The notes under the pieces were generated by a model that was given only the letters and a program-made list of their open reading frames with translations, did not search any database and was not told the DNA's origin. Shown piece after piece: positions 1-64,000 of a stretch of DNA of 64,000 nucleotides. The stretch is from Rosa chinensis (taxonomy: Eukaryota > Streptophyta > Magnoliopsida > Rosales > Rosaceae), in assembly GCF_002994745.2 (NCBI RefSeq), contig NC_037090.1:21440001-21504000 (forward strand), in the 5' to 3' direction. Position 1 is the first letter of the stretch; each line of letters begins with the position of its first letter. The position numbers and the translations under genes are program-made.

Positions 1-27
1 CGCCGTAGATGATCAGCTAGAAGGACT

Positions 28-711
28 CTAATTGAAGTAATCAATTTTGCACCTCTTGGTCTCAAAAGTAGTTGCCGAATTCCCATTCGTACTCAAAGGA
101 ACCTTCAAGTCACATTCAACTCTGGGCTTGAACTTTCCGGTCTTGATCCGACCGAACTTGAACCGGATCCTCAAGTAAAGCTTCATCTCAATCTCGTAAA
201 CTCCTTCACTCGTCTGCTTTTGATACTCCGACTGCAAATTGGACCCAACAAGCAACTGCTGTCCATTGAACACGGGGTTCAAAACGTTGGTGGTTTTGTG
301 TCCTTGGTAAAACGGGGTGAGAGTGATCGTGCTGAACCTCTGGCCCTCGTAGTTAGCTCTGGCTTCGATGCGGTCGTAGTAGATGCCGAGCTTTTTGTTA
401 GGGTTTCGGATGGTGAGGTTGAGGCCGAGGTTGTAGTGGAGGTTGTTGTCGGAGGAGTAGTTGAACTGGGTGAGGGCGGCGTCGGTGACGTGGAACTTGA
501 CACGGTTAGGTTTGACTATGAGCCAGAAGACGAAGAAGGCGAGGCCCATGAAGACGATGGCGGTGACGATGAGCTTGAAGACGAGGCCGAAGATACAGCT
601 GCAGCAGCAGCCGAGGGGACCTCCGCCGCGGCCGACGCTTTGGTATGACTCCCTCTTGGGCGGGATGGATGGGCCGTAGTAGGCTCCATTCAAGCCTTGT
701 TTCTCCGACAT
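28..711 (-). CDS. NHL10: NDR1/HIN1-like protein (NHL10/YLS9 type), copy 1
   Basis: Single-exon gene of 227 aa, the usual NHL10 length. A short cytosolic N-terminus contains the family stretch LNGAYYGPSIPP and a cysteine cluster (CCCSC, about residues 35-39). One membrane helix follows (about 41-66), then a LEA_2-type extracytosolic domain with the hallmark NPNKKLGIYYD and YQGHK. NLT is a possible N-glycosylation site. NHL10-type proteins are known plasma-membrane proteins induced in pathogen response and senescence; the biochemical role is unsettled. This is the most divergent of the five paralogues: it has KLGIYYD rather than KIGVYYD, a different segment after GSNL (QSEYQKQTSEG), and a CKIDYFN end. 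The start is fixed by the shared MSEKQ N-terminus. The stop lies 28 bases from the window edge, so its 3' flank is mostly outside. Confidence 0.93.
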   Translation of the reverse strand: MSEKQGLNGAYYGPSIPPKRESYQSVGRGGGPLGCCCSCIFGLVFKLIVTAIVFMGLAFFVFWLIVKPNRVKFHVTDAALTQFNYSSDNNLHYNLGLNLTIRNPNKKLGIYYDRIEARANYEGQRFSTITLTPFYQGHKTTNVLNPVFNGQQLLVGSNLQSEYQKQTSEGVYEIEMKLYLRIRFKFGRIKTGKFKPRVECDLKVPLSTNGNSATTFETKRCKIDYFN

Positions 712-1086
712 GGAAGCTGAAACTGAGAAAAGAGAAAAGACTATGGAAAGCTGGTCAATGAAATGGGGGTAAAAGAAGAGTGGAATATGAAGAAGCTGAG
801 GTGAAGCGAGTTATATATATAGGAAAGTGGGAAATGAGGAATTGGTGGGCTGAGATATATATGTGTATATATATCTGTGTGTGTGTATAATAAGGAAGGA
901 AATACGGCAAGAACGCGTTGGGTGGGTAAACAAAAATCAACGCGCTAGTTTACGTTTACGGAAGACATATAGCTAGCTCTTATCCGAGGCAGCGTGTGGA
1001 TGTGGTTTGTGAACTCATTAGAATTAGAATGCGGGGATGTTTCTTCGTAGCTTCCATGGTGCCCCATCGATCGAGGTCGAGTCATT
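712..1086 (-). promoter_or_regulatory. promoter of NHL10 copy 1
   Basis: Reading toward the gene, a TATA-like run lies at 811-821, about 100-110 bp before the ATG. Two CGCG boxes follow: ACGCGT at 913-918 (about -202) and ACGCGC at 940-945 (about -229). A block shared with the other copies, containing GCAGCGTGTGGATG, is at about 990-1003. A second shared block, written on the plus strand as CTTCCATGG...CGAGTCATT, is at about 1051-1086. CGCG boxes are the known binding sites of CAMTA calmodulin-binding factors. Function here is inferred from position and conservation only. Confidence 0.5.
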
Positions 1087-1251
1087 ATTTGCTTGACTTC
1101 TGTGATGGTTCTTTTCGTAAGTCTATTATGGGCAAATGCCAATTGTGGGAGTTGAGATTAATCACGCTTGGCCGTTTGGACAAAGGACTATGAAAAGCGA
1201 GTAGGGAGTGTCCAAATTAGAGAACACGTCACTTGAATAGGCAAACATACA

Positions 1252-1394
1252 CTTCTAAACGTTCACTATATATAGATGCTGTAGGGTGCCATTGTTTTGT
1301 GAATAAGAGCATAGAAATACCATTTTACCAAACATTTATTCCCAGAATACCAACCAAGGTAACTAGCTAGCCAGGTAGGGAACGCAAATTTTGA
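1252..1394 (+). repeat. left arm of a 9-kb-spaced inverted repeat
   Basis: About 143 bp whose reverse complement recurs at 10381-10520 with only a few differences, for example the runs CCCAGAATACCAACCAAGG and GAACGCAAATTTTGA. A diverged direct relative lies upstream of NHL10 copy 4 (about 47545-47655). The arm is therefore ancestral NHL upstream sequence rather than a transposon end. Confidence 0.8.
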
Positions 1395-1410
1395 TGAAAG
1401 AAACTAACTC

Positions 1411-1576
1411 ATTTAGTGGTTGTAGGTGCAATATTAACCTTTGTTCTCATGTTGACTTTGTGTCAATTCCTTTCAAAAACCGTTTTTTATGTTCTTGTTC
1501 ACATGATTTTAAAACAAAACAAAAGTCATTAAACAAATGTTCAATTTTTAATTGCTTCCAATTTTTCATTTCTTTA
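1411..1576 (+). repeat. 166-bp direct duplication abutting the copia 5' LTR (left copy)
   Basis: This stretch (ATTTAGTGGTTG...TTTCTTTA) is repeated at 9072-9241. By eye the copies are identical except for a 4-bp ATCT present only in the right copy. The left copy ends exactly where the 5' LTR begins, and the right copy starts exactly where the 3' LTR ends, so together they occupy the position of a target-site duplication. Confidence 0.88.
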
Positions 1577-1791
1577 TGTTAAAGGAAAAACATATTGTGT
1601 GCCTTCGTCAAAGTGATTGACGGAAAGGGAATCAAGCAATTACCGATTAACATCAATCAACATGAATTACGGACCAATCAGTAGTTAATGTCATCATTGT
1701 AATTGTTCTTTCCATTGTAATTCTCTCCCTATATAAAAGGGTTATGAAATGAAATGAGTAGACCAATTCCAATTGGCATTTTACTTTTACA
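1577..1791 (+). repeat. 5' LTR of copia-1
   Basis: 215 bp, TG...CA ends, with a TATATAAAAGG promoter-like motif near 1730. It matches 8857-9071 except for a G/A and an A/G difference seen by eye. Confidence 0.92.
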
Positions 1792-3601
1792 CGTTATCAG
1801 CACGCTCTGAGCCAAGAGCCAAGAAAAAAAATCTAGTTTTCTAGTTTCTTTCTTCTTCCGTGAAAAAAAATAAATAAATAAAATAAACCAAAACCTAGAA
1901 AAAAAAATTTCTGCCGCCACCAACAAACAAAAAAAAAAAATATTCAATTCCCCAGCGCCGGCAACGCCTCTGCCGTGCGCCTTGCAGCCTCCCAAAACCG
2001 GCCTGCCTCACAGCCGGTTCGTTCCACAGCCAGCGAACCCCACGGCCTCGCAGCACCCATCCCCGCGCACAGCAGCACACAGATCCAGCACTCTTGCAGC
2101 AGCCTTTCTGCACCCGCGCCATGCCCTGCAGCGGCTCTGCACCCGCGCCATGCCCTGGACCGGCTCTGTCCGATCGGGGACCTCAAGCCCACACCGGCTC
2201 CGTCCATATCAGCAGCAACCCATCTGCACAGCCCCCGCTGCAAAGCATCAGCCACCGCCTGCGCACACAACCTACGACCTGCGCAGCCCAGCATCTGCCA
2301 CAGCGCCTGCAGCAGCCCTTCACCAATCGCTGCCCATCCCCGCGAGGCCCCTCGCCCATCCCTGTGCCCATACACCGCAGCTCGCCTTCAACCTTGCAGC
2401 CCCGCCTTCAGGGTGTCCCAGATCGGAGTCGTCGGCGCTGCCCCCACTGGTACACGAAAGGAACAGAAAAAAACAAAAACAACAAAGAAGAAGACACGAA
2501 AAAAAAAAAAAAACAAAGAAGAAGAAGCGAAAAAAAAACCCCGGTCCAAAGAACAGGACCCGGCCCAAGAAAAAAAGTGGTAATTGAAAAAAAAAAAAGG
2601 GGCTCTGCAGCCCAGCCAGAAAAAGAAAAAAAAAAACAGGCCTTGCGGCCCAGAAAAAAGTGGAACAGAAAAGAAAAAATAAGGCCCCTGCGGCCCAAAA
2701 AAAAAAAAAAGAAGAAGAAACAGGCCCTGTGGCCCAGAAAAGAAGACAGAAAAAAAGGCCCAAAGAGACCCGGCCCAGCAAAAAAAAAAAAAAAAAAACA
2801 AACGAAAAAAATAATAAGGCCCACTGCTGATAAGATAAAGGAAGCGGCCCAGTTTTTCTTCTCAAGCACATCGCTACGCACGCTTGCATCAACACGCGCG
2901 TGCGCTAGGATTATTTTATTTTCTCGAAATCAAGTATGTTTTCCTTATTTTTATTTTATGATTTAACAAAACATGCTTTATACTTTATTGTTTATGCTTT
3001 TATTATATTTTGTTATTAAGCATGTTTTATTCGATAATATTAATCCTCTTACAGCATGCTTTGTTATTTATGTTTTAATTAATTATGTTTAAGCATGTTT
3101 CAATTATGCTATAGTTTATACTTTATTTTTTTGAACATGCCATACATATCTTGTTATATATTATTTATGCAATTGTGAGCATGTTTTGTGAATTTTATTT
3201 ATGCTTATATAGTTATCCCTAAGCATGTCTTTAATTATGCTATTGTTTATATTTTATTTTACGCATGCTATATTATTGTTATTATTATGTGTAGCATATA
3301 ATTTGTTGTATATTTGTGAAATTTGAGCATGTCATGTAGTTTATTTTTATATGCTATATTTAAATGTGCTATGATTATTTTTTTAATGCAACATATCAAT
3401 ACCGTTTGGCCATGATAATGAAAATTCATGCGCATTATAGACACACTAACTGTGATAAAGTATTTTCACATAGCATCGAAAAAAAAAATGTGTGACCATT
3501 ACGAATCTTGGTCTTGAAATCTAATTCATACATTTGGAAAATAATTTACGTGGATGTCTTTATGACTGCGTAATTTATATCTTCTCTTTTGTTTTATGTA
3601 G
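1792..3601 (+). other. unusual 1.8-kb untranslated leader of copia-1
   Basis: Three compositional zones lie between the LTR and gag. A GC-rich block (about 1945-2450) repeats CACCCGCGCCATGCCCTG and is open in several frames. A purine-rich block (about 2460-2830) alternates poly(A) with GGCCCAG or GCGGCCCA units. An AT-rich block (about 2960-3600) repeats GCATG and TTATGCTAT motifs. The segment ends in a polypyrimidine tract and AG (TTGTTTTATGTAG) directly before the gag ATG, like a 3' splice site. The long frames here look like composition artefacts, not protein genes. Confidence 0.6.
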
Positions 3602-4576
3602 ATGGCTGATCCAACTCGACCTGAGTTTGACATCTTGGACTCAGAAGGACTTGAGTACCATCGTTGGGTTTCCGATATGGAAACTGCCTTTGTGGCAAAA
3701 GCCTACACTGCCACCATTACTGATCCCAAAGATGATGAACTATCTAATAAGGTGAAAGCAGATGCCTTAATTTTTCTGAGGCGACATATTGATCCTAGCC
3801 TACGCTGGGAGTACCTTCAGTTGAAGACACCCAAAGCACTATGGGATGCCCTTAAAGGACGTTTTGGGAACATTCACGATACTTTGCTCCCAGGACTGGC
3901 TGTTCAGTGGAATGGAATCCGCTTGCTTGACTATAAAAAGGTCAATGACTTCAACAAGGACATGTTGCGCTTAAAGGCACGTCTCAATTTCTGTGGAAGG
4001 GAAATCACAGAAGATGATATGATCTACAAGACTCTTACCACCTTTCCTAATTCAGCTTTTATACTAGCGAACCAGTATCAGTTGGATTATGACAACAAAA
4101 GAATCACAACTTTCAATAAGTTGATAAGCCTACTGCAAGTGGCTGAGAAACAAAATAAGATTCTCTTGAATAACAATGCCAGGCCCACTGGGACAAAGAA
4201 AATTCCCGAGGCTAATTATGGAAAAATGAAAGGTGGAAATAACTCCAATGTAAGGGGGTTTAGACGTGCTGATACCTACCCACGTGGCAACCATGCACCA
4301 CGTGGAAAGGGACATGGGGATCATGGAAACAAGATGCAAAAGGAAAGAGTTGACAATGAACCATGCTATAGGTGTGGATTCATTGGGCATTGGTACAAGA
4401 ACTGCCAAGCAAACAACAGAGTAGCAGCCAATTACAAGAGGTATAGAGAGTCTAAAGAACAAGTGGCTCACTATATGGAAGAAGGAGGTCATGACCTAGA
4501 CGTCAACCTTACAGTTGCAGACTCCAATGGCAAAGAGGAACTTGCTAAGTCAATGGATGCTTTCAATCTTGACTAA
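3602..4576 (+). CDS. copia-1 Gag (capsid/nucleocapsid)
   Basis: An intact 324-aa Gag. The N-terminal part carries a copia-type capsid region with LWDALKGRF near residue 80. A basic Gly/Arg/Asn-rich linker follows. One CCHC zinc knuckle, CYRCGFIGHWYKNC, begins at Cys255. Gag forms the cytoplasmic virus-like particle and packages the element RNA. The ATG is chosen because it directly follows the acceptor-like sequence and starts the conserved region. It is the only unbroken protein of this element. The stop at 4574-4576 separates it from pol, which resumes 367 bp later. Confidence 0.85.
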   Translation: MADPTRPEFDILDSEGLEYHRWVSDMETAFVAKAYTATITDPKDDELSNKVKADALIFLRRHIDPSLRWEYLQLKTPKALWDALKGRFGNIHDTLLPGLAVQWNGIRLLDYKKVNDFNKDMLRLKARLNFCGREITEDDMIYKTLTTFPNSAFILANQYQLDYDNKRITTFNKLISLLQVAEKQNKILLNNNARPTGTKKIPEANYGKMKGGNNSNVRGFRRADTYPRGNHAPRGKGHGDHGNKMQKERVDNEPCYRCGFIGHWYKNCQANNRVAANYKRYRESKEQVAHYMEEGGHDLDVNLTVADSNGKEELAKSMDAFNLD

Positions 4577-4943
4577 TCTGCTTTATTCATTTTATTTTCC
4601 AAAAACAGTTGTGAAGGCATGATGCCTCATTTTTAATTAGACTATTGTTTGGTCTTAAAGTTTATTTTCAATCATGGATTGATGAATAAGATTTCTGAAC
4701 AAGACCTTGATTTGATTATCGTTGGCTTATTAATAAATTTCGAATTTTATTCTGAAGCACTGAATTTATTCAAATTTATTTTCTATACACATATTTACAT
4801 GGTTCGACATAGCACTATAAAGATGTAAAGCAATACATCTAGAGAAAAATTATTAGAATGAAAAGAATATCATTCTACGCAAATAGAAATACTCTAAAGA
4901 ATATGAGTTATATTTTCTAAATACCTCCCATTTATTTGTAGGA
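4577..4943 (+). other. AT-rich intron-like spacer between copia-1 gag and pol
   Basis: 367 bp without an open frame, ending in TTTATTTGTAG immediately before the protease frame. The end resembles a plant 3' splice site. No convincing donor was located, so splicing is only a suggestion. Confidence 0.35.
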
Positions 4944-7900
4944 ATGAATGGAGGAGAACTTGAGTGCTTAATTGATAGTGGGACTACCCACACAATATTA
5001 AGAAATAGGCAATTATTCATTGAACTAATAGCCTATAATTCCTCTGTGACTACGATGATTGGATTATCACAACTAATAAAAGGGCGAGGAACTGCCAAAT
5101 TTTTGCTGCCTAATGGCGCAACATTTCAAGTCACAGACGCTCTATATGCACCTAGAGCTGATCGAACCTTGTTAAGTTTCAAAGATATTTGTGCCAACGG
5201 TTATCATGTAACAACACACCGTGAGAATGGAACTGAATACCTTGATATTAACTCTAATGAATGTGGAAAGAAACGCATTTTTAGAGAAACTTATGAGTCA
5301 ATCTAGTGGACTGTACCTTACTACGATTTGGATCATTGAATCCTATATTGTCACCAACAATGAAATGTGGGACCCTGACTCATACAGGCTTTTGCATGAC
5401 CGCCTACGGCACCAAGGTCGTGACATGATGATCCGTATTTTTAAAGAACTCACACGGACATCCCTTCTTTCGAGTGAAAAATAGGAGAAGAATCCGCCAC
5501 ACTGCAAGGTGTCGGTTCTAGTATGGCTCAAATGCAGCCATTACCTTCTGAAGTACCAGAAGCACTACCTCCCTCCCATTATGCCTCATTGACTATCTCA
5601 AAGGCACATCACTCGTTTTGCAAAGCCTGCTCTTTAGCAAAAACAGGATCGAGACCTTCCTATGCTAAAGATACAAAACAAAACATTCCATTCTTACAAA
5701 GGATACAAGGAGATATCTGTGGACCTATCCATCCAGAATACGGGTCATTCAAGCACTTTATGGTTCTGGTGGATGCTTCGACACACTGGTCACATGTCGT
5801 TTTATTGTCCACAAGAAATGCTGCATTTGTAAAACTCCTAGCACAGATTATAAGTTTAAGGGCTCACCACCCTGATCACCTTATCAAGTCTATAAGGCTT
5901 GATAATGCTAGAGTTTACATCAAAAGCATTTGATGATTATTGCATGTCTATCGGGATTGATGTAGAGCATCGTGTACCCCATGTGCATACACAAAATGGT
6001 CTCGCAGAAGCCACCATCGAAAGGCTACAGATGGTGGCTAGGGCATTGGTTATGCGCCCCAACCTGCCTATATTTGCCTGGGGTTATGCAATATTGCACG
6101 CAGCTTTACTTATTCGTTTAAGACCCACAGCTAGCCAACCATTTTCTGCATACCAGTTGGTAACTGGATATGAGCCTGACACCTCACACTTACGCATATT
6201 TGGTTGAGCAGTATATGTGCCTATTGCGCCCCCATAACGCACCACAATGGGTCCTCAGAGACGATTAAGTATTTATGTTGGATACGAATCCCCAACAATT
6301 ATCTGCTATTTGGAATCCTTGACAGGCGATCTCTCTACCGCTAGATTTGCGGATTGTCACTTTGATGAGACAGTCTTCCCGTCGTTAGGGGGAGATAGGA
6401 AAAAGGATTTTCCAAGGAAACGACAGGAATTGTCGTGGTTTGTCCCCACTCTGTCTCATCTTGATCCCCGCACTTCATAAAGTGAAAGTGAAGTGAAAAG
6501 AATAATCGATCTTCAGAACGTAGCAGATTCGATGCCTGATGCATTTACTGATATCGTAAAAGTGACGAGATCACATATACCAGCTGCAAATGTGCCTGCA
6601 AGGTTAGAAGTCCCCAACAAGGGGCATGGTGCCGCAGATAGAGGCACTGCAATCGCACTTAGTGGAGGTGTGGTTGAGGCCGTGGCTCCCCAAGGAAGAG
6701 GGGGAGGTCACTTGGTTCGATTGACACTCACCCAAGGAAGAAGAGGGTGAGTAAGGCACAAACCAATCATCAATGTATAGAATCCCTCTCATGAGATTGT
6801 CTCTGATTATAGTTATGTCCATGAATCAATACTGGAGGACGCTCCGATGTTTAAAATGATTCCAGAGAACAAAGAAATCTCAGAGGATTATGAGAGTGCG
6901 TATGAGTTGATAGAAAGATCTTCCATACACATTGATGATATATACTGTTGCTCAAGGAATCATAGAGCACGATGATATCGAACCACGCTCTGTTGAAAAA
7001 TGTCAACAAAGAGCAGATTGGCCTAAATGGAAAGAATCAATCCAGGTAGAATTAGATTCTCTGACAAAGAGACAGGTATTTGGTCAGGTAGTGCTAACCC
7101 CACCAAGTGTAAAGCCTATAGGACATAAATGAGTCTTTGTCAGGAAGCGTAATGAGAAGAATGAAGTCCTGAGGTACAAGGCTTGCCTTGTGGCGCAAGG
7201 TTTCTCACAACGCCCTGGAATTGACTACGAGGAGACATACTCTCCCGTAATGGACGTTAAAACGTTCCGCTACTTAGTTAGCTTAGTAATTTCAGAAGGA
7301 CTGGAAATGCAGCTCATGGATGTGGTTACTGCATATCTCTATGGGGATCTAGATTCAAAGATATATATGAAAAGTGCCTAATGGCCTTACATTACCCAAG
7401 TCAAGTGACTCTAAACCACAGAGTGCGTTTGCAATTAAGTTGAAACGCTCACTTTACGGATTGAAACAATCCAGACGGATGTGGTATACCCGTCTAAGTG
7501 ACTACTTGATTGGGAAGGGATATAAGAACGATGAATTATGCCCCTGCGTATTCATAAAGAAAACAAGTTCCGGATTTGCAATTGTAGTAGTATATGTCAT
7601 AACTGGTACTCTTGATGAAATAAGAGAAACCGCGAGCTACTTGAAATCCGAATTTGAGATGAAGGATCTTGGGAAAACTCGATTCCATCTAGGCCTTGAA
7701 CTAGAACACCGAGTTTGTGGAATATTAATCCACCAGTCTGCATATGTCCAAAAGTCAGGCGATATAACATGGACAAAGCACATCCTGCTAGCACTCCCAT
7801 GATCGGTCGAAGTTTGGATGCAAGGAAAGATCCATTTCGTCCAAAGGAAGATGACGAAGAGGTGTTGGGAGCTGAAATTCCCTATCTAAGTACAATAGGC

Positions 7901-8723
7901 GCATTATTGCACTTAGGCATGTACTCGACCAGACATTGCATTCTCAATGAACTTGTTAGCTAAATTTAGCTCAGCGCCAACGCAGCGTCATTGGAATGGT
8001 ATCAAGAACATCTTCGATACCTAAAAGGAACCATTGACTTGGGACTGTTTTTTCCCTACAGAGAGACAAGAGGGACCGCAGATGGAACTGCAATCTCTAA
8101 AGGAAATGTTGATGGCGAAAACGCCACTCACTACACTAAAACGCCAAATGACGTTTTGGTCGGTTTTGCTGATGCTGGATACGTATCTGACCCACATATC
8201 GTTCCCAAACTGGTTATGTATTTACCAATGGGAATACAGCGATATCTTGGAGATCAACCAAGAAAACCTTTATGGCTACCTCCTCGAACCACTCAGAGAT
8301 CATTATTCTACATGAGGCGGTTCTTGAGTGTGTATGGTTAAAAACTATCATTGCACATATTCGAGGGACTAGTGGTTTGAGTTCTACCACTGAAGAGCCT
8401 ACTTGCATTTACAAACACAATGCAGCTTGCATCGAACAGATGAAGCTAGGTTATATTAAGGGTGATAACACAAAACACATATCGCCAAAGTGTCCTATAA
8501 TCAGCAACAACAGACTCTCCTCAAGATTCAAATGAATCAAGTAAGGTCTGAGGAGAATGTGGCAGATTTGTTCACCAAATCATTGCCTAAGGACATATTT
8601 GAGAAACATGTGAAAAGCATAGGAATGCGAAGACTTTCCAAGCTCCCTAGATTAATGCAAGTATCAGGGGGAGGTGTAGACGTCAGGGGGAGTCTAACAC
8701 ACACATGTCATACTCAAATGTAA
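4944..8723 (+). pseudogene. copia-1 pol remnant (protease, integrase, RT, RNase H)
   Basis: Pieces in order across changing frames. Protease has CLIDSGTTHT near 4965-4995. Integrase has CKAC near 5620, QGDICGP at about 5707, RLDNA near 5895 and HTQNGLAEATIERL near 5990. RT has ACLVAQGFSQRPGIDYEE near 7180 and the SLYGLKQS motif near 7450. RNase H remnants follow, including FADAGY at about 8165. Stops or shifts occur at about 5306, 5484, 5933, 6207, 6480, 7132, 7381 and later. The RT catalytic aspartate pair normally in YVDD is missing: the frame reads VVYVITGTL near 7590. The pol cannot be active. Confidence 0.88.
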
Positions 8724-8856
8724 AAGGTGCGTTGTGCTCTTTTCCTTCGACCAAGGTGTATTTTTGTCCCACAGGGTTTTTTTTGTTACTTGGCAAGGTT
8801 TTTAGTGAGGCAACAACTCATGCACCATTTCGTCTTTGACTTGGCACAAGGGGGAG

Positions 8857-9071
8857 TGTTAAAGGAAAAACATATTGTGTGCCTTCGTCAAAGTGATTGA
8901 CGGAAAGGGAATCAAGCAATTACCGATTAACATCAATCAACATGAATTACGAACCAATCAGTAGTTAATGTCATCATTGTAATTGTTCTTTCCATTGTAA
9001 TTCTCTCCCTATATAAAGGGGTTATGAAATGAAATGAGTAGACCAATTCCAATTGGCATTTTACTTTTACA
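8857..9071 (+). repeat. 3' LTR of copia-1
   Basis: 215-bp copy of the 5' LTR, preceded by the polypurine tract AAGGGGGAG. The right copy of the 166/170-bp duplication begins at the next base. Confidence 0.92.
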
Positions 9072-9241
9072 ATTTAGTGGTTGTAGGTGCAATATTAACC
9101 TTTGTTCTCATGTTGACTTTGTGTCAATTCCTTTCAAAAACCGTTTTTTATGTTCTTGTTCACATGATTTTAAAACAAAACAAAAGTCATTAAACAAATA
9201 TCTGTTCAATTTTTAATTGCTTCCAATTTTTCATTTCTTTA
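9072..9241 (+). repeat. 170-bp direct duplication abutting the copia-1 3' LTR (right copy)
   Basis: Partner of 1411-1576, with a 4-bp ATCT difference. Past 9241 it continues into unduplicated sequence (TGTACCTAATG). Confidence 0.88.
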
Positions 9242-9560
9242 TGTACCTAATGCTTTGCAATGAAATAGCTACATTTGTTGTTTTAGATATGATATAGGAA
9301 GGGAACAACTGCACGGAACGTGGTATATAGAGTCCGGGTAACGTTGTCTAGCGTTTTTTCTTTTAGTAATCATTTTTCGGATTTTCGCTTCTCTTTGCAT
9401 TCAAAGTATATTTGTGGTTGGTGTTATCGAAATGTATGTGTAACGCTGGTGGCCAAAGTAAATAACCAAGGTCGGTGACCAAAAAGAACAAAACGTTGTT
9501 TATTAGATTCAAAGGGAAATGGGGGTAATTCCATGTCTCATGTTGAAAATGAATCTTCGC
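9242..9560. other. anonymous spacer
   Basis: No gene, RNA or clear transposon signature is seen here. The last part may be internal sequence of the adjoining gypsy remnant. Confidence 0.4.
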
Positions 9561-9756
9561 CTCGAGGAAAGAATGGAGGCGGCTAGGGCCTGAGGAAAGA
9601 ATCAAGGCGGCTAGGGCCTGAGGAAAGAATCGAGGTGGCCATGGCTCGAGGAAAGATTCAAGGCAACCAAGGCCCGAGGAAAGATTCGGGGCAGCCAGGG
9701 GTCGAGGAAAGATTCAGGACTGCCAGGGCTTGAGGAAATATTAAAGGCAAGATTCG
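9561..9756 (+). repeat. 28-bp minisatellite, about seven units
   Basis: Seven head-to-tail units built on CGAGGAAAGATTCAAGGC plus GGCCAGGGC, each 28 bp and diverging from left to right. The period is not a multiple of three. It lies just 5' of a polypurine tract and LTR, so it probably belongs to the 3' untranslated end of a gypsy-type element. Confidence 0.8.
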
Positions 9757-9818
9757 AAACAGGCAGAGAATAGAAATTTCCTCTTAGGATGAGTGTCCAA
9801 AGAGATATTTGGGGGCAT

Positions 9819-10332
9819 TGTGGGAGTGGTCAACTTTTGTTGGGCCCGCAATTAAGGCGATTAACTTTGTAGTTAATATAACATTAAATTTCAGTCATGA
9901 ATGCGGCGATTATTATAAAAATAAACACCCAATGATTACAATTATAAGTGCGCAATGAATTACTGTTGTAAGTATGCAATGATTAATCGTTATTAGTGTA
10001 GCAATAATTGTCATCATAAGTGCAGAAATAAATGCAGCCATAAAAGCAGAAATAATGGCGGCTTGTCTCCCAAGTAAGTCATCGCCTATATTAAGGTGGC
10101 TCGACGTTGAGGTAAACCATCTCATTTCGATTTGTTTTACTCCACTCGGCTAAGAAATGTACTGACTTAGGCATCGGAGGGTTTTTTGCAGGTACCTCCC
10201 TCCTCCTCGAGCCGCGGTCAAACTTCAAGTCAACTCTCCAAGGAATTTTCTCGATCGTTCCCGCTCAGCTCCCGCTTCAGTCCGCATTCATTGGTGAGTC
10301 AAACTCCTCTACGGAATTTTTCGTCACCAACA
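9819..10332 (+). mobile_element. Ty3/gypsy-type 3' LTR fragment
   Basis: 514 bp starting TGTGGGAGTGG after a purine-rich TTTGGGGGCAT tract and ending TTTTTCGTCACCAACA. The interior has the TTAGGCATCGGAGGG...GCAGGTACCTCC block common in plant gypsy LTRs, and a degenerate repeat of ATAAGTGCAG-like units at about 9900-10060. No 5' partner or coding region is present, so this is the 3' end of a truncated element. Confidence 0.6.
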
Positions 10333-10380
10333 TCCTGTCACAATTTTCAACATCCATAAGAAATAAAGCCGTAAAAAATA

Positions 10381-10520
10381 TCAAAATTTGCGTTACCTAC
10401 CTGGTTAGCTAGTTACCTTGGTTGGTATTCTGGGAATAAATGTTTGGTAAAAGGGTATTTCTATGCTCTTCACAAAACAAATGTCACCCCTACAGCATCT
10501 ATATAGTGAACGTTTAGAAG
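10381..10520 (-). repeat. right arm of the 9-kb-spaced inverted repeat
   Basis: Reverse complement of 1252-1394, at well over 90% identity by eye. It is an inverted copy of the region upstream of NHL10 copy 1. Confidence 0.8.
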
Positions 10521-10690
10521 AAATGTGACAAAACAAAGAAACTAACTCAAATTTTGCGTCATCACAAAACAAATGGCACCCTTCAGTTTCTTTCAATTTA
10601 ACAAACAAAGGTTAAGAAACTAAATGTTGTCACATTTATTAGTTAGTTTCAAGGCGCCCTTTGTTTTGTGAAGAACAAAGAAATATAAAA
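10521..10690. repeat. fold-back cluster next to the right arm
   Basis: Overlapping imperfect palindromes: AATGTGACAAAACAAAG and GAAACTAACT are answered by TTAGTTAGTTTC and CCCTTTGTTTTGTGA. TCACAAAACAAATGGCACCC also recalls the NHL upstream block in the other orientation. It looks like a rearranged, repeatedly inverted piece of the same sequence. Confidence 0.45.
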
Positions 10691-10910
10691 TATAACAAAT
10701 TACATATAAGTTATTGATAAAAGATGACTTAACAAATACATCCTCTAAAGATTGAGTTAAATATATAAGGACTAAATTTTACAAATAAAGACAATGCGCT
10801 CTTCACTTGCCACATGTCATAAGTTAATTTACTTTTTTACCCTTGACTACTTCTTTTGACTTCCAATCCTCTTATGTTACTTTTTTTTTTTTCTGAGAAT
10901 AATTCATTTA

Positions 10911-12190
10911 GGGTTAAATACTGTTTAGTCCCTGTACTTTGCCTCTCTCATCTTTTCAATCTCTGACATTCTAATTTAATCTAAAAACTCCCTGATCTCA
11001 AAAATTCCCTCTAATAGGTCCATTCCGCGTCAAATTAGGAGTTGGCATTGGGTTAAATGTCAAATATACCCCTATGTTATTTCTTTTTTCCTTTTTAATT
11101 TCTTTTTTTCCTTTTCCTTTTTAATTTATTTTTTTCTTTTTCCTTTTTAATTTATTTTTTATTTTTCTTTTTTTCCTTTTTAATTTCTTTTTTTTCTTTT
11201 TTTCTTTTTTCATTTTTCATTTTTCATTTTCCTTTTTAATGACCATCGTATCCTGCTGCAGCAGTAGCGCCACGTCGGCGAACCAATCCAAATCGGCCCG
11301 AAACCTCAATTATTGTTCTCCACGCCGACGGCCATTTTTCTTTTCCATCACTATTCTTCTTCTTCACTTCTGGTTTTGGTCAACTTGGCCATCAAAAACC
11401 ACCATTTCAACCAAACCCAAAATTCAAATCACCATTTTGAGCAAGACCCAAAAACCTCAAAGTTTGAAAAAATGGTAGTTTTTAGTGAAAAGTTTCCAAA
11501 TTGAGGCCTGATGTGGAGAGAGAAAGTGAGATTTGAGTGGGAGAGAGAGAAGTAGGCTGTGAAAACAAGAGGGGAGTGGTTGAGCGGCGAATTTCCGAGC
11601 TGATTGGGATCTGCTTATGTTTGAGAGATGGCGTCGGCGACGATGGAGACCAGGGCGGATCCGTTAAGAGATAACGGAGGGAGATGGCTTCAGAGAAGGT
11701 GAAGAAGTGATTGATCAGCTCCTAGCCTCTTGCTTTTGCTTGATGTCCATCTATACACCGCCAAGCTAGGTCTTTGCTGGGTTTGGTTTCAATTTGGGGA
11801 GAGAAACAGATGGGTTGTGGAGTTTGATCAGAATGAGATTGGTGGGTTGAGGAAGGAGAAACTAGGCAGAACGAAAAGAAAAAAAAAAGGAAAAAAAAAT
11901 TAAAAAGGAACAAGAAAAAAAGAAGAAAAATCAAAAAAGAAATTTAAAAGGAAAATAAAAAAGAAAAAAAAAGAAATTAAAAAGGAAAAAAAGAAATTAA
12001 AAAGGAAAAAGAAAAAAAAAAGAAATAACAGAGGGGTATATTGGACATTTCACCCACAACTCCTAATTTGACGCGGAAGGGACCTATTGGAGGGAAATTG
12101 TGAGGTCAGGGAGTTTTTAGATTAAATTAGAATGTCAGGAACTGAAATGATGAGAGAGGCAAAGTACATGGACTAAACAGTATTTAACCC
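10911..12190. mobile_element. Mutator-like non-autonomous element (MULE-1)
   Basis: 1,280 bp with terminal inverted repeats of roughly 150-180 bp starting GGGTTAAATACTGTTTAG. It is flanked by the 9-bp target duplication ATTCATTTA (10902-10910 and 12191-12199), which is the Mutator signature. The interior has long T-rich and A-rich mirror stretches around a GC-richer core (about 11240-11750). No transposase is seen. Confidence 0.85.
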
Positions 12191-13794
12191 ATTCATTTAT
12201 ATTGTTATAAGTGAAATACGAAAGTTACTGTTGATGGTAATTAGTATACACATGAAAAGTTACTGTGGGTAGGTCAGAAACCTACCCAGCCACTTTTCTC
12301 TCCCTTCCTCTCTCTCCCCCGCGTTGGCCCTCTCCCGTTTTTCCTTGATTTCTCCAGCATCCGGCAACCAAACGGTGCTCCACCACCCATAAAATAACCG
12401 TCTCTTTCTCCTCTACACGTTGGTACTCGTGGATCACGGAGATTTGGCCAGAAAGCCATCAATTTTGGCCAAAACGGTCACTGTAGTAGTTGTGTTCTCA
12501 GGCAAAATTCTCCAATTTCCAGCCACTTTTGGAAGTGAAACTAGTCCTATTAGGAGTGCCTTGAGTCACTGATCATCTTCCCTCAAAGCTTCTAGCTAAA
12601 ATTCTCACTGTGGAAGGAGAATTTGAAGGATTTCCAAATCGGTGAGTTTGGAAAGTGATGAAACATGGTTTAGGGTTTGAGTATTGGACAGTGGTAGTGC
12701 CGTAAATTATTATGAAACTCAAGTATTTTAGTCATTTGCCATTAAAATTGGGAATCAGGCTTGATTTATTTGGCTTTTGGGCTTGGGCTCATGTCCTTAT
12801 TTGTATAAATATTTTTGTAAGTAGGTTTTCTGTGTTTACATCTTTGGTCATGTGCTACTATGTAATTTTCTATATAAAATACCCCTTTTACCACATAGAT
12901 TATCTAGTCAAGGATGGAAGATGTCACAAATCAGTCCGTATAACGCGACACTCTCGTCGATACACTTCCGACCAGGAGTGGTTCTGATACCATTCTGTCA
13001 CAGCTCAATCCGCATAGCAAGATATTGTCCACTTTGGACACTGTTCTCACAGTTTTGTTGTTACTTCTCACCCAAAATGCGTCTTGTTATGAGAAGGTGA
13101 GTCTGAACATATAAAGCACATCACATCTTCTCCCTTGGGCAATGTGGGATCTCATAGAAGATGTGTTCGCAGCAGTTGGCAAAGCTTGAGTTCTTGACCG
13201 GTTGGTTTGCTGATCGGTCCGGCGGTAGACTAGATGTTGGGTCTAATCAAATAGGCAATGGTGGGGGTCAGACTAGATTATGGTTTGGGCTTCTCCCATT
13301 TTTCCTTCGACTAGTCATGCGGAGGTAGTTTGAAGGCAAGGATGATCCAGTCGGATCATGGTGGTAGCAGTGCACAGGTGCTGGATCTTGATGATCCAAG
13401 TTGTTCTGGGGTAGGTTTGAGGCTAGATGTTGAGGCTTCGGTCTCCAATCCTATACAAGATCTGGGCTGAAATTTCGACATTGTGTGGTTAGGGGGTGAC
13501 TCGGACTGATGGAATGATGACTTTGAGGCGACACTTGTGGGTCCAACGACAGCGGTAGTCCAACAAGGATGGTGTGACACCATTGGAAGGTGCAGGAGCT
13601 ACTGGTTTGTTTGTGGGTTGTTGAATCATCTTTGCATGGACTGGAGTTTGGACTAAACCCATTTTGTGGGCTTTGGCTTCCTTTTTTATGTTTTAGTATT
13701 TTTACCTTTTAGTAATTCCTTACCAAGTTTTGGTAGATCTAGGTGGGTTTTGTCTCAGTCTATACGCTCTGTACGCCTGATCTGATCTAGTGAG
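12191..13794. other. spacer with retroelement-like remnants
   Basis: No confident gene. A short hairpin (GGTAGGT/ACCTACC) lies at about 12270-12285. At about 12980-12995, GGTTCTGATACCA is the reverse complement of an initiator-Met primer-binding site followed by TGTCACAGC, suggesting a minus-strand TRIM-type LTR remnant. The stretch 13640-13790 resembles 38700-38890 (TTTTGGTAG...TTTGTCTCAG), perhaps a shared LINE 3' end. Confidence 0.35.
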
Positions 13795-13916
13795 TGTTGA
13801 GAATATATACATCCCACATGGGAAAAATGGGACCTTGCTTATGGCTTTATAAGGGTTTGGGCCACTTCATCCATAGCCAATTGGTTTTGGATGTGAACCC
13901 CAGATTACTTTTATCA
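13795..13916 (+). repeat. 5' LTR of the TRIM
   Basis: 122 bp, TG...CA ends, preceded by GTGAG and followed by the primer-binding site. Confidence 0.9.
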
Positions 13917-13964
13917 TGGTATCAGAGCCAGGTTATCCCACGTGTGCATGCCTCGCGGCCACAC

Positions 13965-16414
13965 TGTAATGCCCCGTACCTTAAAGTCTTTATTAGTTAC
14001 TTTTTACCGTGGTTGACCGAGGAGTGACTTTTTCTTTAGTCCGGTAAATTAGAAAATTTATTTGAGATTGTCGTAGAATACGAAAAATCGAGTTCGTGGA
14101 CACGTAGTTTGTTTAAATTGGATTTATATCGGAAAAGTTATGACCAAAAATAGAAATTTCTATTTTTGGCATGGCTTTTTGTTTGTGAGCTTCTAATTGT
14201 GGAAGGAGGGCTTATTAAAACAGATGGAAGAGAGAGAAAAGGGAAAGAATCAAAAAAAAAAAGAGAGAGAGAGAGAGAGAGCACGGGTAGAACCCGAGTC
14301 ACCCCCCTCCCCCTTTTTTCTTTTCTTTTCGCCGTCGCACTCCTCCGGCGAATTCGTCGCCGTCCGGCCACCCCAAGACCCATCGTTGGGCACGGCGTGA
14401 TCCTCTCTTCCTTCTCCTTCTAGCTATGTAAGTATTTCACCTTGGGTAGCTTTGGTTTTGGAGATATGAGGAGAATTGCAGAAATGGAAAAAAATGGATT
14501 TTTTCTTTGATCTCAGTTTTCCGGCGATTACCGGTCGAATTTCTTTGGGTTTTGGTTGTTGGGGAAGTACTGAATGTATTCCTAACCTTGTTGCAGCTCG
14601 TTTTGATCGGTGGAGGAAGTTTTGAAGGTGTTTGAGACTGTGAACAGTACCGTGAACAGTAACTCTCGAATTCTTGGGTTCTTGTTTGATTTTTCTGGAT
14701 ATTCCTACTTGAATTTGGTTGTTGTTGCAGGTTTAGAGATAGTTGTGTGGGTTATGAAGTTGATTTTGGAATAAATGGGTTGATTGGAATTGAATTTAAT
14801 CTTTAAGTTTGTGTTAAATTTGAAATTGTTGGATATTGAGGTTTTGTTGGTTTTGGATTGTTGAACATGGTTGTTGGATTTGTCATGTTGGTAGTGTTGG
14901 GTGAATTCTCTTGTTAAAGGACTATTGTGAATTATTTGTTAGGTAGTAGAGTGAATTTGAGAAGGTGGAGTTGGAATCGTGAATTAGAAAAAGGGAAAAA
15001 TTAAGAATGATTGTGGAAATTTTTGGAAGGATTTATATTTTCGATTGGTGGTAATTTGTGATGAAGGAGGTGAGATTAAATTGATTTAGTTATCGAAAGG
15101 TTCTTGTGAAGATTTAAATTAAGTGAAGTCCTTGATTGATTGAGAATCGAATTAAAAATCGGTTGAGTAGTTTGAGTTAGAGGGCATTGAGATTTTAAGG
15201 AATTATAGAATTAATCCCAAATTAAAGTGTGAGAGTTTTATAACAATTTGTGAATAACGGATGCTTATTCAGAGGGAAATGAGTTGTTTTTGAGAGTATT
15301 TCCTTATTATGGTTAATTATATCCATGCAATTGTGACAGGACGTACTGAGCCCTCGAGCGAGGAGGACACAGGCAGGCAGCAGGGTTAGCTGCGGGATTC
15401 ACTTGTGAGTGGACCTTTATTTTTATTTAAATAATGCATGCAGCATGGTATTAAGTTTTGAAATGTGATTTTGTGGAAAGAAAAGGTTTAAGAAGGAAAC
15501 AGTTGACAAGGAGGCCAGTTTTGGCGCATGCGTATCTTGCCTAGTTGGCAGTCCCTTCTAGGTAATAGTCTGGTCGGCAGTCCCGTCCAGACTACAGCTC
15601 GGTTGGCAGTCCCATCCGATGCGTCATCTGGTTGGCAGTCCCTTCCAGATGACTTGAGGTAGTTAGTCGGCAGTCCCGTCTACTACCTGTGGCTAGTTGG
15701 CAGTCCCAACTAATCACCGCCTCCTACTCCGGTTGGCAGTCCCTTCCGATGCGTCATCGGGTGGCAGTCCCTCCCCGAAGGCATGAGATGCCTAGGAAGC
15801 AGTCCTTCCTAGTCATCAAATGAGTTTCATGGAAAAAGGATTGAGTTGGAACTTCATAGGGTTCAGCTGCATGATGGTTTTGTTAAAAAGAGAAATGGGG
15901 AAGCATACCATAAATTGTTTTGATTCTAGTTTCGGTTTTGTCCACTCACTCTAATGGATTTTATATGTTTTCCCCTGGGCCCTTCGTTTTCAAATGCCCA
16001 GATTTCAGATTAGCAGAGATTGCGTCCAGGCTCAAGGACTTTGGAAATCAGCGCTTCCGTTTTTGTCCGTAGGTTATTACTTAACCTACCTTGTATGATA
16101 TCGGCTTAGTTTAGTATTGCTCTGATAAACCTTTTCTTTTAAGTTTGATGAATGTTGTTGTTTGGTTTGTTGTTGCTTACGGAGGATTATGTGGGGATTT
16201 GAACTTTCCGGATGTAATTTATGTGCTTGGATTGTAAATTCGATATAGTAGGTTGAGTAGAAGTTATAGTTGAAATCATGTCCAGGTTTGTGAAATTATG
16301 GGTAGCCCATTTTTAGGGGAGGTTCTGCCGAATTTTCGGTAGGATTTCACTTAAAGTGGGCCCCGCAGGCTCGTATCCAGGTAAGTGGGGCGATTCCTGG
16401 GTCGGGTCCTGTCA
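13965..16414 (+). mobile_element. probable long solo LTR nested in the TRIM
   Basis: 2,450 bp beginning TGTAATGCCCCGTACC and ending GGTCCTGTCA, flanked by the 5-bp duplication CACAC (13960-13964 and 16415-16419). TG...CA ends, a 5-bp duplication and the absence of coding sequence fit a solo LTR of a long-LTR Ty3/gypsy lineage. It contains a direct GTGAACAGTA repeat (about 14640-14662) and the hairpin array at 15540-15812. Alternatively it is a different non-coding LTR-type unit; no second copy is in the window to settle this. Confidence 0.7.
15540..15812 (+). repeat. array of nine stem-loops with constant loop and variable stems
   Basis: Eight successive loops carry GGCAGTCCC and the ninth carries only CAGTC. 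Each loop is enclosed by a different self-complementary stem: CCTAG/CTAGG (15540), TAGTCTGG/CCAGACTA (15566), TCGG/CCGA (15599), GTCATCTGG/CCAGATGAC (15623), AGGTAGTTAG/CTACTACCT (15657, one bulge), GTGGCTAG/CTAATCAC (15689, one G-U, one mismatch), CGG/CCG (15730), TCGGG/CCCGA (15747), CTAGGAAG/CTTCCTAG (15792). Loops 1-7 are 13 nt, usually TTGGCAGTCCCTT or TCGGCAGTCCCGT. Stems change on both sides together, which a simple minisatellite would not do. Confidence 0.85.
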
Positions 16415-16485
16415 CACACGGGCTCCACGTCATCCAAAAGTTTTCCACGTGTATGGCTTGAAAATTCGCCACACGTGCGGGGGCG

Positions 16486-16607
16486 TGTTGAGAATATATA
16501 CATCCCACATGGGAAAAATGGGACCTTGCTTATGGGTTTATAAGGGTTTGGGCCACTTCATCCATAGCCAATTGGTTTTGGATGTGAACCCCAGATTACT
16601 TTTATCA
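16486..16607 (+). repeat. 3' LTR of the TRIM
   Basis: 122 bp, followed by GTGAG at 16608-16612. Confidence 0.9.
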
Positions 16608-16879
16608 GTGAGAATAGTCTATCTTTGTTTAGTTTGTAGCTACTGATGCCTACAAGTTGATCTCAACTTCCTATTTTATTAGTTTTTTTTTTTTTACTTG
16701 TAGGCTCGTTTTAAATAAATCAGTTTAGTAGACTTAATGACCGGTGTTTTTCAAGTCCTTATTCACTTGGTCTAGACACATGATAAAAGTCATGGAGCTG
16801 ATGTAATACATTGTTCTTTTTTTTTTTTTTTGAAAATAATACATTGTTTCTTTTCACTACTGATGATACCATCTCTTTA

Positions 16880-16929
<50 letters not shown>

Positions 16930-17409
16930 ATAATTCACAAAAACTAGGTTATCTGCCAACAAGTTTTCCTACTGATAAGTATGATGATAACAGACTCTTT
17001 AAAGCTTGGAAGCAAGAAACCGAATATCTTGGATGATGGTCACAACCTCCACAATATTGGAAAATGGCCTTTATGCATTTTGATAAGAAATTGCGAATCT
17101 TCTTTTATTTGCAAATTTTTTAACTTTCAACCGATTAATGTCCCCCAAAAAAATCAACCGATTGGCTCATAAAAGTCCCAAGTTTTGGCTTCAGCATGAA
17201 TGGGTCACTCTTTTAATTACCAAGATGTGTGTATGACTTAAATGGTTAGCTATTTGCAAGCTGATTGCTCAACTATATGGTTAACTGCTCCTCAAGGCCT
17301 AAGAATATGGTTAACTGCTCGTCAAGGCTTAACTTTATGGTTCACTGATCTTTTTATATATATTTTTTTATTTTTTATTTTTAAAGGTTAACTGAGTTGG
17401 CCTTAATTA
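16608..17409. other. spacer with (TA)n and a short tandem repeat
   Basis: A (TA)n microsatellite lies at about 16883-16927. About two and a half copies of a ~31-bp unit (TATGGTTAACTGCTC...AAGGC) lie at about 17274-17350. No gene is seen. Confidence 0.6.
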
Positions 17410-17737
17410 TGTTAACCGATACTCAAGTCAACGAAATATGAGCTGGTCTTAGTCTTGACCAGTGTGTGGTGTACAGCTGTCATCCATGAAGTGGGCACTG
17501 GCCTTAGCTAATGTGGTTTTACCTTGCTATGAGTAATTACTATATTTCGGTTTTGTAATAATTGTTAGGGATTCTCTCTAACTATAAATAGCTGTTGTAA
17601 TGCGAGTTTGGTGAGTGTTGCATTAATTGAAGAAACTCAGAAATTTGCTTCAGCTCTTTCTCTCTCATTTCTCTTCCTTCTCCTCTGTTACTTCGTGCTT
17701 GAGCTCTTCAAGGTTAGCTATGGCTGCCATGTTATCA
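17410..17737 (+). repeat. 5' LTR of copia-2
   Basis: 328 bp with a CTATAAATAG TATA motif near 17581. It differs from the 3' LTR by C/T and C/A changes seen by eye. Confidence 0.93.
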
Positions 17738-18340
17738 TGGTATCAAAGTTTTGGCTCATGATCCTGTGCTAATCATGATTAATCTGATTGTGCTTTTCAG
17801 CTCGCTTCCGCATCTGTTCGAGATTTTGAGAGCAGAAACCCTAGTTTTTCAGTCTGCATTGATTTTCTCTTCAATCTAAGCTCACAAGGTTATGCCTCTG
17901 CTCATTTCTTTGCCTGTTATATTGTGAAGCTCTATATAATCACTGTTTGGTTATGTGAGATGTAGATCTGTTACGATTTGCTCGATCTACTTGAAATTGA
18001 TGTGTGCTCGTGCTTGATTGTGAAGAATATATATGATTATGAACATTTGAGTCCTGTTGATTCTGTTTTTTGAATCTAAGGTGCTAGATCTACTAGCCTG
18101 TACTACATCGTTGAATATGTGATTATTGAAGTTCGCTACCGTGGTATCTACTGTGATTGATGAGTAATAATGATGAATGTCATAAACTTGTGAAGATTAC
18201 TACTGAGTTGGTAATAATTGTTCATAATTGAAGGAGTTGTGATGATAACATAATTCGTGATAACATAAATGTTGTGTTAAATCTCATAAGGTTGATAATA
18301 TCCTGATAAATTGTAGATTCAAGTCAAGTTTGTTAAAGAA

Positions 18341-19302
18341 ATGGCTATTACACAGTCCGATATCAACTCACTTCTGAGCATGATTACTGTGAAATTGAGT
18401 GAGAACAATTTTGTTAAGTGGAGCTTTCAATTCTAGTCAGTGTTGGAAGGGAATGATCTCTTCAGCTACTTTTTTATGGTAGCTATCCTTGTCCACCTCG
18501 GTTTGTCCTGACTGAGGAGGGATATGTTACTAATGAGGTTACTCAGGCCTATAAGCAGTGGAAAAAGATTGATAAGGCACTCCTTGGACTTCTCATGGCT
18601 ACTTTAGATGATGAGATTATGGAAATCATTGTTGGCAGCAAGTCTTCCCATGAAGCCTGGCTTGCCTTGCAAGAGAGATTCTCAACTGTGTCAAGAGCCA
18701 ACATCATTCAGCTTAAGACTGACCTGCAGACTATTAAGAAAGGTGCTGATTCTATTGATAAGTATCTTCTTCGGATTAAGCATGCCGGAGATCAGTTAAG
18801 CTCAGTTGGTGTTCATATTGTTGATGAGGACATAGTTGTTGTCACTCTCAATGGCCTTCCGGAGGAGTACTCAATGATCAAGACTGTTATTCGTGCTCGA
18901 GATAGTTCTATTTCTCTCAAGGATTTTAGAGCACAACTCTTAGCTGCTGAGAGAGATATTGAGGCACAGTTTACTCCACATAATTCTATGACTGCCATGG
19001 CTGCTCGAGGGACCAACTTCAGGACCAACAACAACAGTTCTTCAGACTACTTCAACAATGACAAGGGCAAAGGAGTGTGAAATGGCAAACAATCCAACTG
19101 GAGCTCTAATAAACAGTATACTCAAGGAGATAATCAAGGTTTTAAAGGGTACAATGCCACTGAGTGTCAGATTTGTAATAAGAAAGGGCACACTGCTTCT
19201 ACCTGTTATCAAAACTCTGAGTGCAGTTACTGTCACAAGAAAGGTCATATTGCCAGTAAATGTTTTCAGAATCCTGCTTCACCTGATTTCAAAGGCAACA
19301 AT
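18341..19302 (+). pseudogene. copia-2 gag, interrupted
   Basis: Starts MAITQSDINSLLSMI at 18341 (retrotransposon gag N-terminal type). It is broken by TAG at 18434-18436, a frameshift at a T6 run (18470-18475) and TGA at 19078-19080. Between the lesions the UBN2-like gag region is well preserved (18595-19080, LALQERFSTVSRANI). After the TGA the frame carries two CCHC knuckles, CQICNKKGHTASTC and CSYCHKKGHIASKC, and runs in frame into the pol ORF with two more. The normal form would be one gag-pol polyprotein. Confidence 0.88.
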
Positions 19303-22300
19303 TTGGAGTACAGGAATAATATTGGTCCTTCTCCTGAGTGCCAAATCTGTGGCAAGAAGGGGCATACTGCAGTCAATTGTTTCTACAGAAATGATATCCC
19401 TGTCAATCATCCATCACACTCAGTGATTATCTGTCAAATTTGTGGATTGAAAGGTCATGCTGCTCTTGACTGTCACCATAGAAGCAATTATGCTTATCAG
19501 GGTGCAAAACCACCCACTACTCTTACAGTTATGAGTGCTCATTCATCTGGATCATGTTCATCTGGATCTTCTGGAGCATGTTCATCTGGATCTCAGGTTA
19601 ATGAAGTATGGATTGGTGATACTGGTGCCACTCACCATATGACTTCTGATCTCAGGAACCTCACCATTGCTCATCCTTTTGAGTCTTCCAAGTCGATTAC
19701 CATTGGCAATGGTGAAGGTTTGCATATCAAACATATTGGCTCTGCAATTATTACACCTGCTGATCATACATTCAAGCTTAACAATGTGTTACATGTTCCT
19801 CATTTGGCAGTCAATTTACTATCATTTAACAAACTCTGCAAGGACAATCATTGCTTTATTGTCATGGATGATGTTGATATATGTGTGCAGGACAAGGCAT
19901 CAAAGGCACTACTGTACAAAGGAAAGAGTAATGGGGAAGGACTCTTCTTGTTCAAAACACCAAATCTCACACAACCTTATAATCATTCTCACACTGCCTT
20001 TATTGGATCAGCTGTCAAGTCTACAATCTGGCATCAAAGACTTGGTCATCGATCTCCTGATATTGTTTCAAGGATGCTATCTCAGTCTAGGATAACATAC
20101 AATAATGATACTTCTACTCATATGTGTGTTGATTGCCTTAGTGGTAAGATGCATAGGTTACCATTCTCTGAGTCTGTATCTCAATCTGTATCACCTTTTC
20201 AAAAAATTCATAGTGATCTCTGGGGTCCAGCTCCATGCTTGTCTGTTGAAGGCTTCAAGTTTTATGTAACCTTCATTGATGACTATACCAAATTTGTATG
20301 GATATATCCACTCATCAATAAATCTGATACTTTCTCCACTTTTGTTAAGTTCTATAACTTTGTGAGTACTCAGTTTCATATCCTTATTCAATCTCTTCAA
20401 ACTGATGGAGGAGGTGAGTTCAATAGCAAGGCATTTCAATCTTTTCTTGATAGCAAAGGGATTCTGCACCTCATTACATGTCCATATACTCCTCAGCAGA
20501 ATGGGGTTGCAGAACGCAAAAATAGACACCTTGTTGAAACATGCATTTCTTTGATGTCTGCTGCTAAGTTCCCTAAACCATTCTGGTTCCATGCTGTGGC
20601 ACATTCTTCCAATCTCATTAACAGGATGCCATGCAAATCTCTTCTGTACCACTCTCCATATTTTAAGCTCTTTGGTGTGCTACCTGATTTGAAGTCTCTC
20701 AAGGTATTTGGTACTGCTTGTTATCCTTATCTTAGACCTTATTCTCATGATAAACTTGATCCAAGGACTACTATGTGTGTTTTCTTGGGATATGCTCTAG
20801 GCTATAAGGGTGTTTTCTGCTATAACATTGAACATCACAAGTTATGGATGTGTCGACATGTGATTCATGATGAATCTACTTTTCCTTTTAAGTGTCCTCC
20901 TTCTCCACCTTGTGCTTCTGCTCCTTCTTCACCATCATCTGTTGCTTTTTCTACCTCACCTTCACCTTCACCTGCTTCTCTTCCTACTGCTTCTATCTCC
21001 TCTGGTCATTCCTCCATGTTGCCTGTTCTCACTTCTGATCAGTTACAAGTTGTTCTTCCTTGTGAGCCTGTTTCTCAGCCTTCTGCTGCTATCCCAGCCT
21101 TGGCTGATGGGGGCGGTGTTAGTAGAGACGCAAGTTCTAGCTCATCAGAATCATCTGATTCTATGACTAATGGTGATATATCTAATAATGATCTGCCTAG
21201 TGATAGTGATAATGGTGGTCTTCCACAAGAGCTAGTGTTTGTTGAAGATCAAGCTCAGGCTTACAATAATCACTCTATGTTAACTAGAGCCAAGAATGGA
21301 ATTGTGAAACATAAGACATTTCAAGACTATTGTGCTTATTCCTGTGTGGTTCAACAAGGTCTTATCGATGAACTTGCCTATTTTAGTGGCTTTTCTGCTA
21401 TCATGGATATACAAGATCCTATTGAACCAAAATCGTTTAGAGCTGCTGCAAGTATACCTGAATGGGATGAGGCTATGTATGAGGAGATTGATGCTTTGTT
21501 GAAACAAGGTACTTGGGAACTTGTCCCTTTACCTAAAGCAAAGAACATTGTTGGGAGCAAATGGATTTACAAGATCAAGAAAAATCCAGATGGATCAATT
21601 TCAAGGTATAAAGCCAGACTTGTTGCTCAAGGATTTAGTCAAGAAAAAGGATTGGATTATGATGAAACTTTCAGTCCTGTGGTGAGACATAGTACTGTTA
21701 GGCTTGTAGTTGCTCTTGCTGCAATGAACAAATGGGAGTTGCGACAATTGGATGTTAAAAATGCTTTTCTGCATGGTGATCTTAGGGAAGAAGTATACAT
21801 GGTACAGCCACAGGGCTTTGTTGACTCTAAACATCCTGATCATGTGTGCTTGTTGAAGAAATCACTCTATGGTCTAAAACAAGCTCCTAGAGCTTGGAAT
21901 GAGAAGTTTACTAATTTCCTGCCAGCTCTAGGATTCCAGTTTTCACATTATGATCCTAGCCTGTTTGTCAAGCATTCTGAAAAAGGTGTGATAATCTTAC
22001 TTCTGTATGTAGACGATATTGTCATAACTGGGTCAGACAAGGAGAGTATTGAAGCTGTGATTACTGAGTTAAGTGAAGCTTTTGATATGAAGGACTTAGG
22101 TTCATTGTCTTATTTCTTGGGAATCAATGTTCAATACAAGACTACTGGAATTCTTCTATCTCAAGAAAAATATGCTAAGGAGTTGATTGCAAAAGCTGGC
22201 TTAGAAACATGTAGAGAGTGTGTATCTCCTTGTTTACCACATGTTCAGTTATTGAAAAATGATGGTAATCCACTGGCTAATCCTACACTTTACAGGAGCA

Positions 22301-22974
22301 TTGTTGGAGCACTCCAATACTTGACATTTACAAGACCTGACATTGCATTCGCTGTCAATACTGTGTGTCAGTTTATGTCAACACCAACTGATGTACATTT
22401 TGCTTCTGTAAAAAGGATTCTCAGGTATATTCAAGGCACTCTCTCAAAAAGAATGTTTTACAAGTATGGCAATGGTGTTCCATATATTAATGCCTATTGT
22501 GATGCTGACTGGGCTGGTGAAGTTAACCATAGAAGATCAACCACAGGGTTTATTGTTTATCTCGCTCACTGTCCTATATCTTGGCAATCAAAGAAACAAG
22601 GATCTGTGTCAAGAAGTTCCACAGAAGCTGAGTATAGAGCATTGGCTAATACGACTGCAGAAATCTCCTGGCTGAGGCATGTCTTATGTGATCTGCATAT
22701 TCGAATTCCTGCACCACCTCTACTAAAATGTGATAATCTTTCTGCACTTGCTCTTTGTTCAAATCCTGTGTTTCACTCAAGAATTAAGCATTTGGACAAT
22801 GACTTTCATTTTGTGCGTGAAAGAGTTCAGAGGCAGGATTTATTACTTCAGTATGTTCCAACTGAGCAACAGACTGCTGATATCTTCACTAAGGGATTGC
22901 ATAGTCCACTGTTCAAATCTCATTGCTCCAATCTCAGTCTGGTATCCCCTACTGAGATTGAGGGGAGGTGTTAA
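19303..22974 (+). CDS. copia-2 polyprotein: knuckles, protease, integrase, RT, RNase H
   Basis: 1,223 aa without interruption. In order it has two CCHC knuckles near the N-terminus and the protease active site DTGATHH (Asp106). The GAG-pre-integrase zinc site follows (WHQRLGH...CVDC). The integrase triad is Asp305, Asp368 and Glu404, with the classical 35-residue D-E spacing. A Ser/Pro-rich linker runs from about residue 530. RT carries YVDD at residues 902-905 and SLYGLKQAPRAW. RNase H carries YCDADWAG (Asp1067) and SSTEAEYRAL. These are the replication enzymes of a copia element. The first Met at 19303 is only where the open frame begins: upstream sequence in the same frame is gag after the TGA. 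All catalytic residues that can be checked are present. Confidence 0.92.
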   Translation: MEYRNNIGPSPECQICGKKGHTAVNCFYRNDIPVNHPSHSVIICQICGLKGHAALDCHHRSNYAYQGAKPPTTLTVMSAHSSGSCSSGSSGACSSGSQVNEVWIGDTGATHHMTSDLRNLTIAHPFESSKSITIGNGEGLHIKHIGSAIITPADHTFKLNNVLHVPHLAVNLLSFNKLCKDNHCFIVMDDVDICVQDKASKALLYKGKSNGEGLFLFKTPNLTQPYNHSHTAFIGSAVKSTIWHQRLGHRSPDIVSRMLSQSRITYNNDTSTHMCVDCLSGKMHRLPFSESVSQSVSPFQKIHSDLWGPAPCLSVEGFKFYVTFIDDYTKFVWIYPLINKSDTFSTFVKFYNFVSTQFHILIQSLQTDGGGEFNSKAFQSFLDSKGILHLITCPYTPQQNGVAERKNRHLVETCISLMSAAKFPKPFWFHAVAHSSNLINRMPCKSLLYHSPYFKLFGVLPDLKSLKVFGTACYPYLRPYSHDKLDPRTTMCVFLGYALGYKGVFCYNIEHHKLWMCRHVIHDESTFPFKCPPSPPCASAPSSPSSVAFSTSPSPSPASLPTASISSGHSSMLPVLTSDQLQVVLPCEPVSQPSAAIPALADGGGVSRDASSSSSESSDSMTNGDISNNDLPSDSDNGGLPQELVFVEDQAQAYNNHSMLTRAKNGIVKHKTFQDYCAYSCVVQQGLIDELAYFSGFSAIMDIQDPIEPKSFRAAASIPEWDEAMYEEIDALLKQGTWELVPLPKAKNIVGSKWIYKIKKNPDGSISRYKARLVAQGFSQEKGLDYDETFSPVVRHSTVRLVVALAAMNKWELRQLDVKNAFLHGDLREEVYMVQPQGFVDSKHPDHVCLLKKSLYGLKQAPRAWNEKFTNFLPALGFQFSHYDPSLFVKHSEKGVIILLLYVDDIVITGSDKESIEAVITELSEAFDMKDLGSLSYFLGINVQYKTTGILLSQEKYAKELIAKAGLETCRECVSPCLPHVQLLKNDGNPLANPTLYRSIVGALQYLTFTRPDIAFAVNTVCQFMSTPTDVHFASVKRILRYIQGTLSKRMFYKYGNGVPYINAYCDADWAGEVNHRRSTTGFIVYLAHCPISWQSKKQGSVSRSSTEAEYRALANTTAEISWLRHVLCDLHIRIPAPPLLKCDNLSALALCSNPVFHSRIKHLDNDFHFVRERVQRQDLLLQYVPTEQQTADIFTKGLHSPLFKSHCSNLSLVSPTEIEGRC

Positions 22975-23296
22975 CCGATACTCAAGTCAACGAAATATGA
23001 GCTGGTCTTAGTCTTGACCAGTGTGTGGTGTACAGCTGTCATCCATGAAGTGGGCACTGGCCTTAGCTAATGTGGTTTTACCTTGCTATGAGTAATTACT
23101 ATATTTCGGTTTTGTAATAATTGTTAGGGATTCTCTCTAACTATAAATAGCTGTTGTAATGTGAGTTTGGTGAGTGTTGCATTAATTGAAGAAACTCAGA
23201 AATTTGCTTAAGCTCTTTCTCTCTCATTTCTCTTCCTTCTCCTCTGTTACTTCGTGCTTGAGCTCTTCAAGGTTAGCTATGGCTGCCATGTTATCA
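22969..23296 (+). repeat. 3' LTR of copia-2
   Basis: 328 bp. Its first bases (TGTTAA) supply the stop codon of the pol frame. Confidence 0.93.
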
Positions 23297-23413
23297 AATT
23301 ACATGGTTAACTTATTTAGACTTAATAACTATACAATTCAATATTTAGCTAGGTGATACCATAGCCCCGCTACTATTAGAGACACAAAAGTAACAAAAGC
23401 ATGTTAATTTAAA

Positions 23414-24099
23414 GGGTGGTTCTAGTTGGACATCTAAATTTGCTATTTGGACCTCTCATACTTAGTACACCTCTAATTTACTTTTAGAATACTTGAAAAG
23501 CTAAGTAGACCTCTTTATTTTTACCAAAATGCTCTTGAACATGAGATACAACTATCTATTATTCTGCTTTTTATCTCTATCTTCAACCACGAGAAGAAAA
23601 ATGAATCAAAATCACATAACATTGCTTTCTTATGAGTAGGTCTCTCCTCTACTAAAATTAATCAGATGGTTGGTTCTCGATGTTGATATGTTGTTAGAAC
23701 TCCCCACTAAAGAATAATTTCAAGGGTATTGGGTTGGAAGATCAAGTAATAACTATATCATAATATTCAATTAATTTAGTTTAAAAAAATTCCAAATCAG
23801 ATTGTTTTGAATTTACATTTGTAATAAATGATAGGCTATGTATAGAAATTATTATTTTTACTTAATTGTTTTAAGTAAATTATAAAACTATATAGGCATA
23901 AGGAAATATCGGGAAAAAAAATTAATTGAATGTTATATTTGGTTGGAGGAGGTAAGAAGAGTATTTACTTATTTATATAATTCATTTTTCTCTCTTTCTT
24001 CTCATTTGTCTATTCATATAAGTTGACAAAATCAATTAATAATTGGAAAAAATTGGAGGTCCAAATATCAAATTTGGAGGTCCAACTAGAACCACCATG
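23414..24099. mobile_element. TIR element (MITE-like)
   Basis: About 685 bp with ~44-bp inverted ends (GGTGGTTCTAGTTGGAC at the left, its complement at 24080-24096). ATTTAAA occurs on both sides (23407-23413, 24100-24106) as a possible target duplication. AT-rich interior, no gene. Superfamily not assigned. Confidence 0.65.
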
Positions 24100-24408
24100 A
24101 TTTAAAAAGCGAGGAACTTTTCAAAAAAAAAAAAAAACGAGGAATGACCTATGAATTGCTGATTGATTAATTAGGGAAAGATCAGTGTAATAAAATTAGA
24201 AATAGGGGATCACAAATGTAAAATTTTACATGTAAGGAAGGAAAAAGAATATAATACTAACTCAAGTATCAAATACACCCAAAAATTAAATAAAAGAACC
24301 AAGACTAAGACTATATATAGGAGTATATACAAGCCGCATCCCTCTCATTGCACTATCAACAAGAATGAAGTGCTCTCTGCTCCGCCATAGACTAACAGAA
24401 GTGCGTTA
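24100..24408. other. 3' flank of NHL10 copy 2
   Basis: Contains sequence shared with the 3' flanks of copies 3-5 (ACCAAGACT..., CTCTGCTCCGCCATAGAC just after the stop). It is most likely the 3' untranslated region and downstream ancestral block. Confidence 0.5.
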
Positions 24409-25098
24409 TCAATAATTAAAGTAATCTACTGAGCACTTCTCCGTCTGAAAAGTACTAACTGAATTCCCATTCTGGTTCAAAGGAACCTTCAAGTCACATT
24501 CAATTCTAGGCTTGAACTTTCCAGTCTTGATTCTACCCAACTTGAACCGAATCCTCAAATAAAGCTTCATCTCAATCTCGTAAACCCCTGCACTTTTCTG
24601 TTGATTAAACTCCTCAAGCAAGTTGGATCCAACAATCAATTGCTGTCCCTGAAACACTGGGTTCAAAACGTTTGTGGTTTTGTGACCTTGGTAAAATGGC
24701 GTGAGGGTGACCGTACCAAACCTCTGGCCCTCGTAAAGAGCTCTGGCTTCAATGCGATCGTAGTAGACACCGATCTTCTTGTTGGGGTTTCGAATGGTGA
24801 GGTTGAGGGCTAGGTTGTAATGCAGGTTGCTATCGGTGGAGAAGTTGAATTGGGTGAGCGTGGCGTCGGTGACGTGGAACTTGACTTTAGTGGGGCGGAC
24901 TATGAGCCAGAAGACGAGGAAGGCTAGTCCCATGAAGACGACTGCTGCGAAGATGATTTTGAAGACGAGGCTGAAGATGCAGCTGCAGCAGCAGCCGAGG
25001 GGGCCGCCGCCGCGGCTGGGACGGTGGTAGGATTTGCTGGCCGGGACTGAGGGGCCGTAGTATGCCCCGTTTAAGTGGGCTTCTTCTGTCTCTGCCAT
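24409..25098 (-). CDS. NHL10: NDR1/HIN1-like protein (NHL10/YLS9 type), copy 2
   Basis: 229 aa, intronless. N-terminus MAETEEAHLNGAYYGPSVPA with the CCCSC cluster, one membrane helix at about residues 42-67, then the LEA_2 domain with NPNKKIGVYYD and YQGHK. Possible glycosylation sites are NFS and NLT. It differs from copies 3-5 by the MAETEE start in place of MSEK and by an extra terminal Tyr (DYFNY). The family is plasma-membrane anchored with the C-terminal domain facing the apoplast. All core family residues are intact, so it is probably functional. Its downstream spacer received copia-2, the TRIM and others. Confidence 0.93.
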   Translation of the reverse strand: MAETEEAHLNGAYYGPSVPASKSYHRPSRGGGPLGCCCSCIFSLVFKIIFAAVVFMGLAFLVFWLIVRPTKVKFHVTDATLTQFNFSTDSNLHYNLALNLTIRNPNKKIGVYYDRIEARALYEGQRFGTVTLTPFYQGHKTTNVLNPVFQGQQLIVGSNLLEEFNQQKSAGVYEIEMKLYLRIRFKLGRIKTGKFKPRIECDLKVPLNQNGNSVSTFQTEKCSVDYFNY

Positions 25099-25396
25099 AT
25101 ATGGAAGCTGAAACGGAGCGAAGGATATGGAAGGTGTAGAGTATAATCAAAACTGCTAAATGATCGAATTGGATGAAGAAGATAAGAAGTATTGGAAGTG
25201 AAGAAGGTGAAGCGAGGTTTATATAAGGGGTAGAGAGGGAGTGGGAAATGAAGAAATTGGTGTGCTGCGTGCTTTTGTATACCAAGGAATCAGGAAATAC
25301 TAAGGACGCGGGTTGAGAAAATCAATAACGCGTTGAGTGTTTATAGGAGAAGAATTCAATATCCCGGCGTACCTTCCATGGCGCCATCGGGTCGTA
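25099..25396 (-). promoter_or_regulatory. promoter of NHL10 copy 2
   Basis: TATA box TTTATATAA at 25218-25226 (about -120). CGCG boxes ACGCGG at 25306-25311 (about -208) and ACGCGT at 25328-25333 (about -230). The conserved block TTCCATGGCGCCATCG is at about 25374-25389. Confidence 0.55.
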
Positions 25397-25704
25397 TATT
25401 ATATAGCTTTTCCATATATGCTTCTTTAGTTAATTATATCGGGCAAGATTATTCACACGTTGCCACGCGTATAACTGTATAAGGACTACGAAAAGCTTAG
25501 TACATAGGAAGTGCCTGACTAAGGGAACACTGATTGCGCAATTACAACATAGTCTCGATTTTTATTCAAGAGAAGTTTCTCATTCAAAAATAACTCTGAA
25601 ATCCTGAAAAGTCAAAAAGAACAAAAGCTTAACATCTTCTACTCCGGCCTTCACCACATTTTAAGATAGATGTTAAGCAATTAAGAAGCTAAGTATAATA
25701 GAAT

Positions 25705-27385
25705 GAGAAAATTTCAGCTACCGTCCCCAAATTATGCTGTCAAGGCCAATTTGATACCCGAACTCTCAAAATATCAATGTGATACCCAAAGATGTATTTT
25801 GATATCAACATGATACTTCCGTCAAAAATCTCTAACGGGGCCGTCTGTTTGCTGACGTGGTAAGCACATGGGGCCAACAAAAAAGTAAAATGACCAATTT
25901 ACCCTTTCTTTTGTTAATTCTTTTTTTTTTTCATTTCTTTTTCTTCTTTTTCTTCTTCTTCTTGTTCTTGTTCTTCTGGGATTTTGTTCTAGCCAAACCA
26001 CTGCAAGCTCCGCTCCTTCTCCTCTACCCAAAAATCAAAGAAAAATGGATTCTGCTTCTTCTTCAACAACAGTCCTCTCCTCCTCCTCTCTCTCATCTCC
26101 TTCTCCTCCGCCCAAACCATCACCAAGCTGCCATCATTCTCTTCAATTCCTGCTACAAATCCATGTTCTTCGCATTCAACTCCCGGCGGACGGACCAAAA
26201 TGAAAGTTGGGTGACATGATTAAAAAAAAAAATTCAAATCTGGGAAACCGATTCGCTGCACACTAAATTCCGGCGAACCTTAGCTCCACCAACCATCTTC
26301 TTTCTTCGCAGAGACCGTCACTCATTCGCTGATAGCACCTCCATTCATCAAACCCCCTCCTCCGCGGCCACAGCCTTAGCGTCCTCCTCCTCCACCGCCG
26401 CCGTCATGTCGGTAACAACATATACCAGAAACTCCGATCAAAATCACAATCACAAGGCCAAAGCAACATATAACTATGAATTCATGTATACAAGAACTAA
26501 AAACAAACCCAGCATAAACCAAAAAAGCAAAACCAACCTAAATAGCAATTGAGCATAATTAGACCAAGAAAAAGACTTGGCAGCTGATACTTGGTACCTT
26601 TAGCTTCTCCCACACACTATCAATTGCTCGATTTGAGTGAAGAGTTGAAGCTAAAGAACGAGCTCCACTGCCTCAACAACAATGGCGAAAATCACAGAAC
26701 CTCTCATCCCTGCAAATCAAACACCTCAAGCAAAAGCAGATGAACCACATCCGGACTTCGATCCCGAAACCATGCGAGGCCTCCTCCTCCACCTCTTCCT
26801 TCTCCCTCACCGCCTCAATCCCATCCTTCTTTCGCTGTCGCCGACGCTCTCGATCCTCTGCCTCCTTAACTTGCACCGCCTGTCGAACTACCCCTCCGAT
26901 TCCCCTCCCCGCTGGCGAACCACCCCCACAGCCCCAAAGCTAATAACCGATCAAACGGCGTCGCCACTTCGCCATCAGAATCAACTTCATAAGCCACAAA
27001 CACTTTTGATCAAAAAAAATTTCTCCATTTCGGTTGTTCTTCATAAACCCACAAATCCATTCCCAGAAAATAACCAATTGTGATAGGAAGGAGAGAGGAT
27101 CAGATTGGGAAATGGAGAGAGAGAGATATATATATATATATATATATTATTTTTATTTTTTAAAATTAATTAGTGGAGAAAGACAATTTTACTCTTGATA
27201 AAAATATCACATGGGACCCACGTGCTTGCCACTTCAGCAAATAAACGGCGCCGTTAGAGATTTTTGACGGAAGTATCACGTTGCTGTCAAAATACGTCTT
27301 TGGGTATCACATTGATACTTTTGAGAGTTCGGGTATCAAATTGGCCTTGGCAGCATAGTTTGGGGACGGTAGCTAAAATTTTCTG
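25705..27385. mobile_element. Mutator-like element (MULE-2), possibly carrying host sequence
   Basis: 1,681 bp flanked by the 9-bp duplication TAATAGAAT (25696-25704 and 27386-27394). The inverted ends run about 180-200 bp (GAGAAAATTTCAGCTACC / CAGAAAATTTTAGCTACC, then TTTGATACCCGAACTCTC). No transposase is visible. The middle is GC-richer than the flanks and holds a plus-strand 133-codon open frame at 26682-27083 of unknown identity, so gene capture (Pack-MULE) is possible but unproven. Confidence 0.85.
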
Positions 27386-27487
27386 TAATAGAATTAAGTA
27401 ACTTGATGCTGTCGTGTTAATCACCTCTCGGTTATAATGTAACAAGAGTCTATATATTAATTTTTGTATATTACATCATTTCTTATT

Positions 27488-28447
27488 AGGAAAATGATTT
27501 GTGGCCTCAATGAGGCCTAAGATTTATGGCCTCAATATTAGGTGTCATGTCATGTCACCTACATACATCACCTATTTGTCAAATCATGTCATGTAATTCT
27601 TGAGAAAAATACCATTTTAGCCTTCCAAAATCTAATGACTCTAAGTTATTTTGATTTTTTTCTAAAAGAAAAAATTATTTTGTCTTTTTTTTTTCTTTTC
27701 ATTACACTCATGCTTAGATTTAAATAACAATGTCAAGAATAGAAAATATTTCATGTAATTCAATCAATAGATTTGCATAACACATGTATATGAGTTCAAC
27801 CTTTGTTGCGTTTCTGTAAATTTTGAAAATATAATGTGAAAAATACATAGTTATATCATTATATATGTTCTTATGTTCATTCTGTTCTCTTTATGTAGCT
27901 AGGGTTTAAACATTATATTTTAGTTTATTATTTTCTGTTTGTTTATTTTCCTTATATTTAGATTGTAGATGATAATTAATGAATGCTACTAACATGGAAT
28001 TTTTTTTCTTACTTCTTAATTTAGACATATGTATTTTCCAAATTCAATTTATTAATGCTATTTTTTTAGATGAAATTAATCAATAAGGTTATTGCCTATT
28101 TCTTGACACCTAATTCAATATATTTATGCTATTTGGAAAGAAAAATTATAGGAAAGAATTTAAATAAATGAAGAAAAATATTGGTTAAAGAATTTGTAGA
28201 CATATCTCTTAAATTAATACATAATTAATAGCTGATTTTTTTTTGTCACCTAATTAAATTCATTAATGTAATTGATCCACCCCTAACATCTAAAAGGAAA
28301 TATAAAAGGGTAAAGTTGGTGTTGCAATTGAAAATAAAATTAGTGAAATTGAAATTGAAAATAAAATTAGTATTTGCTTACATGGCATGACACCTAGGAT
28401 TTGTGGCCATAAATCTTAGGCCTCATTGAGGCCCTATATCATTGCCC
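27488..28447. mobile_element. TIR element (hAT-like size of target duplication)
   Basis: 960 bp with ~60-bp inverted ends around GGCCTCAATGAGGCCTAAG and an 8-bp TTCTTATT repeated at both sides (27480-27487, 28448-28455). Very AT-rich interior, no gene seen. Confidence 0.65.
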
Positions 28448-28704
28448 TTCTTATTTTTACATTATTTTCGTTTAGAGAAATTTTAGGATACATACGTGCA
28501 TATCATACGCATATTTACAGAAGTACAAAAACTTTATTGTCGTTGTGGCAATGTGAATTCTTTTGTGTGTAATCTTAATTTTATTAGAGATATTTACTCC
28601 ACTTACAACCTTAGTTTGTGAACAAATTTGTTTCAATGTTGTAATTTGGTTCAGTTATACATAACTAGTGTAAAATGAATTTGATAAATTTATTGTTAAT
28701 ATTG

Positions 28705-31411
28705 ATAGTATTGTAGATAAAATGGAAAATATGAAAAATAGAAATATATTGCAGAGGCAAAAAATGATAGTCTTCGTTACTACTCTAGAGCAGAGAACAG
28801 CTATCTATTTATACTAGGGAAGCATCACTAGATGAATGCCACGTGTAGATGAGCTATAGGCCATAACACAACCTAACATGCATTAACCTAATTAGCTAGT
28901 TAACAAACGTAAATTAACTAACTGTAGCAGGAGGCTTAGATTAAGCAAGATGGCAGAAAGAAGACCATAATTAGCTCATGTAATCCTAATACCCCTCCTC
29001 AGCTTGATGGGAGGGCCCTGATATCAAGCTGCACACAGGGACAAGTGTTGAGTTGAGCATAAACCCTTAATGAATAAATCTGCAAGCTATCAGGCTACAT
29101 GTGTGCTTCAGCCAGGAGGAAAGGGAGGCAGTAACTGAGAAGCATTATCATGAAACAAGGGATGACAAAGACTTGGTTGAGCATCAATGACAATTTGCAT
29201 TGGATGAGATGAAAAAGAAGCCGCTATAGATTGAGGTATTGCAGAAGTTGGTGGTTGGAAAGCATAGTGATGCCTATGAAAGCATTCAGCTGCACTATGA
29301 CCTATTTTCAAACAAATTTGACATTTTAATAAAGTGCCAGAGGTAACAATTTGTCGAGGAGCAGATATTTGGGAGTATGACGGAGCAGTATGGCCAAAAC
29401 AATAGCAAATTTGGCATTTCACGTTGAAAGAGCTGCTGGAGAGTGTGTTTTGAGGTTGTGAATTTCTATGATAGCACCTAGATGCAAAATGACCAGTCTT
29501 TTTACATAGCCGACACATGATTGAATTTGAGTAGCCTTGCTATGAGAAACCTTCACTCTGTTGTGAGAAACCATGTTGCATGAGACCTTCATTTTGATGA
29601 GTAGCACCAGATTTGAATGCTTCGTTGAACTGAATTCCACCATTATTGTAAGCATATCCAGCATCTTCTTGTGGTTGTACAAACCATTGTTTGAATGTGG
29701 GATCATTGATGGGCATAGATTGCATAATGGAACTCGCATATTGTATAACAGTATTTGCAGCATATGTAGAATTCATTGTAGGAACAGATGTGGTGACATA
29801 GCAGATTCTATTAGACACAGCAATAGGAGCATCCCTCATCATATACCTTGCATTAGGCTTGGACTGTTCAGTGTATTCAGTAGAAGAAGAAACACTAGTT
29901 GTAGACATTAAAGCATTAGCATCATATTTGACATTTGTAACAAGAGTCGGTGCAGGAGTAACCCCTCTGAAACTATCATCAGATGCTACAATTTCATTCT
30001 AGGAAGGCAAGGAAATAGACCTGTGAGCTTCTTCAAGTTCAGCTTCAGCAATGAGCAAAAGAGTCCTTAATTCTTATGTTGAAATCGGGATATGCATGGC
30101 CCTGATTATGGTTTTCATAGTAGTATAGTCTGAAGGCAAACTAAGAAGAACAGAGTAAATTATGTCTTCAGCAGTCATATGAATTCCTACATTACCCAAT
30201 TGATCACAAGCTATCTTCACCCGATCTAAGTACTTGTCAATAGAATATGAACCTTTTTGAAGTTTGTAAAAATTGGTCTTTAATTTCTCTTTGTTAAACC
30301 ATGAAGTAGAAGCAAACCTCTCCTTGAGCAAACACCAAAGTTCTCTAGAAGTATTACTTCCAACAGCAAAAGAGAGGACATCATTGGATAGAGTAGCAGT
30401 AAGCAAAGTCATAACAACATAATCATTTTGTTTCCAAGTAAGATACTCTATTGCCATCAGAGATGAGACACCACCTTCTTCTGTCATCATGTATTGTGAA
30501 GGACAAGGACACGATCCATCGATATATTTCATTAAGCCACAACCTTTTAACATTGTTTCTAACAAGAATTTCCATGTGACATACCATCCAAGCGGACTGG
30601 GATCAGATTGCAGAAATTGGATAGCAGACAGTTGCTTAAGTCTAAGTTGTTATTCATGATTGTAGGTAGCACAAAATGATGTCTTATATGAATATAGATA
30701 GAGACCAACACTTACATTTCACCACTAATGAACTCCAATGTGTATATGACGAACAAGATCAATCTCTAAACTTGTAATGGTTTGAGCAGCTAGTAGAAGC
30801 AGTAGGTAGAGCTGTATATAGTGAGATCTTCAGATATAGGTAGATGCAATTATGAAACTACTATACATAATCGGAGTATGAACAAGTGCAATTATCACTT
30901 GCTGAAAAGAATAAATCTGAAAATCTGAGTCTTGAACTTCTTGTACCAGATTTATGGGTTTTCAACTTGCAACAATCACTATGAATTTTGTACTAAAAAC
31001 TATAGCATAATACTTCAAACACAAATCCGAGGCTTCAAAACCAAAATTTATCAACGAATTTCAAATTTCATAATTCCAGATTTAGAAGAGGAACTTATCT
31101 CAAACTTGAATCTTTCTCTAATATGGCTGAATCAAAAACGAGAAACGAATAGAAATGAACTATAGCTTGGTGAACCTCAAGCAGCTAGGCCTCCAATATC
31201 GAACTCCGATCTCGATCGAACCTGGCTCTGATACCATAATAGTATTGTAGATAAAATGGAAAATATGAAAAATAAAAATATATTGCAGAGGCAAAAAATG
31301 ATAGTCTTCATTACTACTCTAGAGCAGAGAGCAGCTATCTATTTATACTAGGGAAGCATCACTAGATGAATGCCATGTGTAGATGAGCTGCAGGCCATAA
31401 CACAACCTAAC
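28705..31411 (-). mobile_element. internally deleted Ty1/copia element (copia-3)
   Basis: Minus-strand element. The 3' LTR is at about 28705-28991. The matching 5' LTR starts at 31239 but is cut off at about 31411. CCTGGCTCTGATACCA at 31221-31236 is the initiator-Met primer-binding site read in reverse. The polypurine tract is at about 28992-29000. Inside, gag is present but broken. It is followed almost directly by a scrap of the C-terminal end of pol (ADLF-KGL-like, near 29070-29090). Protease, integrase, RT and most of RNase H are missing. Confidence 0.82.
29108..30565 (-). pseudogene. copia-3 gag remnant
   Basis: Three pieces: 30074-30565 (capsid region, SNTSRELWCLLKERFAST), 29540-29908, and 29108-29518. 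The last has CCHC knuckles CRLCKKTGHFASRC and CQICLKIGHSAAEC, and a degenerate middle one lacking its last Cys. The lineage resembles copia-2 (similar gag and several knuckles). Stops separate the pieces. Confidence 0.8.
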
Positions 31412-31449
31412 ATGCCACGTGTAGAAATACGTGGTTGTAGCTAGACCAA

Positions 31450-31491
<42 letters not shown>

Positions 31492-31766
31492 TCCCAATTT
31501 TGCCACTGATATTTGTGGCATTGAGAATACACACTGATTCAGTAACAGTGAGAAAGAAAAAGGTATCTTGCTGCATCGGGTTTTGGGATGCCACTGATGT
31601 TTTATCATTGTGGATTGTCCCAATAGCACCTGTAATTAATAGAGGGGACTGTTCGCTCATTAGTGGCTGCATAGTGGGTAATGTCTTTAGCCACTGTTAT
31701 AAGTGTGTATTAGGACCAAGGAGACTAATTCCCATCAGTGTGGAATGGGGAAATTTCTAGTAGTGC
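31412..31766 (-). mobile_element. CACTA transposon end fragment
   Basis: From 31766 leftward (reverse strand) the sequence starts CACTACTAGAAATTTCCCC. It follows the left end of the CACTA element at 56910 for about 270 bp (shared: ATGCAGCCACTAATGAG, ATACCTTTTTCTTTC). It stops at a (TA)n tract (about 31452-31488) that abuts the truncated copia-3 LTR. No opposite terminus was found. Confidence 0.75.
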
Positions 31767-31963
31767 ATATAACATCCATATATCAAATTTCAATTAACTA
31801 CCACGTTTTAACATATCAAAAATTGACACCCAAAGCTTGCCCCACTTCTCATCTAATTAAAACGTACACACACCCAAGATTCTGTCTCAATACAGCAATT
31901 ACCAAAAACAGGATAAAATTATATAAAATTTACAATTCATTCCACTAATGCAAAATACACTGA

Positions 31964-32280
31964 GGGCACGTTTACTTACTTGGAAGGAAAGGGAATGATT
32001 ACGGAGTAAAAATATTCCTGTGTTTACTAACACATAAAGGAATCGGAATGATTCCGGGTAAAAGAATTCTTGCGTTTACTAACACATGAAGGAATCGGAA
32101 TGGATGTAGGTCTCACCTCATTTTCAGGAATCGATTCCTGAATACTCAGGAATTCGATTACGAAGGGAGGAGATGGGTTTAGGAATCATTCATCCGGAAT
32201 CAATACCGATTCCTTTCTTCTCCCATTCCACTTGTCTCCGATTTATGATTATTTTCCATTCCAAGTAAGTAAACGTGCCA
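31964..32280. mobile_element. PIF/Harbinger-type MITE
   Basis: 317 bp with ~21-bp inverted ends (GGCACGTTTACTTACTTGGAA) and the 3-bp duplication TGA (31961-31963, 32281-32283), fitting the TNA preference of Harbinger/Tourist elements. Non-coding. Confidence 0.75.
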
Positions 32281-34069
32281 TGACTAGTTCCTTCACTTCT
32301 CTCCACTACATCAAGCGTAATCCTTTAGTTTCGAGATTTCTAGATTTTCTCTACAAACGCCAGGATATCATTTTCAGATTCATTTTTATCGTGTTAATTA
32401 AAGATATCCAGATTCTTCATCTTCGACTATGCTTTCATAGATTTCATCGATTCTTCCACTGCATATTGAAATTTGATTTGATTATGCAATAGAAATATGT
32501 TTTCAAGCCTATGTTTATGAAATTGAGTATTAAATGTAGTTACAACAACGTACACTGTTATTAATTATATGAAATGTAGTAATAACAGCAAATGAAATAC
32601 ACCAACAACAGTAACAACGTTGGTGTTACTACATGAAACACAGTAACAACGTTGGTGATACTATGTGACATGCTGATGTTCTTACATAAGAATATTGGTC
32701 TTCAACAAAAATCATGTGATAAGGTCTTATATTACGGTCGGTATCAGTAATCTCCTTCCGATGATACTTTTATCAAATCTTTTAAGTAAATTACATATCA
32801 ACACACTTACAATACAGTCACATATTAGAAGAAATTAAACATTACAAAGATTATTGAATAGTGATTTTTGGTTGGTATTAAGCATCTACAAACAAGAACA
32901 CAATTTGGTCTTAATTAGGAACCATATGCAATTGGCCCACAGGTCAATACAAGGCTTGACCCATTACCACTGTTAGAATGATTCTGAATTCCTTCATTTT
33001 ATTCATGTGTCATATGTACTGAAGTGGTTATTAGTTGGATGTTTCATAATTTAAGCAATCACTAAGGTGATTAGCTTATAAAGACCAAACCATATGGTTA
33101 ACTTATTTAGGCTTAATAGCGCTAGAATTCAATGTAAGTGAGAGATTACAAAGGTAATTGACAGAAGGAAAACTATGGAGCACACAAAAGAAAAGAGGAA
33201 GTAATTATGCATACCTAAGTACCAAGCTTAGGATTACCTAAACCTATCAAAGAATCGCGAGGCTCTCCTATGCTACTCTAAATCACGGTCCTAATTTATG
33301 TATTTAGTTCTGAAAATCAAAAACAAGGAGAGTAAAGAGTTAATAACTAAAATTAACAATCAAAGTAAGCTAAAAAGTGAGGGATGTAATTCCATTCACA
33401 CACCATCCACAGATTTGATTCACTCTCATTGACTATTTAACTTCTTATTTTGATCGACCTCACGTCCTCACCTAGTTGTCTATCTTTTCCCTATTTTTTT
33501 TCTTTTTCTTTCAAATAACTTGAGCAGTGAGAGATTTATCTGTTTTTGATATTGGTGGTGAGATTACTAGAACTTAGAACTCCACTGCCCAATCGATGGT
33601 CCCAATTAACAAATCACTAAAAAGAACTATTGTAATCACAAATTGCAATCTTCTACATACTCTGGCAGTCTGGCATACAGTTTTAATTAATTAGGTCAGT
33701 TATCTATTTCTGTATTTTTATTGATATGATTCATATCGATAGATGGTATTTGCAGATTAAAAGAAGAAGAAAAGAAAAAAAGCACAAAAAGAGTAACATA
33801 ATAAATGGATGATTGGATATATATTTCATGTAATAAGTCTTCTTTACTGTACAAAAAGAAACGTAATATCACACTCGGTTGTAATGAAACAAGAATAAAT
33901 GAAGGAATCAAGACTGTAGGTACTACTCGTATTCTCGTAAAGACGGGTTCCCTATATATCAATGTATCAGGATGAACAAGATCAGAAATATAATAATCAA
34001 TGTGGCACTTGCTAGTCAGCATGCTACCAAGGGTGAAGTCTCTGCTCCGCCATAAACGAGCAAGAGTTA
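32281..34069. other. spacer 3' of NHL10 copy 3
   Basis: No gene is seen. About 32600-32670 holds a short repeat (ACAGTAACAACGTTGGTG twice). The stretch at about 33092-33125 (ATGGTTAACTTATTTAG) matches sequence beside the copia-2 insertion near 23304. About 33690-34069 matches the 3' flanks of copies 4-5. This spacer is therefore partly duplicated with the genes. Confidence 0.55.
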
Positions 34070-34753
34070 TCAATTGAAGTAATCAATGGAGCACTTCTCA
34101 GTCTGAAAGGTACCAACTGAATTCCCATTCTGGTTCAAAGGAACCTTCAAGTCACACTCAATTCTAGGCTTGAACTTTCCGGTCTTGATTCTACCCAACT
34201 TGAACCGAATCCTCAGATAAAGCTTCATCTCAATCTCGTAAACCCCTGCACTCTTCTGTTGATTAAACTCCTCAAGCAAGTTGGATCCAACAATCAATTG
34301 CTGTCCCTGAAACACCGGGTTCAAAACGTTTGTGGTTTTGTGGCCTTGGTAAAATGGCGTGAGGGTCACCGTACTAAACCTCTGGCCCTCGTAAAGAGCT
34401 CTGGCTTCAATGCGATCGTAGTAGACACCGATCTTCTTGTTGGGGTTTCGGATGGTGAGGTTGAGGGCAAGGTTGTAGTGCAGGTTACTATCTGTGGAGA
34501 AGTTGAATTGCGTGAGCGTGGCATCGGTGACGTGAAACTTGACTCTGGTTGGCCTGACTATGAGCCAGAAGACAAGGAAGGCTAATCCCATGAAGACGAC
34601 TGCGGTGAAGATGAGCTTGAAGACGAGGCCGAAGATGCAGCTGCAGCAGCAGCCGATGGGACCTCCGCCGCGGCCGGGGTGGTGGTAGTCTTTTGTTGGC
34701 GGGATTGATGGGCCGTAATAGGCTCCATTCAAGTGGGCTTGTTTCTCTGACAT
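34070..34753 (-). CDS. NHL10: NDR1/HIN1-like protein (NHL10/YLS9 type), copy 3
   Basis: 227 aa. MSEKQAHLNGAYYGPSIPPT start; Cys35-37 and Cys39; membrane helix about residues 41-66; LEA_2 domain with NPNKKIGVYYD at 103-113 and YQGHK at 135-139; sequons at Asn84 and Asn98; C-terminus CSIDYFN. Basic residues RPTR after the helix fit a type II-like single-pass topology with the C-terminal domain outside. It is nearly identical to copies 2 and 4 across the second half, indicating recent duplication or gene conversion. All family positions are intact. Confidence 0.94.
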   Translation of the reverse strand: MSEKQAHLNGAYYGPSIPPTKDYHHPGRGGGPIGCCCSCIFGLVFKLIFTAVVFMGLAFLVFWLIVRPTRVKFHVTDATLTQFNFSTDSNLHYNLALNLTIRNPNKKIGVYYDRIEARALYEGQRFSTVTLTPFYQGHKTTNVLNPVFQGQQLIVGSNLLEEFNQQKSAGVYEIEMKLYLRIRFKLGRIKTGKFKPRIECDLKVPLNQNGNSVGTFQTEKCSIDYFN

Positions 34754-35038
34754 GGAAGCTGGCTAGCTGAGATGAAGCCGAAGTAAATAGAATGTATACT
34801 TAAAAGTGTTGAAAGAATTGAATTGGGTGAAGAAGATTGGAAAATGAAGAGGGTGAAGCCATGTTAATATAAGGGGGTAGAGAGGGAGTGGGAAATGAAG
34901 AATTTGGTGGAACGCGTGAATTTTGGTACAATAAGGAAATACTTCGAGGACGTACGCGTGGGGCGGGTTAACGCGTTAGTTTGTGTTTTTAAGAGAAGTG
35001 TTCGTTCCTCGCAGTTTCCATGGCGCCATCGAGTCATA
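34754..35038 (-). promoter_or_regulatory. promoter of NHL10 copy 3
   Basis: TATA-like TTAATATAA at 34864-34872 (about -115). CGCG boxes ACGCGT at 34954-34959 (about -201) and 34971-34976 (about -218). The conserved block TTCCATGGCGCCATCGAGTC is at about 35016-35035, its cleanest version in the window. Confidence 0.55.
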
Positions 35039-35169
35039 CTTTTAATGACTAGCTTCTGCATGCTTAAATTTTGGCAGGATTAATCACACGGAGTAGGAAG
35101 TGTCCCAATTAGGAAGAAATTACACGGTGCTGCACTGCTGCTGATAATTAGCCAAATTGTAGTGCACCT

Positions 35170-35459
35170 CGAATATAAATGAAATTTGCTTGATTGAAGT
35201 GGATAATTTATTACAAAGGAGAACACATATTTAAACTACTAGAAGCATAGAGATGCCAAACAACTGAATAAGGTGTGGGAGACAAGATTTTTGTCTTGAT
35301 GTATTTGCTCTAGATTTGTCTTGGCTAGTAGCATAAGAATAGACAATGGCATGCTTGTGAGCAGAGTGCAGAATTGCTCCAAGCTTCAGTCTGTTTTGGT
35401 GCTTCAGATCAAGATCGGTCTTGAGATTCTAACGGCCTGAGACGAAGAATTAAAATGTG

Positions 35460-35494
<35 letters not shown>

Positions 35495-35502
35495 AGTAGG
35501 TG

Positions 35503-35533
<31 letters not shown>

Positions 35534-36879
35534 AGTAGGTGTTCCATTTGGAGAAAGAAAGAGAAGTTCTTCAAATGGAATAAGGAAAGGAAGAGGTCAA
35601 ATGGAAAAGGAAAAGGAAAAACATAAAAAAGGTCGGCTGGGCCACGAAAAAATTAACAAAAAGCAAAAAAATAACCTGAAAGGGTGAACTGGTGAAGCAA
35701 GATTCGAAGGGCGCACCTCAATCACTTAACTAATTAAAAAATTGAAATATAGAATTGAAACAGGAAGGTGAACCCTGGTGGGGAGAACACGCACTGATTT
35801 CACTATCGCTGGAGCAACTTGCCATTTCTTATTTATGTACGCAAACAATCAATATATATATATAAACACACACACTATCTATAACATATAAACATAAACT
35901 CCGGAGGCCCCGAGAGCCGATGGACTGAGGCGGCTGCCTCAGGCGGCAATTCTCAGGGCCGGCCCTACTTCAGATATGATAGAGTATCTTGTCTGATGGT
36001 CCACTGCATTGCTTGTATGTTTGCTAGGATTGATGGTATGCTGATATCAATTTTCAATCCCAAATTAGGATTGTGCTTCGTTTTCAATCTCATACACTTA
36101 ACATCCCCCCGCAAGCCGACACTGGGTACACAAGTGCTCAGCTCGAAACAAAAACTAAGATAAATAGACTGTTGTTAGAAGAGGATGAGACCGGTTCTTG
36201 ATTGATGCCGGGGGAGGAGATGGTTGCCTGTTCCCGAGAAGAGGAGAAACATTTCTCCCAAGTTGGAAAGAAACTTAATTTGTGTACAAAACACGAACTG
36301 AAAAACGGAAGAATAGAGAAAGAGGGAGTTTTGGGTTTGTTTACCAATAAAAGAAAGGAAAAGGCAATAGTCACATACAAAATGAGGAAGAAATAGATAT
36401 TTAGCAAAGAAAACCATAAGAGACTGACAAAAAGAGATAGAGATTTAAACAAAGCTCAAGCAAAAAGCAAAAACAAAGAAGAGAGACTTAAACAAGTAAA
36501 CACAAGAGAGAACATGATGCATGGTGCTGTCACGTAAGAAAGAGAGGGTTTGCAACCATATGGAGAGGAAAATGTAAATGAAGGGAAAGAGAGAAAATAT
36601 TGGGTAGGGTGTTGTTTAGGGATTAATAGAGTTGTGTATCAATCATGAGAGAGATGAAAAATGAAGATTGATGAGAAGAAACGAAAGAATGATTGCTGGG
36701 TCAAAACGAAGAAGATTGAAAAGGTGAATAAAAGGGTTTGAAACTTTGTGAATTTAAAAGGAGGGTAAAGAGTGAGGAAGAGAAGGTAAGAGGGTAAATG
36801 AACTAGCCGTGGATCAGAGCCGATAGGCAAAGGCTCCAAAGGAACATGATTTTCTTTTACAGAGAAATGAAAAAGAGGT

Positions 36880-36954
<75 letters not shown>

Positions 36955-38114
36955 GAATAAAGGAGAATGAGAAGAAGATTTTAAAATATAAGAAAATTTA
37001 TATGAGATTGTTGAACAAGGACTGATAAAGGAAACTCAAAACTAAGTGGAAAGGACGCAGCAACATTAAAAGAGAAGACTGTGCAATCAAAATGTGAAAG
37101 AAGCTTGCTGTTGCGGTTGTGCAACATGAGATGAAGTATAAAACTGGAAGAAAAGCTCGTATACCTAAACGCGAAAAAGAAGAACTTGACCCTCAAAAGG
37201 GGAGGGCTCCATGAGAGAGAAGATTGAGTTGAGAGGAGAGAGTTTCACAAGGGGAGGGCTCCAAATCGGTGCCATGAAGAGAATCAAACAGCCGTTAAGT
37301 AAGAGTTCTAAATGAATATGACCTTCTTCTTCTTTGTAGATAAATGAAAATTTTCTTGTAGGAGCAGAGGGAGTGAGAGAGCAAATGAACAGAAGAATGT
37401 GGTTACCATTCTCCAAACAACAATCTAAGCGTGATGGAAGGAAGCTATGGAGGAGATGGAATATTGGGATTTGAGGGGATCGAATTGAAACATGGTGCTT
37501 CTACCATGATAATTGAGAATGAAAAACTAATGTGAAAAAAGGAAAGATTTTAGCTTGAGAACATAACAGAAATTTAAGAAGAAACTTAACAAAGTAGAAA
37601 TGAAAATTGAACTAAGAGGAAGGATACAGGGATGTTGCAATTGGTTTTAGACCCGTGGGTGTATGGAGATGAGAAGTTTTCTCCATACACCTAGGGAGTG
37701 TTTTAGAGATCAAAAGATCAAGAGTTGTTAAGCAAATGGCTCTGATACATTGAAGAGAAACGAAATTTGCTTGATTGAACTGGATTATTTATTACAAAGG
37801 AGAACACATATATATTTAAACTACTACTAGCATAGAGATGCCAAACAAGGCGTGGGAGACAAGATTTTTGTCTTGATGTATTTGCTCCAGATTTGTCTTG
37901 GCTCGTAGCATAAGGATAAACATTGGCATGCTTGTTAGCAGAATGCAGAATTGCTTCAGGCTTCAGTTTGTTTTGATGCTTCAGATATGGTAGAGTATCT
38001 TGTCTGATGGTCCACTACATTGCTTGTATGTTTGCTAGGATTGCTGGTATGCTGATATCAATTTTCAATCCTAAATTAGGATTGTGCTTAGTTTCCAATC
38101 CCATACACTTAACA
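35170..38114 (-). mobile_element. non-coding LTR retrotransposon (LARD-like), minus orientation
   Basis: Flanked by the 5-bp duplication CACCT (35165-35169, 38115-38119). The 5' LTR in element orientation is 37751-38114 (364 bp). The other LTR spans 35170-36103 because a 558-bp hAT MITE sits inside it. A reverse-read primer-binding site (TGGCTCTGATACA) precedes 37751 and the polypurine tract TCCCCCCGC (reverse) follows 36103. The 1.65-kb interior has no gag or pol frame; it is purine-rich on the plus strand and contains a (GA)n tract at about 36884-36951. It must have moved with borrowed proteins. Confidence 0.85.
35410..35967. mobile_element. hAT-type MITE nested in the LTR
   Basis: 558 bp with the 8-bp duplication CTTCAGAT (35402-35409, 35968-35975). 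The right end is TAGGGCCGGCCCTGAGA when read inward. The left end, CAAGATCGGTCTTGAGA, is the same sequence altered mainly by transitions. It holds two (TA)n tracts at about 35465-35530. Confidence 0.8.
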
Positions 38115-40075
38115 CACCTAAGTGGATTGCAAAAATTAACATAAAGTAATAACACAAAAACTTGAAGAAAAAAAAAGTCAAAAAGATTGAAATATCATTC
38201 TAAAAAAAAAAAAGCAGAAAACCTAGATCGCATTTGGAAGAGTGATGCTCTGTCCGATGGCTTGCCCTCGCGGCATAGTCGTTGGATGGGCCCGAGGGAA
38301 CCTTGTATCTAGTAGAGAGTGGCATAGTCGGAGTGAGGGCTGTGGGGGGATGGTGGCATTGTCACGATCGAGTGGAGGTTCTTATGGGGAAGGATTGCGG
38401 CGGTTAGAGGCGATGTTGCCTTGCCTGAAAGAGGAGCGCAAATGATCCGAGTTGGTATTGTGAGTTCCACAGTCACCTGGCGGTGACAACTGGGCGGCGG
38501 CAGAGCTAGGATCTATTGGATCTTATTTGTTTTGGGCGGTTGGTGATCGATCTTGGATGCAACGATTTTTCTAGCCGACGTAATGGGGAACATGGACGGA
38601 ATGCGATCTCTCGATGACAAGCTGGTTGCAGTGCTGCTTTCGGGGTTGGAAGGCAAGGGTGTCGGTAAGATGGTGGCGTCGTGCCTCCTGCAAATTTGAG
38701 GTTTGGCTTGGGCGCAATGGTGTTTGGGCCTGGGCTTCAGTTTCGGGCCCATATTATTTTTCGTTTTTGCTTTGTTGTTTTTTATATTTAGTAGGACGTG
38801 GCTTTATGCCGGCAATAAGTCTCTACCATATTTTGGTAGGGCAACATGGGCTTTGTCTCAGATTGCGCACTCAGTGTGCCTTATCTGACCTTGCAAGGCG
38901 GCAAGCTGTTTACATGATTTAATGGACGCAACATTCTAGTGGCAGGATGAAACGAAGTGTTGCCGGATACATTTTCGTGCGGCATTATAGTGGTAAAGCT
39001 GTGCTATTTGTAATAATGTTTATTCGTTATAGAGTTATCTTTCCGGTATGTCACCGCTATGTCAAAGTAAATAGAGTACCCTTTCGTGCACTCTTTGCTA
39101 TTTGTGCTTGTTAGAATACATAGATTTTGTAGAGAATCTTGGTATTATTGCAGGATGTTATCTAGTTGCTCATTATAATTTGGGGTTCAGACTTCACGTC
39201 CCCCCTTATATTCTGCAATTTCATTAATCAAGACTTAAGGGTAGCCGCACCAATCCTCATTCAAAAAAGTGGATTGCAAAAAAAAAAAAAAAACAGTGGA
39301 AAAACAAATTATTCTCAAAATACCAATCACGTGAATGCAGAATTACCAACAATTCTCATTTTTATCCAGAAAAGTTTTTCATTCAGAAAAAAAAAAATTT
39401 GTGAAGTTAAAAAAAGAAAAATAATAATATTAAAAATAATTAACACGTTGTTAATAATATTGCTAATATTCCAAAAAATAATATTGCTAATATTTAAATG
39501 TTATTACTCCATAGATTAATTTTAAATAGTTATCTACAATATTATGGAATCATCTTATAGCTCACTGATATGACTTATTCTTAAGTACTCGATTAATTAA
39601 AATGTTTTCGCTCTTGCTATGTCGCACAAGCCGCTGTTAGGGTTTCCCTGTATGTGGTCTATTTCATCAACGTGTACATTATCTCTCATTCGTCCCTGTA
39701 GGTGCCTCTGGTCGTCCTCTTGCACTTGGTGGTCTTCTGGTTCATTTTTCTCTTGTCTTTAGAGGCGAGGATAATGGTCTAGTTTGCAGCTTCACAGTCA
39801 GGACTGCGAGTCTCCAGCTGCGATGGAGATGCCTTCTGGTATTGTTAGAGGCTCACTATTCTAGCCTTCCTAGTTTGGTTATGGTGGCGGAGGCCATGGT
39901 GTTTCTGTAGCATGACGCTGGCTTGTGTGGCTCTGGACTTCACGTGCGGCGGGGCTAGGTGTTGGCGGCAGTGATGCTGGTGATATCTCACTAGGACTGA
40001 AGTATGCTCGTGCGGCCGCAATTGCATGGTTCAAGGGTTCTATTTTTGAGCTAGGTTGGATCAAGGGCTCATCAT
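38115..40075. other. unclassified repeat-rich spacer, LINE-like pieces
   Basis: AAGTGGATTGCAAAAA occurs at 38120 and again at about 39268 before a poly(A) tract, and could be a target duplication of a retroposon. The GC-rich stretch 38230-38930 has no long credible frame and resembles 13640-13790. About 39630-40075 is similar in style and continues on the far side of the hAT element at 42473. Probable LINE 3' remnants; identity not established. Confidence 0.35.
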
Positions 40076-41165
40076 TAGGGCTGGGCATCCAAAACCGAAA
40101 TCCCGGTACCGTTCCGAAATCCACCGGTACGGGCCGGGATCAAAATCTGAAAATTACTATTTGGGCCCGTCCCGTCCCGTCCGGTAGAAACGGGCCCGGT
40201 ACCGGTACTAGCTTAGTTGATCCCGGTTGATCCCGTCCCGTCCCGTTTAAATTAATTAAATTAAATCTTTAATTTTTTATATTACTTGGTTGATTTTGAT
40301 TGGTTAGTTTAGTCAAATATGTGAGAACACATATTTATGACCACAGCTGATCAAAACAATTTGACCTTAAGTCCTAAACGGCCTAACTAACGAAGACCCC
40401 CAAGCTCTCTTCGAGTCTTCTGCTTCTCCACTCTCCAGAACTTCTTCAGTTCTTCTCGTTCTCGATCATCTAAATCCCCGATCCCCCTCGATCAGTCGAT
40501 CCCCAATTCACTAACCCTAGTTCTAAGCTCTCTTTGAGTCTTCTCCACTCTCCAGATCTTCTTATGTTCTTCATCTAAATCCCCGATCTCGAATTTCTTT
40601 CCAATTTCCCTTCATACAACAAGCATGATGAGATGAGAGTGGAAGTAGCCTCAAGCCCTCAACCTTACTTTATTCAGTTTATTGTGAGGATTATTTTCAG
40701 CTTAAGCTTGTTCAAGCACCATCCAAGACTCTAACTCTCTTAGTAAGTAGCCTCAACCTTTCTTTGTTGTGTTTCTTGTTGGGTTTACTGGAAATTGAAA
40801 TTCACAAAAAAAGATCGGAAATTTCCTGTTCTTAATCATCTGTTTATGTCGAATTTTATTTTGAATCATATGGTAGGAGTGATGGTTGTTGCTATTATAT
40901 CATGTAAATGGTAGGAGCGATGGTTGTTGGTTCCAGATTTATACACTCTTAGATTTTTCGCCAACTGGTAGTGCTGTGTGGTAAATTGGATTTATACACA
41001 CTTAGATTCTTCGCCAAACTGGTAGTGCAATAAGATTTGGTAGTTTATATGTTCTTTTGCCAAATTTGAGAGGAATTTACTGCTTATATATTCAGTATTT
41101 TAATCGTTTGGGTGTTGCGTAAATTACCCTTGCTTATGTATCCGTTGATTGGATTGTGTTTATAG

Positions 41166-41428
41166 CCGAAGAGGAAGGTCAGAGAGCTGAAGGAGGAGCA
41201 TGTCACTCTTGGACAGTTGGACCTGCTGTTCGTGATGGAGAGCATGTTTTTGGTGTCGCTCACATATTTGCCTCATTCAATGATACCTTCATTGTAAGTT
41301 ATGCATCTACTTGAATTGAACTATCATTCGTAATTTGCAGAGTTTGGAGTTGTAAATGAGTTTTGTGTATTCTAATTGCAGCATGTGACTGATTTGTCTG
41401 GGAGGGAAACTCTTGTTCGCATCACTGG
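41166..41428 (+). pseudogene. RPS14: captured fragment of 40S ribosomal protein S14 (uS11) gene
   Basis: Exon A (about 41166-41293) encodes [15 protein letters not shown] and, after an 8-bp insertion that shifts the frame, [19 protein letters not shown]. Exon B (41382-41428) encodes HVTDLSGRETLVRITG. Between them is an 88-bp intron with GTAAG and TGCAG ends. This is the highly conserved N-terminal part of eukaryotic uS11. The remaining C-terminal two thirds are absent: the frame stops a few codons past exon B. Retention of the intron shows DNA-level capture rather than a retrocopy. Not a functional ribosomal protein. Confidence 0.88.
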
Positions 41429-41866
41429 TAGTCTGGTATAGTGTTCTACTCATCTCTTTGTTTACAATCGAATAATATTGGGTACAATTTTACTGAATGG
41501 TGTTGAATTGCCTAGTAAATTTAAAAACTGGTTGGTTCGAGTGCTCTTTGTTATGATGGATGTTTATCAATTATATTTTTCTTTGTTGATTGAACTATAT
41601 ATTATTTATCAACTTTGATGTTTATCAATTATATTATTGTTGATATGAGACAATGGATTGGCCGTGTTGCTGTGATATGGATCTAAATTGGTAACTAATA
41701 TAGAGAAAAGTACTTGTTGGGCACTTGGGCTGTCTACTGTCTAGCATGTAGCAGTAGCTAACTAGCTAATGAAATATTGACCTATGATTCATACTTTTTT
41801 TTCTTTTTGCTCTCAATCTCTTAGTTTGTTTCTCCAACTATTATGAAACAAAAATACTAACCATAT

Positions 41867-42175
41867 ATGCTGAATCATACTTCATCTCCAGGACAGTTAT
41901 TTGATTCAAATCGTTCGATGGCAAGAGCGAAGAAGGTAGCTGCTCGGCCTCATCCAACCGCTTCAGGGCTTGAAGACTCTTCAACCGCAACTTCACCTTC
42001 TGCTCCTCGGGAAATAGCTCGTCCTCCAGTAAAGAAGGCAGTTTTGCACATATTGTATTTTTGTCCTAGAGCGAAGAAGGCAGTTTTGCACATATTGTAT
42101 TATTGTCCATCTTCACTAGTTCATTTCTTCTTTTCAAGAATTCTTCAATTCATTTTAGTATTTTACATTGTTTGA
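41867..42175 (+). other. open frame inside the hAT element, doubtful
   Basis: 102 codons with no family recognised. It contains a tandem duplication encoding KKAVLHILYFCP and KKAVLHILYYCP (about 42028-42112). It may be a second captured scrap or chance. Confidence 0.2.
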
Positions 42176-42835
42176 TTTGCTTTAACTGTTTAAGGCAAAA
42201 TTGATTGTGTAGATTTATAAGTTGTAGTGCTAAGAGGACAACTGCATCCTAGAATGATTGAAATCTGGAAATTTTGGATAGCTGTTAAAGTACTTAAGTG
42301 TGAGACAAAAAAAAAAAGGAATCGGGTATCCCGAATTGGGCCCGGGCCCGACCCGATCCCGATCGGTTTCGGTACCTTCGGTACCAACTTTGAAAAAACG
42401 TTGTCCCGTCCCGAATAAAATTTTCGGTACCGGGCTCGATATCAGTCAGTAACCAGCCCGTGCCCAGCCCTACTCATCATGTGGAGTAGGGTTGGATCTT
42501 AGGGTTTCAGCTGCTCTCTTTGGGCCTATGGCTTTTTAACAAGTTTTGGGTCATTCCTATTTTTGTTTTTATTGTACTTTTATTTGAACCCGGGGATACC
42601 CCCTCTGCGTAGGGTGATCCTGGATTTTTACAAATATGTTAGGGCGAACTTTGATCCATACCCCTAACATTGTCTTGGTTACTGGAGTTTCATTGTAGGG
42701 TACCTACATTTAGGTTATTTTAGGATAGCCTTACATGACTCACTTCTGACATAGCCCGAGAAGGCGGGTCGTGTTCATGTTGTTACCTACACTTTCGTTA
42801 TATTAATAGACTGACAGCAGTCCTTTAAAAAAAGG

Positions 42836-44357
42836 ATTAAATTCAGTTTACCTCCCTGAGGTTTAGGGGTAACTTCATGTTAGTCCATGTCCTCTCAATT
42901 TAATCAGTTTACCCCCCCCCCCCTGAGCTCTTCAATTTTCCTCAACCGTGTCCAATGTTTCATTCTTCGTCCAATTTAGATGTTAAGTCCGATAATAGGG
43001 CCCACTTCAAAGGCTAAAATGGTCATTTTAAGACCCAAAAAAAAAAACCACAACTAGATTGGACTCTCTCTCTCCTCTCCCTCTTCTTCTTCTTCTTCTT
43101 CTTCAGATAACCTCATTAATCCAAAATCAACACTTAAACACTAAGCCCAGTCTCCAACTTTAGATTTAAAATTAATACCCCTTCAAGCTGAGCAGATTGG
43201 CGACGACATTTAAGGACGGGATGATCCCACCGTCAGATTCAGCTTGTGGGTGATGATGCAGAATAAGGACCCCAGCTCGACGCTGACCACTAACCTTTTG
43301 ACCGTGATCTGCTTCTTCCATTTCGACACTTGGTCGTCCTCAATGGCCTTGATTTTGCTTGAATCGTCCACTAGCAACGGCTCAGATATGTCCACGGAGC
43401 TCGACTCGTTCCCACAACTTCCACTTTGAGAATCTCAATAGGGATTGGGATTTGGGCATTTCCTACTTCGGATTGAAGCCCCTGAACTCGGTATGTCATC
43501 GTTTCACCCTTTTCAAGAGCTTCTATGAGTGAGTGGGGTGTTACCTAGTAACATCGTCCACATTTTCTGTGAAGGAGATGCCCGATTTGATCTTCGTGTT
43601 GCAACGAGATCTACCCATGTCGCCATTGTCACAATGAAGCCATGGTAATTGATATATTTACTGAACCATTGTTTCAATTCTTAGCTTTTTGGTAATTTTT
43701 GTTTTCTTATCTGGGTTATATTTGATTTCTTTAGAGCATGTTGTGCAACCCCTTTGATCCGCATGAGCTTGTTCACCACGATGTTAAACAAGTATGTGAA
43801 CTCATTTCATGACTTGAGCTCTTTGTTTTGTAATTTATGGTTTTATGTTCTCATTGTGGGGATTGTGATGCTGTTTCAGGTTGTTTGTCTAATCTGTGAC
43901 ACAGAACAGTTGGTATGTGTGTTTCTTGTGTTGATTTTGATCCATGAAAGAAAAAAAGAAAAAAAAAGCCTTTTGGGTTCTGATTTTGTTCAATGTCTGT
44001 GGAGAGGAGAGAAGATGGTGAGCAGGTATGGGTTTGTGGAGGCGAGGAGAAAAGTTGGATTTGAGGGAGGCGGTGATTTTGGTAGCTGGAGATCAAAGAA
44101 GAAGAAAAAGAAGATCGGGTCGAAAAAGAAGAAGATGTGGTCAATTTTTGTCGTGGTGTTTTTTTTTTCCCTTCTGGAAATGACAATTGTAGCCCCTAAA
44201 GTGGGCTCATTTGTCAGACCTAACATGAGACATTGGACACGGTTGAGGAAAATTGAAGAGCTCCGGGGGGAGGGGGGGGGGTGTAAAATGATTAAATTGA
44301 GAGGACATGGACTCACATGAAGCTACCTCCAAATCTCAAGGGGGACAAACTGATCAA
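42836..44357. mobile_element. long-TIR non-autonomous DNA element, probably Mutator-like
   Basis: About 1.5 kb with inverted ends of roughly 150 bp (shared GTCCATGTCCTCTCAATTTA and TTCAATTTTCCTCAACCGTG). The ends carry C13 and G-rich runs (about 42916-42928, 44265-44281). The target duplication was not resolved, so the outer limits are approximate. The interior has short frames without recognised identity. Confidence 0.6.
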
Positions 44358-44543
44358 CTCATAAAAAATATAAAAAAATCATCACTTGTTGGTGATATCG
44401 CAAAAACCTTATGCTTATATGTTTATGAACCGCGTAAGGTTTACTTGGATTTCATTTCATCTTTAATTTGCTTTTTGTTTCTGTCAGTATCGGGAGCCTC
44501 TACCTAGAGAATCATTGGTGGGAGTGTGTGTCCTCCTCACATG

Positions 44544-45397
44544 TAGAGGTGGCAAACAGGTCGTTAAGCACGAGCACGGCACGGGCCCAGCACGCTTAAA
44601 AGAGGCCCGACACGGCCCAAACCCGTTAGTGGCCCGGCACGACCCTAGCACGTTAGAATAACGGGCTGGGTTGGGCCTAGGAATATTGGCCCATTGGTCC
44701 GGCCCAGCCCGAGCCCTTAATGGGCCCGGCACTGCCCGAGCACGACATATTGTGGGCCGGCCCGTTACAAACACAAAATGAAATTTTTAAAAATATTTAA
44801 AATCCACAACGATTAGATTTGAATATTAGACCTCTTTATTTAAAATCTCATGACAATTCCACCAATGCTATTTCTTTATATTGTCAAAATAGTGAAATAA
44901 AACATTATATCCTTGTTTTGACATAAAGTATTTTTTCTAATCTCATAATAATACAACTATAGAATGAAGGAAAGAATAATATGATACTAAATCTTCATTA
45001 TATTAATAAAGATTAATCTCACAATAATATACTACAAGCAATATATTTTGACTTTTTTTTTTCTTTCTTTCTTGTAGTGGAATATAAAAAATATTAGAAA
45101 ACTAATCTTAAAAAGCTAAGATTAAGAAAAATATTGTAGAACTTAATTTATTTTAATTTTCTAAATAGTTAAATAAAATTAATTTTTATTTATTCAAATT
45201 AAAATTTTTAAATCGTGCTTTATAGTAGGTAGGCACGAGCACGGCCCGACAAGATATGGACTCGAGCCATGGGCCGGACCGGGCTTAATGTTTAAGTAAA
45301 TAGGCCGGCACGATAATAAATGGGCCGCCCCAAGCACGGCACGAAGCACGACTAGGCCTGCTTAAAATGGGCCGGGCCGGCCCGTTTGCCACCTCTA
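44544..45397. mobile_element. hAT-type non-autonomous element
   Basis: 854 bp with inverted ends TAGAGGTGGCAAAC and a perfect 8-bp duplication CTCACATG (44536-44543, 45398-45405). The ends are rich in GGCCCG and GCACGAGCACG words and the centre is AT-rich. No coding sequence. Confidence 0.88.
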
Positions 45398-45754
45398 CTC
45401 ACATGCACTATGAAGGTCTTGTAGCCGACCTACGGACTGTTTTGCGCCCATGTCTTGCTAACCACTAGAGGTGGCTCTAGTCGACATGGATGCCGGCGAT
45501 CTGTCACAATCCTTATTGGGAGCTCCGGCGTATCTCCGGAAAACTATGAGGCGGTCTTCGGTGGCTATTGAGCTATGTATTTTCGATATTTGCGCTCGAT
45601 ACACTTGTGGTATGAACACTTTTAGATTGGCAATTTTTGTCATTTGATCCATAATTTCGATTGGAAATAACCTATAAAGCCTTGTACAATTGTATGTCTC
45701 AGTTCACAGTAACTACACATTGTTGCACTTCAGGAGCTCAATCCTTTCAATTTT

Positions 45755-45872
45755 TTTTTTTATTATCAAATAAACAACTCATATACAATAACTAGTTTAT
45801 TGTGAGCCGAACTTACGACCTCCCGCTTATAAAGGGGTGTCTTATACCACTAGACCAAAGGTATTGGATCAT
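45755..45872 (-). mobile_element. tRNA-derived SINE
   Basis: On the minus strand, a tRNA-like head has an A-box region (TGGTCTAGTGGTATAAG) and a B-box-like GGTCGTAAGTTCG. An AT-rich body and a poly(A) tail (the T run at about 45750-45762 on the plus strand) follow. Flanks AATCCTTTCAATTTT (about 45740) and AATCCTTCCAATTTT (45873) form a ~15-bp duplication with one mismatch. Confidence 0.65.
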
Positions 45873-45887
45873 AATCCTTCCAATTTT

Positions 45888-46420
45888 GAGCAACATTTTG
45901 TTTTTGTCAGTTTCATATTCTCTTAAATATAACTGAAAATATCAAATTTATTAATATTCAACTCCAACTTTAAATATCACTAAATGCAATGTTGAGAATT
46001 TGGAGTATCTTCTCACATTGGAAATACTGAGACGTTGCAAGAGAGAGCTTATAGGGGTTTGTAATTCTTCACCTATTGTAAATTAATTGGGTGTGATGTT
46101 TAAATAAGATTAGGTACATCAATAATATTATCTAAATAAAACGATCATCAATATTCCGACCAAAAGATAATTAAAAGTATGAATATCATGTAATCCGGGT
46201 TGTCCTGTGCATAAAATTAAGAAACCGAAGTCGGCCATCTTCCTAGTGAAACAAGAAAAACTGAAACTAGAGAATCAAATACAACGTAGAATAAATAAAA
46301 GAATCAAGACTACCTAATAGGACTCTCCTAAAGACAGATACCCTGGCCTCTCAATGCATCTGAATAAACAAGAAATGAAGTCCCCTGCTCCACCATAGAA
46401 TCATATATGACCAGAAATTA
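45888..46420. other. 3' flank of NHL10 copy 4
   Basis: AT-rich, no gene. From about 46250 it shares AGAATCAAGACT and GACAGATACCCT-type sequence with the 3' flanks of copies 2, 3 and 5. Confidence 0.5.
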
Positions 46421-47104
46421 TCAATTGAAGTAATCAATTGAGCATTTCTCAGTCTGAAAAGTACTAATTGAATTTCCATTCTGACTCAAAGGAACCTTCA
46501 AGTCACATTCAATTCTAGGCTTGAACTTTCCGGTCTTGATTCTACCCAACTTGAACCGAATCCTCAGATAAAGCTTCATCTCGATCTCGTAAACCCCAGC
46601 ACTCTTCTGTTGATTAAACTCCTCAAGAAAGTTGGATCCAACAATCAATTGCTGTCCCTGAAACACCGGGTTCAAAACGTTTGTGGTTTGGTGGCCTTGG
46701 TAAAATGGGGTCAGAGTGACCGTACTAAACCTCTGGTCCTCGTAAAGAGCTCTGGCTTCGATGCGATCATAGTAAACGCCGATTTTCTTGTTGGGGTTTC
46801 GGATGGTGAGGTTGAGAGCGAGATTGTAGTGCAGGTTGCTATCGGTGGAGAAGTTGAATTGTGTGAGAGTGGCATCTGTTACGTGGAACTTGACTCTGGT
46901 GGGGCGGACTATGAGCCAGAAGACGAGGAAGGCTAACCCCATAAAGACAACTGCGGCGAAGATGAGCTTGAAGACGAGACCGAAGATGCAGCTACAGCAG
47001 CAGCTGAGGGGACCTCCGCCGCGGCCGGGGCGGTGGTAGTTCTCTCTCGGCGGGATTGATGGGCCATAATAGGCTCCATTCAAGTGGGCTTGTTTCTCTG
47101 ACAT
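46421..47104 (-). CDS. NHL10: NDR1/HIN1-like protein (NHL10/YLS9 type), copy 4
   Basis: 227 aa with the standard layout: MSEKQAHLNGAYYGPSIPPR, CCCSC cluster, one membrane helix (about residues 41-66), LEA_2 domain with NPNKKIGVYYD. Two changes set it apart: YEDQRF instead of YEGQRF, and YQGHQ instead of YQGHK at the otherwise invariant motif. SNFLEEF replaces SNLLEEF. The C-terminus CSIDYFN is kept. It is otherwise intact and expected to be expressed. Confidence 0.93.
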   Translation of the reverse strand: MSEKQAHLNGAYYGPSIPPRENYHRPGRGGGPLSCCCSCIFGLVFKLIFAAVVFMGLAFLVFWLIVRPTRVKFHVTDATLTQFNFSTDSNLHYNLALNLTIRNPNKKIGVYYDRIEARALYEDQRFSTVTLTPFYQGHQTTNVLNPVFQGQQLIVGSNFLEEFNQQKSAGVYEIEMKLYLRIRFKLGRIKTGKFKPRIECDLKVPLSQNGNSISTFQTEKCSIDYFN

Positions 47105-47356
47105 GAAAGCTGAAGTGAAGGAAAGAGAATATAGACTAATACGTACAGCTGAATGAATTGAATCGGGTGAAGAAGAATGAAATTTGAAGGAGATGAAGTG
47201 AGGCTTTTATAGAGGGGTAGAGAGGGAGAGAGTGGGAAACGAGGAATAATTGTGCTGCGAAATACGGTGAGTAACGCAAACTGACGCGTTAGAAATCGAG
47301 GCAGCGTGTGGATGGGTTCTTTCTTTCCCGGTAGATTCCCTGTCCCCCGTCGAGTC
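47105..47356 (-). promoter_or_regulatory. promoter of NHL10 copy 4
   Basis: TATA-like CTTTTATAG at about 47204-47212 (about -105). A single CGCG box ACGCGT is at 47284-47289 (about -180); the partner position has decayed to AACGCA (47273). GCAGCGTGTGGATG is at about 47300-47313. The CGAGTCATTATTTGC block is at about 47349-47363, lacking the clean GGCGCCATGG core. Confidence 0.5.
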
Positions 47357-47680
47357 ATTATTTGCTTCACTTTAATTTCTCATTTCTCTCTCTTTTTTTT
47401 TTTCAATTGAATAATTTCTTATTTCTCTTTGGCAATGCTAGTTGTGGGAACAAAGATTAATCACACGTTTCCACGTGTACAAGGATTATGAGAAGCGTAG
47501 GAAGTGTGCTAATTAAACTCACAGTTCAATAATTAAACTCACAGTTCTAAACGTTCACCGCCATTTAGGGCGGTCATTTTTTTGTGATGAACATTCAGAA
47601 GTGATATAGCCTTTTATCATGTACCTACTTCCCACAAATACCAACCATGGTAGGTACAATACCTCAAACAATATATATAT

Positions 47681-49252
47681 ATAAATATTAGTTACTCTCT
47701 ATACTTACAGGGTTTCGTCGTTTCAGTCCCTGACCTTCGAATTTCACCTAAAAACTTCTCGAACTCTCAATTTCCTCCCAATTGTTCCCTGTCGTCAAGC
47801 CTCCGTCAAAGATTCTGTTATCTTGCTGATGTGGCAGTCGTTTCACTCTAAAATGTCTATTTTACCCTCACTTTTAAAAATTAAAAAAATTAAAAAATAA
47901 AAAATAAAATTTTTCTTTTTTCTCTTTACTTCCTCTTCCAACGGAGCCCCAATCTAGTACCAGAGCTTCCCTCCATCACTATCAGTAAACCCAGATTTCA
48001 TTTATGTTCTTCCTTACCTACTCAAAACCCCCAATTTCATTTCTCTCTCTGGACATGACAGCGACTCTGTGTCTCAAGGCCACTCCCTCTTCCATTCTCT
48101 CGCTCTCTCTCACCTCCCAAACACCACAACCACCTCCTCTCTTTCCCCAAAACCCGCATCCCCAAATTCGCCACCGTCACCATGTCGTCATCCTCTGCAC
48201 TTGATCCGCCCTCTTCGCCCTCAGTCATCGGGTCAATGCCGCAGCGATCTCCTATTCATTGCAGATCTCCATTGATCTCGTGAGGCTCGTCCTCGATACC
48301 TTAGTGTCGGTTCTTCATTTAGAGTCTGACCCACTCGTCCAGGCCAAGCCCAACATCATGGATGAGGTTGGAGTCGATGTGCATGATCTGGTTGTTCCTC
48401 TACATTCAGTCCTACTAGAAATTGTTGCCCAGAACGCACAAGGATTTTGTCGTCGTTGCCGATGTTTGGCCCTCCACCTCAGCTTTCGACAGGATATTTG
48501 TCGGCTTTGTTGCTGTTGCAGGTGATGATTTGTGCCGAAATTGATTGCTTTTTTACTTTGGGGTGATGGATTGTGCAATGTTGCTGCGCTTAATTGGACT
48601 GGTGAATTTGGGAAGATAAGTTTCAGGCAAATTGAATTACGTTTGTTGAGATTAGTACTTTTTTTTTTGCTGTTGGTTTGGAATGTAGGGTAAAATTTTA
48701 TTAATTCGACACACAACATGTCGATTTATGGATCTGCCGGATTTCGAATTGAGCCGGGCACTTTGCACCATCAATCGGTTTCTTGTGATTCTTTGAAAAA
48801 TAGTTTGGATAAGTTTTTATTGATTTTTTTATGTTTCTCTTACCTTTTTGTCTGATTATTTTATGAAGGTCATGGTAAATAAGGTGGTTAGCATATGTTT
48901 TCGGATGATTCTGGTCATGGGTATGCATATTCTCGGTCCAGTGAGAAGAGGATGAGAGCTTCCGAAAAATAGATGGAGATAAACAGAGGAGAGGAGAGCT
49001 ATGGAAGAAGAAGAGGTAAAAAGGGAAGGAAAAAAAATATATAGAATTTTTTTTTTTTAAAGTGAGGGTAAAATAGACATTTCAGCGTAAAATGACCTCC
49101 ATGTCAGCAAGATAACTGAATCTTTGACGGAAGCTTGACTGCAGGGACCAATTGGGAGGAAATTGAGAGTTTAAGGAGTTTTTAGGTGAAATTCGAAGGT
49201 TAGGGACTGAAACGATGAAACCCTATAAGTATAGGGAGTAAGCAGTATTTAA

Positions 49253-49255
<3 letters not shown>
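47681..49255. mobile_element. Mutator-like element (MULE-3), same family as MULE-1
   Basis: About 1.57 kb with ~180-bp inverted ends. The right end, read inward, is GAGTTAAATACTGCTTACTC, close to the MULE-1 terminus. The left end is partly eroded (AAATATTAGTTACTC). The flanks are TATATATAT on both sides, so a 9-bp duplication is plausible but cannot be proved in TA-rich sequence. The interior (about 48060-48530) is GC-richer with open frames of unknown identity. Confidence 0.72.

Positions 49256-49334
<79 letters not shown>
49256..49334. repeat. compound (TA)n(TC)n microsatellite
   Basis: An uninterrupted TA run followed by a TC run, next to the MULE-3 right end. Confidence 0.95.
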
Positions 49335-49339
<5 letters not shown>

Positions 49340-51407
49340 TTTTCTTACCTTAAAAAGTTTTCATATACACCCTGACATTTTGGTGTTAAATGTCAAAATT
49401 TGTGACAGCATGAGTGTCATATAAGTGATATTGTTCTCCAACAAACAATCAACATGATATTGATCGAGCCTCTTGCTATCGCATGATAAGAGCTTATATA
49501 TTACATTTAGTAGTAGTAATTTTCTTCCCATTGCAGTTAAAACAACATATCTTTTACATCACATATCAAAACATGTACGTGCATACGATAAGTAAGATGT
49601 AGGAAGAAATTAAATAATAAAAAGCAGCTTGTATAGTGATTTTAGTTTGGTTGTAGGACTAGGCAAACAAAGAGTACAAGAGTTGAATTCAAATAAAACA
49701 TAGGGGAGTGAAATCCACACTCTCCATTTTACAATCTACACTCCTTCTTTCTTTTTTTGGTTGAAATTTTGATAAGGAGATAAAATTCAAGTCATTAAAG
49801 ACAACATTTACATTACTAAAAATGGAAACATGGAGTGTGGATGGTAAAATAAAGAGCATAAAATTCACTCCCCTGAATAAAAATTATTTAATCCTTGTAA
49901 ATTATATTTAAAAAAGTATGATAATGTAAAATACAATGTATGTTAGCGTGTCATACATATATGTAGTGGTTATTGTTTGATATTAAAACTTTAATGTCAA
50001 TCATAGGTACATCAATGTACATCAATGTCGATGCAACAATGACCAAAGTTGGGTAGAAAACTCGGGAATCAATTTTAATTTAAAATAAAGATGTCATTAT
50101 CTAATAACTCCTCAATCAACGAGAGATTCAAACTGCATGTAACTGCACAAAAGTCATGCAAGCACACGTAGCATTGGGTTAAAACTCCTCTGGTGACGAT
50201 TGTTTCTTATAAATTACTTTTAAATCTTATATAATTTTGTTCACCTACGCATTTAATGAATTTCTTACTCAGTTGTGTTCAATTGTAATTGGATTCGAGG
50301 GTTGTCATTCCAAGAAGAGAGCACCGACAAAACAGGAGAGAACTAGGGTTGGAGAGGGTAAAGGAAATTCTTTAACCTATCCGGTGGCGCCCCTGCATTC
50401 ATCGTGGCTCTTTGCCTCATCGATGAGAGACAAGTGCTTCCAGACGGGGTCTTGGGATCACAAGGGTTCTTCTCTGTGATTCTTTTCACAGGTTCAGGTC
50501 GACTATGGTTCTTCGCTTCTATCAGGCGGCGGTGTCGGTGTGGAAAACAGACATTTGGCAATTGGCGTGGAGGAAGGAGCAAGAGGCCAGATCATGACGG
50601 TGATATGCCATGGATCGTATAGCGTTGACTTCTACTATAAGGTGGGTTGCTACACGGAGGCGACAGATGTGGTGGATTTGGGCTCTCAAGCTGGTGAACA
50701 TGGCGACGACAAGGCATGGTAATTTTTTCAGTAGTTTCTCGATGATAGAATTGGTGTGGTTTGCTACATGGTATCATCGACTTGGGGAGCTCAAAGGCAT
50801 CGATTTGAGGTTGTGGCTTGCAAGTTGGGTACCTGATGACATGGCTGGGCGTGGCCTCTCCGATTCGATTTTAGGCTAGCCGATGCTTCTGGGCGTTCGG
50901 CCCCTTAGCGGTCGCCTAGGCAGTGTTAGGTGCTAGGCCAAAAACTGAAACCAACAAAACCCAGCTTCAGACTTCGACTTCGCTCTAATTTGAATGTCAG
51001 ACACAATTCCGGTTTGAATTTCAATAACTGGAAAGTAGTCCAATGGGGAAAACAAAGATCAGAGATCTATGTGAACCAAATTTACCTTTGCGATCGGGCT
51101 TGGGGCACCTCTTGATGAGCCGGTAGCTGTCGTTAGTGAACTCTCTAAGAATCCACAACTAAGTTAATTCTCTCACTATTCTAGAGCGAGAGAGAAGACA
51201 GGGTTAGAAATTTGGTTGCGTGGAACTTTACGTGTTTTCTGTTTTGACTGAGATCTATCTATGAAGGTTTTTTTTTTTTTTGGAAAGAATCTACGAAGGT
51301 TTCTTTAGTTACCTTTAATCTAGAGAAGATAGAGAAAGTTGGCTTTATCATTATAATTATATATTACCCTTAAAGATAGACACAAGCTGACAAAGCTATA
51401 CAGTAGT
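49335..51407. other. spacer, no recognised gene
   Basis: AT-rich up to about 50250. Then GC-richer sequence (about 50260-50900) with short frames but no recognisable protein, perhaps LINE or transposon-derived. GGTCGCCTAGGC-type words near 50905 are answered in inverted form by CGCCTAGGC words near 52050-52130, hinting at a decayed TIR element. Confidence 0.35.
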
Positions 51408-51577
51408 GTTCACCTGGTCAGTTGCTGACCAAAAAAATTATGCTCAACAACCCTTAGATTTATATCTAAGGGTGGAAAACAAAACACCTCAACTTACTAA
51501 TAATTCTCTTTGCCCTTGGATTTACATCCAATGGTGGTTGAGCATTATTTTCTTGGTCAATAACTGACCAGGTGAAC
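51408..51577. mobile_element. small fold-back MITE
   Basis: 170 bp with ~45-bp imperfect inverted ends beginning GTTCACCTGGTCAGTTGCTG. Target duplication not determined. Confidence 0.6.
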
Positions 51578-51915
51578 ATTTTCGCAAAGCTATAACTACT
51601 AGAAGTCTAGAACGTTATCATTATATCCCATTTACATTTACATACATATATATCTATACTATTATTAACAGAAGATAGTTTGCTCTCCAAAACTAAAAAA
51701 TTTGACGAATATAACCCTATAATATTTAAAAACTTTAGACATTGAAATAACCAATAAGGACAATAATGTCAATTTAAAAAATAAAAATAAATTAAATTCC
51801 TTAAAATAAAATAAATAGTAGTTATTGTTGTAGAAAATTGCTTTGATTAAGAAACTACCCACTTCCTTACCCAAAAAAAAAAAAAACACCCACACACAGA
51901 GTGTGGGCACATGCT

Positions 51916-51952
<37 letters not shown>

Positions 51953-52672
51953 CTGTGTGTAATAAAAATAAATTACAAAAACCATTATATATATAATTAT
52001 ATATGTCATAAAAAAAATTAACAAAAAAAAAAAAAAAAACCACCTAGTCCCCGCCTAGGCTCCCTCCTAGGCCCGCCCCCCCTAGACCCCTGGGCATTAG
52101 GCATCGGACTACCGCCCAACTAGCGCCTAGCATTTTTTAGAACCTTAGCTATACACTATTCCTTTTTTAATTGAGGAAATACGTTTCTCCCCGGTTATTT
52201 CTTATTTTTATTTTTTTTAATAAATATTAAAAGAGTCTGAAAGGCATTTTCGTCTTACTTTTCTATTATGGCAGACAGATTTAATCGGGTCAATTTTCTA
52301 TTTCTGTTTTCACATATGATCATATGTATTTGCAGAATAAAAAAGACATTTGTAAGATAATATATGTCACGTATATAAGGTTTTATTGTACATAAAGACG
52401 CGTAACGCGTAATATCGCACCCGGATCATCATAGTGAAAACTAAACTAAAGTATTACGTACACTCAAAATGAATAAGAATCTTAATAGGTACACTCATGA
52501 TGACAGGTACCCTACTAATGCAGCAGGATCAAGTCATGAACAAGATAAGAACTGCTGTGGTAACCAATACCGCAGTTGGTAGTCTGCATGCTACCAAGGA
52601 CTAAATAAACAAATAAAAAAATCAAGAAGACTGAAGATCTCTGCTAGTCTGCTCCGCTATAGACGATCAGAA
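51578..52672. other. spacer 3' of NHL10 copy 5
   Basis: Contains a (TG)n(TA)n tract at about 51917-51951. About 52270-52672 is shared with the 3' flank of copy 3 (CTATTTCTGT...ATTTGCAGA, GCGTAATATCGCAC). No gene. Confidence 0.5.
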
Positions 52673-53356
52673 TCAATTGAAGTAATCAATGGAGCACTTC
52701 TCAGTCTGAAAAGTACCAACTGAATTCCCATTTTCGTTCAAAGGAACCTTCAAGTCACACTCAATTCTAGGCTTGAACTTTCCGGTCTTGATTCTACCCA
52801 ACTTGAACCGAATCCTCAGATAAAGCTTCATCTCAATCTCGTAAACCCCTGCACTCTTCTGTTGATTAAACTCCTCAAGCAAGTTGGATCCAACAATCAA
52901 TTGTTGTCCCTGAAACACCGGGTTCAGAACGTTTGTAGTTTTATGGCCTTGGTAAAACGGCGTGAGAGTAACCGTACTGAACCTTTGCCCCTCGTACAGG
53001 GCTCTGGCTTCGATGCGATCGTAGTAGATGCCGATCTTCTTGTTGGGGTTTCGGATGGTGAGGTTGGCAGCGAGATTGTAGTGGAGGTTGTTGTCGGAGG
53101 AGAAGTTGAACTGGGTGAGGGTGGCATCCGTAACGTGGAACTTGACTCCGGTTGGCCTGACTATGAGCCAGAAGACGAGGATGGCTAAGCCCAACAAGAC
53201 AACTGCGGTGAAGATGAGCTTGAAGACGAGACTGAAGATGCAGCTGCAGCAGCAGCTGAGGAGACCTCCTCCGCGGCCGGGGCGGTGGTAGGTCTCTCTT
53301 GGCGGGACGGATGGGCCGTAGTAGGCTCCATTCAAGTGGGCTTGTTTCTCTGACAT
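52673..53356 (-). CDS. NHL10: NDR1/HIN1-like protein (NHL10/YLS9 type), copy 5
   Basis: 227 aa with the standard layout: MSEKQAHLNGAYYGPSVPPR, CCCSCIF, membrane helix about residues 41-66 with a distinctive LLGLAILVFW stretch, then RPTGVKFHV (Gly where the others have Arg or Lys). The LEA_2 domain has NPNKKIGIYYD and YQGHK. NFSSDNN resembles copy 1 rather than copies 2-4 (NFSTDSN), suggesting mosaic ancestry or conversion among copies. C-terminus CSIDYFN. Intact. Confidence 0.94.
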   Translation of the reverse strand: MSEKQAHLNGAYYGPSVPPRETYHRPGRGGGLLSCCCSCIFSLVFKLIFTAVVLLGLAILVFWLIVRPTGVKFHVTDATLTQFNFSSDNNLHYNLAANLTIRNPNKKIGIYYDRIEARALYEGQRFSTVTLTPFYQGHKTTNVLNPVFQGQQLIVGSNLLEEFNQQKSAGVYEIEMKLYLRIRFKLGRIKTGKFKPRIECDLKVPLNENGNSVGTFQTEKCSIDYFN

Positions 53357-53745
53357 GGAAGCGGAAGCGGAGTGAAAGATATATCAAATGTATATAGAAA
53401 ACCGGTGAATGAATTGGGTTGGGTGGAGAAGAATGGAAAATCAAGAAGGTAAAGCGGGGTTTATATAAGGTATAACAGCGTGTGGGAAATCATGAGGATC
53501 AACAGCGGATCAACATTGCCAATTTGGTGTGCTGCGTGTTTTAGTATAATACGGAAGGACGCGTGGTGTTGTGTTAAGAAAATCAGCACGCGGTTTCTTA
53601 GAATTTAGAAGGTTATCTCTTTCGACCGGTCTTTTTCTGTGAGTCATTGTTTCACGGGTAAGCCTTCATCGGAGACGTAGCAGCGTGTGGATGTGGTTTA
53701 TGGAACTTTTCGGGTAGCCTCCATTGCGCCATGCATTGAGTCATT
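53357..53745 (-). promoter_or_regulatory. promoter of NHL10 copy 5
   Basis: TATA box TTTATATAA at 53460-53468 (about -108). CGCG boxes ACGCGT at 53559-53564 (about -203) and ACGCGG at 53588-53593 (about -232). GCAGCGTGTGGATG is at about 53681-53694. The block CCTCCATTGCGCCATGCATT is at about 53718-53737, followed by GAGTCATTG. Confidence 0.55.
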
Positions 53746-54204
53746 GTTGAGTTGCCTTGTGAGGGATATTGATAACTATGCATGGATTAACCCGACTGCT
53801 CAAACGACCAGACCAGGCCAGGAATATAATTATAGATTATTTCAATGTGACATTTATGTTACAAGTCGAAGTTGTGATTGTAACAAAGTTAACGTGATAC
53901 TTCGTTTGAAGATATAATTAACATGATATGGGGGTATGGGATATATAACAATAAGCCTATAACACATATGTCATAACCTAATTCCTAATGGAAGGATTTA
54001 TTTTTGCACTTCAGTTGTTGTTATAGTTTAGTAATATATGAGATTCTGGAAGTAACAAAATAATAAGAATACATTTGTAAGTTGCTAAAGACATTTACAA
54101 CAGACTATCAATTTTAATAAAAAGTTAAAAATTTGACTGATTATGAGATAATTTAACTTCAACAGAATAGTCATATGAAAGTCAAATTTAACTTCTGCTA
54201 AAAT
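53746..54204. other. upstream spacer of NHL10 copy 5
   Basis: No gene. The sequence at about 53828-53900 (GAATATAATTATAG... ACATTTATGTTACA... GAAGTTGTGAT) recurs in diverged form at about 55767-55835. Confidence 0.4.
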
Positions 54205-54642
54205 CTCTAGCTAAATTAAAAATTACTTGCATCCAAACTGGTTTGAACCTTTATGTCTAAACTCTCTCTTATTTGCATATATGCAACAATCTAAATCCAT
54301 GATTTAACAGTTTGAACATTACATAAATTATTAAAGGTCATCTATGTAAAAAATAAATGTAAGAACTCATTTACTCATCAGATTGCATTCAATAAATTGG
54401 CGGTTGATCATAAGACTGTTAGTTTTGACCAGAACTGTTCATTTGTTTAATTCAATCAAATGAGTAAACAATTTTTTTTACATTGACTTTTTGCAAAGAT
54501 GATATTTAAGTGTTAATTTAACTTTGAATGGTTAAATCATGGATTTAGATTGCCGAACATATGTAAATAAGAGAGAGTTTGGACACATTTTCCAAACCGG
54601 TTTGGATGTAAGTATTTTTCAAATAAATTTAGCTAGAAAGGT
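54205..54642. mobile_element. inverted-repeat element (MITE-like)
   Basis: Arms at about 54205-54320 and 54525-54642 are imperfect complements (AATCTAAATCCATGATTTAA against GGTTAAATCATGGATTTAGA). No coding sequence; target duplication not resolved. Confidence 0.55.
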
Positions 54643-56909
54643 GAGAAAAAATATATATAAAAAAATATAAAACACTCCTACATACAATTTTATTTAGTTT
54701 ACACAAAACTGCTGGAGCAAAAGTTAAAAATTTGATAACTATGTTTAATTTTTAAGATAATTTAGCGGTAGAAAATGATTTTTACTATTGGAGATGCCCT
54801 AATTTCATTATTAAAACATGTTCAAAATGGATATTTATCTTCCAAAACCTGTAACCCCTAACCACATAGCGGACATTGTAGTTGTAAATGCTCGTGTTTT
54901 GCCTATTTAGGTTTTTGATAATACTTTTATGTATCCATGTTAGTAATAGTTCTTAGATCATCTCAATACTTTTACATTTTTCAAGTATTTCCCACGTCTA
55001 GGCCAAATAAATTTAAATAGAATAACAATTTATCCAAAAAAAATTTTTGATTATTAATGTCTCACACTTTTTAATTATTTTATTCTATGATCACCATGGA
55101 AGTTTTCAAGCTTTAATTCATGTTCTGTGCATTAGCGAAGGGATACTCATCTATTTTAATTTTGTGTGCTAGGACTAGATGTAGTCTTGTAAGCTTAAGA
55201 AGTTTCATAGAACTAGTGAGTGGTGATGATTTTTTCTTAACTACTGGGTCACTGAGTAAGAGCTCAAGTATTGAGATTTATTATATGTATTTATTGTATG
55301 TGGTGTTATGACTTTGAAGTCTAATGGTATATCGTCGTCTCTTGTCCAAAAAAAAATAAAACAAACCTCACGTATATGACAGATTTCACATTAATTTAAG
55401 AATTAGTAATCACTTCACCATTTTTTTTTTTTTTAGAATAGCAATTACTTCACCTTAAAGAAATGAAACATGACTTTAAAAAAGAATATATGAATATGGT
55501 TGCATTCAAACTCGAGTTGTTATGGGTGCAGTAGCGACAGCTTGAATCACTAACGGCATTCAACCCAAAATTCAAAAATGGGATCAGGCCCATAATTTTA
55601 AAAAGTATTCCGCCCAAGAAGACTATCCTATTGAATCACAAGTCCAGTCAATACCGACATATTAAAAACTGTTGAGCCCAAGGAAACAATCTTCATTTGA
55701 CATTGATTATCATTGAGGAATATGAACCAGATTGCTCAACCCACGTACCGGGCCTAGCTAGCTCGGAATATAATCAGTCTTTTTCACATTTATGTTACAT
55801 GCCGAAGTTGTGATATGATGATTCTAACAAAGTAACATGAGAATGTCCAAAATAAAATTTAAGTGATATTGGGCTACGGACAATTGTGCATGATCCGAGC
55901 CTAAATATTATGGCCGAACCTATCGTCTTGTTCCTATAACCAACCTCATAAACTGTTCATCATACTCAATCTCATTACACTCGCTCCAGGTCTCGGTAGT
56001 CGGTAGTTGTCTAGGATATAAGATGTTGGAAGCAATTAAATGTATGTCAGATTTTTTGTCATGATGTAATCTGATTATTATATGGTGGAAAATCAATGGA
56101 TTAGATCCTAGTTATAATTCTGGATCCACCCGGTATAATACTGGCAATGTTTAGTTTTTCTAATTTTTCATCGATTCGATTATTTATATATGTATTTGGC
56201 GCCATATTTAAGAGGAAAAGTCCTAAGGAAAACAATGCGCTCGATCTCTTTTTACTGCTTGTATATGATTGCCTAGTGCATATATGTTATTAAGTTTCAT
56301 CTTTCTAGTGATTCAACTATGGCCAACGTAAATATAAATAGACGAACTTATGTACCCAAAGAAAATGTTTTAATTATTTCTTTCTTTCGTTTCATAGCTT
56401 TCGATTATTTATTACACAGACATGATGTAAGTTTTCATAGCTTTACTTCTATATAAGTTGTCATGTGCAATATTAGTAACCTGAACTATTATCACTTGTT
56501 GCAAATTACTTCCAATATCAGTAATCACCTCCCAAAGGAACGAAAGATTACTTCAAAAATATGGTTGCATTCTAATTAGGTTGTAATTAGGTCTTAAAGC
56601 ATATATACGGTGTTAATAATTAGGTTGTATACCCTGGTTGAATAAGAGTTAACCCAAAAATCAAATTAGTGTTCGGCCAAGAACCAAACAGCCTCAAAAT
56701 CAAAGTTGTTTTTTTTTTCCTGAGCATTTAACATAATTCTTAGATGCCCTAGTCAAAATCAGGATTAACTCCAAATTTCTTATTGTTACTTGGAAAGAAA
56801 TGTAATTAATCGTTTCAGGATTAACTCTTTATGTAAGACCAGTTTTATGGTAAGAATCATATAGATGTTGTAAAAGGAAGGTTATACACCACGAGGCACG
56901 AGCTGGATA
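54643..56909. other. AT-rich spacer without recognised gene
   Basis: No open frame resembles a known protein. Diverged internal duplication is visible (about 55433-55520 versus 56505-56585, sharing ATATGGTTGCATTC), as well as the copy of 53828-53900 noted above. Confidence 0.4.
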
Positions 56910-57535
56910 CACTACTACAAATTTCCCCAAACCCCACTGATTTGAATTAGTCCCTATTGGGACAAAGCACACTGAAAACAGTGGCCAATGGCATCAGCCG
57001 CTATGCAGCCACTAATGAGAAATCAGTCCCTTCTATTGTAGGTGCTATTGGGGCAATCCACACTGTTAAAACAACAGTGGCATACCAAACCCCAATGCAG
57101 CACATTACCTTTTTCTTTCCCACTGTTATTGTAATAGTGTGTTTTCTCAATGTCACCAACATCAGTTGCTAAATTTGGGGAATAAAAAAAAATAACAATT
57201 TGGCACACCTATAACCATAAAATTGTAAAATTTACTGTACAGATCGTATGCAATTTCAATTAAAATACATCAGAAAACATAAATTTCTTCATGTTCCTCT
57301 CCATGGCTGCAACTTTACCACTAGCAACTTTGCTATGCTCAGTCATACAAACATTGAAGGCTCAAATTTGAAAATCAACCTTGCCAAATTAACATTGACC
57401 CAATTAATTCACTTTGATAAGTGTAACAAAACATGTTGATATGCAGTATCAAGCATTGTACATGAATATCAAGTGATTAGTTCAATAAGATGAATCACAG
57501 AACACTATAAAAGAGAACCCAAGACCTGCAAGTAC

Positions 57536-58633
57536 CTTCTTCAACAGTAATAAAAGGAAGTGTTTTGCCCTTTGAATGTGATAGATAGGCACAGTAGCAG
57601 ACCTAAAAAGAAGAAAAAGTATCACTAGTTTAGTAAATTCAAGGATATCACCGAAATTGTAATATCATGTATCCAGTAATTGATAATAAAAGAGACCCCA
57701 AATCCCCTAAATTTTCACAATGTGTTTATATGTTGCTCTGACAGTCGCAAACTTATAAGTTTGTGTAGTTTATGAGATTGATGTTTAGCATTAGACCAGC
57801 TCCAATTAGAGAAAGAAATGGATTCAGTAAGGATTAGTTTCAGTCCAGTTGAATGTCTGTATCAAATAACAACGAAAAACACAAAATCTAGAGCAAGTTG
57901 GAAGTTCAAGATATTAGCTCACTCTTACTCATACACACCTTCATATATGTAATGTATATAGGCACAAAGAAGAAAAACAAAGCACCAACCAACATGCTAA
58001 TTGCCAATGACAAATTTTATTCGGGGTAAGCCTACAAATGCATAATTCATATGACGAAAATGAAAAAAGATTAAAATAGCCAAGTAAGTCTTGCCCCATT
58101 CAAAGCTCTTGTACAGAACTACAGATCACTTTAAAGTCGAAAAGGAAACCACCATACAATGGATATCAGTAAGAACTACCCGACCAGCAACCATCGAAAG
58201 TTCTGCTAAATCGAAATAAGTTGACAGCAAACAGTTGTTCTCAACCAGTTCAGAAACAACCAACAAACAAGAAAGAAGTTTAACAAATATAGAAAAAGAA
58301 AAGAACAATTATAGTGGGATGACCAAAATGCCTGGTAAATTTTTGAGAAATGGTCAAATTAGCTTTGATTTGCCAACATTCCTAGCTCAGAGGCTGAGCC
58401 AGAAAATGATTTTGATCAGCTTAGGAAAGTTTTAGTTTACTTAAAAACAAGAAAACAGATATATTGTAATCATGGAAACTTGCTTCTCTATCTTGCCAAA
58501 CATAGAAAACAAACAAGAATAGATACTAGAAAGGATTGAGTTTGAGTGATTACCCTCTTGAAGCAAACTGCTTTTAAGCAATCAAGGCTGCCCCAAAGAT
58601 TAAGGCCAAGACCAAATGACCAATACTGGTGCT
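57536..58633 (-). other. two further exon-like pieces in the CACTA element, unidentified
   Basis: 58551-58633 is bounded by CTATGCAG and AGAGG/GTAATC and is open as HQYWSFGLGLNLWGSLDCL (then KAVCFKR). 57536-57602 is bounded by CTTTTTAG and GAAG/GTACTT and is open as VCYCAYLSHSKGKTLPFITV (then EEG). Not recognised as CTP synthase. They could be another captured gene or remnants of an element gene. Confidence 0.3.
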
Positions 58634-58834
58634 GCATAGGAAGAGCAGACTTTGTAAGTCAAGGTTTCCCAAGATAAATCATTCTGTGGTTGTGACTTGC
58701 TGCTCTACATTATTTTTTAAGTACGTAATTAATTCTGACACGGTGTGGAAAAATTAAGGCTAAAATTGAGAGTTCCCCCAACCAAAACAGATAGTTAACT
58801 TGAGAATCAAATGAGTAAACTCTATGACACAAAC

Positions 58835-59264
58835 CTCAGCAGGGCCTGACTTTCCATCAACTGGTATATGTGCTACACACTTAATCCAGTCTTGGATAGC
58901 ATCTGTGATGTGAGGGACAACCTACACGTTAAAAAAGAAAGAGAAAAGTAATCAATATAAGAAAAATAGGGGCCAGATTAATATATATAAAAGAGCTCAA
59001 TCTCAGACAAAATACCTATCTCTCTCTGTTTATAACATCCTGTGACCGAAACAAAGAAAATTCAAACCTTTGTCAGTTGTGGCATCAAAGATAAATAGAT
59101 AATACCGATATTTTTGGAATCATTGATATATGTATAATATATTGATCATATATACATGTGAAATTTAACCAACATGCCTGGTAAATCATTCCGGTAGAAA
59201 TATTATTATCATGGGTCAGCTTGATTTCTAGGAATCGCTCATAGTTTCCAAGGTCCAGGTCTAA
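58835..59264 (-). pseudogene. captured CTP synthase gene fragment (two exons)
   Basis: Exon 1 (59178-59264, 29 codons) encodes [20 protein letters not shown] and GMIYQ. Exon 2 (58835-58921, 29 codons) encodes [20 protein letters not shown] and VDGKSGPAE. Both belong to the N-terminal synthetase domain of CTP synthase, the enzyme that aminates UTP to CTP. Exon 1 has a good acceptor (TTCACAG) but its donor reads CAG/GCATG, a GC rather than GT. Exon 2 has TAG and GTTTGT borders. The exon normally between them is missing or decayed (a VINRER-like scrap near 59045). The start, P-loop region and glutaminase domain are absent, so this is not an enzyme gene. Introns retained means DNA-level capture. 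Confidence 0.88.
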
Positions 59265-60189
59265 CTGTGAACATTAGAAACGAAAATAGTAAACATAAAA
59301 TCTGCAAATCACTGAGTCTCTAGATTTGTGCAAAAGCTTCACACTTAAAACTAACCTGAACTAAGTCAAACAATTCTATTACCCTCCAGAAAGCCATTGC
59401 TTATTCCATACTATAAGGCTAAACATGTTTGGATATTGGCATATTGCAAACCTAAATCCCCAGACCACGGAATAACTCTCCTAATCTGAAGCATATAGCT
59501 TAACTTAAAAGTTCCTACCCGGGAAATTTCAATCAAACTGAGGCAAATCAATGTCATCAGAGTCAACCAAATTCAATGAATAGACATACAAAACACAAAA
59601 CAACATAGTATCATCCTCGATAAAGTTTTGAAATTGTGATTGTCACCTGGGTTGAGAGAAGATAGTCCGCAACCATTCGCGTGTCTCGCCGAGTTCAGAC
59701 ACGCAAGCAGTCACCCAGAAGAGAAAATACTAGAGAGGAGAGAGATCAGAAATCGAACTAAAGTGAGGGAAGAAAAAACTAGATCTTGTTCAGGTTTGAA
59801 CTCTAAAGGGGAGAAAGAGAGAGACAGAGGGGAAGAAAAACTAGATCTGGTTTTGTGGTTCAGCTCGAGTCTCAGAGATTAGAAGGAAAGGGACCTTGAG
59901 TCAATTAAGCGTTCGATCAGCTCTTCACTGATCGGACGGCTATCATAGATCACCATAGTTGATAAAAGGATTAAAAGCATGTGTGTTTTTACAGTTTTGA
60001 CCCCATTAACAGTGTCATACGGATTAAACAACTAATACTTTGCATCTACTGTGTACTATACACACTGATGATCAGTGAGAGGGAAAAAAAAACCCACCAA
60101 TCTTTTATATCACTGTAATACTATTCATTTTGGGACTGATGACTTTTTAGTGGCTAAAAAAAGGGTGCTAATGGAAATTTGTAGTAGTG

Positions 60190-61872
60190 ATAGAGACCAT
60201 GCAGCTGGATAACTACTCATTTCAGGTCCTATGAATTTCCAAATCAAGCATCCATAAAATTGCTGAAATATTCTTGTAAATGAAAAGGGGCATGTGACAT
60301 GACAACCCAATATCCAATTAATTGAGCAAAACTTCTGTCAATGGCTAGTACCAGTTGTGCTGTGTGAATATATAGTTCAAATAATTCCAAATCCTATCGA
60401 CATACAATGTATATTCATTCTCTTTGACCCATTTTGGTTGAAATTAGGCATGCGATCATGTGATCTGGTTTTGACATGTTAGGCACTCTTTAGTCTTCAT
60501 ATTTACATACGCAATCGATTTCATTCTGTCCCTAATAACATGTCACACAAATATATAAAGACATCAGTTTTGAAGTGGATGTATGATATATTAGGTCTGT
60601 AGATTCACCGGAGTTTGCTTTCTTATTGCAATTGGTCGTCAATTGGAAGAAAAAAAATTACCTAGTCAGTGGTTCGGATTGACGGTATAAGTCCGGTATA
60701 TGTACGAGAGTATTTGAGAAACTAAGAGTTCCATAATAAAAAGTAGCTACTCTAAAAGCACAAACCACCATGTGTAGAGTAGAGTGGGAAGCTTCGTTAG
60801 GTTAAAAAGAAGATAAGGACCTTTGAATATTTAACGTAATGTGAGTCCCTTTCCATCACGCTATTATTAGTCGGTAGAGGGAGAGAGAGATGTGAGTACG
60901 TAGCTAGCTAGCCAAGGGAGTTTGAAAAGGACCACCACAATGTGCACCATGTGCAAGATAAACCCACCCCAAACGCAATCACAGCCAAATTCCTATTAAT
61001 AATTCACTCAGCCCTCTCTACTGGAATGTATGTCGATCTTACTAATTGGTTATATATGTTAGGCAGAACCTTCGAGGATAGAGAGCAAAACCATGGACTT
61101 TTCTTTAACAGAAAGGTTAAGTCTCTCTCTCTAACAGTGTGCACTCACTAATTGATGTCTACACACACTATTCTTCATTTTCCTGATCTAGCTCCTTGCT
61201 AATTTTTGGGCTTTTTTTCGGACATACTTCTATCCCTATATAAAAAATTGAAACAACTCTCTAACTCTCTAATACAAAATGAAAGTCATGAAACCATGTG
61301 CTGCATGACAACGAAGGAAAAACGAAGAGAAAATTGTGAAACTTAGAAAGCAGTTACTTAATTATAAAGCAAAGCAGAGCAAAAAAGAAGAGACATGGAG
61401 TGAGTGAAAACACTAAAAAAGATGATTGAATAACAAGCAAAGCAACAACAGAAAATTTATTTAATAGGGATTTGACAAATGACCGAAAAAGACACCCCAA
61501 CGTCCACCAGACACCCAAATTGCCATAAATGAATCCAAAATGCATGATTATTGAAAAATAATAGGTATTTATATAAAATTATACATCTTAAGCTCATAAT
61601 TGAGTGCCACCGACTACAATTTTGCTATACGTCTCATGTATCTTTCATCATAATCTCCATTTTATTCTATAGCAAAATGTACAAATTTCAAAGGCCCCGC
61701 GTATATGTAATTCGAATACACACACAGTTCGATGAAGCTAAATTAATCAACAGAAAATTAAAATTACTGGAAAATTAATCATAGAGAAGGAACTAACGGC
61801 GTCAGAGCAATAATCAACGGCAATTGTGATTGTCCGATCCTCATAAATTGCTCTTCGATCATGAATCCTTCA
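60190..61872. other. spacer downstream of the NHL1/12-like gene
   Basis: No gene or clear element is seen. The part nearest 61872 is probably the 3' untranslated region of the minus-strand NHL gene. Confidence 0.4.
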
Positions 61873-62505
61873 TCATACGCTAACCTTGCATCGCTGGACC
61901 AGCTGGTACTTGACAGCGTTTTCTCCAACCACAATTCCGGTAGTCTTGGCTCCCAAAGTTATGAAAGCCGGACATCTCACATAGAGATGGTACTTCCCGG
62001 TGATAAATGTTCCAATCTTCCATCTCACCCGCCCGTCAATCTTGATCAACAAAAGTACGGTGCCGGCGGCCTGGTCCTGTCCGAGAGCAATGGAGTTGTA
62101 GGGAGCGATGGGGACGTTGGTGCCGTAGATGAAGGGCGACCAGATGTTGACGTCCTTGTGGCCTTGGTAAGTGGGCGGGATTAGGGTTGAGAAGGTGATC
62201 TGCTGGGCGCGGTAGGTGGCATAGACGTCGAGCTTGTCGTAGTAGATTCCGAGCTTCTCGTTGGGGTTGCGAGAGGAGATGGTGACCTGGAAGCTGGAGG
62301 AGAAGACGTTGGGGACGGTGTTGTTGAAGTTGTAGACGGTGACGTCCTGGAGGATGAACCGGGGCTTGGACGGCTGGAGGATGGCCCAGATGATGAGGAT
62401 GGTGACGAGGAGGATGAAGTTGAAGATGAGGAGCCCAGCGCAGCAGCGGCGGATTCTCTCTCTCCTCTTTTTGTGGCCGTGGTTGCCGCAGTCTTTTGAA
62501 GACAT
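61873..62505 (-). CDS. NDR1/HIN1-like protein, NHL1/NHL12 type
   Basis: 210 aa, intronless. The N-terminus MSSKDCGNHGHKKRRERIRR is strongly basic, followed by one membrane helix (about residues 22-44). The LEA_2 domain has FILQDVTVYNFN, NPNEKLGIYYD (80-90), PPTYQGHKDVNIWSPF (111-126) and a KYHLYVRC segment (171-178). The MxxKDCGNHG start and the YQGHKD-WSPF block are typical of Arabidopsis NHL1 and NHL12, so it is a separate subfamily from the five NHL10 copies. Unlike them it lacks the CCCSC cluster and the GAYYGPS N-terminus. NNT at residue 61 is a possible glycosylation site. It is intact and shares its strand with the others. An older family member beside the array, rather than a recent duplicate. 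Confidence 0.93.
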   Translation of the reverse strand: MSSKDCGNHGHKKRRERIRRCCAGLLIFNFILLVTILIIWAILQPSKPRFILQDVTVYNFNNTVPNVFSSSFQVTISSRNPNEKLGIYYDKLDVYATYRAQQITFSTLIPPTYQGHKDVNIWSPFIYGTNVPIAPYNSIALGQDQAAGTVLLLIKIDGRVRWKIGTFITGKYHLYVRCPAFITLGAKTTGIVVGENAVKYQLVQRCKVSV

Positions 62506-62610
62506 GGTGGTGGAGGAGGACTGTACTGGAAGTTTAAACAGAGGGAGAGGGAGTGGTTTCTAGCTAGCTCCGGTTATTGCGAGCAGTTGACTGTGGCCAA
62601 GTTTGGTTTG

Positions 62611-62626
62611 GGGGTATATATTATAG
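62611..62626 (-). promoter_or_regulatory. TATA-box region of the NHL1/12-like gene
   Basis: On the minus strand TATAATATATACC lies about 105-120 bp before the ATG, the same distance as in the NHL10 copies. No CGCG box was found in the equivalent window. Confidence 0.4.
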
Positions 62627-62797
62627 ACGGGGGGTTGTTACTGTATGATGATATGATGATCATGTATGTATGGTTGAAAGCAAATACATAAAGGTGACGT
62701 AAGCCTAGGTACAAATTAGGGATGGTTAAATTCATTGACTCTTGACTCTGGGGAAAATAGGTTTTCTTTTGGTCTACTTAGAACTTCGCGCCGCGGG

Positions 62798-62798
<1 letters not shown>

Positions 62799-62830
<32 letters not shown>
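62799..62830 (+). repeat. G32 homopolymer
   Basis: Thirty-two consecutive G, preceded by CGCGCCGCGGGC. Able to form stacked G-quadruplexes. The exact length is unreliable in most sequencing methods. Confidence 0.95.
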
Positions 62831-62831
<1 letters not shown>

Positions 62832-64000
62832 GGAGAGATGGGTGCTGCCCGGGTCCTACCTTTGTAGGGCTTAACATATGCTTCATATATTAAATTGTTT
62901 GGTGCTGTATTAATATTGTAAGGTAGTGGGAAGAGGAGTCCCATCTATTTTCAACACCAAGGCCTAATATATTTAGTGACTATTTAAAATTACAGATATC
63001 CCTATGATCATCATCATGTGCCTTTTAACAAGACTCATTAAATGTACTTGGAGTTTATTTATTCTATGATTAGATCTTAATTACGTGGAGTAAACTGGAT
63101 TTGCGTTTTTATCTACCGCATGGTGTATCCAACTGCTTTGCTCAATGGTGGAATAAGGGTTTCTTCTTTAGCTCCAATGGTGAACTGGGTTTTGTTTTCC
63201 TTAGCTTGACTGGTGAACTGGGTTTCTTTCTTGGTTCAAATGGTGAAATGTTTTTTGTTTAAGCTCAAATAGTGGCATGAGTTAGATCAATCGTTCTCTT
63301 ACTTGGCTTTATTCAGCAAATTGGACAGCAACTGTTTTGTCAAGCTCAACCACTGGGTTTGTCTTTTGCCTCTGATAAACGTTTGGTTCATATCATTTCC
63401 TCATCCTTAAATCTTAAATTTTTTAACTCTTATGGTCATGTTTGTTTCACCGGATTGTCATACCTGGCCTTAATTTCTATAATAGTCCTGAATTCCTCAA
63501 GTCTGGATTATGCTATATTATTCCCTAACCCATGTTTGGTTAGTCAAGACTAAAACTAGAGCCAACACCATCGACCTGAAGACCCGCGGAGCTCCAAACA
63601 GCAGCCGATCGAAACTCTGCCATCAGGCCACCTCCGGCAGGCGCATCATCTCGTTGTCGTTGACGTTTCTCTTTCCTCGGCTGGTCTGGTTGCTGGTTGT
63701 GGAGAGAGAATCAGACCTCGAAATCTTGGGTTCTCCTGCAGCTTTTGTACAAATTCCGATAGCTCCGGCAATGTTTTGGGGTGCATAAGGTATGCAAGTT
63801 GATCTACTCTTCGTGTTCTACATGCTAGCGTACATGGTTTTTGAATTTGATAAAATTTTGGAAGATTTGATTTATGGGTATTCGGCCACCGCCGTCGCTA
63901 CAACCTTCTGTGGCGGTGGTTCTGGGTTCAATTGGGGATAGAAAATGAGGTGTGCTTGTGTTTAATCTCAGAATTGGTGAAAGTTGCTGAGAAGGAGAGC
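62831..64000. other. spacer at window end
   Basis: No recognised gene. A degenerate tandem repeat (GGTGAACTGGGTTT...) of about 40-45 bp runs over about 63142-63290. GC-richer sequence from about 63550 has short frames only; a gene or element may begin beyond the window. Confidence 0.35.

Follow-up and report, generated by a model that had tools for sequence, protein, structure and literature searches.

The window analysed here is a stretch of 64,000 nt of the Rosa chinensis genome (NC_037090.1, positions 21,440,001 to 21,504,000), in which retroelements lie among genes of an NDR1/HIN1-like (LEA_2) cluster. These genes are all on the minus strand (28-810, 24409-25146, 34070-34762, 46421-47206, 52673-53383 and 61873-62559); the one at 34070-34762 was assigned with Pfam and a protein database, the others by resemblance. 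The protein of a neighbouring gene has its nearest matches by identity in Rubus (89%), Argentina (87%) and Fragaria (84%). A Ty1/copia element lies at 18457-22974; a single in-frame TGA (19078-19080) separates its gag frame from its pol frame, which starts with four CCHC-type zinc knuckles recognised by eye. A search of public viral contigs with the ORF of this element gave no match.

The element of interest is a 2450-bp LTR on the + strand (13965-16414), reading TGTAATGCC...CCTGTCA. It has the TG...CA ends of an LTR retrotransposon and is flanked on both sides by the 5-bp target-site duplication CACAC (13960-13964 and 16415-16419). As no internal region follows it, it is a solo LTR, and the initial annotation was thus correct in placing the hairpin array described below inside such an element. 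The solo LTR interrupts a TRIM element (13795-16607, + strand; target-site duplication GTGAG, PBS-like TGGTATCAGAGCC), whose two 122-bp LTRs (13795-13916 and 16486-16607) differ by one mismatch. It is therefore younger than a TRIM that is itself young, and little decay would be expected since its insertion. A TATA-like TTATTAAAA at 14212-14220 could be the LTR promoter, and the sole AATAAA of the LTR, at 14770-14775, a poly(A) signal, both being recognised by motif; with this AATAAA as poly(A) signal, the array would fall in U5.

The LTR was identified through a single full-length copy, examined piecewise, with arrays at C2:4441390 and C2:4448723. In this copy, the PBS TGGTATCAGAGC lies two bases past the LTR and a purine tract precedes the 3' LTR. 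Its open frames match Retrotrans_gag, RVT_1, RT_RNaseH, Integrase_H2C2 and SH3_Tf2-1, the RT-RNaseH coming before the integrase, and the array-bearing element is thus a Ty3/gypsy element. The integrase C-terminus gives a Chromo match of 21.1 bits, which stays below the cut-off of 25.1. Membership of the Tekay chromoviruses is likely. A PDB search with the gag piece of this copy returned no match, and a protein search with one frame spanning the array returned no candidate.

The array consists of nine tandem hairpins at 15537-15817 on the + strand (GC 57%, linkers of 0-12 nt), which share the core GCAGTCC and differ in their stems. Eight of them contain an exact copy of GGCAGTCCC, with starts from 15547 to 15763, all on the + strand, and neither strand of the window holds any other; the ninth carries AGCAGTCCT instead, at 15798-15806. 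In the predicted fold, the units are unit 1 (15537-15565), unit 2 (15566-15594), unit 3 (15597-15622), unit 4 (15623-15653), unit 5 (15658-15687), unit 6 (15689-15717), unit 7 (15730-15748), unit 8 (15753-15782) and unit 9 (15787-15817), and units 3-5 can be aligned with units 7-9 respectively, as the result of an old duplication. Unit 7 is the weakest, with a stem of only 3 bp below its mismatches. A scan for repeated cores whose arms are varied and self-complementary finds this array as the sole match in the window (score 6.6).

In the predicted fold, every unit has a stem topped by two closing pairs and a CAGUC loop, usually with a pyrimidine mismatch between the stem and the closing pairs. 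In most units this interruption is a U·U mismatch followed by a more variable position, paired or mismatched, and the two closing pairs are nearly always G-C. Unit 9 retains the CAGUC loop, and its second closing pair is A-U instead of the G-C of the other eight units. The longest uninterrupted helix is 9 bp. The initial annotation had proposed that pairs inside the repeated motif leave a CAGT tip: inner pairs do close the loop in the predicted fold, and what remains at the tip is the pentaloop CAGUC, not CAGT. It had also described the stems as self-complementary within a unit, which they are, and as unrelated between units, which they are not wholly, as the inner pairs follow a CTRG-like pattern with compensating changes and units 3-5 resemble units 7-9.

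Folding and arm permutations both confirm that nine consecutive hairpins combine a nearly fixed loop with self-pairing stems. When each left arm is folded with its own right arm, the energies sum to -113.2 kcal/mol, against -51.4 expected with arms swapped between units, and only 4 of 200,000 arm permutations equal the own-arm value. At offsets 5-13, 52 of 81 positions form Watson-Crick pairs, a count reached by 21 of 200,000 permutations, and shuffling the letters within arms never does as well as the real arms (0/2000). The 280-base array as a whole folds at -117.3, compared with -88.0 ± 5.0 for 200 shuffles. In a gapless alignment of the nine units, 76.9% of 108 cells are paired (shuffles 60.8 ± 2.9, none of 500 as high), and partners slid out of register pair in 30-53% of cells. 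Both sides have changed at 10 of the 12 pair positions, which one of 500 shuffles matches, and 20 further pair types are seen versus 16.2 in shuffles (31/500).

Pairing is not equally firm along the array. Across four folding contexts, the mean probability of pairing in the own register is low for unit 7 (0.00-0.69) and unit 8 (0.01-0.23), and with folding limited to a span of 200 nt the pairing of unit 1 is lost too. The right arm of unit 7 and the left arm of unit 8 can form an alternative hairpin, CCGATG/CATCGG, at 15736-15770, which competes with both units. Between the duplicated units 3-5 and 7-9, the core GCAGTCC is unchanged at all 21 positions and the remainder has changed at 14 of 60 (Fisher p 0.016). 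The pair TCTGG/CCAGA of unit 4 corresponds to TCGGG/CCCGA of unit 8, which in that register is a compensated change from T-A to G-C; the duplication alignment has a gap there, and this change is not proof alone.

The array is abundant in the host genome. Its 515 Mb contain 1243 array candidates, 40 of which were scored, all being 98-100% identical. Three exact cores in a row are matched 3301 times (1645 forward, 1656 reverse), versus one match, in reverse orientation, with a reversed control (0 forward). Among the matches listed, at about 100 places that all lie within 16 Mb of the start of contig C1, there are 30 arrays with about 3.3 matches each, from which we estimate about a thousand arrays in the genome. 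The analysis covered 29 of these 30 arrays, which are 71-96% identical to that of the window and have 4-12 cores each, allowing one mismatch per core. Unit number varies: two arrays (L095 and L098) have 12 cores and the other sampled arrays 4-10. In one array (L116), an insertion of about 0.5 kb separates the third core found from the fourth. Because three exact cores were the selection criterion for the 29 copies, these are biased toward intact loops; among their loops beyond the matched triple, 153 of 179 are intact. Two loci (L135 and L133) are left out of all counts.

A flank motif with up to three mismatches is found 203 + 196 times in the host genome, versus once for the control. The 30 flank-motif loci taken are exact matches, hence close kin of the window LTR, and 29 of them hold at least four cores (one mismatch allowed); the copy L149 has the exact flank motif and no array core within 650 nt.

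Comparison of copies supports selection on a structure of RNA or single-stranded DNA, as the initial annotation proposed. Independent mutation of loops and stems was looked for in the host copies, and pairing was found instead: after removal of two duplicates from 30 rows, 2164 of 2404 cells (90.0%) are paired in the 28 distinct arrays, compared with 59-73% for slid partners. Cells in which both sides have changed number 24, against 10.1 ± 2.4 in shuffles (0/500), and fall at 11 pair positions, against 6.9 (9/500). In all 30 arrays, the window included, the arms of a unit give better folds with each other than after swapping, and at most 9 of 5000 arm permutations match in 28 arrays; the weakest arrays, L123 (167/5000) and L124 (101/5000), have five units each. 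In a set of 135 distinct units, each allowed a single core mismatch, 57 have G-C and 52 A-T at offset 8, 89 have T-A and 27 C-G at offset 9, and 106 have T·T at offset 6.

Divergence of the flanking LTR sequence leaves the arrays recognisable. We compared with the window a remote set of 19 distinct arrays (from 20 copies) whose upstream mismatch exceeds 40%; L116 was omitted from this and the following set because its array is split. Here the loop differs at 27 of 845 positions (3.2%), a figure that favours intact loops as the matched triples were retained, and the closing pairs at 32/674 (4.7%), the stem at 250/2400 (10.4%), the linker at 114/654 (17.4%), the downstream flank at 954/2613 (37%) and the upstream flank at 1528/2759 (55%). 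The two mismatch positions together differ at 177/674 (26%), above the stem. This comes mainly from offset 5, which switches between T·T, C-G, T-A and C·T; at offset 6, T·T persists in units 1-5 and 7 (107 of 113 ungapped cells). Where both sides of a pair have changed, 26 of 39 cells still pair; where one side has changed, 101 cells are broken and 90 still paired, many pair-breaking single changes being as expected for decaying copies.

A second comparison used 155 array pairs, non-independent, with alignable flanks that differ by 5-35%, and with the sampling triple removed. The loop differs by 5.3%, the closing pairs by 10.1%, the mismatch positions by 21.7%, the stem by 12.2%, the linker by 9.9%, the downstream flank by 11.0% and the upstream flank by 20.5%. 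The loop is thus the most constrained part in both sets, whereas the stem is less changed than the downstream flank in the remote set only (12.2% versus 11.0% in the alignable set).

The two LTRs of single elements served as a control against mutation bias. We used 18 same-strand pairs of arrays, about 6.2-7.4 kb apart, which we infer to be both LTRs of one element. Their 75 differences, 51 of which are carried by two pairs, fall in the loop (5/800), closing pairs (6/640), mismatch positions (2/640), stem (20/2538), linker (5/390) and outside the array (37/7792). After insertion, neither loop nor stem thus seems to have any visible protection. As arrays are conserved between lineages and unprotected within LTR pairs, the array would have been kept while the elements were active, a contrast that selection in the active lineage predicts. 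Nine of the 18 presumed pairs have no substitution over about 700 nt, and the family has therefore been active recently. Recombination moving the array between families would be a second way to obtain conserved arrays with diverged flanks.

All these results show that the array is a conserved structural module in the LTR of a recently active Ty3/gypsy family, and it is very probable that a structure in RNA or single-stranded DNA has been selected. Which strand carries it is not decided by energy or wobble counts, which do not clearly favour + strand RNA: the reverse complements of the arrays fold slightly better (mean -10.06 versus -9.54, p 0.017), and, at G-C pairs, wobble changes predominate at 32 pair positions and A·C changes at 22 (68 and 32 cells, non-independent, a weak difference). 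We assume the + strand, since transcription of the LTR would yield it.

Among the explanations other than protein docking, the array could act in a long 5' leader by steering ribosomes, through shunting or the shielding of upstream AUGs, or in splicing or export, without binding Gag. The presumed leader of about 2.2 kb contains 41 ATGs, of which the array contributes 5. Some 600 nt separate the array from the end of the LTR, and in the full-length copy the PBS follows the LTR. The transcription start and poly(A) sites that delimit this leader are motif guesses, and to our knowledge such functions rarely require a constant loop on freely varying stems. We consider a leader role unlikely, if the least unlikely of these alternatives. 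Slightly less credible is a role in DNA, as sites for a host DNA-binding protein or as cruciforms that shape LTR transcription or chromatin. The lack of a clear strand preference would fit it; however, a 9-mer site that is not palindromic would not account for flanks that change freely and are yet self-complementary, and the helices, 9 bp at the longest, are short for cruciform extrusion.

The pairing could also be a product of palindrome mechanics without function, one arm being copied from the other by template switching during DNA replication or reverse transcription. Template switching is documented for RNA hairpins, where it gives compensated stem changes, in the accessible part of PMC8794818, and the array does rearrange, as the 4-12 cores per copy and the alignment of units 3-5 with 7-9 indicate. 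It resembles template-switch-made hairpins, as presented there, in its compensated changes and differs from them in retaining a U·U mismatch and a constant loop. Copying of one arm from the other should also repair T·T between paired positions, and its retention at offset 6 argues against simple palindrome repair; the constant loop and an array that outlasts its flanks are left unexplained, and the presumed LTR pairs show the array without protection. This origin thus appears improbable, a shade more so than a role in DNA. We give still less weight to stem-mediated dimerisation, in which each unit would open and pair with its counterpart in another RNA molecule to form an in-register extended duplex: the stems are self-complementary and unit-specific, but the constant loop would serve no purpose in it, and the LTR has no 6-mer complementary to the loop. 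Two roles raised in the initial annotation can be set aside as unlikely. Dimerisation by loop-loop kissing would call for a self-complementary loop, and GGCAGTCCC contains no 4- or 6-nt palindrome; a microRNA precursor has a stem of roughly 20 bp or more, and the longest helix of 9 bp speaks against any small-RNA precursor.

The initial annotation knew of no equivalent of this array, and our searches agree: Rfam has no match in the window at gathering score, and our searches of open-access papers, which leave out most subscription papers, found no such array. The array may nevertheless sit unremarked in an LTR that is already annotated. The enod40 repeats are different repeats, as far as PMC10578108 presents them, and the one open-access text containing GGCAGTCCC together with 'retrotransposon' concerns mouse muscle by its title. 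We screened 72 outside loci, from public viral contigs (8, plus 21 found with the LTR-start motif, of which 7 had their surroundings inspected) and species genomes (43); the repeated cores in them are not arrays of this kind, and one further search of public viral contigs gave no locus. In the window, the model R1 reports five of the nine units, at 33.7-41.9 bits, and every one of these matches lies in the array; overlapping neighbours are not reported. In the 72 loci it gives 11 matches at E <= 1, the best of which (24.7 bits, L023:5739-5876) is a 17-bp tandem repeat with CGGCAGTCC at the end of a bacterial MAG contig, with no hairpin array. The hairpin-array scan places four of the 72 loci just above threshold (5.5-5.8), with other cores.

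Several known systems come close to the array. In STNV and MS2, many packaging-signal stem-loops with a short loop motif are read by one protein, according to the part of PMC3662417 available; the array is similar in its many stem-loops with a common short loop motif, and differs in that 4-12 copies are adjacent in an LTR instead of being spread through the genome, with a docking role that is putative only. Like Retand and the hypervariable 3' UTRs (titles cited in PMC6317226), it is made of repeats in plant LTR retrotransposons; unlike those repeats, to judge by titles, its units differ in sequence and yet covary.

The retroviral psi/leader usually has a few distinct cis-acting hairpins. The array is comparable as a set of cis-acting hairpins in LTR-element RNA, likely upstream of the PBS, and differs as a tandem array with one loop. 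By prediction and pair counts, it consists of repeated stem-loops with a common apical motif, as a multivalent packaging signal does.

If the structure is indeed selected, protein docking is its probable purpose. The array would act in the RNA of the element, where each LTR sequence is present at least once, and all the hairpins would display an identical apical motif, to be bound by one RNA-binding protein. This protein would read the apex, made of the fixed loop and the mismatch, and need only a helix below, so that stem sequence would be free to change while pairing holds. Four to twelve copies would provide avidity, and the differing stems would keep each arm with its own partner, limiting mis-pairing between units. 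In an LTR element, Gag would naturally be this reader: granted docking, the partner is rather likely to be the element's own Gag, which would make the array a packaging or assembly signal, with a host RNA-binding protein as second choice.

Taken as a whole, a conserved hairpin module serving as a putative multivalent docking array in the element's RNA is the best explanation that we can offer, and one to which we give a little less than even chances. More tentatively, the array could represent an undescribed class of cis-acting RNA, with 4-12 tandem hairpins that have freely covarying stems and, for the most part, a pyrimidine mismatch, G-C closing pairs and a CAGUC loop. This class would be common to LTR families that have diverged within a single plant genome, and would form a putative multivalent platform on which Gag docks for genome packaging. 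We know of few packaging or assembly signals in plant Ty3/gypsy elements. The array is a compact, repeated and testable candidate for such a signal, with an estimated thousand or so natural variants in one genome, and a clear case of a structure that is retained while its sequence and surroundings change.
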